Assembly (NCBI RefSeq): GCF_003286915.1
Contig: NZ_QMFY01000013.1
Location: 62,001-126,000, forward strand
Source: Pseudochryseolinea flava
GTDB taxonomy: Bacteria; Bacteroidota; Bacteroidia; Cytophagales; Cyclobacteriaceae
Length of the DNA: 64,000 bases
Direction: 5' to 3'
The notes beneath the pieces were generated by a model. It saw only the letters and a list, made by a program, of their open reading frames with translations. It made no database searches and was not told where the DNA came from. Positions 1-64,000 of this stretch are shown piece after piece. Both the position numbers and the translations under genes were made by a program. The first letter of the stretch is position 1; each line of letters opens with the position of its first letter.

Positions 1-1
1 A

Positions 2-493
2 ATTAGTCAAGGATGCAAACGTATTGTTCACATCTCCGCTAATCTCAAACGTAACGTATATACGGATCGTCTTCGCGGATATAAAGCCGCGTTATTGGAT
101 CACAATATTCCTTACGACGAGAAGTTGGTATTCTTTAATAACCTCAGTGACCAAGCCGGAATCGAAGTTTCCGAAGCTATTCTGAAAATGGAGCAGCGTC
201 CCGATGGAATATTTTCTTCGAACGATGCGTGTGCGGTAAGTTGCATTCGACAACTGAAACTCGCCGGATTAAAAGTTCCTACCGATATCGCCGTAGCCGG
301 ATTTAATAACGACCCACTTTCAAAAGTTATAGAACCGAATCTTACTACGGTAAATTACCCAGGACAAGAAATGGGCGAGCTCGCAGCGTCGACATTGATA
401 CGACGTCTCGACAGATTAGAAGGAGCCAACCTCAATACGATGGTCCTTCGTCATGATCTTATTGTGCGTGAATCTTCATTGAAGAAGGGTTAA
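2..493 (+). CDS. LacI/GalR-family transcriptional regulator, C-terminal part
   Basis: The frame is open from the first bases of the window, so the N-terminal HTH and half of the sensor domain lie outside it. The visible 163 residues match the periplasmic-binding-protein-like effector domain of LacI regulators: 'DRLRGYKAAL', then 'GIFSSNDACAV' (the PDAIF.ndxxA block), 'DIAVAGFNND' (the DvsvvGfDd block) and a closing 'NLTTVNYPGQEMGELAA' like the family's 'lTTv.qp...mG..A'. It lies 21 bases before the alpha-glucuronidase on the same strand. By inference it could control glucuronoxylan-related genes. The effector sugar cannot be told from this fragment. Confidence 0.85.
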   Translation: MSQGCKRIVHISANLKRNVYTDRLRGYKAALLDHNIPYDEKLVFFNNLSDQAGIEVSEAILKMEQRPDGIFSSNDACAVSCIRQLKLAGLKVPTDIAVAGFNNDPLSKVIEPNLTTVNYPGQEMGELAASTLIRRLDRLEGANLNTMVLRHDLIVRESSLKKG

Positions 494-514
494 TATTCAA
501 TCCACTATTTTGTT

Positions 515-2683
515 ATGAACAACCTGGCTTGCCGTATTGGATATTTTTTGTGTTGCCTATTGGTAACGACGATTAGCATTGCCGATGATGGTTATCGGCT
601 CTGGCTTAAATATGATCCATTAACGGATCGTGCAATTGTTAAACATTATCAATCGTCGATCACTTCGATTTTGGTTGACGGAAATTCAGAAACGATTGAC
701 GTCATTAAACGCGAGTTGGCGATGGCCACATCGGGTCTGCTTCAATCCAAAATTCCATTCATCAATCGCATCGAAAAGAACGGGACGTTGGTGATCGGAA
801 ATATAAATGCTTCGTCCATTGCTTCTTTGCAGTTTGATAGATCATTACTTCAGAAGTCTGAAGAAGCTTATCTGATCAAAAATATGATCGTCAAAGGTAA
901 GCGCTGTATTGTGATTACGAGCAGATCAGATCGCGGCGTACTTTACGGTGTTTTTTATTTTATCCGATTGCTCCAAACACAACAGCGTATTGATGGGCGA
1001 GATGTTGTGAACAGTCCGGCAATTGCAAATCGTATTCTTAATCATTGGGATAATCTTGATCGTACTGTAGAACGCGGTTATGCTGGCTTTTCATTGTGGG
1101 ATTGGCATCGCTTACCGGCATATGTTGATCAACGTTATCACGATTATGCACGCGCCAATTCGTCCATCGGTATAAATGGTACGGTGCTTACCAACGTGAA
1201 TGCTAATGCACAAGTGCTAACACCTTTTTATTTGGAAAAAGTAAAAGCGCTCGCTGATGTGTTTCGACCTTATGGGATAAAAGTTTATCTCACGGCGAGA
1301 TTCAGTGCGCCCATGGAAATAGGCGGTTTATCTACAGCCGATCCATCTGAAAAAAATGTTCAGCAATGGTGGAATGATAAGGTGAAAGAAATTTATCGAC
1401 ATGTACCAGACTTTGGTGGTTTTCTCGTGAAAGCAAATTCCGAAGGACAGCCAGGTCCACAGAATTATAAACGAACACATGCTGATGGCGCGAATATGCT
1501 CGCTGATGCGCTTGCTCCATTTGGGGGCATCGTGATGTGGCGCGCATTTGTATACGACAACGAAGTTCCCGTTGACAGGACTAAACAAGCGTATAACGAA
1601 TTCAAACCGTTGGATGGATTGTTTCGAAAAAATGTAATCGTACAAGTTAAAAATGGTCCGTTAGACTTTCAGCCACGTGAGCCTTTTCATCCGTTGTTTG
1701 GTGCGATGGAGAAGACGCCGTTGATGATGGAGTTTCAACTCACACAAGAGTATCTCGGCTTTGCTACACATCTTGCATTCCTTTCTCCAATGTGGGAAGA
1801 ATGTTTGAAGTCAAAAACATTTGCGCATGATAAACCTTCCACGGTTGCTGAAATTATTTCCGATGAGAGCAGGCAGTATCAATCAACGGCGATCGCTGGT
1901 GTTGCAAATATTGGCAATGATAGAAATTGGTGTGGACATCCATTTGCACAATCCAATTGGTATGCATTTGGAAGATTGGCCTGGGATCCTTTTTCTAATT
2001 CATCGCAAATCGCTGATGAGTGGGCACGCATGACTTTTTCAAACGATCAGAATACCATTCAGAATATTAAATCGATGATGCTGCCGTCACGTGAATTGGT
2101 TGTAAGCTATATGACACCGCTCGGACTGCACCACTTGATGGGATGGAATCATCATTACGGTCCAGCACCGTGGATTAAAGATAAACCACGAGTCGATTGG
2201 ACGTCGGTGTATTACCATCGCGCCGACAGCATGGGCATTGGTTTTAATCGGACATCAACGGGAAGTAATGCATTGGAGCAGTATCAACAACCTGTGCGCG
2301 ATCTTTATGAATCGCTAGATAAATGTCCTGACGAATTACTGTTGTGGTTTCATCATGTTTCTTGGAATCACAAGATGACGTCGGGGCGAACGCTTTGGGA
2401 AGAGATGTGTTACAAATACCAGGCTGGTGTTATCGGTGTTAACAATATGAAAACGTTGTGGGACAAGACTCGAGCACAGGTTGACGAGGAACGTTACAAT
2501 GCTGTTAAGCAACTGCTCGAGATTCAATATCAAGAAGCGGTCTGGTGGCGCGATGCATGCCTACTGTATTTCCAAACCTTTAGTAAGAAACCGATGTACG
2601 GTGATTTTAAACCGGCACATACATTAGAATATTATCAACAACTAGAATTTCCATTTGCACCAGGTATAAAACCGAAGTGGTGA
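515..2683 (+). CDS. aguA: GH67 alpha-glucuronidase, exported
   Basis: Removes (4-O-methyl-)D-glucuronic acid from the end of glucuronoxylo-oligosaccharides. The 722-residue length is normal for GH67. Residues 1-23 form a signal peptide with a hydrophobic core FLCCLLVTTISIA, so the enzyme is probably periplasmic. An N-terminal helper domain is followed by the barrel, with 'RANSSIGINGTVLTNVNAN' near 213-231 and 'KANSEGQPGPQNYKR' near 306-320. By motif and spacing, Glu310 is the likely acid, and Asp384 and Glu412 the likely base pair known from GH67 structures. It sits between a LacI regulator end and an SDR dehydrogenase, consistent with a hemicellulose side-chain operon. Confidence 0.93.
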   Translation: MNNLACRIGYFLCCLLVTTISIADDGYRLWLKYDPLTDRAIVKHYQSSITSILVDGNSETIDVIKRELAMATSGLLQSKIPFINRIEKNGTLVIGNINASSIASLQFDRSLLQKSEEAYLIKNMIVKGKRCIVITSRSDRGVLYGVFYFIRLLQTQQRIDGRDVVNSPAIANRILNHWDNLDRTVERGYAGFSLWDWHRLPAYVDQRYHDYARANSSIGINGTVLTNVNANAQVLTPFYLEKVKALADVFRPYGIKVYLTARFSAPMEIGGLSTADPSEKNVQQWWNDKVKEIYRHVPDFGGFLVKANSEGQPGPQNYKRTHADGANMLADALAPFGGIVMWRAFVYDNEVPVDRTKQAYNEFKPLDGLFRKNVIVQVKNGPLDFQPREPFHPLFGAMEKTPLMMEFQLTQEYLGFATHLAFLSPMWEECLKSKTFAHDKPSTVAEIISDESRQYQSTAIAGVANIGNDRNWCGHPFAQSNWYAFGRLAWDPFSNSSQIADEWARMTFSNDQNTIQNIKSMMLPSRELVVSYMTPLGLHHLMGWNHHYGPAPWIKDKPRVDWTSVYYHRADSMGIGFNRTSTGSNALEQYQQPVRDLYESLDKCPDELLLWFHHVSWNHKMTSGRTLWEEMCYKYQAGVIGVNNMKTLWDKTRAQVDEERYNAVKQLLEIQYQEAVWWRDACLLYFQTFSKKPMYGDFKPAHTLEYYQQLEFPFAPGIKPKW

Positions 2684-2713
2684 AAAAAAATATTTACAAA
2701 GCGAGATAAGATA

Positions 2714-3466
2714 ATGAACGATAAAGGAACTCAAAAGATAGCCATCGTGACGGGTGGTGCTTCAGGATTGGGATTTGCAATTGCGCAAAAGCTAGTGTGT
2801 AAAAAAATTACGACCATCATTGTAGGACGTAATGCACAAAAATTACAGGAAGCAAAATCGCAGCTAGGCGAATTTTGTCACATACGGGTGGCAGATCTTA
2901 CAACGCTCGAGGCAATACCCGCATGGGTAGAAATGATCGTGAACGAATTTGGTAAGATTGATGTGTTGGTCAACAATGCAGGAATCAATATGAAGAAACC
3001 GACTACAGAAGTCACCGATCTGGAATTTCAGCAGATCATTCAAACGAATCTGACCAGTGTGTTTACATTATCACGCGAGGTATCGAAGCACATGATTCGC
3101 GCAGGTGAGGGAAACATTGTGAATATTAGTTCGATGGCGGCTCACTATGGTATCCCGAAGGTAGTCGCGTACACAGCTTCAAAATCGGCAATAGAAGGGA
3201 TGACGCGTAGCCTTGCCGTTGATTTATCACCTTTAGGCATACGCGTGAATTGTGTTGCGCCAGGATTCATTGAAACGAATATGTCAGCAGCGGCTTTAAA
3301 TAGCGACCCTGAAAGGAAAAATAGAGTACTGGCACGAACACCGATGGGAAAACTTGGCGTACCTCAGGACGTTGCCAATGCAGTGTATTTCCTCACGTCA
3401 GACGAAGCATCATTTATTACAGGAGCAGTACTTCCTGTCGACGGTGGAAACTCTATTGGATTTTGA
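2714..3466 (+). CDS. SDR-family NAD(P)-dependent oxidoreductase
   Basis: A classical short-chain dehydrogenase of 250 residues. The nucleotide-binding motif TGGASGLG is at 13-20, NNAG at 87-90, catalytic Ser near 139-140, and YTASK gives Tyr153 and Lys157. The C-terminal 'SFITGAVLPVDGG' is the usual family ending. Residues 175-195 (GIRVNCVAPGFIETNM) resemble gluconate 5-dehydrogenase/KduD-type enzymes. It starts 30 bases after the alpha-glucuronidase, so a role in oxidising or reducing a uronate-derived sugar is a reasonable inference. The substrate is not visible in the sequence. Confidence 0.85.
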   Translation: MNDKGTQKIAIVTGGASGLGFAIAQKLVCKKITTIIVGRNAQKLQEAKSQLGEFCHIRVADLTTLEAIPAWVEMIVNEFGKIDVLVNNAGINMKKPTTEVTDLEFQQIIQTNLTSVFTLSREVSKHMIRAGEGNIVNISSMAAHYGIPKVVAYTASKSAIEGMTRSLAVDLSPLGIRVNCVAPGFIETNMSAAALNSDPERKNRVLARTPMGKLGVPQDVANAVYFLTSDEASFITGAVLPVDGGNSIGF

Positions 3467-3481
3467 TGAACAAAGCGCAGA

Positions 3482-3528
3482 ACATCGAGCCGATCTCTAC
3501 TCAGCTCGATGTCATAGCTCATAGAGCT
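3482..3528. terminator. Paired hairpins between convergent SDR gene and nuoN
   Basis: Arms ACATCGAGC (3482-3490) and GCTCGATGT (3504-3512) are a perfect 9-bp inverted repeat with a 13-base loop. A second hairpin, AGCTC-ATA-GAGCT, occupies 3516-3528 up to the nuoN stop. There is no long T run on either strand, so a bidirectional terminator is inferred from position between two converging genes rather than from a canonical intrinsic terminator. Confidence 0.45.
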
Positions 3529-4902
3529 TTACAGAAGCTGGATGAGGAAATCTGGGAATATGCCCAGCGCCAACGTAATGAGAATCAAAACGACTATAAG
3601 CACTTCTTTTGAAGTCGATACTTTCAAAGGTTCAGCAACAGCGTCTTTAAAATACATCGCGATGATCACGCGGAAATAGTAGTACACGCCGATCAATGAA
3701 GTCACAATAGCGACGATTACATAAGGGATCATGCCGTTGTTGATGGCCATGGCGAAGACAAGGTATTTTCCGAAAAATCCTGGTAGCGGCGGAATACCTG
3801 CCAGTGATAGTAATGCAATGGTTAATCCGACAGCCACGATGGGATTGCGTTTAAACAAGCCGTTGAATCGTTCTACCAACGTGTTCTCTTCTTTACCACC
3901 GACAAGAATCAATGCACCGAATGCCGCCAATGAGGATACAGCATAAGCAGCAAGGTAAAAGAAAATGGTCCCATCTGATTCCTTGTGGTCAGCGAGGAAT
4001 GCGAGGAGGATATATCCAACGTGACCTACGCTTGAGTACGCGAGCATTCTTTTAACGCTATTTTGATAAACAGCAGTGATGTTCGCGATCACCAATGTAA
4101 GCACCATGATCACCAGTAAGATCGTATACCAAACTGGTGCAATCGTTGAAAAGCAAGTCGCAAATATTTTAAAGAATGATGCGATCGCGGCAATTTTCAC
4201 CACAGTAGACATAAAACCGGTTACAGCAGTAGGCGATCCTTCGTACACATCAGGTGCCCAAAAGTGAAATGGTACAGCGGAAATTTTAAAAGCAAGACCA
4301 ATCAACATCAGCAATGCGCCAGCATAAAAGAAACTTGGAAGTTCACCGGCGTGTGTGAGCACGTAGTTTGCAATGGTGTTGATTTGAAATGTTCCTGTTG
4401 CGCCATAGACAAGTGTAATACCAAATAGGAGAAATCCTGTTGCAAAAGATCCCATCAAGAAATACTTGAAAGCAGCTTCGTTCGATCCAAGATCTTCTTT
4501 GCGTGAGCCCGCGAGAACGTACAAGGAAATCGACAAGATCTCAATGCCCAGAAACAACATCGCCATGTTATTGAAGGAAGTCATTAACACACCACCAGCG
4601 ATGGCAAAGAGAATTAAAGCTGACTTATCAGTTTTGTGGAACAGTGCTTCGAAGAAATCACTGGCCGTCCAAAACCAGAGTAGACTTGATCCGATAATTA
4701 GTCCTGTAAAGGCAAGGGAAAAATTATCAAACACGAGCATGTCGTGGTAATAAGCTACAGCAGTATTCCAGTCGGCGACAACAAGTGCTGCCGCGCCGAG
4801 GAGTCCGAGCACAATGATCGAGATTAACCACTTTCTAAAGTTGGCGATTTCTGCGATCAGCGAAATGATACCAAGACCACAAATGACAAACAGTGCGTTC
4901 AT
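3529..4902 (-). CDS. nuoN: NADH-quinone oxidoreductase subunit N
   Basis: Antiporter-like proton-pumping membrane subunit of complex I, 457 residues, with about 14 hydrophobic segments. Proton-translocation module sequences are visible: 'FKISAVPFHFWAPDVYEG' and 'PTAVTGFMSTVVKIAAI' in mid-protein, and 'LLSLAGIPPLPGFFGKYLVF' towards the C-terminus. This is the last gene of the nuo operon, one base after nuoM. It converges on the SDR gene across paired hairpins. Confidence 0.95.
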   Translation of the reverse strand: MNALFVICGLGIISLIAEIANFRKWLISIIVLGLLGAAALVVADWNTAVAYYHDMLVFDNFSLAFTGLIIGSSLLWFWTASDFFEALFHKTDKSALILFAIAGGVLMTSFNNMAMLFLGIEILSISLYVLAGSRKEDLGSNEAAFKYFLMGSFATGFLLFGITLVYGATGTFQINTIANYVLTHAGELPSFFYAGALLMLIGLAFKISAVPFHFWAPDVYEGSPTAVTGFMSTVVKIAAIASFFKIFATCFSTIAPVWYTILLVIMVLTLVIANITAVYQNSVKRMLAYSSVGHVGYILLAFLADHKESDGTIFFYLAAYAVSSLAAFGALILVGGKEENTLVERFNGLFKRNPIVAVGLTIALLSLAGIPPLPGFFGKYLVFAMAINNGMIPYVIVAIVTSLIGVYYYFRVIIAMYFKDAVAEPLKVSTSKEVLIVVLILITLALGIFPDFLIQLL

Positions 4903-4903
4903 A

Positions 4904-6376
4904 TTACTTTACAGAAGCTGAGTAGTTCGAATAGATTTCTACAATATTTTTTACGGCCGATTCAGAGATGTCCAGCAATGGTGCTGGATACACACCGATC
5001 ACAATGATCATCAGAACAATTGGATATAATACCAATTTCTCATGCCCCGTGAGATCTGTGAATGTCGCTGTTATCGCATTCGCTTCGCCCGACATAGACT
5101 GCTGGAACGAACGCAGCATGTATACAGCGCCGAGGATAATCGTCAAACCTGCAACAATACCCAAGGCAAACTTGTATTGCACAAGTGAATTGATCAGTAA
5201 GAACTCACCAACAAAGCCGCTGGTTGATGGGAGCGCTACGCTACCTAGCATTACAATGATGAAAACAGTAGTGAAAATAGGTGCAGCGTTACGAATGCCA
5301 CCAAGCTTAATCAGTTCAGATGTTTGTGTTCTTCTCTGTATAATATCAACAATGAAGAATAACGCAACAACCAAAATACCGTGACTGATCATTTGAATCA
5401 TGGCGCCTTGAATACCTGTTTCGCTCAAGGTGAAGATACCAGCGGAAATCAGTCCGACGTGGGCAATAGAAGAATAAGCAATCAATCGCTTTAAATCTTT
5501 TTGCACAATGGCGATACACGACGCATAGATGATACCGATCACCGAGATGATCACGGCCGTTAATCCCCATTCCTTCACACCGAGAGGAACCAGCGGTAGG
5601 AGCCAGCGAATCACGCCGTAAATACCCATCTTCAACATAATGCCAGACAACAACATGGTGCCTTGTGTTGGCGCGTTTGTGTAGGTGTCGGGTTGCCATG
5701 TGTGGAATGGGAACACCGGCATTTTAATAGCGAAAGCAACAAACATCGCCCAGAAAATTAGTGCTTGCGGGTAAGGGCCAAGTGCTGCGCCTGCATCATA
5801 CAATGCGTAAATATTAAATGTGTGCTCACCAGGTGTAAGGAAATAGAGGTACACCAAGGCTACTAGCATGAACAAACTTCCCGCGAGCGTATAGATGAAA
5901 AACTTCAACGTGATTCTTCCGCGCTCTGCACCACCCCAAATCAAGCAGATGAAATAAATTGGAATCAATGCGGCTTCCCAGAAGAGATAGAAAAGTAGTC
6001 CATCACGCGCCGTAAAAACACCCACAAGCGCCATTTGCATCATCAGTATTAAGCCATAGAACGTAGAAGGCTTTTCGTATTGATGTCCAAATGATGAGAG
6101 AATGATGAAAGGAACAAGAACGGTAGTGAGTAGCACGAGCAAAAGACTGATGCCGTCGATGGCTACATAAAAGCTAAGTCCAAGTGAATCAATCCAAGGA
6201 ACGTTGACAAAGTATTGCAATCCGCCATTTTTATCAAAACTGTAAGCAACGAAAAGAGACGCGGCCAATTCGATTATTGATGCGGCAAGTGCCCACACCT
6301 TTGCATGCGCGGGTTTTAAAACCAACAGCAATACAGAGATTAGTAGCGGAAAGAAAATTAAAAATACCGTAAGCAT
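4904..6376 (-). CDS. nuoM: NADH-quinone oxidoreductase subunit M
   Basis: Second antiporter-like proton-pumping subunit of complex I, 490 residues, polytopic. Diagnostic stretches are 'WEAALIPIYFICLIWGG' (the conserved Glu in the WE motif), 'KMPVFPFHTWQPDTYTNAPT', and 'KDLKRLIAYSSIAHVGLI', with its Lys on the central hydrophilic axis. The reading frame begins with MLTVFLIFFPLL, a membrane-embedded N-terminus usual for NuoM. It lies between nuoL (39-base gap) and nuoN (1-base gap). Confidence 0.96.
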   Translation of the reverse strand: MLTVFLIFFPLLISVLLLVLKPAHAKVWALAASIIELAASLFVAYSFDKNGGLQYFVNVPWIDSLGLSFYVAIDGISLLLVLLTTVLVPFIILSSFGHQYEKPSTFYGLILMMQMALVGVFTARDGLLFYLFWEAALIPIYFICLIWGGAERGRITLKFFIYTLAGSLFMLVALVYLYFLTPGEHTFNIYALYDAGAALGPYPQALIFWAMFVAFAIKMPVFPFHTWQPDTYTNAPTQGTMLLSGIMLKMGIYGVIRWLLPLVPLGVKEWGLTAVIISVIGIIYASCIAIVQKDLKRLIAYSSIAHVGLISAGIFTLSETGIQGAMIQMISHGILVVALFFIVDIIQRRTQTSELIKLGGIRNAAPIFTTVFIIVMLGSVALPSTSGFVGEFLLINSLVQYKFALGIVAGLTIILGAVYMLRSFQQSMSGEANAITATFTDLTGHEKLVLYPIVLMIIVIGVYPAPLLDISESAVKNIVEIYSNYSASVK

Positions 6377-6415
6377 ATGTCTATCGTTTTGATCAGCACA
6401 AATGTGTCGATCTGA

Positions 6416-8347
6416 TTATTTCAAATTGTTAGCGACCAAGATCAGCACGATGCCGATCACCATAATGAAGATGTAGTACCCGATACTTCCATTCTGTAAC
6501 AAACGTGCCGTACGACTACCCCATACCACGAAGCTTCCCGAGGCGTTTACAAGTTTGTCGATCCCCAATCTTTCAATGAATGCTTCGAATACCGCAGAGA
6601 TATGATACAGTGGCTTCACGATGATTGCGTTGTACAATTCATCGATGTAGTATTTGTTCATGAGTACACGTTGCAATCCAGTCGTTGTTTCGTCTGTCGC
6701 GGGAACATGGTTGTTCTTTGCATAGCGACTGTAAGCGAAAATGATTAAGATGATAGTAGCGCCTACAATACCGCCCATCAAAGCGTATTCTGTTGCATGA
6801 CTTAAGTGATCGTGGTGCGCTAGAAATTGTGTTGACGAAGCAAACACGGGCGCGAGATAGTGACTCAGCCAATGCGATCCATGGAGTACTTCAGGCACGC
6901 CCATAAATCCACCCGCAAGAGAAAGAATAGCCAACACGATCAACGGAATTAAAATGCTTTTTGGTGACTCGTGTATGTGATGCATTTTTTCATGACTTGC
7001 TCTTTCCTTTCCGAAGAACGTCAGGAAGAACAAGCGGAACATGTAAAATGCGGTGAGGAGGGATGCACCGACGGCAAGTACCCATACAATTTTGTTTTGT
7101 GCGAAAGCGTTCGCTAGAATTTCATCTTTCGAGAAAAAGCCTGCAAATGGAGGGATTCCGGAGATCGCCAACACGCCAATGAGGAACGTCATATACGTTA
7201 CAGGAAGATACTTTTTCAATCCACCCATATTGCGTATATCCTGCTCGTTGCCGAGGGCGTGGATTACGCTACCCGCGCCAAGGAACAATAATGCTTTAAA
7301 GAAGGCGTGCGTTGCCATATGAAAAATACCCGCTGTAAATGCGCCAAGGCCGAGCGCGAGAAACATCAATCCAAGTTGACTGACAGTAGAGTAGGCTAGA
7401 ACTTTCTTAATATCGTTTTGCTTGAGTGCGATCGTTGCTGCGAAGATTGCCGTTGCTAAACCAACGATCATGACAACCGTTAATGTAGCAGGTGCCATCG
7501 CATAAAGTACGTTATTTCGTGCAATCATGTAGATACCCGCGGTAACCATCGTTGCAGCGTGGATAAGTGCAGATACAGGTGTCGGACCCGCCATGGCATC
7601 GGGAAGCCAAGTATACAGTGGGATTTGCGCGCTTTTTCCCATTGCACCAACGAAGAGTAACATGGTAATCCAAGTGATTAAAATGCCATGACTTTTTAGT
7701 GCTTCGGAATTTTGTAAGGCATTTGCAAATACATCTGGGTATGAAATGCTTCCAAATTTCCAAGCGATCAAAACGATACCGATGAGCAAACCAAGATCAC
7801 CGACGCGGTTCATGATGAATGCTTTGTTCGCAGCATCATTATAATTTTGATTCTTGAACCAAAATCCAATCAAGAGATAAGAGCAGAGTCCCACGCCTTC
7901 CCATCCTACAAACATGAGTAAGTAGTTTGATCCCATCACGAGGAGGAGCATGAAGAACACGAATAGATTGAGATAGGAGAAGAAACGGTTGAAGCCTTTG
8001 TCGTCGTGCATGTAACCAATGGAATACACGTGAATTAAAAAGCCAACACCGGTAATGATGAGCAAGAACAGTGACGACAGCGGATCGAGTAGGAAGCTGA
8101 TGTTGGCAGAAAAACTACCTGCAGCAAACCATTGATAGAGTGTTACCGTAATAGAACGCTCAGCTTCTGGAGCGCTGAGTAGTTTTGTGAAAAGTACTAC
8201 CGACGTGATAAATGACAGTAAGATAGCACCACAGGCGATGAAGGCAGTGACGCCATGGGAAAGCCTGCGAACGTTCAGTGCAACAATCAAAAAGCCCAGT
8301 AACGGAAATAGCGGAACAAGGCTGATGAGAAATTCTGTATTTACCAT
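6416..8347 (-). CDS. nuoL: NADH-quinone oxidoreductase subunit L
   Basis: Distal proton-pumping subunit of complex I, 643 residues. Signatures include '[19 protein letters not shown]' with the essential Glu, '[12 protein letters not shown]', '[20 protein letters not shown]' and '[16 protein letters not shown]'. The C-terminal 130 residues match the family's lateral amphipathic helix and last membrane helix (residues about 615-640). The start codon overlaps the end of nuoK by 7 bases, suggesting translational coupling. Confidence 0.96.
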
Positions 8348-8658
8348 TTTAAACGATTCAGAATATTAATGTCTGTAGTTTTTGTATTGCGATACATCAT
8401 GATCAAGATCGCAAGGCCTACAGCTACTTCGGCAGCAGCCACAGCCATAATGAAGAAAACGAAAACCTGTCCAGCAGCATCGTTTAGATAAGTGGAGAAC
8501 GCAACAAGCAACACGTTCACCGCATTTAACATCAATTCGATGCACATGAAAATGATGATGGCGTTCCGGCGATAGAGCACACCCAACACCCCAATGGTGA
8601 AGAGCGCAGCTGCGAGCCAGATGTAGTAGTCTATCGGAATCCCGTTCTGTGGTTGCAT
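8341..8658 (-). CDS. nuoK: NADH-quinone oxidoreductase subunit K
   Basis: Small three-helix membrane subunit of complex I (MrpC-like), 105 residues, normal length. The two buried glutamates that the family needs for proton transfer are in '[16 protein letters not shown]' and '[16 protein letters not shown]'. It lies 32 bases downstream of nuoJ and overlaps nuoL by 7 bases. Confidence 0.95.
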
Positions 8659-8690
8659 TCGCTGTAAAAATTTATTCCAGGCTTCTTAAA

Positions 8691-9197
8691 TTAAATTGTA
8701 TCATTTGTCTTCTCTGACTTACCGAGCATTACAGCTCCAACCATTGCCGCGAGAAGAAGGATCGAGGTAATTTCAAAGGGCAACAAAAACTCTTTGAACA
8801 TTACTTCTCCTAATGTTTTTACATAACCGATTCCAGCTTTACCAGATTGTTGAACAATAGCTTCTGTACCTTTCAAGGAACCAACAAGTACAACGAGCAG
8901 TAACCCAGCGCAAATCACTGCTGCGAATTTTAAAATGTTGCTCTTATGCGGTTCCGACTCACGGTTCAAATTTAAAAGCATGATTACATACAGGAACAAT
9001 ACCATGATTGCGCCGGCATATACAATCACGTGTACAACCGCGAGGAACTGCGCATCCAGTAAGATGTAGTGGCCTGCGATGGTAAAGAATGTGATAATCA
9101 AATACAGTACGCTATACACGGGGTTCTTCGAGAAGACTACCATCAATGCAGAGAGCACGGCGAGAAATGAAAGAAAATAAAACAAGTTGAGCGTCAC
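8691..9197 (-). CDS. nuoJ: NADH-quinone oxidoreductase subunit J
   Basis: Five-helix membrane subunit of complex I, 168 residues. 'NPVYSVLYLIITFFTIAGHY' and 'FLAVVHVIVYAGAIMVLFLY' match the conserved NuoJ helices. The second carries the VYaGAimVLFlFV block with the pi-bulge helix known from structures. The C-terminal 'FEITSILLLAAMVGAVMLGK' is also typical. It starts 8 bases after the nuoI stop. Confidence 0.95.
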   Translation of the reverse strand: MTLNLFYFLSFLAVLSALMVVFSKNPVYSVLYLIITFFTIAGHYILLDAQFLAVVHVIVYAGAIMVLFLYVIMLLNLNRESEPHKSNILKFAAVICAGLLLVVLVGSLKGTEAIVQQSGKAGIGYVKTLGEVMFKEFLLPFEITSILLLAAMVGAVMLGKSEKTNDTI

Positions 9198-9205
9198 GGG
9201 GCGTA

Positions 9206-9772
9206 TTATTTATTATGACTTAATTGTTTTTGCTGTTTGAATTCTTGAACCGCAAGTGTTTGACGCTTAGTAACGTCAATGCGATCGTCCACTTTTTCAA
9301 CAAGTTTATCCTTGCCATATACAAAGCCGGTTCTAGAATAGTCAGTTGTTACAATACGGTCGGTAAGGAAGATTGCTTCTTTCGGACATGCTTCTTCGCA
9401 CAATCCACAGAAGATGCAACGTAACATGTTGATCTCATAAGTAGACGCGTACTTTTCTTCGCGGTACAAATTCTCTTCGCCTTTCTTACGTTCCGCAGCG
9501 GTCATGGTAATAGCTTCTGCAGGACAAGCAACAGCACAAAGTCCACAAGCGGTACATCTTTCTGCGCCTTTGTCATCGCGTTTTAACACGTGTTGTCCTC
9601 TCCAGATAGAACTGATCTCGCGCGTTTTTTCTGGGTACTTCACCGTTGACTTTCTGCGGAACAAGTGCCTGATCGTAATCATCACACCACCAAGAATTGC
9701 TGGTAGATACATTCTTTCCCAGAAATTCATTTCCTTCTTGACAACTAATTTCGACCTGTTGGTTAATTGCAT
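9206..9772 (-). CDS. nuoI: NADH-quinone oxidoreductase subunit I (2x 4Fe-4S)
   Basis: Peripheral-arm subunit carrying clusters N6a and N6b, 188 residues. Two ferredoxin motifs are intact: 'CTACGLCAVACPAEA' and 'CIFCGLCEEACPKEA'. The N-terminal 'FRRKSTVKYPEK' region and downstream 'RGQHVLKRDDKGAERC' match the family. The annotated start gives a 15-residue lead before MNFWERMYLP. That internal Met is an alternative start, with no strong ribosome-binding site to decide. It sits 38 bases downstream of nuoH. Confidence 0.95.
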   Translation of the reverse strand: MQLTNRSKLVVKKEMNFWERMYLPAILGGVMITIRHLFRRKSTVKYPEKTREISSIWRGQHVLKRDDKGAERCTACGLCAVACPAEAITMTAAERKKGEENLYREEKYASTYEINMLRCIFCGLCEEACPKEAIFLTDRIVTTDYSRTGFVYGKDKLVEKVDDRIDVTKRQTLAVQEFKQQKQLSHNK

Positions 9773-9810
9773 ACGCTTATATTTTTCTTGTGACCTTTGG
9801 GGTCAACTAC

Positions 9811-10851
9811 TTATTTGAAAATCAAATACGACGCTACGGTAATGAAAACATTGGCTACGGCCAGTGGAATTAAAATCTTCCACCCTAAGTTCATCAGCTG
9901 ATCGTAGCGGAAACGTGGAATAGTCCAGCGAATCCACATGAAGAAGAAGATGAAAAACGCTACTTTAGCAAACATCACGACTGTACCGATTATCGTGATC
10001 ATGTTTTGATCAAGTCCCAAATCGTTCATGAATGGGAAGTTGTATCCGCCAAAATAGAGTGTCGAAATCACCGCCGATGAAATGAACATGTTGATATATT
10101 CGGCGAACAAGTAGAAACCAAGTTTCATACTGCTGTATTCGGTATGGTATCCACCGACGAGTTCAGTTTCACATTCTGGCAAGTCGAACGGCGTACGGTT
10201 ACATTCAGCGAATGCACAAATTATAAAGATGAGGCATCCGAGAGGATGATAGACTACATTCCAAAAATTCCAGTCACCGCCAGTACCACCGGCTTGTTGT
10301 GCGCTAATCTCCGAAAGACTGAGTGTACCTGTAATAGCGACAAGAGCGATGATAGAAAGGCCCATGGCGATTTCATAGCTAATCATCTGTGCAGAAGCGC
10401 GAATAGCGCCCAACAATGAGAATTTATTATTTGATGCCCAGCCTCCGATCATGATACCATAAACACCGATGGATACAACTGCGAAAACGTACAGTATCCC
10501 GTTGTCAAGTTCTGCAATCTGTAGCGCGTATGTTTCACCACCGATTGTAAGTGTTCCGCCCCAGGGAATCAGAACGCCCGCCATCAATGCTGTCATCATG
10601 GCAATACACGGACCGAGTATGAATAAAAATTTATTCGATACTACTGGAATGATTTCTTCCTTCATGATGAACTTCAATCCGTCTGCAAGTGGCTGAAGAA
10701 TACCGAAAGGGCCCGCGCGGTTAGGACCAATCCGGTCTTGAAGGAACGCTGCCACTTTTCGTTCAGCATATGTCGAATAAGCTGCGACCAACAGCGTGAT
10801 CACGAATACTAACGCAACAAGAATGATTTTAAATGTTAAAAAAGTGATCAT
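9811..10851 (-). CDS. nuoH: NADH-quinone oxidoreductase subunit H
   Basis: Membrane subunit forming part of the quinone chamber at the junction of the two arms, 346 residues, eight or more helices. Recognised from 'YAERKVAAFLQDRIGPNRAG' near the N-terminus, 'QPLADGLKFIMKEEIIP', and the charged loop 'RTPFDLPECETELVGGYHTE', rich in conserved acids. The start overlaps the nuoG stop by 4 bases. Confidence 0.96.
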   Translation of the reverse strand: MITFLTFKIILVALVFVITLLVAAYSTYAERKVAAFLQDRIGPNRAGPFGILQPLADGLKFIMKEEIIPVVSNKFLFILGPCIAMMTALMAGVLIPWGGTLTIGGETYALQIAELDNGILYVFAVVSIGVYGIMIGGWASNNKFSLLGAIRASAQMISYEIAMGLSIIALVAITGTLSLSEISAQQAGGTGGDWNFWNVVYHPLGCLIFIICAFAECNRTPFDLPECETELVGGYHTEYSSMKLGFYLFAEYINMFISSAVISTLYFGGYNFPFMNDLGLDQNMITIIGTVVMFAKVAFFIFFFMWIRWTIPRFRYDQLMNLGWKILIPLAVANVFITVASYLIFK

Positions 10852-11852
10852 GCTTGTGATGTATTAGATTGTGGAAGTTGTTTTCCTTTTTGAAAGGTGA
10901 GCTGCCTGTCGACTTCAAGCTTCAACTTTTGAAGATCAATTTTTTCATAGTGATTCTGTGAGATCACTGAGTTTCTTTCTATATGACGTGGTCCTTCAAC
11001 TACCCAGTCTTTCATGTTCTTGTGATCGTAGCGGCACTCGTTACAGATGAACTCTTTCACTTCGCCGTACTGATCTTTGCGCGCCGACACGCGTAACACT
11101 TCTTCTCCTTTTGTCCAGAGTACTACTTTGCCGGAGCATGTAGGGCAGTCGCGATGGGCATCGAGTGGCTTTGTAAACCAAACGCGGCTTTTGAAACGAA
11201 ACGTTTTATCGGTCAATGCGCCCACAGGACAAACATCGATCATATTTCCAGAGAAGTCATTGTCGACTGCTTTTTCAATATAGGTACTGATTTCAGAGGC
11301 ATCACCGCGGTTTAATACACCGTGCACGCGGTTATTGGTAAGTTGATCTGCAACGAAGGTACAGCGATAACAAAGGATGCATCGTGTCATGTGCAACTTG
11401 ATCTTATCGCCGATATCGATCTTCTCGAATGTTCTGCGCTCTTCTTCATAGCGTGTCTTTGCAGCGCCGTGTTCGTACGCAAGATTTTGAAGATCACATT
11501 CTCCCGCTTGATCACAAATAGGGCAATCAAGAGGGTGGTTAAGTAATAGAAATTCTACTACGCCCTTTCTAGCTTCGAGCACTTCTGCCGACGAAATATT
11601 TTGAACGACCATGCCATCCATCACAGGTGTACGGCAAGAAGCTACGAGCTTAGGCATCGGGCGTGGATCTTTCGCGGATCCTTGTGTTACCTTCACTAAG
11701 CACACGCGGCACTTACCACCTGTTTCTTTCAATGACGAGTAGTAGCACATTGCTGGAGGAACAACATCGCCACCAATTTGTCTGGCAGCATTCAGGATCG
11801 TTGTGCCATCCGCTACTTCTACTTCAATTCCGTCTATCGTTACTTTAGCCAT
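10848..11852 (-). CDS. nuoG: NADH-quinone oxidoreductase subunit G, short form
   Basis: Iron-sulfur subunit of the peripheral arm, only 334 residues against about 780-910 in proteobacteria. The 2Fe-2S domain (C-x11-C-x2-C in 'CYYSSLKETGGKCRVC') covers roughly 1-80. The His/Cys cluster motif is in 'HPLDCPICDQAGEC', and the next 4Fe-4S set in 'CILCYRC' with 'DVCPVGAL'. Two CxxC-type pairs ('DCPTC', 'CNEC') follow, and then the protein ends before the molybdopterin-like domain. Short NuoG is common in Bacteroidota, so this is not a truncation by mutation. A heptamer array ends 8 bases before the start codon. Confidence 0.93.
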   Translation of the reverse strand: MAKVTIDGIEVEVADGTTILNAARQIGGDVVPPAMCYYSSLKETGGKCRVCLVKVTQGSAKDPRPMPKLVASCRTPVMDGMVVQNISSAEVLEARKGVVEFLLLNHPLDCPICDQAGECDLQNLAYEHGAAKTRYEEERRTFEKIDIGDKIKLHMTRCILCYRCTFVADQLTNNRVHGVLNRGDASEISTYIEKAVDNDFSGNMIDVCPVGALTDKTFRFKSRVWFTKPLDAHRDCPTCSGKVVLWTKGEEVLRVSARKDQYGEVKEFICNECRYDHKNMKDWVVEGPRHIERNSVISQNHYEKIDLQKLKLEVDRQLTFQKGKQLPQSNTSQA

Positions 11853-11860
11853 TTTTTGGG

Positions 11861-11890
11861 CGTTAATCGTTATACGTTATACGTTAATCG
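11861..11890. repeat. Heptamer array (CGTTAAT/CGTTATA), left flank of IVS-type gene
   Basis: Four consecutive 7-base units on the plus strand, CGTTAAT, CGTTATA, CGTTATA, CGTTAAT, followed by CG. It lies between the nuoG start and the four-helix-bundle gene. Its unit is the reverse complement of the ATTAACG unit of the array at 12364-12416, so the two arrays are inverted relative to each other. Confidence 0.9.
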
Positions 11891-11914
11891 TAAAATGCAT
11901 TTCAAAGTGCGCTA

Positions 11915-12280
11915 TTACGACGTTTTCGCTTTTTGTAGATAATTAATGAATCCATTCAAAACAGCGATGCAATTCATGATATCCGTCTTCAACTCTTTCA
12001 ATTGAGCTTCGTCAATAAAATTCTCTTCATGGGATACGATCAAATGATCGAGCAATTCATAAAGAGAACCCCGTGCTTGCCTGCAGAACTGAATATATTC
12101 CTGATAATGGAATCTTCCATAGCCCTCGGCAATATTTGCTGTGACCGATCTCGAAGCTCGAATGATCTGATCAACCAATCTATACCTTTCCTCTTTTGGA
12201 AACGTCTGGACTATCTTCAAAATCTTCCTCCGAAGAAGGGCAGATTTTTTCCAGCAGTCCAACTCCTGGAATGTCTCCAT
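11915..12280 (-). CDS. Four-helix-bundle protein (23S rRNA intervening-sequence type)
   Basis: A 121-residue protein of the S23/IVP family. The family core is clear: 'LVDQIIRASRSVTANIAEGYGR' is represented by RASRS (about 42-46) and NIAEGYGR (about 49-56), followed by 'FCRQARGSLYELLDHL'. The fold is four antiparallel helices, related to Avd of diversity-generating retroelements, and the biochemical role is unsettled. Related genes are often found inside 23S rRNA genes of other bacteria, but this one lies between nuoF and nuoG, in the same orientation as the operon and bracketed by inverted heptamer arrays. No reverse transcriptase or rRNA is nearby. Confidence 0.9.
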   Translation of the reverse strand: METFQELDCWKKSALLRRKILKIVQTFPKEERYRLVDQIIRASRSVTANIAEGYGRFHYQEYIQFCRQARGSLYELLDHLIVSHEENFIDEAQLKELKTDIMNCIAVLNGFINYLQKAKTS

Positions 12281-12363
12281 AACACAACGATTTAAGATGG
12301 CTCAAACAACGGCGCTGAAATCAATAAGACCGCAGCATATAATTCAAAATATTTTTTCTTTTT

Positions 12364-12416
12364 TAACGATTAACGATTAACGATTAACGATTAACGATTA
12401 ACGATTAACGATTAAC
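12364..12416. repeat. Heptamer array (TAACGAT)x7, at the nuoF stop
   Basis: Seven perfect TAACGAT units run from 12364 to 12412, with a further partial TAAC to 12416. Reading nuoF on the minus strand, its TAA stop (12412-12414) lies at the very edge of the array. The perfect copies suggest recent expansion or homogenisation. Confidence 0.95.
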
Positions 12417-13770
12417 CTATCACAGCTACACGCTCGGAAACAAAAGGAGTTATCTCAAAATGCTTCGGATTAACAACCTTCTCCGGGTGCTTCACATGGA
12501 ATTCAAACTCTTCGCGGAAGTGGCGGATAGCACTGGCTACGGGCCATGCTGCTGCGTCTCCCAACGGACAGATTGTGTTTCCTTCGATTTTCTTAGCGAC
12601 GTCTACCAATAGGTCGATGTCACTTGCTTGTCCATGGCCGTGTTCGATGCGGTGAAGTACTTTCTCCATCCAGCCAGTACCTTCACGACAGGGACTGCAT
12701 TGTCCACATGATTCGTGATGATAGAAGCGTGCAAAGGTCCAAAGGTTGCGAACGATACAAGCCGTTTCATCATATACAATGAAACCACCAGATCCGAGCA
12801 TTGATCCACTTACAAAACCACCATCGGAGAGTGATTCATAAGTCATCAGCCGCTGCTCACCTTTCGCAGTTTTTAATAAAAGTTCGCCTGGCAGAATTGG
12901 TACGGAAGAACCTCCAGGCACGCATGCCTTAAGTTTTCTTCCTTTCCAGATACCACCGCAGTATTCGTCACTATAAATAAATTCTTCAACTGGAAGCCCT
13001 AATTCGATTTCATAAACACCTGGCTTGTTGATGTGTCCGCTAGCGGAAATCAATTTCGTTCCAGTGCTCTTGCCAATACCGATCTTTGCGTATTCATCGC
13101 CACCCATGTTAACGATAGGAACCACTGCGGCAATGGTCTCAACATTGTTAACAACGGTTGGGCTAGCGTACAAACCAGCAATCGCAGGGAATGGAGGTTT
13201 AAGACGTGGATTACCACGCTTTCCTTCTAATGATTCTAAGAGCGCTGTTTCTTCGCCGCAGATATAGGCACCTGCACCAGGTTGGACATACAGATCCAGG
13301 GAGTAGTCGGTACCGAGAATATTTTTTCCAAGGAAGCCGTTTGCATAAGCTTCGGCAATTGCTTTTTCGAGGATACGAATAACATACATGTACTCGCCGC
13401 GTACGTAGATGTACGAAGTTCGTGCACCCAAGGCAAAACTACTGGTGATCATGCCTTCCACGAGAATGTGCGGAATTTTCTCCATGAGATAGCGATCCTT
13501 AAATGTTCCAGGTTCGCTTTCATCGGCATTGCATACGAGGTAACGCGGTTTTTCGCTCTTACGATCGAGGAAGCTCCACTTCATACCGGCTGGAAAACCG
13601 GCACCACCTCTACCACGAAGTCCAGACTTCTTCACTTCTTCGGTCACAGCATCTGGCGTCATCGTCTTCAATGCCTTCTCGACAGAAGCATAGCCGCCTT
13701 GCTTACGGTAGACCTCGAAGGTTTCAATTCCAGGTACATTGATGTGTTCCAGTAGTAACTTCTTGCCCAT
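12412..13770 (-). CDS. nuoF: NADH-quinone oxidoreductase subunit F (NADH/FMN binding)
   Basis: Flavoprotein that takes electrons from NADH, 452 residues. 'SGLRGRGGAGFPAGMKW' near 49-65 binds NADH, 'GAGAYICGEETALLESLEG' near 167-185 is the FMN-binding segment, and 'ESCGQCSPCREGT' with the downstream 'NTICPLGDAA' provides the N3 4Fe-4S ligands. The stop codon borders the TAACGAT array, and the 40-base gap to nuoE holds a shorter degenerate array. Confidence 0.96.
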   Translation of the reverse strand: MGKKLLLEHINVPGIETFEVYRKQGGYASVEKALKTMTPDAVTEEVKKSGLRGRGGAGFPAGMKWSFLDRKSEKPRYLVCNADESEPGTFKDRYLMEKIPHILVEGMITSSFALGARTSYIYVRGEYMYVIRILEKAIAEAYANGFLGKNILGTDYSLDLYVQPGAGAYICGEETALLESLEGKRGNPRLKPPFPAIAGLYASPTVVNNVETIAAVVPIVNMGGDEYAKIGIGKSTGTKLISASGHINKPGVYEIELGLPVEEFIYSDEYCGGIWKGRKLKACVPGGSSVPILPGELLLKTAKGEQRLMTYESLSDGGFVSGSMLGSGGFIVYDETACIVRNLWTFARFYHHESCGQCSPCREGTGWMEKVLHRIEHGHGQASDIDLLVDVAKKIEGNTICPLGDAAAWPVASAIRHFREEFEFHVKHPEKVVNPKHFEITPFVSERVAVIG

Positions 13771-13772
13771 AG

Positions 13773-13803
13773 GTTCGTTATCGTTATCCGTTATGCGTAA
13801 TGC
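13773..13803. repeat. Degenerate heptamer array in the nuoE-nuoF gap
   Basis: On the plus strand, units of 6-7 bases repeat as CGTTAT, CGTTATC, CGTTATG, CGTAATG. The units resemble those flanking the four-helix-bundle gene, but no gene is inserted here. It fills most of the 40-base spacer between nuoE and nuoF. Confidence 0.75.
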
Positions 13804-13810
13804 AGTAAGA

Positions 13811-14350
13811 CTACATCACACGGTTATCTTTCATGTATGTACTACGCTGACCATTTGCGCGAAGCTTTTCAATAAGCGTATCAACTTTGTCGTTTGTGAG
13901 ATTCTCATAGAAATCGCCGCCGCATTGAAGCATCGGCGCTGTGCCACACGAACCAAGACATTCAACTGTCTTCAGCGTGAATTGACCATCTGACGTTGTC
14001 TCGCCAACTTTAATTCCAAGCTTCTTCTCGAAATGCTCCACGATGTCGTCGGAACCTCTTGACCAGCATGGACCGGTTTGACAAACTTCAATCAAGCATT
14101 TGCCAACCGGATTGAGGTTGTACATCGTATAAAATGAAGCGACTTCGTAAACTTCAATTGGCTTGATGCTGAGTATAACAGCAACATAATCCATAACAGC
14201 CGGACTTAGCCAACCATCGAATTCAGCTTGAGCAATGTGAAGTAGTGGAAGGAGTGCAGACTTCTGTCTTCCCTCAGGATATCTTTTAATGAGACGCTGA
14301 ACCGTGGCCATCGTCTCTTCCGAAAACTGTATCGTTTTGGTCTCGCTCAT
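13811..14350 (-). CDS. nuoE: NADH-quinone oxidoreductase subunit E (2Fe-2S, thioredoxin-like)
   Basis: Carries cluster N1a next to NuoF, 179 residues. The four ligands are in 'CQTGPC' and 'CLGSCGTAP' (C-x4-C then C-x3-C). The N-terminal helical part has 'YPEGRQKSALLPLLHIAQ', typical of the family, and 'EVYEVASFYTMYNL' follows. It is 9 bases downstream of nuoD. Confidence 0.95.
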   Translation of the reverse strand: MSETKTIQFSEETMATVQRLIKRYPEGRQKSALLPLLHIAQAEFDGWLSPAVMDYVAVILSIKPIEVYEVASFYTMYNLNPVGKCLIEVCQTGPCWSRGSDDIVEHFEKKLGIKVGETTSDGQFTLKTVECLGSCGTAPMLQCGGDFYENLTNDKVDTLIEKLRANGQRSTYMKDNRVM

Positions 14351-14359
14351 AATTCTAAC

Positions 14360-15577
14360 TTAAGCATCAAGCTCACCAGCGATCACGTTCATGCTACTCA
14401 TCGTCAGAATAGCATCCGACAACATCGAGCCTTTGATCATCTCAGGATATGCTTGATAGTAAATAAAACATGGTCTTCTGAAGTGTAAGCGGAAAGGTGT
14501 ACGACCACCATCGCTGATGAGATAGTAGCCGAGCTCGCCGTTACCACCTTCAACACTGTGATATACTTCACCAACAGGAACATCAGTTTCACCCATCACA
14601 ATTTTGAAGTGATAGATGAGTGCTTCCATGTTGTTGTAAACTTCTTCTTTCGGCGGAAGGTAAAATTCTGGAACCTTCGCGTAGTGAGGTCCTTCCGGCA
14701 GCTTGGCAATGGCTTGTTTGATGATGCTCAAGCTCTGCCACATTTCTTCTTGACGAACCATGAAGCGATCGTATACATCGCCATTGGTTCCTACCGGGAT
14801 AACGAAATCAAATTCGTCGTAAGATGTATACGGGTTAGCAACACGAACGTCATAGTCAACGCCAGCAGCTCGCAAGTTTGGTCCCGTGAACGAGTAGCTT
14901 AACGCTTTCTCGGCTGTAATACCACCACACTTGATGGTACGATCCATGAAAATTCTATTGCGCTCCAGTAGGTTTGCAAACTCTTGCAATACAAGCGGAA
15001 ACTCTTTGATGAATTGATCGATCTTCGCCCAAGCTTTAGGCGAGAAGTCGCGTTCAAATCCACCGATACGTCCGACGTTTGTTGTCAAACGCGCGCCACA
15101 AATTTCTTCGTAAATCTCGTAGATCAATTCGCGTTGTTGGAAGAGATACACGAAGCCCGTAAGTGCACCCGTGTCCACACCGATAACGGCATTACAAATG
15201 ATGTGATCGCTAATGCGTGCGAGCTCCATCACGATTACGCGCAAGTATTGAACACGCTTTGGGATTTCTACACCGAGAAGTTTTTCTACCGTCATGTGCC
15301 AGCCGATGTTGTTGATCGGGGCCGAGCAGTAGTTAAGACGATCGGTGATTGGTGTAATTTGGTTGTATGGTCTGCGCTCCGCTAGTTTTTCGAATGCGCG
15401 ATGGATATAGCCAATAGTAGGTTCAGCTTCAACGATGATCTCACCATCCATTTTCAACACATTCTGGAATATACCGTGTGTTGCCGGGTGGGTAGGACCT
15501 AAGTTGAGATAAGAATACTGTTTTTCCTCTTTTGGATTTTGATCGATGACCGGTTGATTCGCTTGCATAGTATTCAA
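14360..15577 (-). CDS. nuoD: NADH-quinone oxidoreductase subunit D (49 kDa)
   Basis: Quinone-site subunit related to the large subunit of NiFe hydrogenases, 405 residues. '[20 protein letters not shown]' near 27-46, '[18 protein letters not shown]', and the C-terminal '[20 protein letters not shown]' are diagnostic. The hydrogenase Ni ligands are absent, as in all NuoD. NuoC and NuoD are separate proteins here, not fused as in enterobacteria, and nuoC ends one base before nuoD starts. Confidence 0.96.
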
Positions 15578-16078
15578 TTATCGTCCAAACATGGTATCGT
15601 TCTTATCTTCGCGGGTTTGATCTTCCAGCGGATATTCTTTTCGAAGGGGGAAGATGATCATATCTTCTACATTCAAAATTCGTTTCAACTGAGGATGCCC
15701 GGTAAAAGTAACGCCGTAGAAGTCGTATGTTTCGCGCTCCATCCAATTGGCGGCTGGGAATACCGTTGTAAGCGTAGGCGTTACAGGATTCTCGGCCGGT
15801 AAGTATATCTTCAGGCGAAGTCTGTTATTCGATACCAAGTTGTGAAGTTGATACACTACGGCGATCTGATTTAGATCCGGATAGTGTACCGCACACATGG
15901 TGGTGAGGAATTGAAATTTTGTATGGGGATGTTTGTAAAGATGCTGGATTACCTCAATGATTTTCTCTGATTTTACCGTGATGGTTAGAAAATCGTAGAG
16001 TGTTTCAATACGAAGAATTTGATCTTCATATTTTTCGTTGAGCGCAGCGGTGATTTTTTCCTGTTCCGATATTTCCAT
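15578..16078 (-). CDS. nuoC: NADH-quinone oxidoreductase subunit C (30 kDa)
   Basis: Peripheral-arm subunit without cofactor, 166 residues. The 30-kDa signature is 'ERETYDFYGVTFTGHPQLKR' near 128-147, followed by 'FPLRKEYPLEDQ'. The N-terminal 60 residues hold the usual alpha/beta domain. Its stop abuts the nuoD start. Confidence 0.95.
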   Translation of the reverse strand: MEISEQEKITAALNEKYEDQILRIETLYDFLTITVKSEKIIEVIQHLYKHPHTKFQFLTTMCAVHYPDLNQIAVVYQLHNLVSNNRLRLKIYLPAENPVTPTLTTVFPAANWMERETYDFYGVTFTGHPQLKRILNVEDMIIFPLRKEYPLEDQTREDKNDTMFGR

Positions 16079-16143
16079 TTTAGATGCTTAGCGAAAGATC
16101 GTCGGCAATAGGTTCATCATTGCTGGCTGATCTTTCCGTTCGG

Positions 16144-16701
16144 TTACTCTATGCCATATTTGTTCAACATTGCCTTGTACTCTTCTGAATCTCTTCTGCG
16201 AACAGACTCTGTTTCTACAAGGTGCTGAATTTTTAAAATGCCATCGATAATTTGCTCCGGACGCGGTGGGCATCCAGGCACGTATACATCTACGGGAATG
16301 ATTCTGTCGATTCCCTGAAGAACACTGTATGTATCGAAGATACCACCACTACTCGCACAAGCACCAACAGAAAGCACCCAACGTGGCTCGGCCATCTGTT
16401 CATACACTTGACGCAAGATCGGTCCCATTTTCTTCGCGATGGTTCCCATCACCATCAATAAATCTGCTTGGCGAGGAGAGAAGCTCAATCGCTCCGATCC
16501 AAAACGCGCCAAGTCGTAATGTGCGCCCATCGTTGCCATGAATTCTATACCACAGCAAGAGGTTGCAAAAGGCAATGGCCAGATCGAATTCTTACGGGCC
16601 ATACCGACTACCTTATCAAGACTTGTCGCGAAGAATCCGGCACCTTCAATGCCTTCAGGTTTCTCGACGAGTGTTACTTTATTTGCAGTTGTTGTTTCCA
16701 T
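16144..16701 (-). CDS. nuoB: NADH-quinone oxidoreductase subunit B (cluster N2)
   Basis: Holds the terminal 4Fe-4S cluster N2 that reduces quinone, 185 residues. Ligands are in '[13 protein letters not shown]' (adjacent Cys pair), '[10 protein letters not shown]' and '[11 protein letters not shown]'. A longer open frame begins 99 bases upstream, inside nuoA. The start at METTTANKV is chosen because it lies 2 bases after the nuoA stop and is preceded by GGGAGGAG at about 5 bases, one of the few clear Shine-Dalgarno sequences in this window. Confidence 0.95.
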
Positions 16702-16703
16702 GA

Positions 16704-17075
16704 TTACTCCTCCCACTTTAAAGCTCCCTTTTTTAAGATATAGAAAAATCCCACGAGCAACAGGGAAATGAATACGGTCATTTGAATGAAGCCTTCCCAA
16801 TGAAGACTCTTAAAGTTCACGGCCCAAGGATACATAAAGATCACTTCCACATCGAACAATACGAAGAGTATCGCAACCAAGAAGTACTTAATGTTAAATG
16901 GTATGCGTGCATTTCCTTTAGACTCGATGCCGCATTCAAAAGTATCTAACTTGATTTTGCTCTTCCGCTTCGGACCCAACACGTGTGTCGCGATCATGGT
17001 TGTTACCACAAAGCCCAATGCAAAAATGAACATGAGGGCGATGGGTAGATACTCGGCTAAGTTTGGATTTTCCAT
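16704..17075 (-). CDS. nuoA: NADH-quinone oxidoreductase subunit A
   Basis: Three-helix membrane subunit and first gene of the nuo operon, 123 residues. '[20 protein letters not shown]' (the conserved YECG-x-P loop region) and '[23 protein letters not shown]' (the loop and helix with DvE acids) are diagnostic. No exact TAnnTTTG promoter box was found in the 200 bases upstream, so the operon start is not defined by sequence. Confidence 0.95.
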
Positions 17076-17586
17076 AGTATTTCAGGCAGTGCAAATTTCA
17101 TTTTTTATTGCTTAAACACCACTAACCAATGGAGAAATTTGCGGTTATTCTTCAAAAAATATTACTTCTAAGCGCGTTCTACTGCATTTTAATGCTGTTC
17201 TAATTTTCAACACAACAAAAGGCGCTTGCTTATTTTTAATCGTTCTAAATGACTCTGGATTACTCGATATTAACACACGTCATAGCGCTGATGTTCCAGC
17301 GGCAGTGAGAAATACTTGGGGTGGGAGGTGGGTATTGGGTATTAGGAATTGGGCGTTCGGTTATTGGGTATTGGGTATTAGTTATTAGGTATTAGGCGTT
17401 CGGTTATTGGGTATTAGGAATTAGGTGTTGCGTATTAGGAAATGCAAATGAATAATGCCTGAGAAGGAGGAAGAGGAGGAGATTGGCCTTGGAAGAAAAG
17501 CCTTGGCAGAAAAAAGATGAACAACGCTTATCGCTTGATGATGACTGATAGCGTTAAGATAAAACTGAGGACAGTAAACTTAGGGC
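17076..17586. other. 511-base gene-free region upstream of nuoA
   Basis: This is the only stretch over 300 bases without a gene. It contains AT-rich DNA next to nuoA (17076-17280), where the nuo promoter must lie although no consensus box is evident. A long heptamer array (17330-17436) follows, then a purine-rich tract around 17461-17490 and the end of the exbD gene at 17587. No conserved ORF or RNA gene is evident. Confidence 0.7.
17330..17436. repeat. Long heptamer array, consensus RGGTATT, about 15 units
   Basis: On the plus strand the units run GGGTATT, GGGTATT, AGGAATT, GGGCGTT, then C, then GGTTATT, GGGTATT, GGGTATT, AGTTATT, AGGTATT, AGGCGTT, then C, then GGTTATT, GGGTATT, AGGAATT, AGGTGTT, GCGTATT. 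A GGCGTTCGGTTATTGGGTATT-like segment occurs twice, 43 bases apart. The period is 7 with two single-C insertions. It lies between the nuo operon and the exbB/exbD pair. Confidence 0.85.
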
Positions 17587-17982
17587 TTATTTCTTTTTGG
17601 TTGCGAGGACCATCTTGATCTTCTGGCTGGTACCGACTTGCATGATGTCCACGAGTTCTTGTATTTCGTGATTGTAAGGCATATGGATCACCACCGTGGG
17701 TTCGTCAAGACCTTCACAAGCTTTGGCGAGTTCTTGCTCAAGGTTGGCAGAAGGGACAGGGCGCTTGTTGATGTAGTACTGTTTGCTTTCTGTTACCGTA
17801 AGGATTACGGGTTGTTTGTTGAGCGCTTGTGTTGCTTTGGACTGCGGGAGAAGTACTTTAATCACGTTCGGGTTGGTCACCGTAGAGATGATCAAAAAGA
17901 ACAACAGCAAGAAGAACATGATGTCATTCAGGGAAGAGGTAGAGACCTCTGCTTGAAAGTGATTTTTTCTCCGGATCTTCAT
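17587..17982 (-). CDS. exbD: ExbD/TolR-family biopolymer transport protein
   Basis: A single-pass inner-membrane protein, 131 residues, that works with ExbB to convert proton motive force into mechanical work on a TonB- or Tol-type partner. The membrane helix follows 'SSLNDIMFFLLLFFLIIST', with Asp20 as the conserved proton-carrying aspartate. The periplasmic part ends in the usual compact domain. It overlaps the upstream exbB by 4 bases, so the two are translationally coupled. No TonB gene is directly attached to this pair. Confidence 0.9.
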   Translation of the reverse strand: MKIRRKNHFQAEVSTSSLNDIMFFLLLFFLIISTVTNPNVIKVLLPQSKATQALNKQPVILTVTESKQYYINKRPVPSANLEQELAKACEGLDEPTVVIHMPYNHEIQELVDIMQVGTSQKIKMVLATKKK

Positions 17983-18683
17983 CGTGCAGGGCTAACAATT
18001 GAACGAATGAATTCCAATGAATCGCGTTGGGCAGTCAATGTAAAATGTTGAATGCGTTGTTGAATTAAGTGGTACCCAGTATAAGCATACACACCGACGA
18101 TCAACCCGGCACCGCTGGTAACCATTTTAACATACAGACCGCTGGCGATGATACCAATACTGATATTGTCGGACAGTGAGATCTGATAGAATATTTGGAT
18201 GATACCCCAGATGGTACCGATGAACCCCAGCATAGGAGCAATACCCGCAATGACGCCGAGGTAGTTTGTATTTTTTTCCATTTCGCCGATTTCAACATTG
18301 GCGACAGACTCCATCATCGACTCGATGTCTTTTACCGGCTTACCGATGTAGCTAATTCCTGTTCCGATGATTTTACCTACGGCAGAGTCTTCTTTGTCGG
18401 CGAGGAGAGAAGCGCCTTTGATGTCGGCTTCACGCAATAGCTTGCTGATGGTTCGTACGAAATCGCCTTTCGTCTTGGTGGCTGCCTTGAGATAAAGGAA
18501 GCGTTCGATGATGAGGTAAGTCGCGATGATCCACAAGAGGAAGATGGGGATCATGATCGCACCACCTTTCATCACCAGGTCGGCGACAGAGATGCTTTGT
18601 TCAGCGGTTGTATTTAGAGCGACGGAAGTCGAGTCGGATGGCGTTGTAATTTGAGCGAGAATGGCGATCAATCCTGTTTGCAT
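17979..18683 (-). CDS. exbB: MotA/TolQ/ExbB proton channel family protein
   Basis: Three-helix proton channel, 234 residues. A first hydrophobic segment around 37-56 (IMIPIFLLWIIATYLIIE) is followed by a cytoplasmic domain. The paired C-terminal helices contain 'NYLGVIAGIAPMLGFIGTIW' and 'GLYVKMVTSGAGLIVGVYAY', with the small-residue pattern of the ExbB pore. It is coupled to exbD by a 4-base overlap and forms a second energising unit, separate from the one at 22.6-24.6 kb. Confidence 0.9.
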   Translation of the reverse strand: MQTGLIAILAQITTPSDSTSVALNTTAEQSISVADLVMKGGAIMIPIFLLWIIATYLIIERFLYLKAATKTKGDFVRTISKLLREADIKGASLLADKEDSAVGKIIGTGISYIGKPVKDIESMMESVANVEIGEMEKNTNYLGVIAGIAPMLGFIGTIWGIIQIFYQISLSDNISIGIIASGLYVKMVTSGAGLIVGVYAYTGYHLIQQRIQHFTLTAQRDSLEFIRSIVSPAR

Positions 18684-18900
18684 GGAGATCAGTTTGGTTT
18701 TAGTTGCACCAATATAACTGCTTTTGTGAAGCAGTATTTTAATTTTTTGATGCGGTTAGTTAAAAAAATATGGCCGGGGCAGGAGCAACGCGCTTCAAAG
18801 CGGTTGTTGATTACAAGAATCAACGTTCATGTCGAAACCTTTTAACTGCAAAAACGCATGGATACCGCCACGTTGTCCTGCACGCTCCCTGGCCAAAGTC

Positions 18901-20583
18901 TTAGTTATTCTTAAGTTGCTGTTGTTGAGCAGCAGCTTTCTTCTGCGCAATTCTAGCTTCAGCGATCGCCTTCTTACCGTCTTTTGCACGTTGATCGTTT
19001 GCATCGATGGCAAGAACTTTATCAAGATAGGCTTCGGCTGCATTCATATTGCTATTCACCTGAATTTCATATCCGCTTAGGTAATGATAAGCCTCTATGA
19101 GCTCCTTTTTGCTTTTATCAGCAGTAATTAGTGCTTTTTCGATTAGCATTTCAAACCACTTTTTAGCAACACCCTTTTTCATATCTTTTTCCCCTTCTAT
19201 TTGTGCGTTAGTACGACCAAGCCAGAGGTAGGGGAGTGTTGAATTAGGTTGCAACTCGGCGAGCTTTTGGAATGTTGAGTCGGCACTCGTGTAATCTTCC
19301 ATTACATACTCCGCTCTGCCGAGGTTATAGAGATTTTGAGACAGGTTAGTTTTTTTTCCTGTAGCAATAACTGCGCGATATGCGAAAACAGCGCTATCAT
19401 ATTTTTTGCCAGTGAAATATAGCTGCCCCACCTTGGCAAGAAGCTCTGTTTTAGAGGTGTCTGCAGCATATGCTTTCGCGAAAGAACGAACAGCTAATGA
19501 ATCCTGCTTCATCTCTTGAAGCATCTCACCGTGGTAGTTCCAATCGGCAGCAGAAATATCTTTGCCTGCTTTCTGCTGATACTTTGCAAATAGGCTTTTC
19601 GCTTCGTCAAATTTTTTCGCTTCCACTGCCGCATAGAAAGCGTATTTGTATGTGGTTAGACTAACCTCAGGCTTCGCCAAAAGTTTGGTGAAGATGGCGT
19701 TTGCCTTATCATATTGCTTATCCATGAAAAGGTAGAAAGCATAATTCGATTCTGCTTTTTCAGGATTTTCAATGTTCTTCATGTAATTCTCCCAAGCTGT
19801 AACAGCCTTTGAAGATTGTTTTGTTTGATAGTAAAGCTCACCGAGTTCTTTGTATGCCGGGGCGAAGGTTGGATCTGCCGTCGTCGACTTGACCAAATTC
19901 TCTTCCGCAACAGCGTTGTTTCTCGATCTGAAATAAACTAAACCAGTTTTATAAAACCCAAGACCATCCGTTGGCTCAAGCTTCGCAGCTTTCTCATAAG
20001 CAGAAACTGCTTCACCACCTTTTGGTGGATTCATTTTCATTAATGCGTCACCTAATACAATATTGGTTTGTGCATCAGTGTCATTGATAGCTTTTGCCTT
20101 TGTAGCATTAGCCACGGCATCAGCAGTAGTGCGATCACTCAAAAGATATCCTTCAGCGACGGCGCGAAGTACCTCTGCATTTTTAGACTTACTTACAGTT
20201 AACGCTTGATCGAACAATTGCTTTGCTTCTGCAGCATTGTTGTCGAGCATTCTCAAATAACCTTTACCGGCAATATTGAGCGCGTTCTTAGGATCTTTTT
20301 CAATACCCTTTTGGAAAGTGATTTCAGCAGACTTCTTGTCGCCAGTTTTTGCCTGCACCATGCCTTGGTAGTACAACACGCGAGCATTATCAGGGTAAGC
20401 CTGAGCAGCTTTTGTGATTGTTTCAAGGGCTTTGGTGTTCTGCTCACGATTTAGCAATCGAACAGCGTTTTTAATTTCTTGTTCTTGCGCGATCGCGAAA
20501 TTTGATACAAACAAGGCTGCAAGGGCGAATGCGGCAAACAGCCCTTTTCTTTCACTATTAAACTCCTTCATGTTAATTCTCAA
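18901..20583 (-). CDS. Exported tetratricopeptide-repeat protein
   Basis: 560 residues, with a signal peptide ending near FAIAQ (about residue 33) and roughly a dozen TPR units with the usual W-LG-Y-A-F-A-P spacing (for example 'ALNIAGKGYLRMLDNNAAEAKQLFDQAL'-like units, written here only in part). Residues 535-560 are Ala/Lys/Gln-rich and probably helical. It is the last gene of the ExbB-ExbD-ExbD-TonB-PstS-like cluster, an arrangement known across Bacteroidota. A periplasmic scaffold role is inferred. An internal Met (MKEFNSERKG) four codons in is an alternative start. Confidence 0.85.
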   Translation of the reverse strand: MRINMKEFNSERKGLFAAFALAALFVSNFAIAQEQEIKNAVRLLNREQNTKALETITKAAQAYPDNARVLYYQGMVQAKTGDKKSAEITFQKGIEKDPKNALNIAGKGYLRMLDNNAAEAKQLFDQALTVSKSKNAEVLRAVAEGYLLSDRTTADAVANATKAKAINDTDAQTNIVLGDALMKMNPPKGGEAVSAYEKAAKLEPTDGLGFYKTGLVYFRSRNNAVAEENLVKSTTADPTFAPAYKELGELYYQTKQSSKAVTAWENYMKNIENPEKAESNYAFYLFMDKQYDKANAIFTKLLAKPEVSLTTYKYAFYAAVEAKKFDEAKSLFAKYQQKAGKDISAADWNYHGEMLQEMKQDSLAVRSFAKAYAADTSKTELLAKVGQLYFTGKKYDSAVFAYRAVIATGKKTNLSQNLYNLGRAEYVMEDYTSADSTFQKLAELQPNSTLPYLWLGRTNAQIEGEKDMKKGVAKKWFEMLIEKALITADKSKKELIEAYHYLSGYEIQVNSNMNAAEAYLDKVLAIDANDQRAKDGKKAIAEARIAQKKAAAQQQQLKNN

Positions 20584-20602
20584 TTTTAAAACAAAGTTAA
20601 AT

Positions 20603-21544
20603 TTAAAAACCTCCGCGATTAGTTTCTACTATCCGTACAGGCATAGTAGCAGGAACCAAGCCAGATTTTAAAATAATCCGCTGGCCCTTATCGCTTGCCA
20701 CAAACCTACTAAAACCTGTTGCCAGACCGGTATAGGACTCGGTAACCGTCATAAAAACGTTTCTTTTTAGTGGATATCGGCCCATAGAGATATAGGCTTG
20801 GAACGGTTTGCTGAAATCTTCCCCTTCCTGGGTAGCCAATCCGACAACTTTGATCGAATTTCTAAAAACGTTGACCGTTTCATCGTCTTCGTCGCTAATC
20901 CAGCTGATGTCAATCAAACCAATGGCTTCGGGATTCCTTGATACATAATCAACCACGGCTGCGTTACTGTCAACAGCAAAGCAATTTGGTGGAAGTTTTG
21001 TTAGCGGCATTAATGAATCATTGAGGAATTTGATCATACCAGATTTAGGTTGATCAAATACAACCTTCAATGGTAAGGCGGCGCGCTTTTTACTGAGCTG
21101 GTTCCAGTTGTTAACTTTTCCGCTCAGAATGTCTTTCAAATGATCTAGCGTTAGTAGTGTGTCTGGGTTGGATGGGTTTACAATTAATGCAATCCCACCA
21201 ATCGCGATTTTTTCTTCTTTCGCTTTTGATGAACGACTGGTCAGAATCTGCTTTTCATCGGCAAGCAGATTGCGAGAAATAAAGATCGCCGTTACACTGT
21301 CTTTTAGGAGTGTGTCGATGGCAGTCTGTTCAGAGACATAGAATACGTCGATTTTAGCGGATGGGTAAAGCCCTGTGAAAGCATTCACTTCAGCTTCAAC
21401 AATAGGCTTCAGTGCTTCATCCGCGGCAATCTTGATATAGCCGGAAGTAGGCTTACTTGTTCTCTTGTTATTTTGTTGCTCGCGTGAACCGCATCCCGCT
21501 GAAAGGGAAACAATCAGCGCTGCCAGAAACCAATATTTATTCAT
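20603..21544 (-). CDS. PstS-like substrate-binding lipoprotein
   Basis: 313 residues. The start is set at MNKYWFLAALIVSLSAGC because it gives a lipoprotein signal peptide with lipobox LSAGC (Cys18). The longer frame only adds residues overlapping the upstream gene. The mature part matches the phosphate-type periplasmic binding fold ('SGYIKIAADEALKPIVEAE', 'GKVNNWNQL', 'PKSGMIKFLND', 'EAIGLIDISW'). No PstC, PstA or PstB gene is nearby. Its place after tonB and before the TPR gene suggests a role in the TonB-linked complex rather than ABC phosphate import. The ligand is unknown. Confidence 0.85.
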   Translation of the reverse strand: MNKYWFLAALIVSLSAGCGSREQQNNKRTSKPTSGYIKIAADEALKPIVEAEVNAFTGLYPSAKIDVFYVSEQTAIDTLLKDSVTAIFISRNLLADEKQILTSRSSKAKEEKIAIGGIALIVNPSNPDTLLTLDHLKDILSGKVNNWNQLSKKRAALPLKVVFDQPKSGMIKFLNDSLMPLTKLPPNCFAVDSNAAVVDYVSRNPEAIGLIDISWISDEDDETVNVFRNSIKVVGLATQEGEDFSKPFQAYISMGRYPLKRNVFMTVTESYTGLATGFSRFVASDKGQRIILKSGLVPATMPVRIVETNRGGF

Positions 21545-21785
21545 CGTCTTTTGTAGAAAATTGCCGAAAGGCTCTGTATCCTCTGAAGATGCCATAAAGG
21601 ATCAGTACAATACCCAATGCGATAGGGTAGGGACCGAGTTTGCCTTTGCCGAGATTGGCTTCGATGGCATCGTATCTAAAAAGGATGGCTGTGCCGCCAA
21701 GTAAAAAGAGCACAGCCATCGTTCCACTAAGGTATTTGATTATCGAAGGCGACGATCGTTTTACCTCGTTATGTTCTAAACTCAT
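21537..21785 (-). CDS. Small two-helix membrane protein of the tonB cluster
   Basis: 82 residues, with two hydrophobic segments: YLSGTMAVLFLLGGTAILF (about 18-36) and IALGIVLILYGIFRGY (about 54-69). I do not recognise a named family. It overlaps tonB by 4 bases at its start and the PstS-like gene by 8 bases at its end, so it is firmly inside the operon and very likely a real component. Its function is unknown. Confidence 0.8.
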   Translation of the reverse strand: MSLEHNEVKRSSPSIIKYLSGTMAVLFLLGGTAILFRYDAIEANLGKGKLGPYPIALGIVLILYGIFRGYRAFRQFSTKDDE

Positions 21786-22582
21786 GTAGCCAGTTTGAAT
21801 CTCACAGGAAGTACGAACTTCACGCGAACTGCTTTACCGTTTTGCTTACCTGGTTTCCAAGGCGGCATCATTTTGATTACACGTTCTGCTTCTTTATCGC
21901 ATTCCGCGCTGATACCTTTTACGGTTTTAACATCGGCGATTTTTCCATCTGCGTCAACAACGAATCCTACGAATACCGTACCTTCAACGCCCATACGACG
22001 CGCTGCTGATGGATACTTGATATTCTTACCGATCCATGCCATCGCAGCTTGCATACCGCCTTCTGGTTCTGGCATCTGTTCTACGACTGCGAATACCTGG
22101 TTTGGATCTTCAGCTTCTTGAACCACTTCTTCAACGGGTTCATCGAAAACTACTTCACCTGTTCCAACGATATCTTCAGAGCCGGTTTCAACCTTTTTAA
22201 TTTCCTCTACTGTAGGCATAGGTTCTTCCTCTACAATCTCTTTATCGGTAACCTTCGGTGGAAGATACTTGATAATAGTTTTTACTGGAGGAGGAATGTT
22301 CACCTGTGGAGGAGGAGGCGTGTTCTGGATTGGTGGCGGCGGCTGCAAATCAGTATATCTTACCGTTTTTGCAGGTTTGTCATCGACCACTTCTTCTGGC
22401 GTTAAAAACTCAACAATGTATGGTGATGCCACCAATAATCCGATTGTCAAGATTGTAAGCAACCATCCGAGAACAACGTGCTTAGAGTAAGACTTACGGA
22501 TGAAATAAGCTCCGTAAGCTTTGTTGCGATATTCGAAGACAATGTCTTCCCACCGCGGCGCTTTCACTTGTTCTGCCTTCAT
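21782..22582 (-). CDS. tonB: TonB-family energy transducer
   Basis: Couples the ExbB/ExbD proton channel to outer-membrane receptors, 266 residues. One membrane helix (about 34-58, VVLGWLLTILTIGLLVASPYI) is followed by a Pro-rich spacer (PPPP and IPPP runs near 75-95) and an acidic linker. The C-terminal TonB domain has 'WIGKNIKYPSAARRMGVEGT' and a final 'VRVKFVLPVRFKL'. The N-terminal cytoplasmic 'DIVFEYRNKAYGAYFIRKSY' is typical of Bacteroidota TonB. It overlaps exbD upstream and the small membrane protein downstream by 4 bases each. Confidence 0.93.
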   Translation of the reverse strand: MKAEQVKAPRWEDIVFEYRNKAYGAYFIRKSYSKHVVLGWLLTILTIGLLVASPYIVEFLTPEEVVDDKPAKTVRYTDLQPPPPIQNTPPPPQVNIPPPVKTIIKYLPPKVTDKEIVEEEPMPTVEEIKKVETGSEDIVGTGEVVFDEPVEEVVQEAEDPNQVFAVVEQMPEPEGGMQAAMAWIGKNIKYPSAARRMGVEGTVFVGFVVDADGKIADVKTVKGISAECDKEAERVIKMMPPWKPGKQNGKAVRVKFVLPVRFKLAT

Positions 22583-23094
22583 AAATTCGATTCTTTAATA
22601 AGTTCTTTATCAGCATCGGTGATTTTGACCATGGCAAAACGTTGCATGTTTGTAATGGTCATTTCATCGAGGATGTCGACTACGTTCTTATACCGAGATT
22701 CCTCCATTGGTTTGATCAAAATGATCATGCCTGGAATCTCTTTATTCTTCTCGATCAGTACCTTGCGGATACCAGCATCATCGTAATTGGTAACTTTTAC
22801 TTCAGGATTTGTAATCCCGTGGTACCAATACACCTTATCATTAGGACCGAGAATAACCGTTACTACCTTCTTCTCATTGACTTCTGGTAGCTTGTCTTCT
22901 GGTTTAGGGTCCTCAGGCAGCGTGAGCTGCATTGTTTTAGGTTTATTAAGCGTTGTGGTGAGGATAAAGAAGGTCAACAGGAGGAACGCAAGATCCACCA
23001 TCGGCGTCATGTCAATTTTCGTTGACGCTTTTTTGACGCGTACCTTACCACCATCCGATTTACCACCACCACCGCCTTGACTTACTTCTGCCAT
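22579..23094 (-). CDS. exbD: ExbD/TolR-family protein, second copy in tonB cluster
   Basis: 171 residues. A Gly/Lys-rich cytoplasmic start (residues 7-16) precedes 'KIDMTPMVDLAFLLLTFFIL', with Asp34 as the conserved proton-carrying residue, followed by a periplasmic domain longer than in the 131-residue ExbD elsewhere in the window. It overlaps tonB by 4 bases and follows the other exbD by 19 bases. Two different ExbD subunits with one ExbB is the usual Bacteroidota arrangement. Confidence 0.92.
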   Translation of the reverse strand: MAEVSQGGGGGKSDGGKVRVKKASTKIDMTPMVDLAFLLLTFFILTTTLNKPKTMQLTLPEDPKPEDKLPEVNEKKVVTVILGPNDKVYWYHGITNPEVKVTNYDDAGIRKVLIEKNKEIPGMIILIKPMEESRYKNVVDILDEMTITNMQRFAMVKITDADKELIKESNL

Positions 23095-23113
23095 TGCTTT
23101 GTGCTTTTAAATG

Positions 23114-23710
23114 TTATGAACCTTTTTCCATGTTCGTGATGAGGTTGAAGCGGTTAACCTTGTTGTCAGTCAACGTTTTCATTACCTTTTCTACTACGGG
23201 GTAGTTGGCTTTACCATCTCCCTTGATAGCGATCCTAAGTTTAGGGTTCGCCATGCGAGAGAAAATGATCCAATCCTTCAATTCGTTATGTAGGGAGTCA
23301 ACCGGAATACCGGGTTGTTTGATGTGCTTACGCTCATCTGGCGCAAGGCTGATATACTCTCTCAATTGGCCAATCGGTAATCCAATACTAGACATCACCG
23401 CAAAGCGAGATGTTTCTTCGGGCGTAAAGTTGACCGAGTATTGCTTACCGATATTTCCCAACAGTTCTTGACGGTGATATTTACCATCGATACTGAAGAA
23501 CACTCTGCCATCATCTGAAATGGTGATGAGCATAATGTCGGTGTCCGGGATGATGATCTCCGATACTGACGATGGAGCATCAACAGTTACCGGTTCATCT
23601 GGAACTGCATTGGCCGTGAGCATGAAGAACGTTACCAACAAGAACCCAAGATCCACCATTGGCGTCATATCCAATGAAGGCGTTGTTCTATGTGTTTTAA
23701 TTTTTCCCAT
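23114..23710 (-). CDS. exbD: ExbD/TolR-family protein, first copy in tonB cluster
   Basis: 198 residues. 'SLDMTPMVDLGFLLVTFFML' is near 12-31, with Asp20 the conserved proton-path residue. The periplasmic domain is extended, with an insertion around 60-140 relative to proteobacterial ExbD. It lies 24 bases after exbB and 19 bases before the second exbD, clearly the same transcript. Confidence 0.92.
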   Translation of the reverse strand: MGKIKTHRTTPSLDMTPMVDLGFLLVTFFMLTANAVPDEPVTVDAPSSVSEIIIPDTDIMLITISDDGRVFFSIDGKYHRQELLGNIGKQYSVNFTPEETSRFAVMSSIGLPIGQLREYISLAPDERKHIKQPGIPVDSLHNELKDWIIFSRMANPKLRIAIKGDGKANYPVVEKVMKTLTDNKVNRFNLITNMEKGS

Positions 23711-23734
23711 ATCACGTTTCCGTTTATAAGTGAA

Positions 23735-24559
23735 TTAGTGCTTTGTGTTCGCAGAGAAATTCTGAACGATGCTATAACCAGCTTCATCGATGTTGTAAGT
23801 CAACGCATCGATTTTGCTCGTGAAAAGGTTATAGAAAATGATCGCGATAGCTGATGTACCGATACCAAGGGCTGTGTTGATAAGGGCCTCAGAGATACCG
23901 TTTGCAAGACCTACTGAGTCAGGAGCACCAGCTTGTGCAAGACCCGCGAACGCCTTGATCATACCCAATACTGTACCTAAAAGACCAATGAGTGTAGCGA
24001 TTGAAGCGATTGTCGCCAAGATCACAAGGTTCTTTTCGAGCATTGGCATTTCAAGTGAAGTTGTTTCTTCGATGTCCTTCTGGATGATAGAAATTTTCTT
24101 TTCAGCTTCGATTTCGTTGTTGTTAATAAGCTCAGTGTATTTTGTAAGACCAGCTTTTACCACATTGGCTACAGAACCTCTTTGCTTATCGCATTCTGCG
24201 AGTGCTTGCGTAATGTTACCGTTAGCGATCAAAGAACGAACGCGTTGTACGAAGCTCTTTACATTACCTTTTCCTTTGGCACGGCTGATCGTCAAGAAAC
24301 GCTCAATCGCGAAAGTCAACGTCATCAAAAGAAGACCAATAGCCAAGGGTACGAGATAACCTCCTTTATAGAAGATACCGAAATAATCTCCCTCTTTTGG
24401 ATGGCCTTCTACGTTACCATCAACAAAGTGTGACGGATCACCTAAGATAAAATGCCAGATCAGAAACCCTATGATAAGTTCAATCAATATAACAGAGGCC
24501 GCAAAACCTGACTTAAGGCTTTCTGATAAAGATGAAGAAGATGAATTTGAAGTTTTCAT
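23735..24559 (-). CDS. exbB: MotA/TolQ/ExbB proton channel of tonB cluster
   Basis: 274 residues and first gene of the cluster. A first hydrophobic segment is at about 18-40, a second helix at about 67-86 (GGYLVPLAIGLLLMTLTFAI). The C-terminal pair contains 'ATIASIATLIGLLGTVLGMI' and 'EALINTALGIGTSAIAIIFY', the ExbB/TolQ channel signature with conserved Thr residues. It carries an extra N-terminal helix compared with E. coli ExbB, as is common in Bacteroidota. Confidence 0.93.
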   Translation of the reverse strand: MKTSNSSSSSLSESLKSGFAASVILIELIIGFLIWHFILGDPSHFVDGNVEGHPKEGDYFGIFYKGGYLVPLAIGLLLMTLTFAIERFLTISRAKGKGNVKSFVQRVRSLIANGNITQALAECDKQRGSVANVVKAGLTKYTELINNNEIEAEKKISIIQKDIEETTSLEMPMLEKNLVILATIASIATLIGLLGTVLGMIKAFAGLAQAGAPDSVGLANGISEALINTALGIGTSAIAIIFYNLFTSKIDALTYNIDEAGYSIVQNFSANTKH

Positions 24560-24656
24560 AAGTAGAATTAATTGTTAAATGGTTTTTAGTTTAGGAATAA
24601 GTTTGTTTTTGCGTGTTTGTAATAATGCGTAAGTAGTTGAATAGTCACAATTGTTA

Positions 24657-25301
24657 TTAAATATTTTGATCATTTTTTGCGATTTGTTTTCGGTGACGGA
24701 ACCAAGACACAACCACCGGAACAGCTGACAACAGCACCATGCCGACGACGATCAATTCCAAATGGTCTGTAATCGTTGGGAAGGTTTTCCCTAAAAGATA
24801 ACCAGCCATGACCATCACCACAATCCAAATTGCGGCCCCTACAATATTGAAAAATAAGAACTTTCCAAACTCAATTTTGACCATCCCGGCTAGAATAGGG
24901 ACGAAGGTACGAACAATGGGCAAGAACCGCCCCATGATAAAGGCCATCATTCCATGACGCGCGTAGAAATCTTGAGCCATATCAAGGTACTTTTTCTTAT
25001 AAAAGAAGTTCTCTTTCTTATTTCGAAGGTAGTTCTCTGCGAGTTTTCCGAAGAAATAGCCCACACAAGTTCCGGCAATGGCGCAAAGCACGAGAAGCAC
25101 GATCAGCAGCCAGACATCCATCTTTAGATATTCTTTGCAGAACAGACCTGCAATAAACAGTAACGAGTCGCCGGGAAGAAAGAAGCCAAAGAACAATCCT
25201 GTCTCTGCGAAGATAATGAATAACAAAAGCGTGAGGCCCCCGATCTTTATGATCTCTTCTGGGTTGGTTAAAAAGTCTAGAAATAGTAGATCAAAAATCA
25301 T
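24657..25301 (-). CDS. DedA-family membrane protein
   Basis: Polytopic inner-membrane protein of the DedA/SNARE-associated (VTT) family, 214 residues. Diagnostic segments are 'FAETGLFFGFFLPGDSLLF' (E...G...PGE/DS), 'GYFFGK' and 'FMGRFLPIVRTFVPILAGM' (the FxxRxxPxxRT-x-G motif). Family members are linked to lipid scrambling (undecaprenyl phosphate or phosphatidylethanolamine carriers) and to membrane homeostasis. It is a single gene, with gaps of about 95 bases on both sides. Confidence 0.93.
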   Translation of the reverse strand: MIFDLLFLDFLTNPEEIIKIGGLTLLLFIIFAETGLFFGFFLPGDSLLFIAGLFCKEYLKMDVWLLIVLLVLCAIAGTCVGYFFGKLAENYLRNKKENFFYKKKYLDMAQDFYARHGMMAFIMGRFLPIVRTFVPILAGMVKIEFGKFLFFNIVGAAIWIVVMVMAGYLLGKTFPTITDHLELIVVGMVLLSAVPVVVSWFRHRKQIAKNDQNI

Positions 25302-25396
25302 ATAATGGTTATTAGCTAATGAATGTTAGCCAGTTGATGAATTAGTGATTAAATAAACTTAAAGGCGTTGCTAGTTACAGCAAAAACGTGTGACGC

Positions 25397-25753
25397 TCAA
25401 GGAGCATTGTCTGTCAATTGATTATAGAAGTAATTCCGTTCAGCATGTCCAATTGCAAGCGCCTCACTTAAAGTGACTTTGAGGCCAGCGATATCAACCG
25501 GAGCAAATGATTTTATGATCGTGGTAAGAGGAATTCTTGGTAGTGCTTGGTAGATAGACTCCGTGCCAATCGTAACTCTAAAAGTCATCTGTTGCATACA
25601 AGCACTGGCTTTCGGAGACGAATCGGTTTCTGCACGTGAATCAAAAGAGCCTTCAGTATGTGCACATAGAAAGATGAAAACAAGCATCAGCGCCTCACAA
25701 CAAAGCCCCACCCATGGTTTAATATTGACCATCCCCATTTTCATAATCCGCAA
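25397..25753 (-). CDS. Small exported protein of unknown family
   Basis: 118 residues in the longest frame. A hydrophobic stretch, WVGLCCEALMLVFIFLCAH, near 14-32 could be a signal peptide, and Met codons at residues 4, 6 and 8 are alternative starts. The remainder has 'ITIKSF'-like beta-rich text and no motif I recognise. It is flanked by about 95-115 bases on each side and is on the same strand as DedA and the beta-barrel gene. It may be real but unsupported by family resemblance. Confidence 0.4.
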   Translation of the reverse strand: MRIMKMGMVNIKPWVGLCCEALMLVFIFLCAHTEGSFDSRAETDSSPKASACMQQMTFRVTIGTESIYQALPRIPLTTIIKSFAPVDIAGLKVTLSEALAIGHAERNYFYNQLTDNAP

Positions 25754-25867
25754 ATCTAAACGAAAATTCTCCAGAACACCGGTATTTAATAACGAAATAT
25801 TACAATTTCTTAATAAGGAGAATTTTATAAGCTGGCCTTAAAAAATCAAGCCAGGAGCTGCAGAATA

Positions 25868-26683
25868 CTATTTTATAAAGTAGCGAGCACCGAGTGAAAT
25901 CGCGTTCAACGTCGTTGATTTACCCGACCCATCTGAATTATATAGCGGAGAGAAAGACTTTGTTCCGGTGGCATTGATCGCGATATGCTTTGTTACAGCA
26001 AAAGAAACATTGACAAGCCCCGAAACATTGAAACGCTCGAAATTGCCAATCTCATGTACCGCTTTACTTTTTACACGTTGATCTTGAAAATCATAATAAG
26101 ATTCTACTTCAGATGACCGAAGCAACATCGAGAGCGATGGCCCTGCACTAATCTTTAGTTTTTCATTGAAGAACGAGGTGCCCGCAAGAATGGGCAATTG
26201 AAGGTAAATCAAAGCAGTATTGCCAACATTATCTGGGTTTGCCAATGGCGTAGCACCTAAGTCTTCAGCGACGTCACCGTATTGAATTTGATAGAAGGAA
26301 CCCATAGGCACGCCTGTCCGCGTAGAACCGAAGTATTCATTAAAATTTTCGCCTTTCAATGAAATCAATGTGACGGATTTTTTATAACGAAAGTAATCAA
26401 GCCCGAGACCCGAGGTAATAAAGAATCGTGGATTGAATGTATAGTCCATTTGAAAGGACATGGATGCGCCTGCCTTGCCTTCATAAGATTGTTTGATTGA
26501 ACTGACGCTCACCGCAGGAAGCGCATAGTATCCGCTGTTACGCGGCGTGTATAATAGTGTTTGATGCTCTGTGACTGAAGGTACAAAGGTGAAATTAGAG
26601 GCGGCAGAAATTTGAAAATTGCCAATTTGTGCGGATGAAGAAAATGCACCTAAAAGGAAAAATAGCAGTAACGATTGTCTCAT
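25868..26683 (-). CDS. Outer-membrane beta-barrel protein (PorT/OMP_b-brl type)
   Basis: 271 residues. The signal peptide SLLLFFLLGAFSSSAQ ends with the SAQ cleavage often seen in Bacteroidota. The mature chain is an alternation of short hydrophobic beta strands ('SFQMDYTFNPRFFITSGLGL', 'ISAGPSLSMLL', 'VSFAVTKHIAINATG') and ends 'ISLGARYFIK', a typical barrel-terminal strand. It resembles the PorT/OMP_b-brl porin-like families. A specific function cannot be assigned. It is transcribed divergently from prfB, with 42 bases between the start codons. Confidence 0.8.
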   Translation of the reverse strand: MRQSLLLFFLLGAFSSSAQIGNFQISAASNFTFVPSVTEHQTLLYTPRNSGYYALPAVSVSSIKQSYEGKAGASMSFQMDYTFNPRFFITSGLGLDYFRYKKSVTLISLKGENFNEYFGSTRTGVPMGSFYQIQYGDVAEDLGATPLANPDNVGNTALIYLQLPILAGTSFFNEKLKISAGPSLSMLLRSSEVESYYDFQDQRVKSKAVHEIGNFERFNVSGLVNVSFAVTKHIAINATGTKSFSPLYNSDGSGKSTTLNAISLGARYFIK

Positions 26684-26690
26684 AATGGGG

Positions 26691-26698
26691 TATATTTG
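26691..26698 (+). promoter_or_regulatory. Bacteroidota -7 box (TATATTTG) upstream of prfB
   Basis: An exact match to the Bacteroidota -7 consensus TAnnTTTG, 27 bases before the prfB start codon. No good TTTG is found at the expected -33 spacing; the nearest TTG, at 26675-26677, is only 13 bases upstream. Confidence 0.45.
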
Positions 26699-26725
26699 CG
26701 ACCGAATTTAAAGAAATTATCAAAC

Positions 26726-27824
26726 ATGACATCAGATCAATTGAAAGATTTGAAGGCTCGCGTTAGCGCCTTGAGGGGGTATCTTTGACTACGATCGTAA
26801 GACGATCGAAATAAAAGATGAAGAATTGATCACGCAACAAGGTGATTTTTGGAATAACCCTAAGCAAGCCGAAGTTATTTTAAAAAATATCCGCTCCAAG
26901 AAAGTATGGACGGATGCATTCGACCACGTTTCCAAGTTGCTCGACGATCTCGAAGTGCTCAATGAGTTCCATGACGCCGGTGATGTTGGCGACGATGAAC
27001 TTGATCGCGAATACGCGCGCACAGCGAAATCCATCGAAGAGCTCGAGTTCAAAAAAATGTTGAGCAAAGAAGAGGATCAACTCAGTGCCGTGATCGAGAT
27101 CAATCCTGGAGCAGGCGGAACGGAGAGTCAAGATTGGGCCGACATGCTCAACAGGATGTACATTATGTGGGGCGAAAAAAGTGGCTACAAAGTTTCGCAG
27201 ATCGATTATCAATCTGGTGATGTTGCCGGTATTAAGTCTGCCACACTCGAACTCGACGGACCATTTGCCTACGGTAAATTAAAATCAGAAATCGGAGTTC
27301 ATCGTTTGGTGAGAATTTCTCCCTTCGATTCTAATCAACGCCGTCACACATCATTTGCTTCAGTCTTTGTTTATCCGAAAGTTGACGACTCGATTCAAAT
27401 TGATATCAATCCCGCCGATATTGAACTGCACACTTCACGTTCGGGAGGTGCCGGCGGCCAGAACGTGAACAAGGTTGAGACAAAAGTACAGTTGACGCAT
27501 AAACCAACCGGAATCGTGATTGTTTGTCAGGTTGAGCGTTCACAACATGCGAACCGCGAGCGCGCCATGCAGATGCTCAAGTCGAAGTTGTATCAACTTG
27601 AGATGGAAAAACGACATGCAGAACGTGACAAGATAGAAGCTGGAAAAATGAAAATTGATTTCGGTTCTCAGATCAGAAATTATGTTTTGCATCCCTACAA
27701 GCTCGTAAAAGATGCGCGCACAGCAGTGGAGCGTCACGATGCACAGAACGTACTTGATGGAGATCTTGACGATTACATCAAAGCGTTCTTATTAGGCGCA
27801 CAAGAACAACCACAGCAATCATAG
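26726..27824 (+). CDS. prfB: Peptide chain release factor 2, with programmed +1 frameshift
   Basis: Recognises UGA/UAA stops and triggers peptide release. The zero frame from ATG 26726 gives 20 codons ending CTT then TGA (26786-26788). Reading continues in the +1 frame from GAC 26787 to the stop at 27822-27824, about 365 residues in all. The anticodon-like tripeptide SPF is in '[16 protein letters not shown]', and the catalytic GGQ in '[12 protein letters not shown]'. An SD-like AGGGGG lies just before TAT CTT TGA C. The frameshift is the classical RF2 autoregulation, not a mutation. Confidence 0.96.
26774..26789 (+). promoter_or_regulatory. RF2 programmed +1 frameshift site
   Basis: The sequence reads AGG GGG TAT CTT TGA C. 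It comprises an internal Shine-Dalgarno-like AGGGGG, a slippery CTT codon in the P site and an in-frame UGA followed by C, which weakens termination. When RF2 is scarce the ribosome slips forward by one base and makes full-length RF2. All elements match the known bacterial RF2 site. Confidence 0.95.
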
Positions 27825-27830
27825 GGCATG

Positions 27831-27863
27831 TTAACGAATAACCGATAACCGATCACCGATAAC
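27831..27863. repeat. Short heptamer array (ATAACCG) between prfB and MFS gene
   Basis: Units TTAACGA, ATAACCG, ATAACCG, ATCACCG, ATAAC on the plus strand. It fills most of the 48 bases between the prfB stop and the MFS start. The unit is closely related to the ATTAACG units in the nuo operon. Confidence 0.8.
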
Positions 27864-27872
27864 AAGCCCGCT

Positions 27873-29030
27873 TTGCGTTACGCTCGAAATTTTTGGCTCG
27901 TTTGCCTCAGCTCATTGCTTTTTTTTGCGAGCTTCAACATGATCATCCCCAAGTTGCCTGCGTACCTATCATCGATGGGTGGTGCTGATTACAAAGGGCT
28001 GATCATATCTGCCTTTACGCTCACAGCATTGCTTTCGCGGCCTTTCAGTGGAAAACTTGCCGATACCTTCGGGCGTGTGCCGGTGATTATTGTTGGCTCC
28101 GTTGTATGCATGATATGCAGCTTAATCTATCCGCTATTAACGTCTGTAAGTGGGTTTGTCATGCTTCGATTATTGCATGGATTTTCAACGGGTTTTACGC
28201 CCACGGGACAAGCTGCGTATCTCGCCGATATCATTCCTGCGAAGCAACGTGGAGAGGCAATGGGATTATTGGGCACAGCCGGCGCAGTTGGCATGGCAGG
28301 TGGTGCAGCTGTCGGCGGTTTTATCGCCAACGAATTTGGTTATCACGCATTGTTCTTTACATCGTCGGCAACGGCGTTGATTTCAATTGTTGTGTTAATG
28401 AACTTAAAAGAGTCGTTGCTCGCTAAATCTCATTTTCATTTCCGTAGGCTAAAGACATCAGCAAAAGACTGGCTAGAGCCCTTGGTATTGATACCCTGTA
28501 TTGTGATTCTGCTCACGTGTTATGCTTATGGTGCCATGTTCACACTTTTACCCGACGTAGGTCTAGCACTAGGTGTTCGTAACGAAGGTGTGTTATTCAG
28601 TGCACTCATTCTGTCGTCACTCGCGGTGAGATTGATGGGAGGGAAAGCATCTGACCGTTGGGGAAGAATTGCCGTGTTGCGCATTTCCACGATGGTTATC
28701 GTTGTATCTACGGCAATCATCGCTTTGGCGAGCTCTACGTTGTTACTTTTTGTCGGCATCGTCTTATATGGATTTGGGCAAGGTGCTACGTCGCCAACAT
28801 TACTCGCCTGGGCTACAGACTTGAGTGATGAAAACTTCAAAGCACGGGGGATTGCATCACTATATATCTTTATGGAGCTTGGCATTGGTGTAGGCGCTTT
28901 TGCTTCAGGAATGTTGTATAACAACACGTTCGACAATTTATTTCCTACCTTCATGGTGTGCAGTACACTTGCACTCTGTGCATTCGTCGTGGTCGTTACC
29001 CGTAAACCCACTCAAAAATTAGCAACATGA
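27873..29030 (+). CDS. MFS transporter
   Basis: 385 residues, 12 predicted membrane segments. The A-motif is 'GKLADTFGRVPVIIVGS' after helix 2, and its partner in the second half is 'GGKASDRWGRIAVLR'. The C-motif-like stretch is 'GLLGTAGAVGMAGGAAVGG', seen in antiporter-type drug exporters. The start is a TTG, chosen because it includes all of the first membrane helix (FWLVCLSSLLFFASF); the next ATG would cut it. The substrate is unknown. The stop overlaps the start of the YhhN gene by 4 bases. Confidence 0.88.
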   Translation: MRYARNFWLVCLSSLLFFASFNMIIPKLPAYLSSMGGADYKGLIISAFTLTALLSRPFSGKLADTFGRVPVIIVGSVVCMICSLIYPLLTSVSGFVMLRLLHGFSTGFTPTGQAAYLADIIPAKQRGEAMGLLGTAGAVGMAGGAAVGGFIANEFGYHALFFTSSATALISIVVLMNLKESLLAKSHFHFRRLKTSAKDWLEPLVLIPCIVILLTCYAYGAMFTLLPDVGLALGVRNEGVLFSALILSSLAVRLMGGKASDRWGRIAVLRISTMVIVVSTAIIALASSTLLLFVGIVLYGFGQGATSPTLLAWATDLSDENFKARGIASLYIFMELGIGVGAFASGMLYNNTFDNLFPTFMVCSTLALCAFVVVVTRKPTQKLAT

Positions 29031-29710
29031 AAAAGATTTCACTAGCGCTATTCGTTGTGGCATCAGTGGGAGAATTAGTCGCCATCATGCTAGGAAATGA
29101 TTTGTTGCACCAGACCTGCAAGCCACTTATTATGCTGTCGCTTTGCGGACATTATTGGTTTGTGTCTGAAGGAAATCATTCGCGTACGTTTGTCGTTGCC
29201 ATGATTGCATCGTGGATCGGTGATGTCTTACTGATGGTTGCAGAAAAGGATGAAGCATACTTTCTATTCGGACTCGCAGCATTTCTCGTGACGCACGTTA
29301 TGCTCATCATTACATTCCATCAATTTCGAGACAACAACGCAGGTAATCCGCTGCGTGGCGTTCAAAGTATTCGCATGGCATTCCCGGTTGTACTTGCCGG
29401 TACGGGACTGATCATTTTGTTATATCCGTCGCTAGGTGCTTTGAAATTTCCGGTTGTAGTATATGTACTCATATTGATGTGCATGGTGCTGGCAGCACTC
29501 TATCGTTATGGTAGAACGGATTTCAAAAGCATGATCACAGCGTTCGCGGGCGCATTACTATTCATGATGTCCGATTCTATTCTTGCCATTAACAAATTTT
29601 TGATGCCGCTCGATCACGCTGGATTTTGGATCATGCTTACCTACTGCGCTGGACAATTTTTGATTGTGCGCGGCGTTATACTTCATCCGTATAAAATCAT
29701 TAATCGTTGA
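29027..29710 (+). CDS. YhhN/TMEM86-family membrane protein (lysoplasmalogenase-like)
   Basis: 227 residues, about eight membrane segments. Family landmarks are 'TCKPLIMLSL' (the KPl motif), 'SWIGDVLLM' (GD-xLL) and 'FLFGLAAFLVTHVMLI' (F-x-G-x-x-x-F-x-x-x-H). Animal TMEM86 proteins hydrolyse lysoplasmalogens; the bacterial activity is less well established. It is translationally coupled to the MFS gene by a 4-base overlap. Confidence 0.88.
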   Translation: MKKISLALFVVASVGELVAIMLGNDLLHQTCKPLIMLSLCGHYWFVSEGNHSRTFVVAMIASWIGDVLLMVAEKDEAYFLFGLAAFLVTHVMLIITFHQFRDNNAGNPLRGVQSIRMAFPVVLAGTGLIILLYPSLGALKFPVVVYVLILMCMVLAALYRYGRTDFKSMITAFAGALLFMMSDSILAINKFLMPLDHAGFWIMLTYCAGQFLIVRGVILHPYKIINR

Positions 29711-29771
29711 TAAACGCAAATGGTCGTCGTCGATCTTTTTGCGTGAGCAACGTCTGCACTCTTTACAATCT

Positions 29772-30440
29772 ATGACATCAGCAAAACACACTGCGTTCCT
29801 CTTTGATCTCAACGGTACAATGGTTGACGATATGCATTTTCATTTGAAAGTGTGGTTCGATCTGATCAATGGTGAACTCGGTGCGGGGCTTTCTCTCGAA
29901 GCTGTAAGAAGCCACATGTATGGCAAAAATCACGAAGTGTTTGATCGAATCTTCGGAAAAGGGAAATTTACGACGGAAGAAATTAGTGCGTTGTCTTTAA
30001 AGAAAGAGCTGCAATACCAAGCTGTATACAAGCCACATTTAAAGTTATTGCCAGGCTTGCGTTTATTTCTAGACAAGGCGCAACAGAAGAAAATTCCGAT
30101 GGCTATCGGTTCAGCGGCACCTTCTATTAATATAGACTACGTGGTGGATAATCTTAACCTGCGCGATTACTTTCCAGCGATTGTGAGCGGCGAAGACGTA
30201 GTGCAGAGCAAACCTCATCCTTCTACATTTTTGCAAGCAGCCGCTCTTTTAAGCGCTAAACCGGAAACCTCTATTGTGTTTGAAGACGCTCCGAAAGGGG
30301 TTGAGGCGGCACAAAATGCTGGAATGAAGAGCGTTGTGCTCACAACGATGCATGATAAGGAGGAATTCAAGGCGTATTCTAACATTCTTTTCTTCGCGAA
30401 GGACTATACGGACCCCCGATTCGCTGACCTAATCGTATAA
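29772..30440 (+). CDS. HAD-superfamily phosphatase/phosphomutase-like protein
   Basis: 222 residues. The start MTSAKHTAF is chosen because it places motif I near the N-terminus; a longer frame reaches back into the YhhN gene. Motif I is 'FLFDLNGTMVDDM': the nucleophile Asp is present, but the second Asp of DxD is Asn. Motif II is 'AIGSAAP', motif III is Lys in 'SKPHPSTF', and motif IV is 'VFEDAPKGVEAA'. The cap is of the beta-phosphoglucomutase type (about residues 16-80). The substrate is probably a sugar phosphate. Followed by a terminator. Confidence 0.88.
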   Translation: MTSAKHTAFLFDLNGTMVDDMHFHLKVWFDLINGELGAGLSLEAVRSHMYGKNHEVFDRIFGKGKFTTEEISALSLKKELQYQAVYKPHLKLLPGLRLFLDKAQQKKIPMAIGSAAPSINIDYVVDNLNLRDYFPAIVSGEDVVQSKPHPSTFLQAAALLSAKPETSIVFEDAPKGVEAAQNAGMKSVVLTTMHDKEEFKAYSNILFFAKDYTDPRFADLIV

Positions 30441-30462
30441 GTTGGCCAGATCGCACTTAAAG

Positions 30463-30483
30463 TCCCTAACAAGGGATTTTTTT
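30463..30483 (+). terminator. Intrinsic terminator after HAD gene
   Basis: Stem TCCCT / AGGGA with loop AACA (30463-30476), followed by seven T (30477-30483). It separates the HAD gene from the araB transcription unit. Confidence 0.75.
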
Positions 30484-30510
30484 ATGCTAAAAATTATAAC
30501 TGTTATGTTA

Positions 30511-30532
30511 ACACTTATAATAAAATAAGTGT
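30511..30532. promoter_or_regulatory. Candidate AraR operator upstream of araB
   Basis: A perfect hyphenated palindrome: ACACTTAT (30511-30518), six-base spacer, ATAAGTGT (30525-30532), centred 60 bases before the araB start. A near-consensus -7 box, TACCTTTA, begins at the last base of the right arm (30532-30539), so a bound regulator would cover the promoter spacer. AraR binding is inferred from the linked araR gene and from the same half-site in front of the arabinofuranosidase genes. Confidence 0.6.
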
Positions 30533-30581
30533 ACCTTTAACAAGAATTACAAACGATTGAACATTTTGATATTCAAAGTTT

Positions 30582-32282
30582 ATGGGAAATGAAGCATATG
30601 TGATTGGTGTCGATTATGGGACGGATTCAGTTCGGTCAATTATCGTCGACACCCGCAATGGGCAGGAGATTGCCTCTGCCGTTTATTATTATCCACGGTG
30701 GCGCGACGGCTTGTATTGCAATGCCTCATTAAACCAATTTCGTCAACACCCTTCCGATTATGTAGAGGGGCTGGAGCAAACGATAAAGTCTTGCCTAAAG
30801 AAGGCCGGCAATATCAATGGTGCGATCAAGGCGATTTCGGTCGACACAACTGGCTCGACACCTGTAGCGGTTGATAAGACAGGCACTCCACTGGCACTCA
30901 CACCTGCGTTTGCAGAAAATCCGAATGCGATGTTCGTGCTTTGGAAAGACCATACGGCAACACGTGAGGCGCAAGAGATTAACGATCACGCCGACAAGTT
31001 TGAAACAAACTATTTGCAATATGTTGGTGGTATATATTCATCGGAATGGTTCTGGGCAAAATTGCTCCACATCCTTCGTGTCGATCCTGCTGTCGCGAAA
31101 GCATGTTACTCGTGGGTAGAACATTGCGATTGGATTCCCTTTCTACTGACTGGAGGAACCGACGTTCATGAGATGAAACGTGGTGTTTGTTCCGCAGGAC
31201 ATAAGGCATTGTGGGCGGAGGAATTTGATGGCCTTCCGCCGAATCAATTCTTCTCCTCGCTAGATCCATTGTTGGATGGTTTCACCGCAAGATTATTTAC
31301 ACATACTTATACCGCTGATAAACCTGCAGGAAGAATCAGTAAGGCATGGGCCGAGCGTTTAGATCTTCCCACTGATGTTGTGATTGGTGTCGGCGCCTTC
31401 GATGCGCATATGGGTGCCGTTGGTGGACAGATAGAGCCGTATCATCTAAGTAAAGTGATGGGTACTTCCACGTGCGATATGTTGGTAGCGCCACGCGCCG
31501 ATATGCAGGGAAAACTTGTGAAAGGAATTTGTGGCCAAGTAGATGGATCGGTAATCCCTGGCATGATTGGACTAGAAGCAGGACAATCTGCGTTCGGTGA
31601 TTCTTACGCCTGGTTCAAGAACGTACTATCGTGGCCGTTAAATACATTCTTACCTGCATCGAAAGTGATTTCACCGGAGGTAGCTGAGCGGTTGAAAGCA
31701 GAGATTAGCGACAACATGATTGCTGAACTCTCTAAGCATGCGGCGCAACTTCCGTTGCATGTCGACAATGAACTTGCGATTGATTGGCTCAACGGACGAC
31801 GCACACCGGATGCGAATCAATTGTTGAAGGGTGCTTTCGCTGGCTTAAATCTGGGAAGTGATGCGCCTCAATTATTCAAAGCGCTTGTTGAAGCAACGTG
31901 CTTCGGTGCGAAGGCTATCGTTGATCGTTTCAATGATGAGGGGGTTCCTGTAAAAGGATTGATCGGACTCGGCGGTGTTGCGCGTAAGTCGCCGTACATT
32001 ATGCAAGTGATGGCTGACGTCATGGGAATGTCTATTCGTATTCATCGTTCAGAACAAACTTGTGCTTTGGGTGCCGCGATGTTTGCCGCTACTGCTGCTG
32101 GTATTTATAAAGATGTAGAAGAAGCGATGCAAGTGATGGGGCGTGGTTTTGATCTGGAGTACCACCCTGATCGAAAAGCATCTGCATTGTATGCGAAGCG
32201 TTATCAACGCTACCTGCAACTAGGTACGCATCTCGAACAGAAAAAAAATGAAGTATCGGAACTTGTTTCAAACAGGAATTAA
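30582..32282 (+). CDS. araB: Ribulokinase
   Basis: Phosphorylates L-ribulose with ATP, the second step of L-arabinose catabolism. 566 residues, the normal length for this FGGY kinase. The N-terminal 'GVDYGTDSVRSIIVDT' is the phosphate-1 loop, 'EHCDWIPFLLTGG' lies mid-protein, and 'GLGGVARKSPYIMQVMADVM' with 'CALGAAMFAATAAGI' form the C-terminal FGGY/adenosine-binding blocks. It is the first gene of the ara operon. araD starts 1 base after its stop. Confidence 0.96.
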   Translation: MGNEAYVIGVDYGTDSVRSIIVDTRNGQEIASAVYYYPRWRDGLYCNASLNQFRQHPSDYVEGLEQTIKSCLKKAGNINGAIKAISVDTTGSTPVAVDKTGTPLALTPAFAENPNAMFVLWKDHTATREAQEINDHADKFETNYLQYVGGIYSSEWFWAKLLHILRVDPAVAKACYSWVEHCDWIPFLLTGGTDVHEMKRGVCSAGHKALWAEEFDGLPPNQFFSSLDPLLDGFTARLFTHTYTADKPAGRISKAWAERLDLPTDVVIGVGAFDAHMGAVGGQIEPYHLSKVMGTSTCDMLVAPRADMQGKLVKGICGQVDGSVIPGMIGLEAGQSAFGDSYAWFKNVLSWPLNTFLPASKVISPEVAERLKAEISDNMIAELSKHAAQLPLHVDNELAIDWLNGRRTPDANQLLKGAFAGLNLGSDAPQLFKALVEATCFGAKAIVDRFNDEGVPVKGLIGLGGVARKSPYIMQVMADVMGMSIRIHRSEQTCALGAAMFAATAAGIYKDVEEAMQVMGRGFDLEYHPDRKASALYAKRYQRYLQLGTHLEQKKNEVSELVSNRN

Positions 32283-32283
32283 G

Positions 32284-32982
32284 ATGAGCCGCTACCAAGA
32301 TATTAAGCAAGCTGCGTATGAAGCCAATATGCAGTTGCCAAAACTAGGCCTTGTACTTTTTACATTTGGAAATGTAAGCGCAGTAGACCGGGCGTTGGGT
32401 GTATTTGCAATCAAGCCGAGTGGCGTTCCTTACGAAGAACTATCGCCGGAAAAAATGGTGATCGTTGATTTCGATAGCAACGTGGTTGAAGGAAAATTGC
32501 GCCCTTCTTCTGATACCAAGACACACGCTGTATTATATAAGCACTGGGAGCATATCGGTGGCATAGTCCACACGCACTCGACCTACGCCACCTCTTGGGC
32601 GCAAGCACAACGCGACATTCCTATCTTTGGAACAACGCATGCCGATCATAACACTGTTGATATTCCTTGTGCTCCTCCCATGGATGATAAGATGATCGAA
32701 GGTGATTATGAATATGAAACAGGTTTCCAAATCATCAACTGCTTGTTGAAGAGAAATCTCTCTTACGAGGAAATTGAAATGATTTTGGTAGGCAATCACG
32801 CACCTTTTACCTGGGGTAAAACACCACACAAGGCGGTTTATAACAGCGCAGTGCTAGAGTCTGTCGCGCAGATGGCCTATCTCACGGAACAAATCAACAG
32901 AGAGGCTCCACGCTTGAAAGATTCCCTTGTCAGAAAACATTATGAACGTAAACATGGCCCACATTCTTACTATGGACAATAA
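32284..32982 (+). CDS. araD: L-ribulose-5-phosphate 4-epimerase
   Basis: Converts L-ribulose 5-phosphate to D-xylulose 5-phosphate; class II aldolase fold, zinc enzyme. 232 residues from MSRYQDIKQ, chosen over an upstream Met inside araB because it matches the family's usual N-terminus. Metal ligands are in 'HTHSTYATSWAQ' and the later His in 'HAPFTWG'; 'TFGNVSAVDR' near the start binds phosphate. The last 11 bases overlap the start of the GH127 gene. Confidence 0.95.
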   Translation: MSRYQDIKQAAYEANMQLPKLGLVLFTFGNVSAVDRALGVFAIKPSGVPYEELSPEKMVIVDFDSNVVEGKLRPSSDTKTHAVLYKHWEHIGGIVHTHSTYATSWAQAQRDIPIFGTTHADHNTVDIPCAPPMDDKMIEGDYEYETGFQIINCLLKRNLSYEEIEMILVGNHAPFTWGKTPHKAVYNSAVLESVAQMAYLTEQINREAPRLKDSLVRKHYERKHGPHSYYGQ

Positions 32983-34996
32983 ATTACGCAATACCATTTT
33001 TGTTTTATTCCTCTGCTTATCGTTTTCAGTACGCGCACAATTAAAGGACTATCCCATTCAAGGCGTCACTTTTACGCAAGTTAAACTAGACGATAAGTTT
33101 TGGTTGCCACGGATAGAAACAAATCATAAGGTCACCATACCAGCATCTTTCGCGCGCTGTGAAGAAACGGGGCGCGTGAAAAATTTCGATATGGCCGCTG
33201 CGAAGAGCGGAAAGTTTTGCACCGTATATCCATTTGATGATACTGACATTTACAAGACAATAGAAGGCGCATCGTTCTCATTGAGTTTATATCCGGATAA
33301 AAAGTTATCGCAGTATATCGACACGCTGATTATGAAAGTGGCAGCGGCGCAAGAGCCCGATGGATACTTGTACACAGCACGCACCATCAATCCGTCGGCA
33401 CCACACGAATGGGCGGGACCCGAGCGTTGGATACTGGAGCGCGACAAAAGCCACGAACTTTATAATTCAGGTCACTTGTATGAGGCTGCCGTAGCGCACT
33501 TCTTAGCAACGGGGCAAAGAAATTTGTTGGACATTGCTATTCGCAATGCCGATCTAGTATGCAGCGTATTTGGCCCCGGAAGTGATAAACGTCATGTAGC
33601 ACCTGGCCACCAAGTTGTAGAAATGGGACTGGTGAAGATGTATCGAATCACTGGTAAGAAAGAATACTTAGCAACAGCCAAATATTTTCTCGAACAACGT
33701 GGTCATCATCCTTACGATGCCAAGAGTAACAACCCGTGGATGAACGGTTCATATTGGCAAGACCATAAGCCTGTGGTTGATCAAGATGAAGCGATAGGTC
33801 ACGCCGTTCGCGCAGGCTATCAGTATGCTGCAATGGCAGACGTTGCCGCACTTACGGGCGATGAGAAATTTTTGAAAGCCATCGATGCGATTTGGAACAA
33901 TGTGGTGTCGAAGAAAATTTATGTTCAGGGTGGTGTAGGTGCACTCGGTGACGGCGAGCGCTTTGGCGATAACTACTATCTTCCTAATGAAAGTGCATAC
34001 AATGAAACTTGCGCAGCGATTGCAAACGTCTATTGGAACCATCGCATGTTCATGCTGCATGGTGATTCAAAATACATCGACATTCTTGAAAAGTCCTTAT
34101 ACAATGGATTAATATCAGGGGTGGGCATGGATGGAAAATCTTTCTTCTACACCAATGTGTTGGAAGTGAAGAACAGTTCCCACGATCAACATCAAGAGTC
34201 AAGTCGATCTGGATGGTTTACATGTTCGTGCTGTCCGACAAATATCACACGACTCATACCATCGGTGCCGGGATACATGTATGCGCAGCAGGGTGATAAG
34301 TTGTATGTGAATCTTTTTGCGTCAAGTAAGTCGAAAGTGACAATCAATAAGAAGAATGTTGAAGTGATTCAAAGCAACAATTATCCATGGGATGGCGACT
34401 TGAAATTTTCGATCAACCCAGCATCATCGCTTCCATTTAGTTTGATGATTCGCATTCCGGGTTGGGCACAGCAGCAGGCCATTCCGTCTGATCTTTATAC
34501 ATTCTCAAATCCTTCGTCAAGCAAAGCATCCCTCACATTAAATGGGAAGCCCGTAGAATACAAAATTGAAAAAGGTTACGCGGTGTTGACGCGGACTTGG
34601 AAGAAGGGCGATGTCGTGAGCGTAAACTTGCCAATGGACGTACAACGCGTGGTTGCCAACGCAAATGTGAAAGACGACGCAGGGCGTGTGGCCATACAAC
34701 GCGGACCGCTTGTGTATTGCGCGGAATGGCCCGACAACAGCGGTAGAACTGCTAACATTATTTTGCCGCAAGGCATAGCTTTAAAACCCGAGCTTAAAAA
34801 GGACTTATTGAATGGCGTTGTTGTACTAACAGGTGACGCTGCCGCAGTCACGGTTGATGCTCTGGGAACAACCATAAGCACTGTGAAGCAACCTATCGTG
34901 GCAATTCCTTACTACGCTTGGGCGCATCGTGGAAAAGGTGAGATGACGGTGTGGTTCCCCGAGAAAGTAACCAGTGTTGACCTCAATTCGAAATAA
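32972..34996 (+). CDS. GH127-type beta-L-arabinofuranosidase, exported
   Basis: 674 residues (DUF1680 family). The start MDNKLRNTIF is chosen because it gives a clean signal peptide ending SVRAQ; it lies inside the last codons of araD. The (alpha/alpha)6 barrel carries the unusual zinc-thiolate catalytic site: Glu345 and Cys347 in 'NETCAAIANVYWN', and Cys420-Cys421 in 'CSCCPTNITR'. In HypBA1 the first Cys of the CC pair is the nucleophile. The enzyme releases L-arabinose from beta-L-arabinofuranosides such as those on extensin-type glycoproteins or pectin. GH146 is a close alternative assignment. Confidence 0.88.
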   Translation: MDNKLRNTIFVLFLCLSFSVRAQLKDYPIQGVTFTQVKLDDKFWLPRIETNHKVTIPASFARCEETGRVKNFDMAAAKSGKFCTVYPFDDTDIYKTIEGASFSLSLYPDKKLSQYIDTLIMKVAAAQEPDGYLYTARTINPSAPHEWAGPERWILERDKSHELYNSGHLYEAAVAHFLATGQRNLLDIAIRNADLVCSVFGPGSDKRHVAPGHQVVEMGLVKMYRITGKKEYLATAKYFLEQRGHHPYDAKSNNPWMNGSYWQDHKPVVDQDEAIGHAVRAGYQYAAMADVAALTGDEKFLKAIDAIWNNVVSKKIYVQGGVGALGDGERFGDNYYLPNESAYNETCAAIANVYWNHRMFMLHGDSKYIDILEKSLYNGLISGVGMDGKSFFYTNVLEVKNSSHDQHQESSRSGWFTCSCCPTNITRLIPSVPGYMYAQQGDKLYVNLFASSKSKVTINKKNVEVIQSNNYPWDGDLKFSINPASSLPFSLMIRIPGWAQQQAIPSDLYTFSNPSSSKASLTLNGKPVEYKIEKGYAVLTRTWKKGDVVSVNLPMDVQRVVANANVKDDAGRVAIQRGPLVYCAEWPDNSGRTANIILPQGIALKPELKKDLLNGVVVLTGDAAAVTVDALGTTISTVKQPIVAIPYYAWAHRGKGEMTVWFPEKVTSVDLNSK

Positions 34997-35057
34997 TAAG
35001 AATACAGATCGTGTGTGATCACGGATTAAAAAGTAATAACAGATAACTACTAGATAA

Positions 35058-36554
35058 ATGATTAAGCTAAAAAACTTTGAAGTTTGGTTTGTAACGGGAA
35101 GTCAGTTTCTATATGGTGAAGAGACTTTGAAGCAAGTTGCAGCGCATTCGCAAGAGATTGCAAAGGCGTTAGATTCTTCATCAAAAATTCCGACGACAGT
35201 TGTGTTTAAGCCCGTACTGAAAACACCCGAAGAAATTTACCAGCTATGTCAAGATGCTAATGCTGCAAAAAATTGTATTGGAATCATTGCCTGGATGCAC
35301 ACTTTCTCGCCTGCAAAAATGTGGATCGGCGGATTGAAAATTCTGCAAAAGCCATTGTTGCATTTGCATACACAGTTCAATCGTGATATTCCATGGAAAG
35401 ATATCGACATGGATTTTATGAATCTTAATCAGAGCGCACATGGTGATCGTGAATTTGGATTTATCATGAGTCGCATGCGACTGAATCGCAAGGTTGTCGT
35501 AGGTCACTGGCAAGATGGAAATGTGCAAGAGCGCATTAATGTATGGATGCGTGCAGCTGCTGGATGGAACGATTTACAAGGTGCGCGTTTTTGTCGCTTT
35601 GGTGATAACATGCGTCAGGTTGCTGTTACGGAAGGAGACAAGGTTGAGGCTGAGATTAAATTTGGCTACGCGGTGAATGGTTATGGCGTTGGTGACTTGG
35701 TGAAAGTGATTGGTGCTGTAAGCGATGCCGAGATCGATACATTGTGTGCCGAATATGAGTCACTTTATACCGTAGCGAAATCGCTTCGTAAAGGCGGTGA
35801 TCAATCATATGCTTTGCGCGAATCTGCGCGTATTGAAATTGGCCTCCGTCAATTTTTACAAGCTGGAAATTTCAAAGGGTTTACAGATACGTTTGAAGAC
35901 CTTCATGGTATGGTGCAGTTGCCTGGCCTTGCCGTTCAACGATTAATGGCGGAAGGCTACGGTTTCGGAGGCGAAGGTGATTGGAAAACAGCAACACTTG
36001 TACGCGCGATGAAAGTGATGGGAAGTGGATTGAAAGGTGGTAATTCATTTATGGAAGACTACACATATCATTTCGATCCATCAAACCCAATGGTATTGGG
36101 CGCACACATGTTGGAAATTTGTGAATCGATCGCCGACGGTAAACCATCTTGTGAGATTCATCCACTTGGAATTGGAGGTAAAGCGGATCCGGTACGCCTC
36201 GTGTTTAATAGTGCGGCGGGAGAAGCATTGAATGCATCGATCATTGATATGGGAAATCGATTCAGATTACTCGTGAATGAAGTTTCTGCGGTAGCACCGA
36301 AAGAAGAACTTCCGAAGTTACCGGTAGCACGCGTGTTGTGGAAACCTTATCCTGACATGTACACCGGTTGCGCAGCATGGATATTAGCTGGTGGTGCGCA
36401 CCATACTTGCTACAGTCAGAACTTGACATCTGAACACCTGCAGGATTTTGCCGATATGGCCGACATCGAATGTGTTCACATCGGAAAAGAAACCAATATT
36501 CATCAGTTCAGGAATGAACTACGATGGAATGAAATGTATTACAACAAGCTTTAA
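35058..36554 (+). CDS. araA: L-arabinose isomerase
   Basis: Interconverts L-arabinose and L-ribulose using Mn2+; 498 residues, as in E. coli. Metal-ligand regions are visible: '[17 protein letters not shown]', '[11 protein letters not shown]', '[10 protein letters not shown]' and '[10 protein letters not shown]'. The N-terminal '[18 protein letters not shown]' is diagnostic. It is separated from the GH127 gene by 61 bases and precedes the symporter gene. Confidence 0.97.
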
Positions 36555-36594
36555 GCAATAACGTCAACAACAACCGCCCTAATCCTAAACCTAT

Positions 36595-38283
36595 ATGAAT
36601 CATTCTCTAGTCTTAGCAGACTATCTGGTCTGTATTATCTACTTTTTAATCGTAGCCGGCTATGGCTTTTGGGTCTATAATCAAAAGAAGAAAGCTGTCA
36701 CAGATACGAAGGATTTTTTTCTCGCAGAAGGATCGCTTACATGGTGGGCCATTGGTGCATCGTTGATAGCCTCGAATATTTCTGCTGAGCAATTTATCGG
36801 GATGAGTGGTGAAGGATTTTTTGTTGGTATTGCTGTTGCTGCCTACGAATGGATTGCTGCCATCGCGTTGATCATCATCGCGGTGTGGTTCATTCCCATT
36901 TATCTCAAGAACAAAATCTACACGATGCCGCAATTTTTGAAAACGCGCTATAACGAAACGGTAGCGTTGATCATGGCGGGCTTCTGGTTGTTCTTGTACA
37001 TCTTCGTTAACCTCACATCAATTTTATACTTGGGTGCAGTAGCAATCAACGGATTGGTAGGCGGCGAATCATTGCACGTGATTATGCTCGGACTCGCCAT
37101 TTTTGCGCTGGTGATTACGCTCGGCGGAATGAAAGTGATCGGCTACACCGATGTAATCCAAGTGGGTGTTTTGATTATTGGTGGATTAGCGACAACATAT
37201 TTAGCGTTGACAATTGTGAGTGAGAAATTCGGCTTAGGCTCGAGTGCGTTAGAAGGCTTCAAAGTGTTGATGAAAGATGCTCCGGATCATTTTCATATGA
37301 TCATCGATAAACCAGGTCCTGATTCAACACAAGAACATATCAATAAGTACTTGGTGTTGCCTGGCATCGCGATGTATTTCGCAGGACAGTGGATCGTAAA
37401 TCTTAACTACTGGGGATGTAATCAGTACATCACGCAACGTGCGCTGGGGGCCGACCTGCAAACTGCACGCACGGGAATTTTGTTCGCTGGTTTCTTAAAG
37501 TTGATGATGCCCATCATCGTGATGCTGCCAGGTATTGCGGCTTATGTGTTGTATAAAAATGGACATCTTCCACAATTGGAAGGCGGAAGTAAAGATGGCG
37601 CGTATTCAGCAATCTTAGGTTTCTTGCCAAGTGGATTGAAAGGGTTATCAATCGCAGCGCTCACAGCAGCAATTGTTGCGTCGCTCGCAGGCAAAGCAAA
37701 CAGTATCTCGACAATCTTCACTTTAGACATTTATAAAAAGTATATCGACGGTGCAGCCAACGAAAAGAAACTTGTATGGGTAGGCCGACTTTCTGTAGTG
37801 GTGTCTATGATTGTTGCATTGATCTTTACATGGGAAGATCTCCTCGGTATTGGTGGCGAAGGTGGATTTACATTCATTCAAAAATATACAGGGTTCATTA
37901 GTCCAGGTGTGTTTGCCATGTTCATCTTAGGGATGTTCTGGAAACGCACGACGGGCGCCGCGGCGATTGCCGGTGTTGTTACTGGATTTGCGTTATCGGT
38001 TTTCTTCAATCAAATGGCGCCACAATTACTCGGAAACGAAACGTTTTTATACACGGCATATCCCAACGGTAAAGGTGGATATGAAATTCCATTCTTGATT
38101 TGCATGGGACTTTCGTTCCTCTTCACGGTGTTGGTTATGGTCATAATGAGTTTAAGCGGGCCGAAAATTAATCCGAAATCATTCGACATCGATGCTGAAA
38201 TGTTTAGAGTAAAGCCTTCAACAACGATCATGATAATTATGACATTTCTAATTTTAGCCGCGCTCTATGTTAAATTCTGGTAA
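36595..38283 (+). CDS. Sodium/sugar symporter (SSS family), probable arabinose importer
   Basis: 562 residues, about 14 membrane helices, of the SGLT-like solute:sodium symporter family. Features include 'SLIASNISAEQFIGMSGEGF' (helix 1 Na+ and sugar site region), 'QWIVNLNYWGCNQYITQRAL' (the QR-x-L-xA signature region), and 'AIVASLAGKANSISTIFTLD' (SxxxNS/TxxT Na2-type site). The position between araA and araR and the lack of another importer in the locus point to L-arabinose as substrate. Galactose or glucose transport is the family-level alternative. Confidence 0.9.
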   Translation: MNHSLVLADYLVCIIYFLIVAGYGFWVYNQKKKAVTDTKDFFLAEGSLTWWAIGASLIASNISAEQFIGMSGEGFFVGIAVAAYEWIAAIALIIIAVWFIPIYLKNKIYTMPQFLKTRYNETVALIMAGFWLFLYIFVNLTSILYLGAVAINGLVGGESLHVIMLGLAIFALVITLGGMKVIGYTDVIQVGVLIIGGLATTYLALTIVSEKFGLGSSALEGFKVLMKDAPDHFHMIIDKPGPDSTQEHINKYLVLPGIAMYFAGQWIVNLNYWGCNQYITQRALGADLQTARTGILFAGFLKLMMPIIVMLPGIAAYVLYKNGHLPQLEGGSKDGAYSAILGFLPSGLKGLSIAALTAAIVASLAGKANSISTIFTLDIYKKYIDGAANEKKLVWVGRLSVVVSMIVALIFTWEDLLGIGGEGGFTFIQKYTGFISPGVFAMFILGMFWKRTTGAAAIAGVVTGFALSVFFNQMAPQLLGNETFLYTAYPNGKGGYEIPFLICMGLSFLFTVLVMVIMSLSGPKINPKSFDIDAEMFRVKPSTTIMIIMTFLILAALYVKFW

Positions 38284-38334
38284 TATTGTAGATATTTAGC
38301 GGTATAGCCCAAACCAACCAACAAAAGACCCGCA

Positions 38335-39024
38335 ATGGATATTGACAAGTACACAAGTCACGACCGCGTTTTGGTCGCCGTTGACTGCATCATCTTCGGA
38401 TTTGATGGCAGTCAATTGAAAGCGCTGCTAATTAAAAGAGGTTTTGAACCTGAGAAAGGTAAGTGGTCGCTGATGGGTGGTTTCGTCAACAGAGATGAAA
38501 GCACCGATGAAGCTGCTATTCGCGTTTTGCATCAACTCACCGGAATGCACGACATCTACATGGAGCAATTGTATTGCTTCAGTGATGTTAACCGCGATTC
38601 CGAAGGACGTGTTATTTCGATAGCCTACTATGCACTCATCAACATTGCAGATTATAGTGAGCAACTTCAGCTTGAGCACGAAGCGCGTTGGTTTCCGCTA
38701 AACTCAATACCAGATTTAATATTCGATCATAAGGACATGCTTGAAAAAGCAAAAGATCGTCTTCAACAAAAAGTTGCCAATCACCCGATTGGTTTTGAAT
38801 TGCTTCCAGGAAAATTTACACTTCCGCAGTTGCAAAATCTGTACGAAGCGATTTATGAAAGTCCGCTTGATAAGCGCAACTTCACCAGAAAGGTTCTTTC
38901 ATTGGGCATACTTAATAAGCTCAACGAAAAAGAAAAAGAATCTTCGCGTAAAGGCGCATTCTATTATGTATTCGATAAAGCGAAATACAGTAAACTACAC
39001 CATGAAGGGGTGAAGTTCATTTAA
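38335..39024 (+). CDS. araR: Nudix-domain transcriptional regulator AraR (Bacteroidota type)
   Basis: 229 residues. A Nudix-like fold (about 10-140) is followed by a winged helix-turn-helix (about 155-225; 'LPQLQNLYEAIYESPLDKRN', then 'FTRKVL'). The Nudix box keeps Gly49-x5-Glu55, but where REuxEExG is expected it reads R63-V-L-H-Q-L-T-G70, so the metal-binding glutamates are gone and hydrolysis is unlikely. Nudix-wHTH regulators of this type control arabinose genes in Bacteroides, where L-arabinose releases the protein from DNA. Its position at the end of the ara operon supports the same role. Confidence 0.9.
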   Translation: MDIDKYTSHDRVLVAVDCIIFGFDGSQLKALLIKRGFEPEKGKWSLMGGFVNRDESTDEAAIRVLHQLTGMHDIYMEQLYCFSDVNRDSEGRVISIAYYALINIADYSEQLQLEHEARWFPLNSIPDLIFDHKDMLEKAKDRLQQKVANHPIGFELLPGKFTLPQLQNLYEAIYESPLDKRNFTRKVLSLGILNKLNEKEKESSRKGAFYYVFDKAKYSKLHHEGVKFI

Positions 39025-39042
39025 GCACAAAGAAAGTAAAAG

Positions 39043-39071
39043 TGACCGGTGTAGCGCCGGTCATTTTTTTT
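39043..39071 (+). terminator. Intrinsic terminator after araR
   Basis: Stem TGACCGGTG / CGCCGGTCA (one G-U pair) with loop TAG, followed by eight T (39064-39071). It ends the araB-to-araR unit. Confidence 0.85.
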
Positions 39072-39080
39072 GGAACACAT

Positions 39081-39164
39081 CTACATTATTTATGTAGTGA
39101 ATAAAAATAATAAGTGTGGTTCATACCTTTTAAATAAATAAGTGTAAATTGTACATTATTTACA
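39081..39164. promoter_or_regulatory. Cluster of palindromes and ATAAGTGT half-sites before GH51/GH43 genes
   Basis: Contains a perfect palindrome CTACAT-n5-ATGTAG (39081-39097), two direct AATAAGTGT half-sites (39109-39117 and 39137-39145, 28 bases apart), and a hyphenated palindrome TGTAAAT-n8-ATTTACA (39143-39164). The half-site equals one arm of the palindrome before araB. It probably coordinates the arabinofuranosidase unit with the ara operon through AraR. The exact operator arrangement is inferred. Confidence 0.5.
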
Positions 39165-39283
39165 AACGATTGATAGGATCTGAATTAGGCATTTTCACAG
39201 CAGCGTTCTGATCTTGACAGTTGTTAAAAAACAATCACCTAATACGGACTGCCGATTTGAGCAATCCAGATAAACCAGAAAGT

Positions 39284-40843
39284 ATGATGAGACGACCAAT
39301 CACCAAATCCTTTTTACTTGTTGTTTTTTCAACCTACCTGTCGCTGATGGCGTATGGGCAGAGCAATACCATCGAACTTTTGCCCAATGCGCAAGAGACG
39401 GTTGTGAGCAAAAATATTTACGGGCATTTCGCGGAGCATTTGGGTCGATGCATTTACGATGGATTTTATGTTGGTGAAAAAAATACAACGATCCCGCACA
39501 CATCCGGTGTTCGTAACGATGTAGTGGATGCGTTGAAGAAATTGAAAGTTCCTAATCTTCGTTGGCCTGGCGGATGTTTTGCAGATACATATCATTGGAA
39601 AGACGGTATTGGTCCAAAAGATAAAAGACCCACGATCGTTAACCAGTGGTGGGGTGGTGTTACTGAAGACAACAGTTTTGGGACACACGATTTTCTAAAT
39701 ATGTGTGAGTTGATCGGCACTGAGCCGTACCTCGCTGGTAATGTTGGAAGTGGCACGGTACAAGAGTTTGCAGAATGGGTTCAATATGTTAATCATCCAG
39801 GTGTGAGCCCGATGTCGAATCTTCGAAAATCAAATGGTAGAGAGAAGCCTTGGAACGTTTCGTTCTGGGGTGTAGGAAATGAAGCTTGGGGTTGCGGCGG
39901 TAACATGCGCGTTGAACACTATGCGAATATCTATCGCCAGTATGCAACGTTTATGTCAGACTGGTCGAATAGCAGCAAATTATTTCGTATAGCGTCGGGC
40001 GCTAACGAAGCAGACTATCATTGGACAGAAGTATTGATGCGTGACATTCCGCACCACATGCTCGATGGTATTGCGTTGCATCATTACTCGACAGTGGAGT
40101 GGAATCATAAAGGATCAGCCACCGCATTTACTGAAGAGCAATATTTTGCTACAATGAAATCTGCTTGGTGGATGGAAGAACTGGTGACCCGTCACTCGAC
40201 GATCATGGACAAGTATGACCCGAAGAAAAAAATTGCATTGGTTGTTGATGAATGGGGCGGATGGTACAATGTTGAAGATGGTACTAACCCGGGATTCCTT
40301 TACCAACAGAATACCATGCGCGACGCGATGATTGCCGGCATGACGCTAAATATATTTAACAACCATGCCGAGCGGGTTCGAATAGCCAACCTCGCACAAA
40401 CAATCAATGTGTTGCAATCTGTTATTCTTACAAAAGAAGATAAGATGATTCTCACGCCAACTTACCACGTGATGGAGATGTACAATGTGCATCAGGATGC
40501 GAAGCTCGTTCCGTTGGTGATTAAATCAGCAGAGTATAAGTTTAACAACCAGTCGCTTCCTGCGGTGTCGGCTTCTGCTACAAAAGATGCGAAAGGAGCA
40601 ACGCATATTTCATTGGTGAATATTGATTCAAAACAGTCGCAAGAAATTACGATAGACCTTTCTCGTAATGAATACAAAACGGTGAGCGGCCGAATTTTAA
40701 CGAGCGCGAAAGTTCAGGACTTCAACTCTTTCGAGCAAACGGATAAGATTAAGCCTGCAGCATTCAAAGATGCGCAGTTGAAAAACGGAAAACTTCAAGT
40801 GAAACTTCCGCCATTCTCAGTGGTGGTGCTGGAATTGAAATAA
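39284..40843 (+). CDS. GH51 alpha-L-arabinofuranosidase, exported (short form)
   Basis: 519 residues from MMRRPITKS, chosen because it gives a signal peptide ending LMAYGQ; a longer frame adds a hydrophilic lead. The barrel contains 'LRWPGGCFADTYHWKDGIGP', and the acid/base Glu200 in 'GVGNEAWGCGG'. The nucleophile Glu323 is in 'VDEWGGWYNV'. A C-terminal beta sandwich of about 150 residues closes the protein. It removes terminal alpha-L-arabinofuranosyl units from arabinan or arabinoxylan. First of three glycosidase genes behind the operator cluster; the next gene follows after 29 bases. Confidence 0.93.
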   Translation: MMRRPITKSFLLVVFSTYLSLMAYGQSNTIELLPNAQETVVSKNIYGHFAEHLGRCIYDGFYVGEKNTTIPHTSGVRNDVVDALKKLKVPNLRWPGGCFADTYHWKDGIGPKDKRPTIVNQWWGGVTEDNSFGTHDFLNMCELIGTEPYLAGNVGSGTVQEFAEWVQYVNHPGVSPMSNLRKSNGREKPWNVSFWGVGNEAWGCGGNMRVEHYANIYRQYATFMSDWSNSSKLFRIASGANEADYHWTEVLMRDIPHHMLDGIALHHYSTVEWNHKGSATAFTEEQYFATMKSAWWMEELVTRHSTIMDKYDPKKKIALVVDEWGGWYNVEDGTNPGFLYQQNTMRDAMIAGMTLNIFNNHAERVRIANLAQTINVLQSVILTKEDKMILTPTYHVMEMYNVHQDAKLVPLVIKSAEYKFNNQSLPAVSASATKDAKGATHISLVNIDSKQSQEITIDLSRNEYKTVSGRILTSAKVQDFNSFEQTDKIKPAAFKDAQLKNGKLQVKLPPFSVVVLELK

Positions 40844-40872
40844 GTAGGGGTTAGTCACGATAAATTTTAGTT

Positions 40873-42834
40873 ATGAATCTAAAGAAGTTGATGATCACGC
40901 TCGGGTGTTCTGTGATCGCATGGTATAGTTATGGCCAATCGAAAATAACGGTGAATACCGATAAGCCGATCGCGGAAATTCAACCGACGATGTGGGGAAT
41001 TTTTTTCGAAGACATCAATCTTGGCGCTGATGGCGGATTATATGCTGAGCTTATCAAAAATCGATCTTTCGAATTTTATTCGCCGATGATGGGCTGGAAA
41101 GAAATTAAGAAAGACGGCGCAACAGGATCTGTACTTATCGAAAATCGTACGACAACAAACAAAAATAATCCACGCTATGCTCGTTTTACTTTCGATGCAT
41201 CAAAGGGAAGCTACGGTATTTCCAACGAAGGTTTCCGTGGCATGGGTATCAAAAAAGACTTACAATATCATTTTTCATTGTGGGCAAGAGCAGTCGAAGG
41301 AAATGGAAAAATGCGTGTCGAATTAGTGAACAGTGAAGACGAATCTATTGGAAGTGCGACGTTGACGGTTGGCAAAGATTGGACAAAACAAAAAGTTAGC
41401 TTCACTGCGACGAGTACTGATCTGAAAGCCTCTTTCAAAATCTGGTTTGAAGGCAAAGGAATTGTTGAAGCCGATATGATCTCACTTTTTCCGAACGATA
41501 CATGGAAAGGAAGACCTGAAGGACTACGACAAGATCTCGTTCAATTACTCGCTGATATGAAACCTGGATTTCTTCGTTTCCCCGGAGGATGTATCGTTGA
41601 AGGGAGAGAACTTGTTACACGGTATCAATGGAAAAAAACTGTCGGCAAAATTGAAGATCGTGAACTGATTGTGAATCGCTGGAATTCAGAATTTAAACAT
41701 CGGTCTACGCCTGACTATTATCAAACATTCGGCTTAGGATTCTTTGAGTACTTCCAGTTGTCAGAAGACATTGGTGCATCACCTCTGCCAATTTTAAATT
41801 GTGGTATGGCATGCCAGTTCAACACGGGTGAAGTTGTTCCATTGGAAGAACTTGATCCATACTTGCAAGATGCGCTTGACCTGATCGAATTTGCCAATGG
41901 CGACGTTAACACGACATGGGGAAAGCTAAGATCCGATTTAGGGCATCCCGCGCCTTTCAATTTGAAATTTTTAGGAATCGGTAATGAGCAGTGGGGACCT
42001 CAGTACATCGAGCGTTACAAAGTTTTTGCAAAAGCGATTAAAGCCAAGTATCCGGAAATAAAATTGGTAACAAGTGTTGGACCTTCACCAGATGGTGAGC
42101 TGTTCGATTATTTAAATCCAACATTGCGCGAGTTGAAAGCCGATATTTTGGACGAACATTATTATAAGAATCCGGAATGGTTTCAGCAAAATGCTTCACG
42201 CTATGACAACTATGATCGCAAGGGACCGAAAATTTTCGCTGGTGAGTATGCTGCACAGAGCGCAGGTATTGCTAGTCCGGAGAACAAAAACTCATGGAAG
42301 TGCGCACTGTCTGAAGCGGCATTCATGACGGGCCTTGAGCGCAACGCCGACGTGGTGTATATGGCATCGTATGCCCCACTCTTCGCGCATGCAGAAGGTT
42401 GGCAATGGACACCGGATCTCATTTGGTTCAACAACCTCGAAGCATACGGAACGGCCAACTACTATGTGCAGAAGTTGTTCGCAAGCAACAAGGGTACTAA
42501 CGTTCTTTCTATACTTGAAGACAAAGAAAAATTGACAGGGCAGAAAGGAATTTATGCAACTGCCGCTTGGGACAACGCCACGAAAGAAATCATTGTGAAA
42601 CTTGTGAATGTTACCGACAAGGAGGCAAGGCACAACGTTGAGCTTGCGGGAGGAAAAAAAATCAATTCAACAGGTACGCTAACAATACTGAAGAGTCAAG
42701 ATCTAGACGCTGTGAATTCATTCGGCTCGCTAAATATTAAGCCGACTGAAGAAAAAGTTTCTGTAAAGGGAAAAACTGTAGCGATAGCGTTGGCGCCGTA
42801 TTCCATGACCGTGCTAAAAGTTAAAACAAAGTAA
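40873..42834 (+). CDS. GH51 alpha-L-arabinofuranosidase with inserted CBM-like domain, exported
   Basis: 653 residues with a signal peptide ending YSYGQ. After 'IQPTMWGIFFEDINLGADGG' comes an inserted beta-sandwich segment of carbohydrate-binding-module type (about 75-205), then the barrel from 'MKPGFLRFPGGCIVEG'. The acid/base is Glu372 in 'LGIGNEQWGPQY', the nucleophile Glu458 in 'IFAGEYAAQS'. This architecture differs from the adjacent GH51 enzyme, so the two probably act on different linkages or chain lengths. Confidence 0.93.
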   Translation: MNLKKLMITLGCSVIAWYSYGQSKITVNTDKPIAEIQPTMWGIFFEDINLGADGGLYAELIKNRSFEFYSPMMGWKEIKKDGATGSVLIENRTTTNKNNPRYARFTFDASKGSYGISNEGFRGMGIKKDLQYHFSLWARAVEGNGKMRVELVNSEDESIGSATLTVGKDWTKQKVSFTATSTDLKASFKIWFEGKGIVEADMISLFPNDTWKGRPEGLRQDLVQLLADMKPGFLRFPGGCIVEGRELVTRYQWKKTVGKIEDRELIVNRWNSEFKHRSTPDYYQTFGLGFFEYFQLSEDIGASPLPILNCGMACQFNTGEVVPLEELDPYLQDALDLIEFANGDVNTTWGKLRSDLGHPAPFNLKFLGIGNEQWGPQYIERYKVFAKAIKAKYPEIKLVTSVGPSPDGELFDYLNPTLRELKADILDEHYYKNPEWFQQNASRYDNYDRKGPKIFAGEYAAQSAGIASPENKNSWKCALSEAAFMTGLERNADVVYMASYAPLFAHAEGWQWTPDLIWFNNLEAYGTANYYVQKLFASNKGTNVLSILEDKEKLTGQKGIYATAAWDNATKEIIVKLVNVTDKEARHNVELAGGKKINSTGTLTILKSQDLDAVNSFGSLNIKPTEEKVSVKGKTVAIALAPYSMTVLKVKTK

Positions 42835-42837
42835 TCA

Positions 42838-43809
42838 GTGGTTCGTGTACTGCTAGTCGTGATAATTTTTTGTGGCCTACAATGTAAAACGTTGGCCCAG
42901 AATATTCGTGTACACGATCCGGTTATGATCAAGCAAAACGGAGTATACTACTTGTTCTGTACGGGCAAGGGTATCTCCGTTTTTTCTTCAACGGATATGA
43001 AAAACTGGAAAGAAGAGAAGCCAGTTTTTAATGCACCTCCTGCATGGGCAGTGGAAGCTGTGCCAGGATTTAAAGGACATGTTTGGGCACCAGATGTTTC
43101 TTTTCACAACGGAAAATTTTATCTCTACTACTCAGTTTCTGCATTCGGGAAAAATACTTCATGCATCGGTGTAGCAACCAACGAAACACTGAATTCTCAG
43201 GAGAAAAATTTTAAATGGGTTGATCATGGCAAAGTCATTCAATCTGTTCCAGGTCGCGATCTCTGGAATGCCATCGATCCGAATTTGATTTATGACGACG
43301 CACAAATTCCATGGCTTGTATTCGGATCATTTTGGAGTGGAATGAAGTTGGTGAAGCTTGACAAGACGCTCACTAAAATTGCAGATCCGCAGGAGTGGTA
43401 CACGGTTTCGAAGCGCTCACGTGATTTTAAACGGGCGGATCATGATGGTGGCGATGCAGCCGTTGAAGCGCCGTTCATTTTTAAACACAAGCAATATTAT
43501 TACCTCTTTGTCTCGTTCGATTATTGTTGTAAAGGTGTCGACAGCAACTATAAGATCATGGTTGGTCGTGCTGAGAAAATTCACGGCCCCTATGTAGATA
43601 AGGATGGGAAGCGAATGGATGAGGGCGGGGGATCACTACTGCGTGGCGGCGATGCTGCTTGGCCAGGTGTAGGTCATAACGCTGTCTACACTTTTGACGG
43701 TGTCGACTATTTAGTCTTTCATGCTTACGATGCTGCGGATCAAGGCAAACCAAAATTGAAGATCGAAAAGTTATTGTGGCATGACGACGGGTGGCCGTAT
43801 GTGGAATGA
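42838..43809 (+). CDS. GH43 arabinan endo-1,5-alpha-L-arabinosidase-like, exported
   Basis: 323 residues from a GTG start 3 bases after the preceding stop. The start is chosen because it gives the signal peptide VLLVVIIFCGLQCKTLAQ. The five-bladed propeller has the GH43 triad: Asp26 in 'VHDPVMIKQ', Asp146 in 'AIDPNLIYDD', and Glu209 in 'VEAPFIF'. 'GHVWAPDVSFHNGKFYLYYS' and the late His in 'WPGVGHNAV' match endo-arabinanases. It cleaves the alpha-1,5-arabinan backbone and so supplies the two GH51 enzymes with short chains. Confidence 0.9.
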   Translation: MVRVLLVVIIFCGLQCKTLAQNIRVHDPVMIKQNGVYYLFCTGKGISVFSSTDMKNWKEEKPVFNAPPAWAVEAVPGFKGHVWAPDVSFHNGKFYLYYSVSAFGKNTSCIGVATNETLNSQEKNFKWVDHGKVIQSVPGRDLWNAIDPNLIYDDAQIPWLVFGSFWSGMKLVKLDKTLTKIADPQEWYTVSKRSRDFKRADHDGGDAAVEAPFIFKHKQYYYLFVSFDYCCKGVDSNYKIMVGRAEKIHGPYVDKDGKRMDEGGGSLLRGGDAAWPGVGHNAVYTFDGVDYLVFHAYDAADQGKPKLKIEKLLWHDDGWPYVE

Positions 43810-43838
43810 GTTTACTTGAGCCGTCGCTACTTCACCCA

Positions 43839-44483
43839 TCAATATTCGTAACATTTTATACGCGCTTCTTCTTTTAAAAACGCATTAAATGCTTCAAGCC
43901 TCGCTTCCGTACCAAATACTTCATATACCAGTATTGTGCTGTCTTCTTTCTTCATATCACGTTCTTGCAGATAGCGAAGTTGCAGAGATGATAGTTTTAC
44001 GTTGATAAGTTCTTTCAGTGCATGCGTGCGCTCAAACTCGATCTTATACGTTCGTGCTTGATGTTGTCGGGAGATTTGCAATTTTACTTTTTCGAAAAGT
44101 GTCAGCACGACGATGACGATGACCGACCCCGATAGTGCAATGAAATATTCCCCTGCGCCGACCGCCATGCCCAGCGCGGCAGAAATCCAAATGGTAGTTG
44201 CGGTAGTAATTCCACTGACAGTTAGGCCGTCGCGGAAGATTACGCCTGCGCCAAGAAATCCGATACCTGTAACGACGGTGGAAGCGATGCGGTCGGGAGA
44301 TGCGCCCCCAATAGCGATGGAGATTTCCGTAAAGATTGTGGCGCCCAAGCAGATCATGATAATCGTACGAAGGCCAGCGGCTTTGCTACGATATTCCCGC
44401 TCCATGCCAATGGCCGTGCCAATAACAAAAGAGAGGAATAGTCTAAAAGCTGACTCTAAATCAAATTGTAAATCAATTTCCAT
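43839..44483 (-). CDS. MgtC/SapB-family membrane protein
   Basis: 214 residues from MEIDLQFDLESAF; the longer frame runs into the neighbouring terminator. Family core: 'FVIGTAIGMEREYRSKAAGL' (the GxxxGxERE/R motif), 'RTIIMICLGATIFTEIS', and 'VVTGIGFLGAGVIFRDG' (the GiGFLGAG motif), followed by a cytoplasmic ACT-like tail. MgtC proteins bind and inhibit the F-ATP synthase and matter in low magnesium or acid in pathogens; the role in free-living bacteria is unclear. It converges with the GH43 gene. Confidence 0.9.
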   Translation of the reverse strand: MEIDLQFDLESAFRLFLSFVIGTAIGMEREYRSKAAGLRTIIMICLGATIFTEISIAIGGASPDRIASTVVTGIGFLGAGVIFRDGLTVSGITTATTIWISAALGMAVGAGEYFIALSGSVIVIVVLTLFEKVKLQISRQHQARTYKIEFERTHALKELINVKLSSLQLRYLQERDMKKEDSTILVYEVFGTEARLEAFNAFLKEEARIKCYEY

Positions 44484-44523
44484 GGTGAAAGCTATGAAAA
44501 ATTGATGCCCGAGACATACTCGC

Positions 44524-44558
44524 AAAAAAAAAAGCTGTCCCAAATTCTTTGAGACAGC
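44524..44558 (-). terminator. Intrinsic terminator of the GIN-domain gene
   Basis: Read on the minus strand: stem GCTGTC-x-CAAA / TTTG-x-GACAGC with a three-base loop (44534-44558), followed by a run of ten T (44533-44524). It lies 23 bases after the GIN gene stop and upstream of the MgtC start. Confidence 0.9.
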
Positions 44559-44581
44559 CTTTAACGGTTAATGATATGTTC

Positions 44582-45400
44582 TTAGAACTTGCTTACTTTT
44601 CCACTACCTGTTGCGCTGCTATTCACTTTGCTCGGGTTGCCTTTATAAGTAACGGTACCACTACCTGTAATGTTTGCATCCAGCTCATTTGTAACGTTAA
44701 TCTCTACGTCGCCTGAACCAGAGATGCGCACATCGCAGCGATTTGTTACTAAATCGCGGCACAGAATTTTTCCTGAACCCGTCACGGATGTTTTTACATA
44801 CTTGGCTGAACCACTTCCTTCAATCTTACCCGACCCTGAAATGGCGAAGTCAGCGTTGTCCGTTATAGCAAGCGTGAAATCAATGCCACCGGATCCGCTT
44901 ACATCGCTTTCAAGACTTTTTGCGCTTCCTTTCAAATCCATATTACCTGAACCCGACACGTTAGCGTCCATGCTTCCAGAAGCGGCAACGTCAATTTTTA
45001 GAGATCCAGATCCACTTACTGATAATTCAACATTGTCGGTTGTGAATTTTGTTTCGCCGATGGCATCACCGGAACCTGCAACATTTAATCCTTCGAGTTT
45101 TGTTACTGTGATGTAAACTGTAATCTGGTCATCACTGCCCCAGCTCCAATCAGACCATTTTCCTTTTTTGCCAATCACAAGTTTGGAACCTTCTACTTCG
45201 GTTTCAATTTGACTCACGATATCTTTTTTACCTTCGATCTCTACCTTTTGCGAGCTGCCTTGGCGGATGTATAATTTGCCAGGCGTACGGAACGAGACTT
45301 TTGTGAACGATCCAACGGAGCGAGTCTCACGATTTTGGGCGAAAAGCGTAGTGACGCAAAGTATGAGCGCTAAGCTGAGGAGTGATAATTGTTTTTTCAT
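44582..45400 (-). CDS. GIN-domain protein (DUF2807, adhesin-head-like), exported
   Basis: 272 residues with a signal peptide ending TLFAQ. The rest is one GIN-domain beta-helix, with 'SGSG' recurring at a spacing of roughly 17-22 residues (for example 'NVAGSGDAIGE', 'SVSGSGSLKIDV', 'NVSGSGNMDLKG', 'SVTGSGKILC', 'RISGSGDVEI'). DUF2807 proteins are common surface or periplasmic proteins in Bacteroidota and have been called putative auto-transporter adhesin heads; the function is unproven. A single gene with its own terminator. Confidence 0.9.
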   Translation of the reverse strand: MKKQLSLLSLALILCVTTLFAQNRETRSVGSFTKVSFRTPGKLYIRQGSSQKVEIEGKKDIVSQIETEVEGSKLVIGKKGKWSDWSWGSDDQITVYITVTKLEGLNVAGSGDAIGETKFTTDNVELSVSGSGSLKIDVAASGSMDANVSGSGNMDLKGSAKSLESDVSGSGGIDFTLAITDNADFAISGSGKIEGSGSAKYVKTSVTGSGKILCRDLVTNRCDVRISGSGDVEINVTNELDANITGSGTVTYKGNPSKVNSSATGSGKVSKF

Positions 45401-45502
45401 AGTTAAATGGATTACGGACTAAGAGACAGGAACAGTTAAAGGAGGTTGCATACAAGATGCATTTATTTCCTTTCTTTGACGAAAAAAAATCAATCAGGTT
45501 AC

Positions 45503-46120
45503 ATGCCTGTTTTCAGTTATCAAACCATCGAGAAGCCGTGTGAAGGCACGTATAAGGAAAAGGGAAGCAAATTCCTTGCTTTTGCCTACCCTGTGCAATC
45601 CGAGGGCGAAATAAAAGAACGCTTAAATGACTTAAGAAAAATTTATTTCGACGCACGACATCACTGTTACGCTTGGATTCTCGGCCCTGAAAAAAAGATA
45701 TTTCGCGCTGCTGACGATGGTGAACCAAATCATTCTGCTGGCGATCCCATTATCGGACAGATTCGTTCGAAAAATCTCACCGATGTGCTTGTCGTGGTCG
45801 TGCGATATTTTGGTGGCGTGAAGCTTGGTGTTGGTGGGCTTGTGAGCGCATATAAAACTTCTGCAGAAGCGGCGTTGAATGATGCTGTGATTATTACCAA
45901 AGAAGTCTTCCATACCTTTCAAATTCAATACGATTACCCGGTTACGCCAGATGTGATGAAGTTGGTGAAGGAATTTGAATTGAAAATTTTGGAGCAAGAT
46001 TTTCAATCACGATGCTTTATGCGCGGTGAAGTTCCCCTTCGTGAGAAGGAAAAATTATCAGCGAAGGTTAAATTGATGAACGCATTGAGTATACCCGTGG
46101 TATTAACGTTTGATCAATGA
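45503..46120 (+). CDS. YigZ/IMPACT-family protein (UPF0029)
   Basis: 205 residues from MPVFSYQTIEKPCEG. The family signature is 'DARHHCYAWILGP', then 'DDGEPNHSAGDPIIGQI' and 'LVVVVRYFGGVKLGVGGLVS'. The C-terminal DUF1949 domain covers the last 60 residues. The eukaryotic relative IMPACT regulates Gcn2; the bacterial role is not established. It overlaps the convergent TetA-like gene by 7 bases. Confidence 0.92.
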   Translation: MPVFSYQTIEKPCEGTYKEKGSKFLAFAYPVQSEGEIKERLNDLRKIYFDARHHCYAWILGPEKKIFRAADDGEPNHSAGDPIIGQIRSKNLTDVLVVVVRYFGGVKLGVGGLVSAYKTSAEAALNDAVIITKEVFHTFQIQYDYPVTPDVMKLVKEFELKILEQDFQSRCFMRGEVPLREKEKLSAKVKLMNALSIPVVLTFDQ

Positions 46121-47367
46121 TGCGATGGTGGTACTTGATCAGGTGCTACTTCGGTTACCAATAAATTTTTCTTTAAACTCACGCGCGCCATCAGTGCGCT
46201 GATGATCATGAATACGGCACCGGTAATCATCGCTGCGCCTGGAAAATATCCAACCGGGTTGGGCTTAGAAAAATAATAGAATAATTCGCTCATCATGATT
46301 GGCCCAAAGATCGATGTAATGCTGATCAAACTTGTGAGTGACCCTTGTAATTCTCCTTGCTCATTTGGGGGTACCTGTTTAGACATGATGCCTTGCAACG
46401 CCGGCCCTGTAATACCGCCGAGGCAATACGGTACTAAAAAAGCGTACATCATCCAACCTTGTGTGGCAAGGCCGAGAAGGATCAAACCAATTGCGTTGAG
46501 GAAGACGCCAATGTATACGCTTCTTCTTTCACCGAGTTTGGGTATAACAAAACGAATGAGTCCTCCTTGCACACCGGCGATAAGTACACCGACAAATGCG
46601 AGTGACAGTCCAATGTCGAAGCCCGTCCATCCAAATTTGAATTCTGTATAAAACGACCATGTACTTTGAATAGCATGCGACGCCATGTAGAGTAGTACGA
46701 TGGAGGCAACGAGCCCGAGGATAACTTTGTAGCGCAGTAAAAATTTTAATGTACCAAGTGGATTAGCACGTCTCCAATCGAATGGTCTTCGATGAGCAGG
46801 GTCGAGTGATTCCGGCAGGATGAAAAATCCGTAAAGCCAATTTAGCAACGTGAGTACAGCGGCAGCAGCAAATGGTGCACGCGGTCCAAACTTCGAAAGA
46901 ACGCCACCTAGTGCCGGACCGAGTATGAATCCAAGTCCGAATGCAACGCCGATGATTCCATAACTTTGTGCGCGTTTTTCGGGCGGTGTTACGTCAGCGA
47001 TGTATGCTGACGCCGTGGTAAAGCTCGCGCCCATGATGCCGGCAATGATCCGACCGACGAAAAGCCATGCTATCGTCGGTGCAAAAAATAAGAGTAAATA
47101 GTCGAGTGCAAAACCGAAAAGCGAAGCAAGGAGTACCGGGCGCCGTCCAAAGCGATCACTCAAGTTTCCAACGAGCGGTGAGAAAAGAAATTGCATTGCA
47201 CCGAAAGCTGCCAACATCCATCCATTGATTTCGGATGCTTCATTCGCCTCCACGTGCATCAAGTCGCCAATCAATTCCGGCATTACGGGGATGATGATCC
47301 CGAATCCCATGACGTCAATAAGCAACGTAACAAAAATAAATCCTAATGCGGCTTTTCTTTTTTCCAT
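46114..47367 (-). CDS. TetA-like MFS exporter
   Basis: 417 residues, 12 membrane segments. The A-motif is 'GNLSDRFGRRPVLLASLFG', and antiporter motif C is 'GVAFGLGFILGPALGGVLS'. 'IAGIMGASFTTASAYIADVT' is characteristic of the TCR/Tet subgroup (DHA1). Such proteins are annotated as tetracycline exporters, but in Bacteroidota many are uncharacterised and substrate specificity cannot be read here. It follows the LytTR regulator by 17 bases, so it may belong to the same operon. Confidence 0.9.
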   Translation of the reverse strand: MEKRKAALGFIFVTLLIDVMGFGIIIPVMPELIGDLMHVEANEASEINGWMLAAFGAMQFLFSPLVGNLSDRFGRRPVLLASLFGFALDYLLLFFAPTIAWLFVGRIIAGIMGASFTTASAYIADVTPPEKRAQSYGIIGVAFGLGFILGPALGGVLSKFGPRAPFAAAAVLTLLNWLYGFFILPESLDPAHRRPFDWRRANPLGTLKFLLRYKVILGLVASIVLLYMASHAIQSTWSFYTEFKFGWTGFDIGLSLAFVGVLIAGVQGGLIRFVIPKLGERRSVYIGVFLNAIGLILLGLATQGWMMYAFLVPYCLGGITGPALQGIMSKQVPPNEQGELQGSLTSLISITSIFGPIMMSELFYYFSKPNPVGYFPGAAMITGAVFMIISALMARVSLKKNLLVTEVAPDQVPPSHH

Positions 47368-47384
47368 CCTTTAATACGCTTCTG

Positions 47385-48128
47385 TTAGAGTCCTAATACA
47401 CTCTTCAACTTTGTGTAACCGCTTTTGCTGAGTGGAATGCGTATGCCACTTTTAAGTAGCGCAACGTGACTGTCCTTCTCCAGCGGCTCAATGCGTGTAA
47501 GTTGATTGAGTTGAATCATGTAGGAACGATGAACACGTACGAAGGTTGCAGCGTCGAGCGATTGTTCATAAAATCCCATCGTTTTCTTTTTCAGAAACAT
47601 CTCCTTGGCTGTATAGATCTTCACGTAGTCGTCGTATGCTTCGAGATAGTGGACTTCATGTACGGGGATGATTCGGATATTCCCACCTTCCTTCACGACA
47701 ATGCGTGTTCGTTCTTCAGGCTGACGAATTTCTTCATTGACAACTACTTGTTGCGCCGTTTTTACTTCCGTGAGTTGATTTTGTTGCTGCCATTTTTGAA
47801 GGGCTTTGTCGAACCGATCTTTGCTGAAGGGTTTGAGGAGGTAATCAATGGCGTGTGCTTCAAAAGCTTTCATGGCATACTCGTCGAAAGCTGTTGTAAA
47901 AATCACAGCTGGTGGTTGTTCAATAAGCTCCAGCATTTCAAAACCATTGATCTTCGGCATCTGAATATCAAGGAAAATCAAATCAGGTTTGTGCTGTGCA
48001 ATTGCTTTGACGCCTTCAAAACCATCATTACATTCTTGAAGAATTTCAATGCCCGCATGCTGCTGAAGATATTCGCGAACGATGCTTCTCGCAAGCGGTT
48101 CGTCATCGATGATGATGGCTTTAATCAT
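47385..48128 (-). CDS. LytTR-family response regulator
   Basis: 247 residues. Receiver domain (1-120): 'IIIDDEPLARSIVREYLQQ' supplies the acidic pair, Asp54 in 'LIFLDIQMPKINGFEM' is the phosphoacceptor, and Lys is in 'LLKPFSKDRF'. The LytTR DNA-binding domain (about 140-247) has 'IRIIPVHEVHYLEAYDDYVK' and 'FVRVHRSYMIQLNQL'. It starts 2 bases after its kinase gene. By family it binds pairs of short direct repeats; no such site was identified here. Confidence 0.94.
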   Translation of the reverse strand: MIKAIIIDDEPLARSIVREYLQQHAGIEILQECNDGFEGVKAIAQHKPDLIFLDIQMPKINGFEMLELIEQPPAVIFTTAFDEYAMKAFEAHAIDYLLKPFSKDRFDKALQKWQQQNQLTEVKTAQQVVVNEEIRQPEERTRIVVKEGGNIRIIPVHEVHYLEAYDDYVKIYTAKEMFLKKKTMGFYEQSLDAATFVRVHRSYMIQLNQLTRIEPLEKDSHVALLKSGIRIPLSKSGYTKLKSVLGL

Positions 48129-48130
48129 GG

Positions 48131-49177
48131 TTATTGTGGTTGAGGAATTTTAACGGTAGTTGTAAAAATGTTTCCAGCCTTGCTCGTTTGAAGTAGATCT
48201 TGACGAGCAAAAAGCAAGTATAGCCTACGTTGTATGGACTGCAATCCAAAGCCAGTACCTTGTCGCGGCGAGGCCGTATCGGGATCAAAAGGATTGTGGA
48301 CGCTAATGGATAAGGCATCTGCTTCTTTTGATGCGTTGATGCTGATCGTGATTTCGCCAACCGTATCATATAAACCAAACTTGATTGCATTCTCTACGAT
48401 GGGTTGTAAGAGCAGGGGCGGAAGTAGCAGGGCGGATAAGGATTCATCGGCGATGATTTCTGTTCGTAGTCGATGTCCAAACCGAACTTTTTCAATTTCG
48501 AGATAAAGGTTGAGATGGTGTATCTCTTCCGATAGCGGCACCATCTGACTATTGTCGCGACGAATCGTGCCACGAAGAAAGTCAGAAAGCTGTTGTACCA
48601 TTTTTCGTGCTTCTTCAGGGCGCGATCCTGCCAGCGCACTGATTGAATTTAAGCTATTGAACAAAAAGTGAGGTTGTAGTTGTTGACGCAGATTTGTGAG
48701 CTCCGCTTCACGTGCAAGTTTCAAGGCATCGTTTTGTCGTTGCTCTGCATCTTGCTGGTCGCGCATATAGTACCAGATATAGCTCATGATCACGATGAGC
48801 ATGATCATCAACCAACAGAACAATCCACGCATAATCGTAGATGCTTGTAAAAAATGTTGGTATGCTTCGTTGTGTTGGAACCAATAATGTGATAGCAGGT
48901 AATTATGAAGGAGTACGCACGCACCCGACATGATCACACTCCACACGAGCAAGTACATCGCATTTTTCGGACTTGGTCTGTAGTAATTAAGCGCACTAAA
49001 CATGAAGTAGCCCGCCGTAGCAATCAACAAGTTTGTGTTCAATGCATCGGTGAGGGCTACATGCCAGTCTAAGTTGAAGGTCTTGATGAGCGCATAAGTT
49101 TCTAATACTTCCAATAGAAGCCACCATCCTGCATAGAACAGTGCGATCTTGGTTTTTGAAACTCCGTTTTGGCTCAA
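48131..49177 (-). CDS. LytS-type sensor histidine kinase
   Basis: 348 residues. Four membrane helices (about 9-30, 48-62, 74-92, 115-138) form a small sensor without a large extracellular domain. The His_kinase domain has His170 in 'LRQQLQPHFLFNSLNSISAL', and the ATPase has 'PPLLLQPIVENAIKFGL' (N box) and 'GTGFGLQSIQRRL' (G box). The partner LytTR regulator follows 2 bases later. The small DUF4288 and LiaF-like genes upstream suggest a cell-envelope stress module. Confidence 0.93.
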   Translation of the reverse strand: MSQNGVSKTKIALFYAGWWLLLEVLETYALIKTFNLDWHVALTDALNTNLLIATAGYFMFSALNYYRPSPKNAMYLLVWSVIMSGACVLLHNYLLSHYWFQHNEAYQHFLQASTIMRGLFCWLMIMLIVIMSYIWYYMRDQQDAEQRQNDALKLAREAELTNLRQQLQPHFLFNSLNSISALAGSRPEEARKMVQQLSDFLRGTIRRDNSQMVPLSEEIHHLNLYLEIEKVRFGHRLRTEIIADESLSALLLPPLLLQPIVENAIKFGLYDTVGEITISINASKEADALSISVHNPFDPDTASPRQGTGFGLQSIQRRLYLLFARQDLLQTSKAGNIFTTTVKIPQPQ

Positions 49178-49196
49178 GGTCAGGTATCGTTACGGC

Positions 49197-49574
49197 TTAA
49201 AAAAGGGGACGAGCGTTGAGACGAATCGCAATCGCTTTTTGATGTACTACATGAATATAGTTCGCGGGTTCCTCGATCTCATGAATTTTTGAATATACTT
49301 CAACGCCGTCTTCCATATTTTTCATTGGAATGAGTTCTGAAACGTTGATGAACTCCCATTTCACGGCGGTGTTCTTATCATTGAAAAACAGATCTTCTTC
49401 GTTTAATCCGATGGTACGAGCTTTCAAGAAAGCTTCTTCTTGATTGTCGGCGCTAATGAGTCGAAGTTGCTCATCGAATTGTTGTTTCTGTGCTGCTTCT
49501 GTTTTGATGCCGAACACGATTTTTGCGATATACCAGTTCATAAGAAATACGAGGATTATGAGGATTATATGCAT
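49197..49574 (-). CDS. DUF4288-type small protein
   Basis: 125 residues in the frame from ATG 49574. The segment 'NWYIAKIVFGI' followed by 'QQFDEQLRLISADNQEEAFL' and 'KARTIGLNEEDLFF' matches DUF4288 proteins. An internal start at MNWYIAKIV (49541) would give the usual family N-terminus. The longer version adds a hydrophobic 11-residue lead. The function is unknown. It lies 19 bases after the LiaF-like gene and 19 bases before the kinase. Confidence 0.8.
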   Translation of the reverse strand: MHIILIILVFLMNWYIAKIVFGIKTEAAQKQQFDEQLRLISADNQEEAFLKARTIGLNEEDLFFNDKNTAVKWEFINVSELIPMKNMEDGVEVYSKIHEIEEPANYIHVVHQKAIAIRLNARPLF

Positions 49575-49592
49575 GGCCTTTTTTAATAATCA

Positions 49593-50402
49593 TCAGTAGG
49601 TTCTGATGTCGATACCTGCAAAGATGCAAGTGCCTTTTAAGATGAGCACTTTATCACTTTCAGTATTAAGCGAGCTTGGACTACGTTTGTCGTCTAAGCC
49701 GCCAAAGATGCACACGAGTTCTTCTGTTTGAATTTTCCAGTTTGCAGGCACGATCAATTTTGCGCCGCCAAAAATTTGCACGAGTTCTAATGTCGCAGGA
49801 CCATTCATGTCTGCTTGTCCAAAGTTAATGTCGCTGCCACCAAAGATGGTTACGACTTCTCCGCTGCGGAAATCTTTTGAGATAACTACTTTTTTTGAAC
49901 CACCAAATACGTTTACCAGTTCGAAATATTCTTCACCATTACGTCTCGGTGCTTGTTGTGCAGCGGTTGCATAGGGTTCAGGCGTGATCGGCCTTCTCTC
50001 ATCTAGTCTTCCTCTCCAATGTTCCCATTCTTTTTTTTTAGGTCTGATGATCATGATTAAGCCAACCGCGATGATAATCACAGGCCACATGTAGTGACCA
50101 ATGTTAAAACCTTCGATAAGGCGTCCGGCGAGGAATGCACCGCCGATCAAGATCAAAATTAACCAAGCCCAATCTTTGAAGCGCTGCTTTACGCCAACAA
50201 ATATTCCGACTACGATCAATATCATCGGCCAGCTTAACAACCATCCTGGAACTTCAACACCGCTTTGCTTTGCTAAGAAGATTGAGCCGATCGTCATGAT
50301 GATCAATCCTAAGAAGATTCTACCAGTACGTTCCCCTCTGCCAAATTCCGGATTGCGATCTTGTCCGATGGGTGAAGGGTTGTTGTTGGTTTGCGTTTCC
50401 AT
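49593..50402 (-). CDS. LiaF-like membrane protein (DUF5668 + cell-wall-stress domain)
   Basis: 269 residues from METQTNNNPSPIG. About four membrane helices lie between 27 and 122 ('IFLGLIIMTIGSIFLAKQSG', 'WLLSWPMILIVVGIFVG', 'WAWLILILIGGAFLAG', 'MWPVIIIAVGLIMIIRP'). A C-terminal beta-helix with 'FGGSKKVVISKDF', 'IFGGSDINFGQ' and 'IFGGAKLIVP' resembles the LiaF C-terminal domain. An upstream ATG at 50426 overlaps a TATATTTG promoter box and is less likely. In Firmicutes LiaF inhibits the LiaS kinase. Here it heads an operon with a LytS/LytTR pair. Confidence 0.85.
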   Translation of the reverse strand: METQTNNNPSPIGQDRNPEFGRGERTGRIFLGLIIMTIGSIFLAKQSGVEVPGWLLSWPMILIVVGIFVGVKQRFKDWAWLILILIGGAFLAGRLIEGFNIGHYMWPVIIIAVGLIMIIRPKKKEWEHWRGRLDERRPITPEPYATAAQQAPRRNGEEYFELVNVFGGSKKVVISKDFRSGEVVTIFGGSDINFGQADMNGPATLELVQIFGGAKLIVPANWKIQTEELVCIFGGLDDKRSPSSLNTESDKVLILKGTCIFAGIDIRTY

Positions 50403-50423
50403 TTTGTTGTTTGATTTATGATT

Positions 50424-50431
50424 CAAATATA
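50424..50431 (-). promoter_or_regulatory. Bacteroidota -7 box (TATATTTG) for the LiaF-kinase operon
   Basis: An exact TAnnTTTG match on the minus strand, 21 bases before the METQTNNN start. No good -33 TTTG is visible because a GC-rich heptamer array occupies that area. It supports starting translation at 50402 rather than at 50426, which would lie inside the promoter. Confidence 0.4.
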
Positions 50432-50443
50432 CGGGGAGATTTT

Positions 50444-50516
50444 AGGGTGGGATATGGGAGATAGGCCACCGCCAGTGGGAAGTAGGTGAATGGCGGATGG
50501 TGGGCGGTGAATGCCG
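50444..50516. repeat. Degenerate GC-richer heptamer array upstream of LiaF-like gene
   Basis: Units with period 7 include GGGTGGG, ATATGGG, AGATAGG (50445-50465), and after a break GTAGGTG, AATGGCG, GATGGTG, GGCGGTG, AATGCCG (50482-50516). The sequence differs from the nuo-associated arrays but keeps the seven-base period. It adjoins the palindromic element at 50517. Confidence 0.6.
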
Positions 50517-50648
50517 ACACACCCCCTAGCCCCCTCTCGAGAGGGGGGAGTTTTGCCTGCGGCAAAACGTGGCTACCTTCGGCGAAGCAGCTGATGTGAT
50601 CACGCTAACCTTGCAATTCCCCCTATCGAGGGAGGGCAGGGGGAGTGT
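50517..50648. repeat. REPIN-like palindromic element at the 3' end of the DUF559 gene
   Basis: The two ends, ACACCCCCTAGCCCCCTCTC and (minus strand) ACACTCCCCCTGCCCTCCCT, are similar and inverted. Between them are a perfect hairpin TTTTGCC-TGC-GGCAAAA (50551-50567) and CTTCG-G-CGAAG (50577-50587). The right end contributes the last codons and the stop of the DUF559 gene. It is much richer in G/C than the surroundings. Confidence 0.7.
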
Positions 50649-51030
50649 CGCTCTGCGCTCTTGCCCGCACCCACGCGCGAATTGCATTCAGCACAAAGTC
50701 GGTTTTGTTTAGCACCTCCTCATCCGTGAATCGAAGTAATGTGATGCCGAGTTCATTCATCCGTGATTCTTTGATCGCATCCTTGATTTTTACAGCAGGA
50801 TCATCATGGCTACTACCGTCGACTTCGATGCCGAGGAATAGTTCACAGCAATAAAAATCCAGGATAAACCTGTCGATTGGTTTTTGGCGGTGGAAATCGT
50901 GCTCCTCCATTTGTCGACCTTTGAGAAATTGCCAGAGCCAAGCCTCGGAGGCAGTGCAATTGTTCCTCAGTTTTCTCGCATACTTCTTGAGGTGTTTGTC
51001 ATAAGGGATAATGACACGTCTTTGTTTCAT
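50623..51030 (-). CDS. DUF559 (Vsr-like PD-(D/E)XK) endonuclease-domain protein
   Basis: 135 residues from MKQRRVIIPYDK; the longer frame runs into a GC-rich repeat and is not used. The family core is 'LRNNCTASEAWLWQFLKGRQ', 'FHRQKPIDRFILDFYC' and 'FLGIEVDGSSHDD', with the nuclease-fold acids in LDF and EVDG. The C-terminal residues 'SDTPPALPR' are encoded inside the palindromic repeat. DUF559 genes are often solitary and repeat-associated in Bacteroidota (my recollection, not tested here). The biological role is unknown. Confidence 0.88.
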   Translation of the reverse strand: MKQRRVIIPYDKHLKKYARKLRNNCTASEAWLWQFLKGRQMEEHDFHRQKPIDRFILDFYCCELFLGIEVDGSSHDDPAVKIKDAIKESRMNELGITLLRFTDEEVLNKTDFVLNAIRAWVRARAQSDTPPALPR

Positions 51031-51119
51031 GCAACGGGTGATTAAATGACAGCTAACGGTTTTGAAAGATAGGCAAATATGGGTAGGTATGAGGATCGTA
51101 AGGATGGTTATTGCGTTAG

Positions 51120-51215
51120 CGATAGCAGCGGAAACCCCGAAGCGTGGTGGCATGTGGGATGCCGGAGTTGCAGCGGATAGCGCGGCCCGCCGCGGCGGGA
51201 AACGCCCCAATATTC
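51120..51215. repeat. GC-rich hairpin-dense element upstream of DUF559 gene
   Basis: Contains GGCAT-n5-ATGCC (51149-51163) and a perfect 14-base palindrome CCCGCCG/CGGCGGG (51186-51199) within about 95 bases of GC-rich DNA. No coding sequence is supported. It lies on the far side of the DUF559 gene from the REPIN-like element, so the gene is enclosed by palindromic repeats. Confidence 0.6.
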
Positions 51216-51235
51216 TACTTCTTACTACTTACTGC

Positions 51236-51904
51236 TTAATTCTCTTCTGTCTCCTGACTCCAACCTCCAGGCTTCTTCTTTCCCATCGCCAACAATTTCT
51301 TATACACCTCCAGACATACCCAGGCATCGGTGGCGGCGTACTCGATTTGTTTCTCTGTGAGTGTGGGCGCTTCCCAATTGGAGGTCTGCGCGTTTTTTGA
51401 AATGCGAAAACCGAGTAGTAGGCCAGTGAGTTTTTTTACGCTTTCGACTTGGAGGCCCGCTTCTTTCGACATGGTGGCGAGTTCGACGAAAGAGGTAGGG
51501 TGGAAGCGTTTTATTTTTTGTAGGGCCTTGATGTCGTCACGGATAGCAACGCCAGCTTTGATGATGCCGGGGTTTTCGAAAATATTAACGATGTGCTCAT
51601 CGATGCCGGTGTGATGAAGACGGATCAAAAAAACTTTATGAGGCACGGCCAATTGTAGCAATGCTACTTTATAGGATTGACCTTTTGTAAAGCTCGGACG
51701 CGTTTCGGTGTCGAAACCAATGACGGTGTGTTTGGAGAGTTCTTGTGCGACTTTCGCGAAATTGGTGGGATCAGTAACTACCTGCACCTTTCCGGAAAAT
51801 GCTTTAAGGGGCAGCGCTGTTAATTCTTCTGCCGTAATATTCGTTTTGAGCCCTGCGCGGTCATGCTGGTCTACACTATCGTGATGATCCTTGGTCGAAG
51901 TCAT
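51236..51904 (-). CDS. DEDDy 3'-5' exonuclease domain protein
   Basis: 222 residues from MTSTKDHHDS; an ATG four codons upstream is an alternative. Exonuclease motifs: ExoI 'VIGFDTETRPSF' (Asp, Glu), ExoII 'IKAGVAIRDDIKAL' (Asp), ExoIII 'IEYAATDAWVCLEVY' (Tyr and Asp, hence DEDDy). 'LLQLAVPHKVFLIRL' and 'SNWEAPTLTEKQ' are as in RNase D/WRN-type single-domain exonucleases. No HRDC or helicase domain is attached. It probably trims RNA or DNA 3' ends; the substrate is unknown. Confidence 0.9.
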   Translation of the reverse strand: MTSTKDHHDSVDQHDRAGLKTNITAEELTALPLKAFSGKVQVVTDPTNFAKVAQELSKHTVIGFDTETRPSFTKGQSYKVALLQLAVPHKVFLIRLHHTGIDEHIVNIFENPGIIKAGVAIRDDIKALQKIKRFHPTSFVELATMSKEAGLQVESVKKLTGLLLGFRISKNAQTSNWEAPTLTEKQIEYAATDAWVCLEVYKKLLAMGKKKPGGWSQETEEN

Positions 51905-52084
51905 TAAAAAATCCAATTACCAGATGAAAAAATCAAATTGCCATCGATGCATGAAGTTAAGGAAAAAATCATGGCGTGAACTCGTTGGGATAACATTAAA
52001 ACTTTTTAAGTAAGCGAGAGGAGGGCGGAGGAGTTTAAATCCTGTGGTTTTTTACTATTTTGAGGCCCTCTTAAACCTAAGCTG

Positions 52085-53785
52085 ATGTCTAAGTCCCTAT
52101 TTCGCAAAAAATCTCTTGATACTATTCTCAAAGATCCTCACCAGGAAACGGACCATGGTCACGGCGGGCAAGGATTAAAAAAGGTACTCACCGTCAAGGA
52201 TTTAACATCGATGGGAATCGCGGCGGTAGTAGGCGCCGGAATTTTTTCGACGATTGGTACGGCTGCATTTAACGGCGGCCCTGGCATTTCGCTCCTCTTT
52301 ATTATAACGGCCATTACCTGTGGGTTCTCGGCACTTTGTTATGCGGAGTTCGCCAGTCGGGTGCCTATCGCAGGGAGCGCGTACACTTACGCTTATGTTT
52401 CTTTCGGAGAACTGATCGCTTGGATTATCGGATGGGCACTTATTCTTGAATATGCCATCGGCAATATTGTGGTGGCAATTTCATGGAGCGGGTACTTTAA
52501 CAATTTACTCGAAGGCTTCGGTGTACATTTACCAGCGTGGCTTACTACAGATCCGACCACTGCTAAAAATGCTTACGCCGAAGTAGAAGCAGCGTTGCGC
52601 GATGGAAAAGTGTTGGACAAAAGTTTGCTCTTTGCGCAAGAAGCATGGCATAGTGCGCCGGTGATTGCAGGCAAGCACATCTTCATTAACGTTCCTGCGT
52701 TTGTCGTTGTCGTACTCATTAGTATTCTCACATTCATTGGAATCAAGGAAAGCAAGAAGACCACGAACTTCCTGGTGATCTTTAAAATTCTCGTGATACT
52801 CTTTGTGATCGTTGTCGGATTTTTCTTTGTGAATCCCGGCAACTGGAGTCCATTCTTGCCCAACGGATTTGAAGGAGTGTTGAAAGGTGTGTCGGCCGTG
52901 TTCTACGCGTATATTGGATTTGATGCGATCTCGACTACGGCTGAAGAATGTAAAAATCCACAGCGTGATTTACCACGTGGGATGATTTACTCGCTGGTGA
53001 TTTGTACCGTGTTGTACATTCTTATTACGCTTGTGTTAACAGGGATGGTGCCATTCACATCGTTGAAAGTTGCTGATCCATTGGCGTATGTTTTTGAACT
53101 CGTCGGACAAGATTGGATCAGTTACATTATTTCGATCAGTGCTGTTGTAGCAACAACGAGTGTGTTGTTGGTATTTCAACTTGGACAGCCACGCATTTGG
53201 ATGAGCATGAGTCGTGATGGTTTGTTACCACAGAAATTTTCTAAGATTCATCCTAAATTTCAAACGCCATCATTCTCTACGTTGATGACAGGGATTATTG
53301 TCGCCATACCATCGTTGTTCATGGAGATTGGTTTGATGACAGATCTCACTAGCATTGGAACACTCTTCGCCTTCGTGTTGGTGTCTGGTGGTGTGTTAAC
53401 GCTCCCGAAAGTTGTGAACCTGAAAGGTGAAGTACAAGAGGGAAAATTCAAGCTTCCGTATATCAATGGCCGCTTTATAATTCCGATTCTCTACGCTGTA
53501 TTCATGTTCTTCATGTTGGATCGCGTGCAAGCTGGCTTGACCAACTTGACCAATGAAGGCCTGCAAGAAATTCTTTTCCTTTTGTTCGTGTTGCTCGCGA
53601 CCACGCTAACCATTGCGACGGTGGTGAAACAGTTTAATGTTATTCCGATTCTGGGTGTACTCTTCTGTGCTTATCTATTAATTGAAATTCCTGCACTTTC
53701 TTGGATCTACTTCTTTGTTTGGATGGGAATTGGTTTGATTGTTTACTTCGCCTATGGGTACTGGAAGAGTAGGTTGGCAAAATAG
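52085..53785 (+). CDS. APC-family amino acid permease
   Basis: 566 residues, about 12-14 helices. The helix 1 motif 'SMGIAAVVGAGIFSTIGTAA' contains the GAGIF substrate-binding break. 'ISLLFIITAITCGFSALCYA', 'VPIAGSAYTYAYVSFGELIA', and 'VFYAYIGFDAISTTAEECKN' (helix 6 region) are typical of the cationic amino acid transporter-like group. A soluble-looking insertion of about 60 residues (about 150-205) lies in the first periplasmic loops. The substrate is not determinable. Confidence 0.92.
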   Translation: MSKSLFRKKSLDTILKDPHQETDHGHGGQGLKKVLTVKDLTSMGIAAVVGAGIFSTIGTAAFNGGPGISLLFIITAITCGFSALCYAEFASRVPIAGSAYTYAYVSFGELIAWIIGWALILEYAIGNIVVAISWSGYFNNLLEGFGVHLPAWLTTDPTTAKNAYAEVEAALRDGKVLDKSLLFAQEAWHSAPVIAGKHIFINVPAFVVVVLISILTFIGIKESKKTTNFLVIFKILVILFVIVVGFFFVNPGNWSPFLPNGFEGVLKGVSAVFYAYIGFDAISTTAEECKNPQRDLPRGMIYSLVICTVLYILITLVLTGMVPFTSLKVADPLAYVFELVGQDWISYIISISAVVATTSVLLVFQLGQPRIWMSMSRDGLLPQKFSKIHPKFQTPSFSTLMTGIIVAIPSLFMEIGLMTDLTSIGTLFAFVLVSGGVLTLPKVVNLKGEVQEGKFKLPYINGRFIIPILYAVFMFFMLDRVQAGLTNLTNEGLQEILFLLFVLLATTLTIATVVKQFNVIPILGVLFCAYLLIEIPALSWIYFFVWMGIGLIVYFAYGYWKSRLAK

Positions 53786-53832
53786 CAGGTTAAGTAAAAA
53801 AGGATTATTTTTGGGGAATTCTTTAGAACCCC

Positions 53833-56132
53833 ATGAAAAAAATCATTCTGACCGCATTGCAGCAATTATTGTCTGCGTAAATGTATCTGCACAAAAGTTC
53901 ACGGTTGAAAGTTTTAACATCGTCTAAGACAGATGGCAAACTATCGGCGGCGTAATTCCGGAAGTTGATGGTACGTGGGTGACACTTGGCGGCAATATCT
54001 ATCGAAAAGAGAACGACGAGTTTAACCTCATATATGAAGAAGTGTTCGGCGATGAGTACGATTCTCTAGAAATCGGAAAAGATACGAATGGTTCGCTATG
54101 GGTAGGAAGTTACTACCATGGCGTGGCCGTAAAGCGCGACGACTGGCAATTCTATCATAATACTTCAGGCACAGTCGGGGGAAAGTACGTGCGAGAAGTA
54201 TATGATTTTCTCAATACAGTTGGAGGTTCTGCCTACATTTCATATGCAAAAACAGTAGACAATTCCGCGACATACGAACTGATAGAAGTGCGGTCGGATG
54301 GGAGCACAATTAAGTATGAATTATCAGAAGCGCTGGTAGACGCTGTGAGCATTAATGGGAGAGTGTACCTGCTGTCATATGAGCAAATTTACTACCTCGA
54401 TAACGGTGCAATAGTAGAAGATGACCAAAGTCCAAACGGATATTTTAGGTCATTTGGCATCGATGCAGACAATAGTCTTATCGTTTTTGGTTACAATAGC
54501 ATAGAACAGGATGGCTACTATATAAAAGATGAAGCTGCGGAATATGAGTTTGTGAAAATTCCTGATGACTTTTGGTGGGTACGTGATGCCGGTGCAGACG
54601 GAATGGGAAGGAAAATTTTCTTATCTGGCGATGATATACTTGTACAGGAGCGTGGGAACTTTTACGTTATTAACGAAGAGGCAGGTTTGCGTGATAATGA
54701 CTATCCTCACGGGATTACGGTGGCAAGAAACGGCGATGTATATGTTCATTATTACCGCGGTTATGATCTCATTCATTTCGAATCGGTGGTTGGAAATGAA
54801 CTGAAGGGGAAATTATTTAATGATTTAAATGGCGATGGAAAACAGAACGATGAAGAGCCAGGTGTCGCTAATCACATTTTGAAATTATCACCTTCTAATA
54901 CGTTTGCGATAACCAATAAAAATGGTGAGTTTCTTTTCTCGCCTTCAGTGGGTGAAAATACGGTTAGCTGGAAGGAGAAAGATTTTTGGCAGCAAGGCAT
55001 CACGCCGCTATCTTATACTTTCACATATCCGAACGAAGAACCACTACCTGATTTTCAGATCGGCATAATGTGGGATGCTGTTCATGATGTCGCGGCTTCC
55101 GTGTCGGGATCGGCTACGCGTCCAGGTTTTGATACTTACTATTGGATAAATGTTCGTAATGAAGGAAGTGAAAGCGAGACACCCAAAGTAACATTCACTT
55201 ACCCTAAGGATTTCACATTGTTAAAAAGCAGTATCGAGCCGACATCTGAAAATTCTGGTCAGCTAACTTGGGATTTGCCGACACTTCCAAGTTTAGGATA
55301 TGAATACATTACGTTGAAGTTTAATATCCCGGCAAGTACACCGCTGAACACTGAGTTGTTCTCAGTCATTCAAGTAGAAGACGTTGCGGGCGAGGAGGAT
55401 CTCGGTGATAATATTGATTCGCTCCATCAGATCGTTACAGGTTCGTTCGATCCTAATGATAAACTCGTGCGAGAAGGTATTCTCGCGGAACGCTACGTGC
55501 AAATTGGATCGGATCTTACGTACACGATTCGTTTTCAGAATACGGGCACAGATACGGCCTTTACGGTAAAAGTAAAAGATGTTTTGGATCACAACCTTGA
55601 TATCGCCTCGCTTGAAATTCTGAGTTCAAGTCATCCTATGACATATTTCTTGAATGGCCACGTGTTGAACTTTACCTTCAACAACATCGAGCTTCCTGAC
55701 AGCGTTCGTGATGAGCCGAATAGTCACGGTTATACAAAATACAGAATCAAAAATATTTCGACGATCGAAGATGGGACGGATGTATTGAATAGCGCGGCAA
55801 TTTATTTCGATTTCAATGAGCCAGTGATTACAAACATCACCTCGAATCGTTATGTGATCAATCTTCCTAACACTGGGCCTACGGCTGTTGAAGATGACCT
55901 CATTGTGAAGGATTTGCTTTACCCGAATCCATCAAGAGGTAACTTTACGATTCGCAATGAGTACGCAGCTCAATTCACGAAGGCTACCTTGACAAGCATT
56001 ACAGGTCGCCAGATAGAAACGAAACCAGTCGATGGAAACACAATTCAATTGCATGCAACGCCTGGGCTATACTTCCTCCGCCTCGAAGGAAAAACCAAAT
56101 CGGTTGTCTGCAAAGTGGTGATCGTAAACTAA
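53833..56132 (+). pseudogene. T9SS-exported multidomain protein with disrupted 5' end
   Basis: The main frame (GTG 53979 to 56132, 717 residues) has propeller-like repeats ('GSLWVGSYYHGVAV'), an SdrD-B-like domain ('GKLFNDLNGDGKQNDEEPGV', about 275-350), a DUF11/DUF7619-type domain ('GSFDPNDKLVREG' onward, about 490-630), and a type IX sorting domain at the end ('LLYPNPSRGNFTI', 'PGLYFLRLEGK'). It lacks a signal peptide. ATG 53833 starts 'MKKIILTA' in another frame, and the rest of a signal peptide, 'AAIIVCVNVSAQ', is in the main frame, which then hits TAA at 53925. Two lesions, a frameshift and a nonsense codon, so export is probably lost. Confidence 0.75.
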
Positions 56133-57259
56133 GATTGATTTTCGGTGATCGTGTAAATCACGCCACGCTCCTTCAGATATTGTAGGATGAATTTGAAACA
56201 CTTTTCATCCTCGCCTACAAACTCTGGAGGAGATATTCCTTTGCGGGAATAACTTCCGTTCAATACGAGTTCCACCGCGGCGGTGCAGGTATATCCGGTG
56301 GTCCGGGCCATCGATAGTGTATTTGTATTTAAGTCGGTTCGGTCGAGGACGTTATATTCATACGTTTTCTGTTTTCCATTCTCTTCACCAATCACGCGAA
56401 CGCGCATCACGGTAAACTCCTGTTCCCCAGGTTTTAATTTCCATTTTGGAAAGAGGAGTTTAGCGGTAACATCGATCGGACGAATTTTAACGCCTTTTAC
56501 TTCCACTTCGTCATAAGAGAAAAATCCACTTTCACGAAGTACGCGTAAGTATTCAATACACCCGGGATAGCGAAGTGTTTTCTCAATCATATTTGGAACG
56601 CCAGGAATGGTTTTGATTAACGATCGCAGACCATCGCTATTCCAAGACTCAAGCGTTCCGATTCCTTCGAAGTGAATTAACTCAGGATCAGATAATGCTT
56701 CCTTCACGACCACCGCACCGTTTTGAACATAGCGTGCTGGACGAATGTATTCTTCAATCACATCAATCGGAGAAAAGACCGCTTTATATTCGTAAGGCCA
56801 TTCACGTACAACTGGCAGTCCTCCCACAAGGCATTCATACGTGTCAATCTTCATCCGAGGATGATGATAGCCGAGTATCAAATTGCTCATGCCTGGTGCC
56901 ACACCACAATCTGTAACAACAGTAACATTGTTTTGCTTGGCAATATCATCGAGTAAAAACGAATCCTCAGGAAAGAAAGAAATGTCTACGATGTTCTTAC
57001 CGGCTTCAATTACATTCTTCACCATTTGAAATCCGAGAAATCCGGGAACAGCACCAACGACTAAATCAAAATCACGAACAAGATTGGTGAGCCATAGCTT
57101 ATCTGAGAAGTCGCCTTTTATCGTGTTGACATGATGTGGTTTGAGGCTTGATACCGCCTCGTTATTGACATCAACGGATGTGACATCGTGTTTTTTAGCG
57201 AGGTCGATCGCGATTGCTTTGCCGACTAAGCCAGCGCCGAGTACAACGATTTTTGACAT
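56129..57259 (-). CDS. Saccharopine dehydrogenase-family protein
   Basis: 376 residues. The Rossmann start 'KIVVLGAGLVGKAIAIDLAK' and 'GDFSDKLWLTNLVRDFDLVV' indicate NAD(P) binding. 'VVTDCGVAPGMSNLILGYH' and 'TLRYPGCIEYLRVLRESGFF' are the saccharopine-reductase/lysine ketoglutarate reductase-type C-terminal domain signatures. The enzyme could act in lysine degradation or on a related amino acid; no partner gene is adjacent. It overlaps the convergent T9SS gene by 4 bases. Confidence 0.9.
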   Translation of the reverse strand: MSKIVVLGAGLVGKAIAIDLAKKHDVTSVDVNNEAVSSLKPHHVNTIKGDFSDKLWLTNLVRDFDLVVGAVPGFLGFQMVKNVIEAGKNIVDISFFPEDSFLLDDIAKQNNVTVVTDCGVAPGMSNLILGYHHPRMKIDTYECLVGGLPVVREWPYEYKAVFSPIDVIEEYIRPARYVQNGAVVVKEALSDPELIHFEGIGTLESWNSDGLRSLIKTIPGVPNMIEKTLRYPGCIEYLRVLRESGFFSYDEVEVKGVKIRPIDVTAKLLFPKWKLKPGEQEFTVMRVRVIGEENGKQKTYEYNVLDRTDLNTNTLSMARTTGYTCTAAVELVLNGSYSRKGISPPEFVGEDEKCFKFILQYLKERGVIYTITENQS

Positions 57260-57308
57260 AGTTTGAAGATTAGTTATGCTAATGTATCAGACTTTTTGGA
57301 AGGGACAC

Positions 57309-57346
57309 AAAAAAATGCCCATGCCTTATAGGAAAGGTCATGGGCA
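57309..57346 (-). terminator. Intrinsic terminator downstream of globin gene
   Basis: Minus strand: stem TGCCCATG-x-CCTT / AAGG-x-CATGGGCA-type (57316-57346), followed by seven T (57315-57309). Strong and canonical. It separates the globin gene from the saccharopine dehydrogenase-like gene on the same strand. Confidence 0.9.
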
Positions 57347-57392
57347 CAGATGGAACCCCAATTTGTCCAACCGTATCTTGAATTTCTATTTG

Positions 57393-57809
57393 TTAAGCTG
57401 CTACAGCTTGTTGATTCTTGATCATGGCATTGCTGATGACGGCGTACATGTCAACCCATGCCTCCTCTAATTCCTCATTCCATTTATCTTTTAAACCCTG
57501 CTGCAAAGTCCAAAGGAACGCGGCACCGACGATTCGGTAGTACGCTGGATCAACACCATATTTATGATGACGCGTAGCAAGAGATTTTATTTCACCTTGT
57601 ATCTCGTCAAGCTTTTGCAATTTACTCACCATGAGCGTTACCATGTTAATTAATTTTCGGCTTTGTCCTTTGGGCTCCGATTTAAACAAGGATTTTAACT
57701 CAGGTGCGATTTCGAATAGGCGGTGATAGAATAATTGTCCTGCCTCTTCGGATTTAACAATCACGTAACTCCAGGAGTTCTTTACGAGAAGAATTTGTCT
57801 TTCAGTCAT
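57393..57809 (-). CDS. Single-domain haemoglobin (globin)
   Basis: 138 residues, all-helical, the length of one classical globin fold without a reductase domain. The proximal F8 histidine is in 'LATRHHKYGVDPAYY' (His81 by spacing to YGV). The start 'TERQILLVKNSWSYV' and the end 'AWVDMYAVISNAM' match helices A and H of flavohaemoglobin/neuroglobin-like globins. It may bind O2 or NO. A single gene with its own terminator. Confidence 0.92.
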   Translation of the reverse strand: MTERQILLVKNSWSYVIVKSEEAGQLFYHRLFEIAPELKSLFKSEPKGQSRKLINMVTLMVSKLQKLDEIQGEIKSLATRHHKYGVDPAYYRIVGAAFLWTLQQGLKDKWNEELEEAWVDMYAVISNAMIKNQQAVAA

Positions 57810-57947
57810 AGAGGGTGGCGTTGAATTCTGAAGCGAATTAACGCCTTCTTGCCCGGAATAGACGCCTCAGACGTGTTGACGCCGCGTTGACATGCTGCTA
57901 AATCCTAGTTTACAATAGGTTTACAGTTGTAATTAATATTCTGATAA

Positions 57948-59612
57948 TCAATTCGTTTTGAAACTTGCGATGAAGTCTCCCAAATTTTCCTCCGTCACCA
58001 GATTGAGCTTTTTGCGGAGTCGGTGCCGTGCCATTTTTACGCTCTCGGGAGAGATTCCCATCAACTCAGCCATTTCTTTCATGCTCAAATTCAGGCTCAA
58101 CAGCGCACATAACTTCAGGTCGCTTTGGGTCAGATCTGGAAATTGATCTTTTAACTTCTGGAAAAAAGACGAATGTACCTTCTCGAAATACATCCGAAAC
58201 TCGTCCCAATCTTTTTCAGATTCAAGACCGTAGTCGATCACCTTAATCAGTTTGGTAAGCTTGACCTTCGAATCTTTGTCGGTAGTAGCCAGCATCTCTT
58301 GAATACCTTCCCGCAAGTTTTCCATGAGTGCGTTCTTCTGCACGAGATTCAATGTATAAGTCAATAATTCTTTGTGCCTGAACTCAAGATCCTGTTGAAG
58401 TTGTTTTTCGGCCATAGCACGATTTTCCAGCGCAGCATTGGTGAGCAATTGTTCTGCCGCATGAAGTTGCTCGTTTTTTGCGGCCAGTTCCTTTTCACGT
58501 TTAATGCGGTTTCGCTGCATCACGATCACCAGGATACCAATGACGATCACCGCCGTGAGACCTATATAAATGATCCTGCTACGCGATTGAGAAAGTTTTT
58601 TTTCTGCCTTCAGCAAATTCAGCTCTTGTTCTTTTTTCTCATTCTCGTACAGCGATTGCATGCGCTGAAAATTGCGACTGCTTTCTTGTCCGCGAATGGA
58701 GTCGTCAAGCGCTTCTTTCCAGCGATAATAAAATAATGCTTTCTCGTAATTTTTTTTCTTCGTGTAGGCATCTGCTAAAATCCACGCTGCTTCTTGTGTC
58801 TCTGCGCGCAAGGCTAATTGTTTGGCAATGCGAAGCTCTTCTTGTCCAAGCGAAAGTGCTTCATCGGTTTTACCTTGCTGAAGGTAAATGCGATTCAAGT
58901 TGTAATAGGCCGTGGGTAACTTGGCCATGTTATTCGTGCGTTTGTGAAGCGCAATTGCCTCCTCGATATACTGCTGCGCTTTACCCCATTCGCCACGTGC
59001 GCGATACACAATGCTGATGTTGTTGAGAACATTCGCGATGCCTTCGTGATGATTAAGTTGTTTTTCATACTTGAGCGCTTGTTGGTAGTAATGCAACGAC
59101 TCATCGCGGTTGGTGCTGGCCAGAAGAACGTTGCCGATTTGTCGCAGCGCGTCGGCCATGCCTTGGATATTTTTTTCAAGGGTGTAACGTCGCAATGCAT
59201 GATCATAATATTGTCTTGCGATGGTGTGCTCGTTCATGCGATAATATGTACGACCAAGCGCGAGGTAAATTCTTGCAAGAAAAATTGAATCTGGATTAGC
59301 GGCTGAAATTTTCAGCGCTTTCATTTGTAGGTCTAATGCTTCGCTTGAATTGCTCTTGAGCGCCGATAACAAACTATTGTTGAGCAAGGCTTCTATCTTT
59401 CCGGCACTGTATTGAAGTGAATCAGAAAGTGTCAGCGCTTCTAAAGTGAAGCGTCGTGTCTTCTCCGGGTCGGTGGAAAAAGATTGCTGTGCGAGTCTAT
59501 TCAGGTCATTGACAAACGCGGTATCCTTTGTGGAATGCACAGGGACATCAAGCGATTGCCCGTAAACTGACCAGCTCACTAAAAAGAGTAAGAATAGTAA
59601 AAGACGAAACAT
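57948..59612 (-). CDS. TPR-transmembrane-HTH (LuxR-like) regulator
   Basis: 554 residues. A signal peptide (ends VYGQ) is followed by about six TPR units (residues 60-320, for example 'ALRQIGNVLLASTNRDESLH', 'IANVLNNISIVYRARGEWGK'). One membrane helix is at about 345-365 (IIYIGLTAVIVIGILVIVMQ), then a coiled coil (370-430). A C-terminal LuxR-type HTH ('LKLCALLSLNLSMKEMAELM', 'ISPESVKMARHRLRKKL') ends near 548. Periplasmic TPR sensors joined to a cytoplasmic HTH are a known Bacteroidota type. No receiver or kinase domain is present. The signal is unknown. Confidence 0.9.
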   Translation of the reverse strand: MFRLLLFLLFLVSWSVYGQSLDVPVHSTKDTAFVNDLNRLAQQSFSTDPEKTRRFTLEALTLSDSLQYSAGKIEALLNNSLLSALKSNSSEALDLQMKALKISAANPDSIFLARIYLALGRTYYRMNEHTIARQYYDHALRRYTLEKNIQGMADALRQIGNVLLASTNRDESLHYYQQALKYEKQLNHHEGIANVLNNISIVYRARGEWGKAQQYIEEAIALHKRTNNMAKLPTAYYNLNRIYLQQGKTDEALSLGQEELRIAKQLALRAETQEAAWILADAYTKKKNYEKALFYYRWKEALDDSIRGQESSRNFQRMQSLYENEKKEQELNLLKAEKKLSQSRSRIIYIGLTAVIVIGILVIVMQRNRIKREKELAAKNEQLHAAEQLLTNAALENRAMAEKQLQQDLEFRHKELLTYTLNLVQKNALMENLREGIQEMLATTDKDSKVKLTKLIKVIDYGLESEKDWDEFRMYFEKVHSSFFQKLKDQFPDLTQSDLKLCALLSLNLSMKEMAELMGISPESVKMARHRLRKKLNLVTEENLGDFIASFKTN

Positions 59613-59679
59613 GGATGGGGGCCCAGAATTTCAATAAATAAAGTAAATTCTATTAACTTCCCGATATACATTCGAAACT

Positions 59680-60195
59680 ATGTTTGATCTTAATACGGTG
59701 CTTCAAAAAGCGCAAACCTCAGGCTTCTATCGATGGCTTCTAAACTGGTCGTTGAACAAGATGATTCCTTTCAATAAGCCGCACGACATACAGGTGGTTG
59801 AAAGTGGCGAATATCATATCAAGACACGGCTGCCGTATAAGCGAAAAAATTTCAATCATATACGTGGTCTGCACGCCTGCGCGTTAGCGACGCTTTCGGA
59901 GTTTACGACGGGTTTTCTGTTGGTCAGCAAATTAGATGGTAAAAAGTATCGTCTCATTATGCAGCGACTTGAAATGGATTATCATTACCAGGGCAAACTC
60001 GATGCTACGGCTAGTTTCTCCGCCACACCGGAATGGCTGCAAGAAAAAGTTTATGATCCATTAAAAACACAAGACTCGATACTGCTGGTTTGCGAAGTAA
60101 AAATACATGATGCCAAAGGGAATCATCTGACAACAGGAAACGTGTATTGGCAAATCAAAGATTGGCAAAAGGTAAAGACCAAAGTGAGTTCATAG
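59680..60195 (+). CDS. DUF4442 (YiiD-type hotdog fold) protein
   Basis: 171 residues. 'KTRLPYKRKNFNHIRGLHAC' followed by 'ALATLSEFTTGFLLVSKL' matches the DUF4442/thioesterase-like hotdog family, with the helix containing the catalytic-position Glu in 'LSEF'. A C-terminal beta strand 'GNVYWQIKDW' closes the sheet. It probably acts on an acyl-thioester or similar lipid. It lies 54 bases before the Mpo1-like gene. Confidence 0.85.
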   Translation: MFDLNTVLQKAQTSGFYRWLLNWSLNKMIPFNKPHDIQVVESGEYHIKTRLPYKRKNFNHIRGLHACALATLSEFTTGFLLVSKLDGKKYRLIMQRLEMDYHYQGKLDATASFSATPEWLQEKVYDPLKTQDSILLVCEVKIHDAKGNHLTTGNVYWQIKDWQKVKTKVSS

Positions 60196-60249
60196 ATGCT
60201 TTCGGACTTCCTGACTTTTTCCTAAATTTCTTATTCAAACCATTAACCT

Positions 60250-60729
60250 ATGCGCCGCATCGACCAGTTGCTTTCAGAGTATGGCGAGAGTCATCAAAAC
60301 GAAACGAACAAGTCTATTCACTGGATTTGTGTGCCGTTGATTTTCTTTAGCATTGTTGGACTCGTTGCGTCAATTCCTTCGCAGGCGGTACAAAACGTTT
60401 TAGGCCCGGAGAATCCTTACGCAAATTGGGCGACGCTAGCACTCATACTGGTACTGGTCTACTACATCACCCTGTCATTGTCTTTAAGCCTGGGGATGAT
60501 GCTGTTCAGTGTATTGTGCCTTTTCATCGCCAATGTGATTGCGCGATTGGATATTGCACCATTGTGGATGATCTCATTAATCATTTTTGTGGTCGCGTGG
60601 ATTGGACAATTCTACGGTCATAAAGTCGAAGGAAAAAAACCATCGTTCCTGAAGGACATTCAATTTCTTTTGATTGGTCCAGCGTGGCTCATGCATTTTA
60701 TTTACAGACGTCTTGGAATTCCATATTAA
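60250..60729 (+). CDS. Mpo1-like (DUF962) membrane protein
   Basis: 159 residues. The N-terminal motif 'YGESHQNETNKSIHWICVP' contains the histidines and Asn conserved in yeast Mpo1, a dioxygenase for alpha-oxidation of 2-hydroxy fatty acids. A second His is in 'WIGQFYGHKVEGKKPSF'. Four hydrophobic segments follow. Bacterial members are assumed to be similar. With its neighbours it suggests lipid metabolism. Confidence 0.9.
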   Translation: MRRIDQLLSEYGESHQNETNKSIHWICVPLIFFSIVGLVASIPSQAVQNVLGPENPYANWATLALILVLVYYITLSLSLSLGMMLFSVLCLFIANVIARLDIAPLWMISLIIFVVAWIGQFYGHKVEGKKPSFLKDIQFLLIGPAWLMHFIYRRLGIPY

Positions 60730-60733
60730 CAAA

Positions 60734-61669
60734 TTGGAAGACTACGCTTTTACAAATACTTTTCCGGTTCACGCATCTCGCGCAGTTGACGTATCACTTT
60801 TCAATGAAGAGTTACATCGCCACATTCAAGCGAGAGAAGGTTGGATATCATTTTATCTACTCAACAACAAACACAACCGCATTGAAGGCCTAGTGCATCT
60901 ACACGTTGAAAACGCCGTCGCGAGAAGTCCATTAAAGGCGCCCTTTGCGTCGTTTGAATTTGATGCAAGAGCACCTATTGAGCAACGCTATCGTTTTATC
61001 AATTTCGTGGAGGAAGAATTGCGAAAGAAACAGGTAGCACGTATAATTTTGAAATGCCCATTGCGCGATTACAACGCTTTCAACAATACATTGCTAGAAG
61101 TATTCCTACTCAATCATGGATGGCAGATCGAGGAGGCAGAAGTAGGATGTCTTATTGATTGTAGCCAACCCATAGAAGAAAATTTTGAGGCGTGGGAGGG
61201 AAGAAAATTTAGACAAGCCGCTGATGCTGGTCTCTTGTTCAAATCTTTGCCGATCACTAGCTTGGACGAAGTCTATCTTTTTATTTTGGCATGCCGCAAA
61301 AAAAAGAATTATAGTTTGTCGATGACCTTGAAAGATCTACGACAAGCCGTGGAAACATTTCCAGAGCACTATGCATTGTTTGGACTTTTTTTAGATAACA
61401 AACTCGTCGCCGCGTCGGTGACCGTTCGGGTGACGAAAAATATTGTCTATCATTTCTACACCGATCATGACGATGTTTATGATCATTTAAGCCCTGTGGT
61501 ATTTTTAACTGTCCAACTGGTAAAAGAAATGCGTGAAAAAGGAATTCAGTATTTAGATTTGGGAACTGCAGCCTTTGACCAACACCCTAATTTTGGATTG
61601 TTGAATTTTAAAATTCGTCTCGGTGGAGTACCATCGTCAAAATTTACATTCGTTAAATCATTGATGTAA
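60734..61669 (+). CDS. GNAT/FemAB-like acetyltransferase
   Basis: About 311 residues if it starts at the TTG at 60734, 4 bases after the Mpo1-like stop. A TTG 60 bases upstream, inside the Mpo1-like gene, is possible, and no ATG fits. The C-terminal half looks like a GNAT domain of FemAB/BioF2 type: 'EHYALFGLFLDNKLVAASVT' and 'GIQYLDLGTAAFDQHPNFGL', then 'LLNFKIRLGG'. The N-terminal half looks like a second, degenerate copy. The substrate is unknown. It overlaps the glycosyltransferase start by one base. Confidence 0.75.
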   Translation: MEDYAFTNTFPVHASRAVDVSLFNEELHRHIQAREGWISFYLLNNKHNRIEGLVHLHVENAVARSPLKAPFASFEFDARAPIEQRYRFINFVEEELRKKQVARIILKCPLRDYNAFNNTLLEVFLLNHGWQIEEAEVGCLIDCSQPIEENFEAWEGRKFRQAADAGLLFKSLPITSLDEVYLFILACRKKKNYSLSMTLKDLRQAVETFPEHYALFGLFLDNKLVAASVTVRVTKNIVYHFYTDHDDVYDHLSPVVFLTVQLVKEMREKGIQYLDLGTAAFDQHPNFGLLNFKIRLGGVPSSKFTFVKSLM

Positions 61670-62619
61670 TGCCGCCATTGGTCTCAGTGATTTGTTTATG
61701 TTTTAATCATGAGCGTTTCGTTCGTGAAGCGTTGCGTTCTGTATTCCAACAGACGTATCCCAACATACAAATTATTATCGTTGACGATGCCAGCACAGAT
61801 CAAAGTATGGATGTGATACGCAACGTTGTGGGAAGCAACGCGGATGTGCAAATCGTATCTCTTGATCGTAACATCGGGAACTGCGCTGCTTTTAATCGAG
61901 GCCTAGCATTAGCAAGAGGTAAATATATAATTGATTTTGCAACGGACGATGTGATGCATTTTGATCGCATTGCTCACCAAGTGGCGTTCTTCGAATCACA
62001 CGACGATTCGTGGGGCGTTAATTTCACCGACGCTACTTATATCGATCCTGATGGAAAGTTTATCCGGGATCATTTCGATTACCTACTCGAAAAGAAATTG
62101 CTTATGGCCGTTCCTGAAGGCGACGTCTACACGACGGTGTTGAGCACTTATTTTATTCCGTCGCCGACAATGATGATTCGTAAATCGGTGCTCGATGAAC
62201 TGAACGGATATGATGAATCACTTGCCTACGAAGACTTTGATTTCTGGGTGCGTGCATCCAGAAATTATAAATTCAGTTTTTTAAATGAACGGTCTACCCT
62301 CATTCGACGAAAACATGGGTCTATGTCCGACGGTTGGTATATGCCTGGTGATCGTCAACTCCATTCGACGTACTTGATTTGTAAAAAGGCCGTGGCATTA
62401 AATAGAACGCAGCAAGATCGTGACGCACTCTTGAAACGTCTCCGTTATGAATTACGGCAGTCGGTGTTTTCTGAGAATCATACAGAAGCAGGTCATTTCT
62501 TCGCGCTCATAAAGGAGATGGGTGCTGCTTCTACAACGGACCGGCTACTGCATTTTATCAATGGACTTCACCTTCCGTTGTCGCGTTTACGTAGCTTATA
62601 TCAAAAGATCCGCTATTAA
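61669..62619 (+). CDS. Family 2 glycosyltransferase
   Basis: 316 residues. GT-A fold: 'VSVICLCFNHERFVREALRS' and 'VFQQTYPNIQIIIVDDASTD' at the N-terminus, the metal-binding acids in 'YIIDFATDDVMHFDRI', and the acceptor region 'DESLAYEDFDFWVRASRNYK' with ED as the usual base position. No membrane helix. It probably transfers a sugar to a surface or lipid-linked acceptor. It overlaps the acetyltransferase-like gene by one base, so the two are co-translated. Confidence 0.92.
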   Translation: MPPLVSVICLCFNHERFVREALRSVFQQTYPNIQIIIVDDASTDQSMDVIRNVVGSNADVQIVSLDRNIGNCAAFNRGLALARGKYIIDFATDDVMHFDRIAHQVAFFESHDDSWGVNFTDATYIDPDGKFIRDHFDYLLEKKLLMAVPEGDVYTTVLSTYFIPSPTMMIRKSVLDELNGYDESLAYEDFDFWVRASRNYKFSFLNERSTLIRRKHGSMSDGWYMPGDRQLHSTYLICKKAVALNRTQQDRDALLKRLRYELRQSVFSENHTEAGHFFALIKEMGAASTTDRLLHFINGLHLPLSRLRSLYQKIRY

Positions 62620-62623
62620 ATTA

Positions 62624-63430
62624 TCAATGTTCCCATAGTCGAATTTCGAGCGAGATTCGCGTACGGTCTGCTTGCAAATTGACGGCGCCGCCATGAATCA
62701 GATAAGGAGAAAAGATAAGCACTTCATTGAGTTGTGGATCAGGCCTGACAACATCAAAGTTGCCATCAATGGCGGTAACTGCGGGAACATTAAATTTCAT
62801 ACCATTCATGATTGCGCCACCGATGGTGCGTTCGATCTTCGACTCTGACCAGTGATGACTGCCGGGGACAATGATCAACGATGATTTTTCATTACTCCCC
62901 GCAATCGGAATGTATAGGTTGATACAATTATCATAGTCTTCCAACCAAATGTCACGGTGTAATGGATTATTGTCGGTGCTATTGGGTCTGACTACTCGGA
63001 AATGAAATATAGATTGATTATCGAATGGATTTCTAACACGAAGTTTTTTGCCGACAACTTCAGAAACGCGAGTTTCCAGAAACGCGATTGGCACAGGAAA
63101 ATCAGAAACCTCTATTAACTTCGTATGCTCCACAGCAGCAAGGTGCGATGTAAAGTCTTGCACGAGCGTATGATACTGGTCTAATACAAAGTTGTCGGGA
63201 ATAACGATGCCGGCTTTACGCCAACAGCGTTGCAATAAAGATCGACATGCTGCTTGAAATATATCCGCTAATGGTGCATCAAAGAGCTTCTCGATCGTGT
63301 AACCTGACGACGCCATCGCCGTGTTATTGGTCAAGTCGTTTGCATGATGAAGTAACACAACGTTATCACCCCATTGTCGTGCATTTTCAGGTTGATACGA
63401 AATCGTCCTATCATTCACACAATATTCCAT
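62624..63430 (-). CDS. Phytanoyl-CoA dioxygenase-family (Fe/2-oxoglutarate) protein
   Basis: 268 residues. The facial triad appears as His and Asp in 'NPLHRDIWLED' and the distal His in 'YLIHGGAVNL'; Arg in 'RTRISLEIRLWE' would bind 2-oxoglutarate. 'CINLYIPIAGSNEKSSLIIV' and 'PGSHHWSES' match the PhyH double-stranded beta helix. Such enzymes hydroxylate lipids, sugars or natural-product intermediates. The start is directly after the rsgA stop (0-base gap). It converges with the glycosyltransferase, with 4 bases between the stops. Confidence 0.85.
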   Translation of the reverse strand: MEYCVNDRTISYQPENARQWGDNVVLLHHANDLTNNTAMASSGYTIEKLFDAPLADIFQAACRSLLQRCWRKAGIVIPDNFVLDQYHTLVQDFTSHLAAVEHTKLIEVSDFPVPIAFLETRVSEVVGKKLRVRNPFDNQSIFHFRVVRPNSTDNNPLHRDIWLEDYDNCINLYIPIAGSNEKSSLIIVPGSHHWSESKIERTIGGAIMNGMKFNVPAVTAIDGNFDVVRPDPQLNEVLIFSPYLIHGGAVNLQADRTRISLEIRLWEH

Positions 63431-64000
63431 CTACTTTCTATTATCGTCGTTGTCAATCATGCTTAAGTAACTTTCATAACGTTCCAAAGCTATGACGCCA
63501 TTTTTCACCGCCTCTACAACGGCGCATTTAGGTTCTTTGATATGAATGCAGCGCGAACCAAATTTGCAGTCCAATCGTACATCACGCATCTCTGGGAAGT
63601 AGTCCGAAAGTTCTTGATCAGTCATGTCTACAAGACCCCATTCCTTTACACCAGGTGTGTCAATCACAAACGTTTCTTCTGCAATCTTAAACATTTCCGC
63701 GAATGTTGTCGTATGCGTTCCTTTGGAAGAGAAGTCGGAGATGTCGCCTACCGTTTGTGTGATCGCAGGAGAAATCTTGTTGAGCAAGGTGGACTTACCG
63801 ACGCCAGAATGGCCGGCGACAAGCGTAATCTTGTTGGTAAGCAACTTTTGTATTTCCGATAGATCGTCCTGCTTTGCGGAAATGGAAAAACAAGTAACAC
63901 CGATGTTACGATAACGTGCCATTAACGAATCAACATAGTCACGCGACTCATCATCCAATAAATCGCGTTTGTTAAAAACGATTACTTGCGGAATACGAAA
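63431..64000 (-). CDS. rsgA: Ribosome small-subunit GTPase RsgA, C-terminal part
   Basis: The frame continues past the right edge of the window. Circularly permuted GTPase: G4 'NKRDL' lies near the edge, then G1 'GHSGVGKSTLLN' and G3 'DTPGVKEWGL'. The C-terminal zinc knuckle is in 'CKFGSRCIHIKEPKCAV' (C, C, H, C). RsgA checks 30S subunit maturation. The N-terminal OB domain lies outside. About 189 residues are visible. It abuts the PhyH gene. Confidence 0.95.
   Translation of the reverse strand, partial: FRIPQVIVFNKRDLLDDESRDYVDSLMARYRNIGVTCFSISAKQDDLSEIQKLLTNKITLVAGHSGVGKSTLLNKISPAITQTVGDISDFSSKGTHTTTFAEMFKIAEETFVIDTPGVKEWGLVDMTDQELSDYFPEMRDVRLDCKFGSRCIHIKEPKCAVVEAVKNGVIALERYESYLSMIDNDDNRK

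Follow-up and report, generated by a model that had tools for sequence, protein, structure and literature searches.

The stretch analysed here, referred to as the window, comprises 64,000 nucleotides of the Pseudochryseolinea flava genome (contig NZ_QMFY01000013.1, positions 62,001 to 126,000), and its positions 11861–12416 hold a gene of the PF05635 family that lies between nuoF and nuoG and has a 7-bp array on either side, the two arrays being inverted relative to each other and about 4 and 7.7 units long. The names nuoF and nuoG-like come from reading the sequence, and both open reading frames (ORFs) are co-directional with the PF05635 gene. The features of the locus are as follows, with the arms named on the gene strand:

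10848..11852, minus strand: downstream host gene, nuoG-like; ORF, next after nuoF in 9 of the 10 relatives read
11861..11891, minus strand: 3′ arm; CGTTAATCGTTATACGTTATACGTTAATCGT, four heptamers plus 3 nt
11915..12280, minus strand: four-helix-bundle gene, PF05635 (23S_rRNA_IVP), 121 aa; 114 bits against a cut-off of 33.8
12278..12291, minus strand: motif ATCGTTGTGTTATG; overlaps the start codon of the PF05635 gene
12363..12416, minus strand: 5′ arm; 7.7 perfect copies of TTAACGA (GTTAATC on the gene strand), TRF score 108
12412..13770, minus strand: upstream host gene nuoF; ORF, best matches in relatives 77–91% identical

The two arms of this unit, hereafter the nuo copy, are inverted over 35 nt with 86% complementarity and are separated by 466 nt, which confirms the initial annotation of a gene within inverted heptamer arrays between nuoF and nuoG. 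The 5′ arm overlaps the nuoF stop codon, and the 3′ arm ends 9 nt ahead of the nuoG start codon, whose first base is 11852. Read on the gene strand, the 3′ array consists of four units that represent the reverse complement of GTTAATC, two of them as variants, and in our reading the 7.7-unit 5′ arm has expanded from the usual four heptamers. The nuo copy has the terminal inverted repeats that characterize an insertion sequence or MITE; the ancestral spacer is not recognisable beside the insert. With up to one mismatch, ACCGTTGTGTTATG is present at three sites genome-wide, all immediately ahead of PF05635 genes, and an upstream GTTGTGT motif is common to 9 of 60 loci. Elsewhere in the window, heptamer arrays lie without an inverted partner nearby at 13775–13803, 17329–17439, and 27832–27863. 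The first of these is at the nuoE–nuoF junction, in the same operon as the nuo copy, and the unit of the second resembles that of the PF05635 locus L006.

In profile searches, the protein of the nuo copy matched TIGR02436 with 110.6 bits (cut-off 24), and its AlphaFold (AF2) model has four helices with a mean pLDDT of 96.3. Foldseek matched the model to 2GSC (XCC0516; TM 0.91) and 2RLD, and with lower significance to the Avd structure 4DWL (TM 0.79, E 0.04). The suggested kinship with Avd is thus upheld by an Avd-like fold; the NCBIfam Avd model gave a weak match (19.5 bits, cut-off 80). To our knowledge, PF05635 has no catalytic domain. Values of dN/dS were 0.02–0.15 in 10 pairs (11 tried, 10 computable), which indicates that the protein is maintained under purifying selection, and an alignment of 17 proteins revealed no conserved stretch. 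Members of the family were found in 157 of 198 genomes sampled from the window's phylum and in 24 plasmid records, of which 19 bear the name of a cyanobacterium, and searches of 50,697 phage records returned no match. One orthologue in a congener (L027, genome G005) carries an in-frame TAG; the related genes of G004 and G006 are uninterrupted.

The P. flava genome contains eight PF05635 genes, seven of which are flanked by inverted arrays when inspected by eye, each with a different unit. For scoring, the 5′ flank was compared with the reverse complement of the 3′ flank, with a threshold of 19, the 99th percentile of mismatched loci. This arm test was passed by six of the eight loci; among 681 ORFs of an 800-kb stretch it was passed by four, one of which is a PF05635 gene, leaving 3/680 ordinary ORFs. 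The comparison supports the proposal that a small coding unit has these arrays as its ends. One of the eight copies has no arrays, which corresponds in part to the outcome that the initial annotation named as refuting it. This copy is L008, located between tRNA genes; the syntenic L036 and L037 (genomes G002 and G003) also lack arrays, and the three loci, from three species of the genus, apparently represent a vertically kept, arm-less form.

The association of arms and gene extends to other genomes. In the window's phylum, about half of the matches listed were fetched, by score (L001–L037 and 40 regions), and 104 of 107 loci were retained after three were dropped for want of 150-nt flanks. 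Among these 104 loci, 49 scored as inverted and 13 as direct, and the 5′ arm was G-rich in 45 of the 49; the other 55 were below 19, a shortfall due in part to the strictness of the test and in part to copies that lack arms. A mixed-phyla set was formed by the best 80 of at least 550 confirmed loci, of which 71 entered the arm test and 72 a test for convergent G-rich/C-rich arrays on both sides; locus L398 was left out of the analysis. In this set, 32/71 loci were above 19 and 39 did not reach it. Judged by its own mismatch percentile of 27.4, which is high because of shared Lysobacterales sequence, 14/71 passed, compared with 5 direct. Convergent arrays were found at 27/76 and 12/30 loci of the window's phylum and at 37/72 mixed-phyla loci; among the 681 control ORFs, solely the PF05635 gene has them. 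Because all these loci are top-scoring family matches, some of them orthologous to one another, the counts represent neither a random nor an independent sample. The anatomy recurs in several phyla, with heptamer dialects specific to the locus.

Heptamer arrays are also present apart from these genes. In 800 kb of the P. flava genome, we detected 23 period-7 arrays with at least 13/14 matches, compared with none after a Markov shuffle; periods 4–6 and 8–13 gave 0 to 6 arrays, and period 14, a multiple of 7, gave 21. A looser setting returned 54 intergenic arrays in 800 kb, mostly single, with only four close inverted pairs that lack a gene. Counted at 12/14 or more matches, intergenic period-7 arrays numbered 35 in 800 kb of the P. 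flava genome and 2 in 800 kb of four gene-free genomes of the same phylum. Further counts were 8 in 200 kb of G022, 3 in G033, and 0 in G004, and G023, which has eight PF05635 copies, had none in 200 kb. In P. flava (G000), 18 of 37 gene-less arrays best matched loci of their own genome, clearly above the chance level of 1/8; the same comparison was not discriminating in G022 (2/8).

The initial annotation had proposed comparing the nuoF–nuoG interval among related genomes. Eleven relatives with strong nuoF matches were taken up, 10 of which were readable (L045, without the motif used, was left out), and none of the 10 has a PF05635 gene at this junction. Seven have plain spacers of 11–43 bp, four of them in the same genus (G002, 28 bp; G003, 30 bp; G004 and G006, 27 bp each) and three others (G021, 11 bp; G032, 43 bp; G034, 31 bp). 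The congeners G001 (113 bp) and G005 (121 bp) carry gene-less heptamer arrays of other dialects, and G025 has a different gene. The absence from relatives indicates that the nuo copy is lineage-specific. The word GTTAATCGTTAATC is present 140 times in the P. flava genome, 11 times in G001, twice each in G005 and G022, and not at all in 35 of 38 relatives; its control pattern gave no hits in P. flava. Together, the junctions and these counts indicate that both the nuo insertion and the GTTAATC dialect are nearly private to the species. At another site of the genome (L156, G000:C11 360389–360936), a small membrane-protein-like ORF lies within long GTTAATC arrays that are direct, not inverted.

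Xanthomonas campestris has GGGAATC arrays as well as the PF05635 protein XCC0516, which predicted GGGAATC arms at a PF05635 gene, and arms of this type indeed flank PF05635 genes in related Xanthomonas and other Lysobacterales, mostly between accB- and accC-like genes, so named from their sequences. Gene-bearing loci end in four heptamers in 22/23 cases at the 5′ side and 21/23 at the 3′ side. From the pattern hits of four genomes, 20 gene-less convergent pairs were selected; here the corresponding arms comprise four units in 18/20 and 14/20 cases (the remaining 3′ arms have 2, 3, 5, 7, 10, and 12 units). As the pairs were chosen by a two-unit pattern, the number four was not forced. An inner AAGAGC-like motif is common to the gene-bearing and many of the gene-less elements, and paired gene-less repeats with such ends are dispersed in large numbers in this order. 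The variable-length ends envisaged at the outset are not supported in that form, since the Lysobacterales end is nearly always four heptamers.

In 99 genomes of that bacterial family (evenly drawn, centre counted), 44 of which have PF05635, the GGGAWTC-type array word GGGAWTCGGGAWTC occurred at least 20 times in 26/44 carriers and 4/55 non-carriers (Fisher p 2.6e-8, kinship ignored); the four non-carriers above the threshold had 23–49 array hits. From 14 of the 18 carriers with fewer than 20 hits, 18 loci were read, and all had a higher inverted than direct score, 13 above 19 and 5 at 15 to 18, mostly with other dialects such as AAACCTG, GAAATGG, AAATCTG, and GGGACCC. Counts of GTGAGTR in five Halomonas-type genomes were low (0 to 25), and the reversed-pattern control was uninformative because this word is nearly its own reverse; the counts were given no weight. 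In Lysobacterales, four-unit ends are thus shared by gene-bearing and gene-less elements, and gene and arrays are statistically linked.

A tree of 107 proteins contains 15 same-site groups, in which both neighbouring genes are shared, and 13 of these require one change only, each group being judged against the other groups so that ungrouped rows may fall inside. Such groups look old and vertically inherited, with copies that seldom move. The label of a recent mobile element therefore suits the nuo copy, which is absent in relatives and has a species-concentrated dialect, and is not supported for the class as a whole. The arms change within this stable setting: at one shared site (S1), they agree within each genome and the unit varies between genomes (CAAGCTG, GAGCTNC, CAGGCTN, CTGGCTG), and in two orthologue pairs with 98% identical proteins the length of one arm changes by 16 bp, roughly two units. 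Among same-site loci, 26/56 scored above 19 with their own partner arm, compared with 37/240 orthologous cross pairs.

At some orthologous junctions, gene-bearing, gene-less, and empty states coexist. The fadJ–fadA-like junction has a PF05635 gene in L009, L011, L013, L014, L018, and L068, a gene-less pair of 7–8-bp units in G023, and short spacers in G000 (3 bp), G004 (12 bp), and G024 (51 bp). In a Dokdonella genome, from another phylum, the corresponding junction (L357) carries a gene-less GGGATTC pair, which, together with the gene-bearing fad junctions of the window's phylum, possibly reflects a preference for particular operon junctions across phyla. A thiolase/acyl-CoA dehydrogenase junction shows the same three states: G023, G024, and G007 have the gene, G020 has a gene-less pair, and the spacers of G000, G004, and G017 are plain. 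Of six loci examined on cyanobacterial plasmids, four are flanked by heptamer-like arms in inverted orientation (scores 15 to 36), one has mainly direct long arrays, and one has none. On two of these plasmids, the PF05635 gene lies between cas6 and cas4 (L375, direct arrays) and between cas10 and a cmr3-family gene (L379, inverted), and the presence of heptamer arrays there implies that the CRISPR association may represent insertion rather than function.

These observations can be read in several ways. One alternative, which we consider rather unlikely, is an RNA-level regulon, in which the four-heptamer pairs would be hairpins of operon mRNAs, the protein would bind RNA in trans, as a regulator or a guide for processing, and control its own transcript as well, and the gene-less pairs would be its targets rather than mobile copies. 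Such a regulon would be consistent with the sense orientation of armed loci with co-directional neighbours (37 sense, 4 antisense), the position of the arms near stop and start codons, the purifying selection on the protein, the pairing of the arms in the predicted minimum-energy RNA fold of the whole unit (z −3.4), and an rRNA relative that is cut out by RNase III (PMC4990558). However, the sense bias also follows from a need for a host promoter, and it fits a gene that depends on one. Between the arms of 49 loci, G-U-compatible changes are not in excess (71, compared with 72 non-wobble transitions), which speaks for DNA as the level at which the arms are recognised or copied. In 12 gene-bearing loci of Lysobacterales, the seventh base of the heptamer accounts for 27 of the 41 mismatches between arms, a pattern that looks like core recognition and not like pairing. 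Selection on the arms for RNA base pairing was rejected on the missing wobble signature.

It is less probable still that the loci are relics, that is, an old domesticated gene with decaying inverted ends that moved long ago, its arrays being kept by slippage and its protein having no present role in spread. The single origin of most same-site groups and the 16-bp length differences between nearly identical orthologues would agree with this scenario, but decay accounts poorly for arms that match better within a locus than across orthologues, for a species-specific insertion with a species-concentrated dialect, and for four-unit ends in gene-bearing and gene-less elements alike. Ordinary slippage, which would create 7-bp arrays in any spacer and place them beside PF05635 genes by accident, has in its favour the many single arrays of the P. 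flava genome and the polymerase slippage at 7 nt that has been proposed (PMC4679880, PMC4692102), yet it is largely refuted by the control ORFs, the convergent orientation, the scarcity of arrays in gene-free genomes, and the contrast between carriers and non-carriers, and we give it very little credence. A non-autonomous retroelement, whose Avd-like protein would recruit a host reverse transcriptase, is hardly credible despite the Avd fold match and the weak Avd model score, since of the 17 genomes with at least three gene copies, a set that includes P. flava, 10 have no RVT_1 match in their draft assemblies, which largely refutes such dependence as a general rule.

We therefore favour, with a probability of roughly 60%, the reading that the nuo unit belongs to a family of bacterial elements that consists of a PF05635 gene and inverted ends of typically four convergent 7-bp units, is organized like REPIN–RAYT systems, and includes the 23S intervening sequence. 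The recurrence of the design in distant bacteria, in some of them together with scattered gene-less copies, suggests that a family of element-like inserts has been overlooked. Its members have the G-rich strand of the arms pointing inward and lie between two operon genes, after the stop codon of the first and ahead of the start codon of the second, usually in sense orientation. We infer that PF05635 elements move and that their protein binds the ends, and likewise where the elements begin and end. An Avd-like pentameric barrel, as the modelled fold suggests, could bind the nucleic acid of the four-heptamer ends, or of the hairpin that they form, and join them. Enzymes of replication or repair, or else a recombinase of the host, would subsequently carry copies of the ends to new junctions and also homogenize the units and both arms. 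By analogy, the non-catalytic four-helix-bundle protein would replace RAYT in a REPIN–RAYT-like system, and the 23S rRNA intervening sequence would be a PF05635 element that settled in rRNA. At the nuo copy, one arm would have grown from four to nearly eight units, and GTTAATC would also have spread to many sites in the species.

In regard to the enzymes that could take part, reverse transcriptase is seemingly not needed, as judged from the many-copy genomes that lack RVT_1, and no transposase was found linked to a PF05635 element. Matches to Y1 transposases were present in 16/17 genomes with at least three PF05635 copies, but also in 14/22 with 0 to 2 copies, so a dependence on Y1 finds no decisive backing. 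One genome, G019, has 28 Y1 transposase matches with mostly identical scores, probably a recent IS200-type expansion. A wider proposal is tentative, and we put it at a little under even odds: a bacteria-wide, transposase-less class whose inverted ends of four heptamers are matched to a non-catalytic four-helix-bundle protein, each paralogue having its own dialect. If true, it would unify 23S intervening sequences, the heptamer arrays that Xanthomonas and Cyanobacteria carry, and gene-less operon-junction hairpins, and would imply an unfamiliar way of moving or rewriting DNA ends in seven-base steps. The four-heptamer end, the gene-less copies, and the location at operon junctions suggest a testable role for the common PF05635 family and offer one explanation for several separately reported repeat families. 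They could also account for PF05635 genes beside unrelated operons, including the CRISPR genes on two cyanobacterial plasmids.

Intervening sequences in rRNA have been studied since about 1990. Those of 23S rRNA (S23p; Coxiella, Leptospira, and others) combine a PF05635 protein with complementary termini, as does the nuo copy, which, however, lies between protein genes and not inside rRNA. In Coxiella, the insert is removed by RNase III and has a 28-bp terminal stem, and its S23p ORF is preceded by tandem GACAGAT heptamers, three or two depending on the strain, and one GACAGAA (PMC4990558). This published insert strengthens the link to 23S intervening sequences made in the initial annotation, and it probably represents the same design lodged in rRNA, with the heptamers presumably lying in the stem. 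The Coxiella protein appears decayed in that account (PMC4990558), in contrast to the conserved proteins of the family described here, which, unlike the 23S intervening sequences, also has dispersed gene-less copies.

Among reported heptamer repeats, X. campestris GGGAATC forms 186 arrays and 70 convergent pairs, mostly of four units and mostly intergenic, and is described alongside the G-rich GGGGAYT heptamers of Nostoc, both being treated as G-quadruplex repeats; the term "S23" is absent from its main text (PMC4692102). In related Xanthomonas species, the same unit also stands at both ends of a PF05635 gene. The TAACTGA arrays of Beggiatoaceae are intergenic, patchily distributed in Cyanobacteria and Bacteroidetes, and missing in some close relatives, but differ from the family described here in being mostly direct and near start codons (PMC4679880). 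Among the open-licence PMC papers listed, no link between PF05635 and heptamer arrays was evident beyond the Coxiella case. Avd of diversity-generating retroelements (DGRs) resembles the modelled fold of the nuo copy protein, which falls short of the Avd model cut-off, and the two RVT_1 matches of the genome are on contigs other than the window's.

A further parallel in organization is REPIN–RAYT, in which one protein gene, a Y1 HUH transposase, is flanked by repeats and largely vertically inherited, and many gene-less paired repeats lie elsewhere. The gene of the nuo copy matches PF05635 only, and the three Y1 matches of the genome are on other contigs. The elements of the Lysobacterales share with REPIN–RAYT a gene flanked by repeats and dispersed gene-less pairs, and differ in that PF05635 takes the place of the Y1 HUH transposase and the ends consist of four heptamers.
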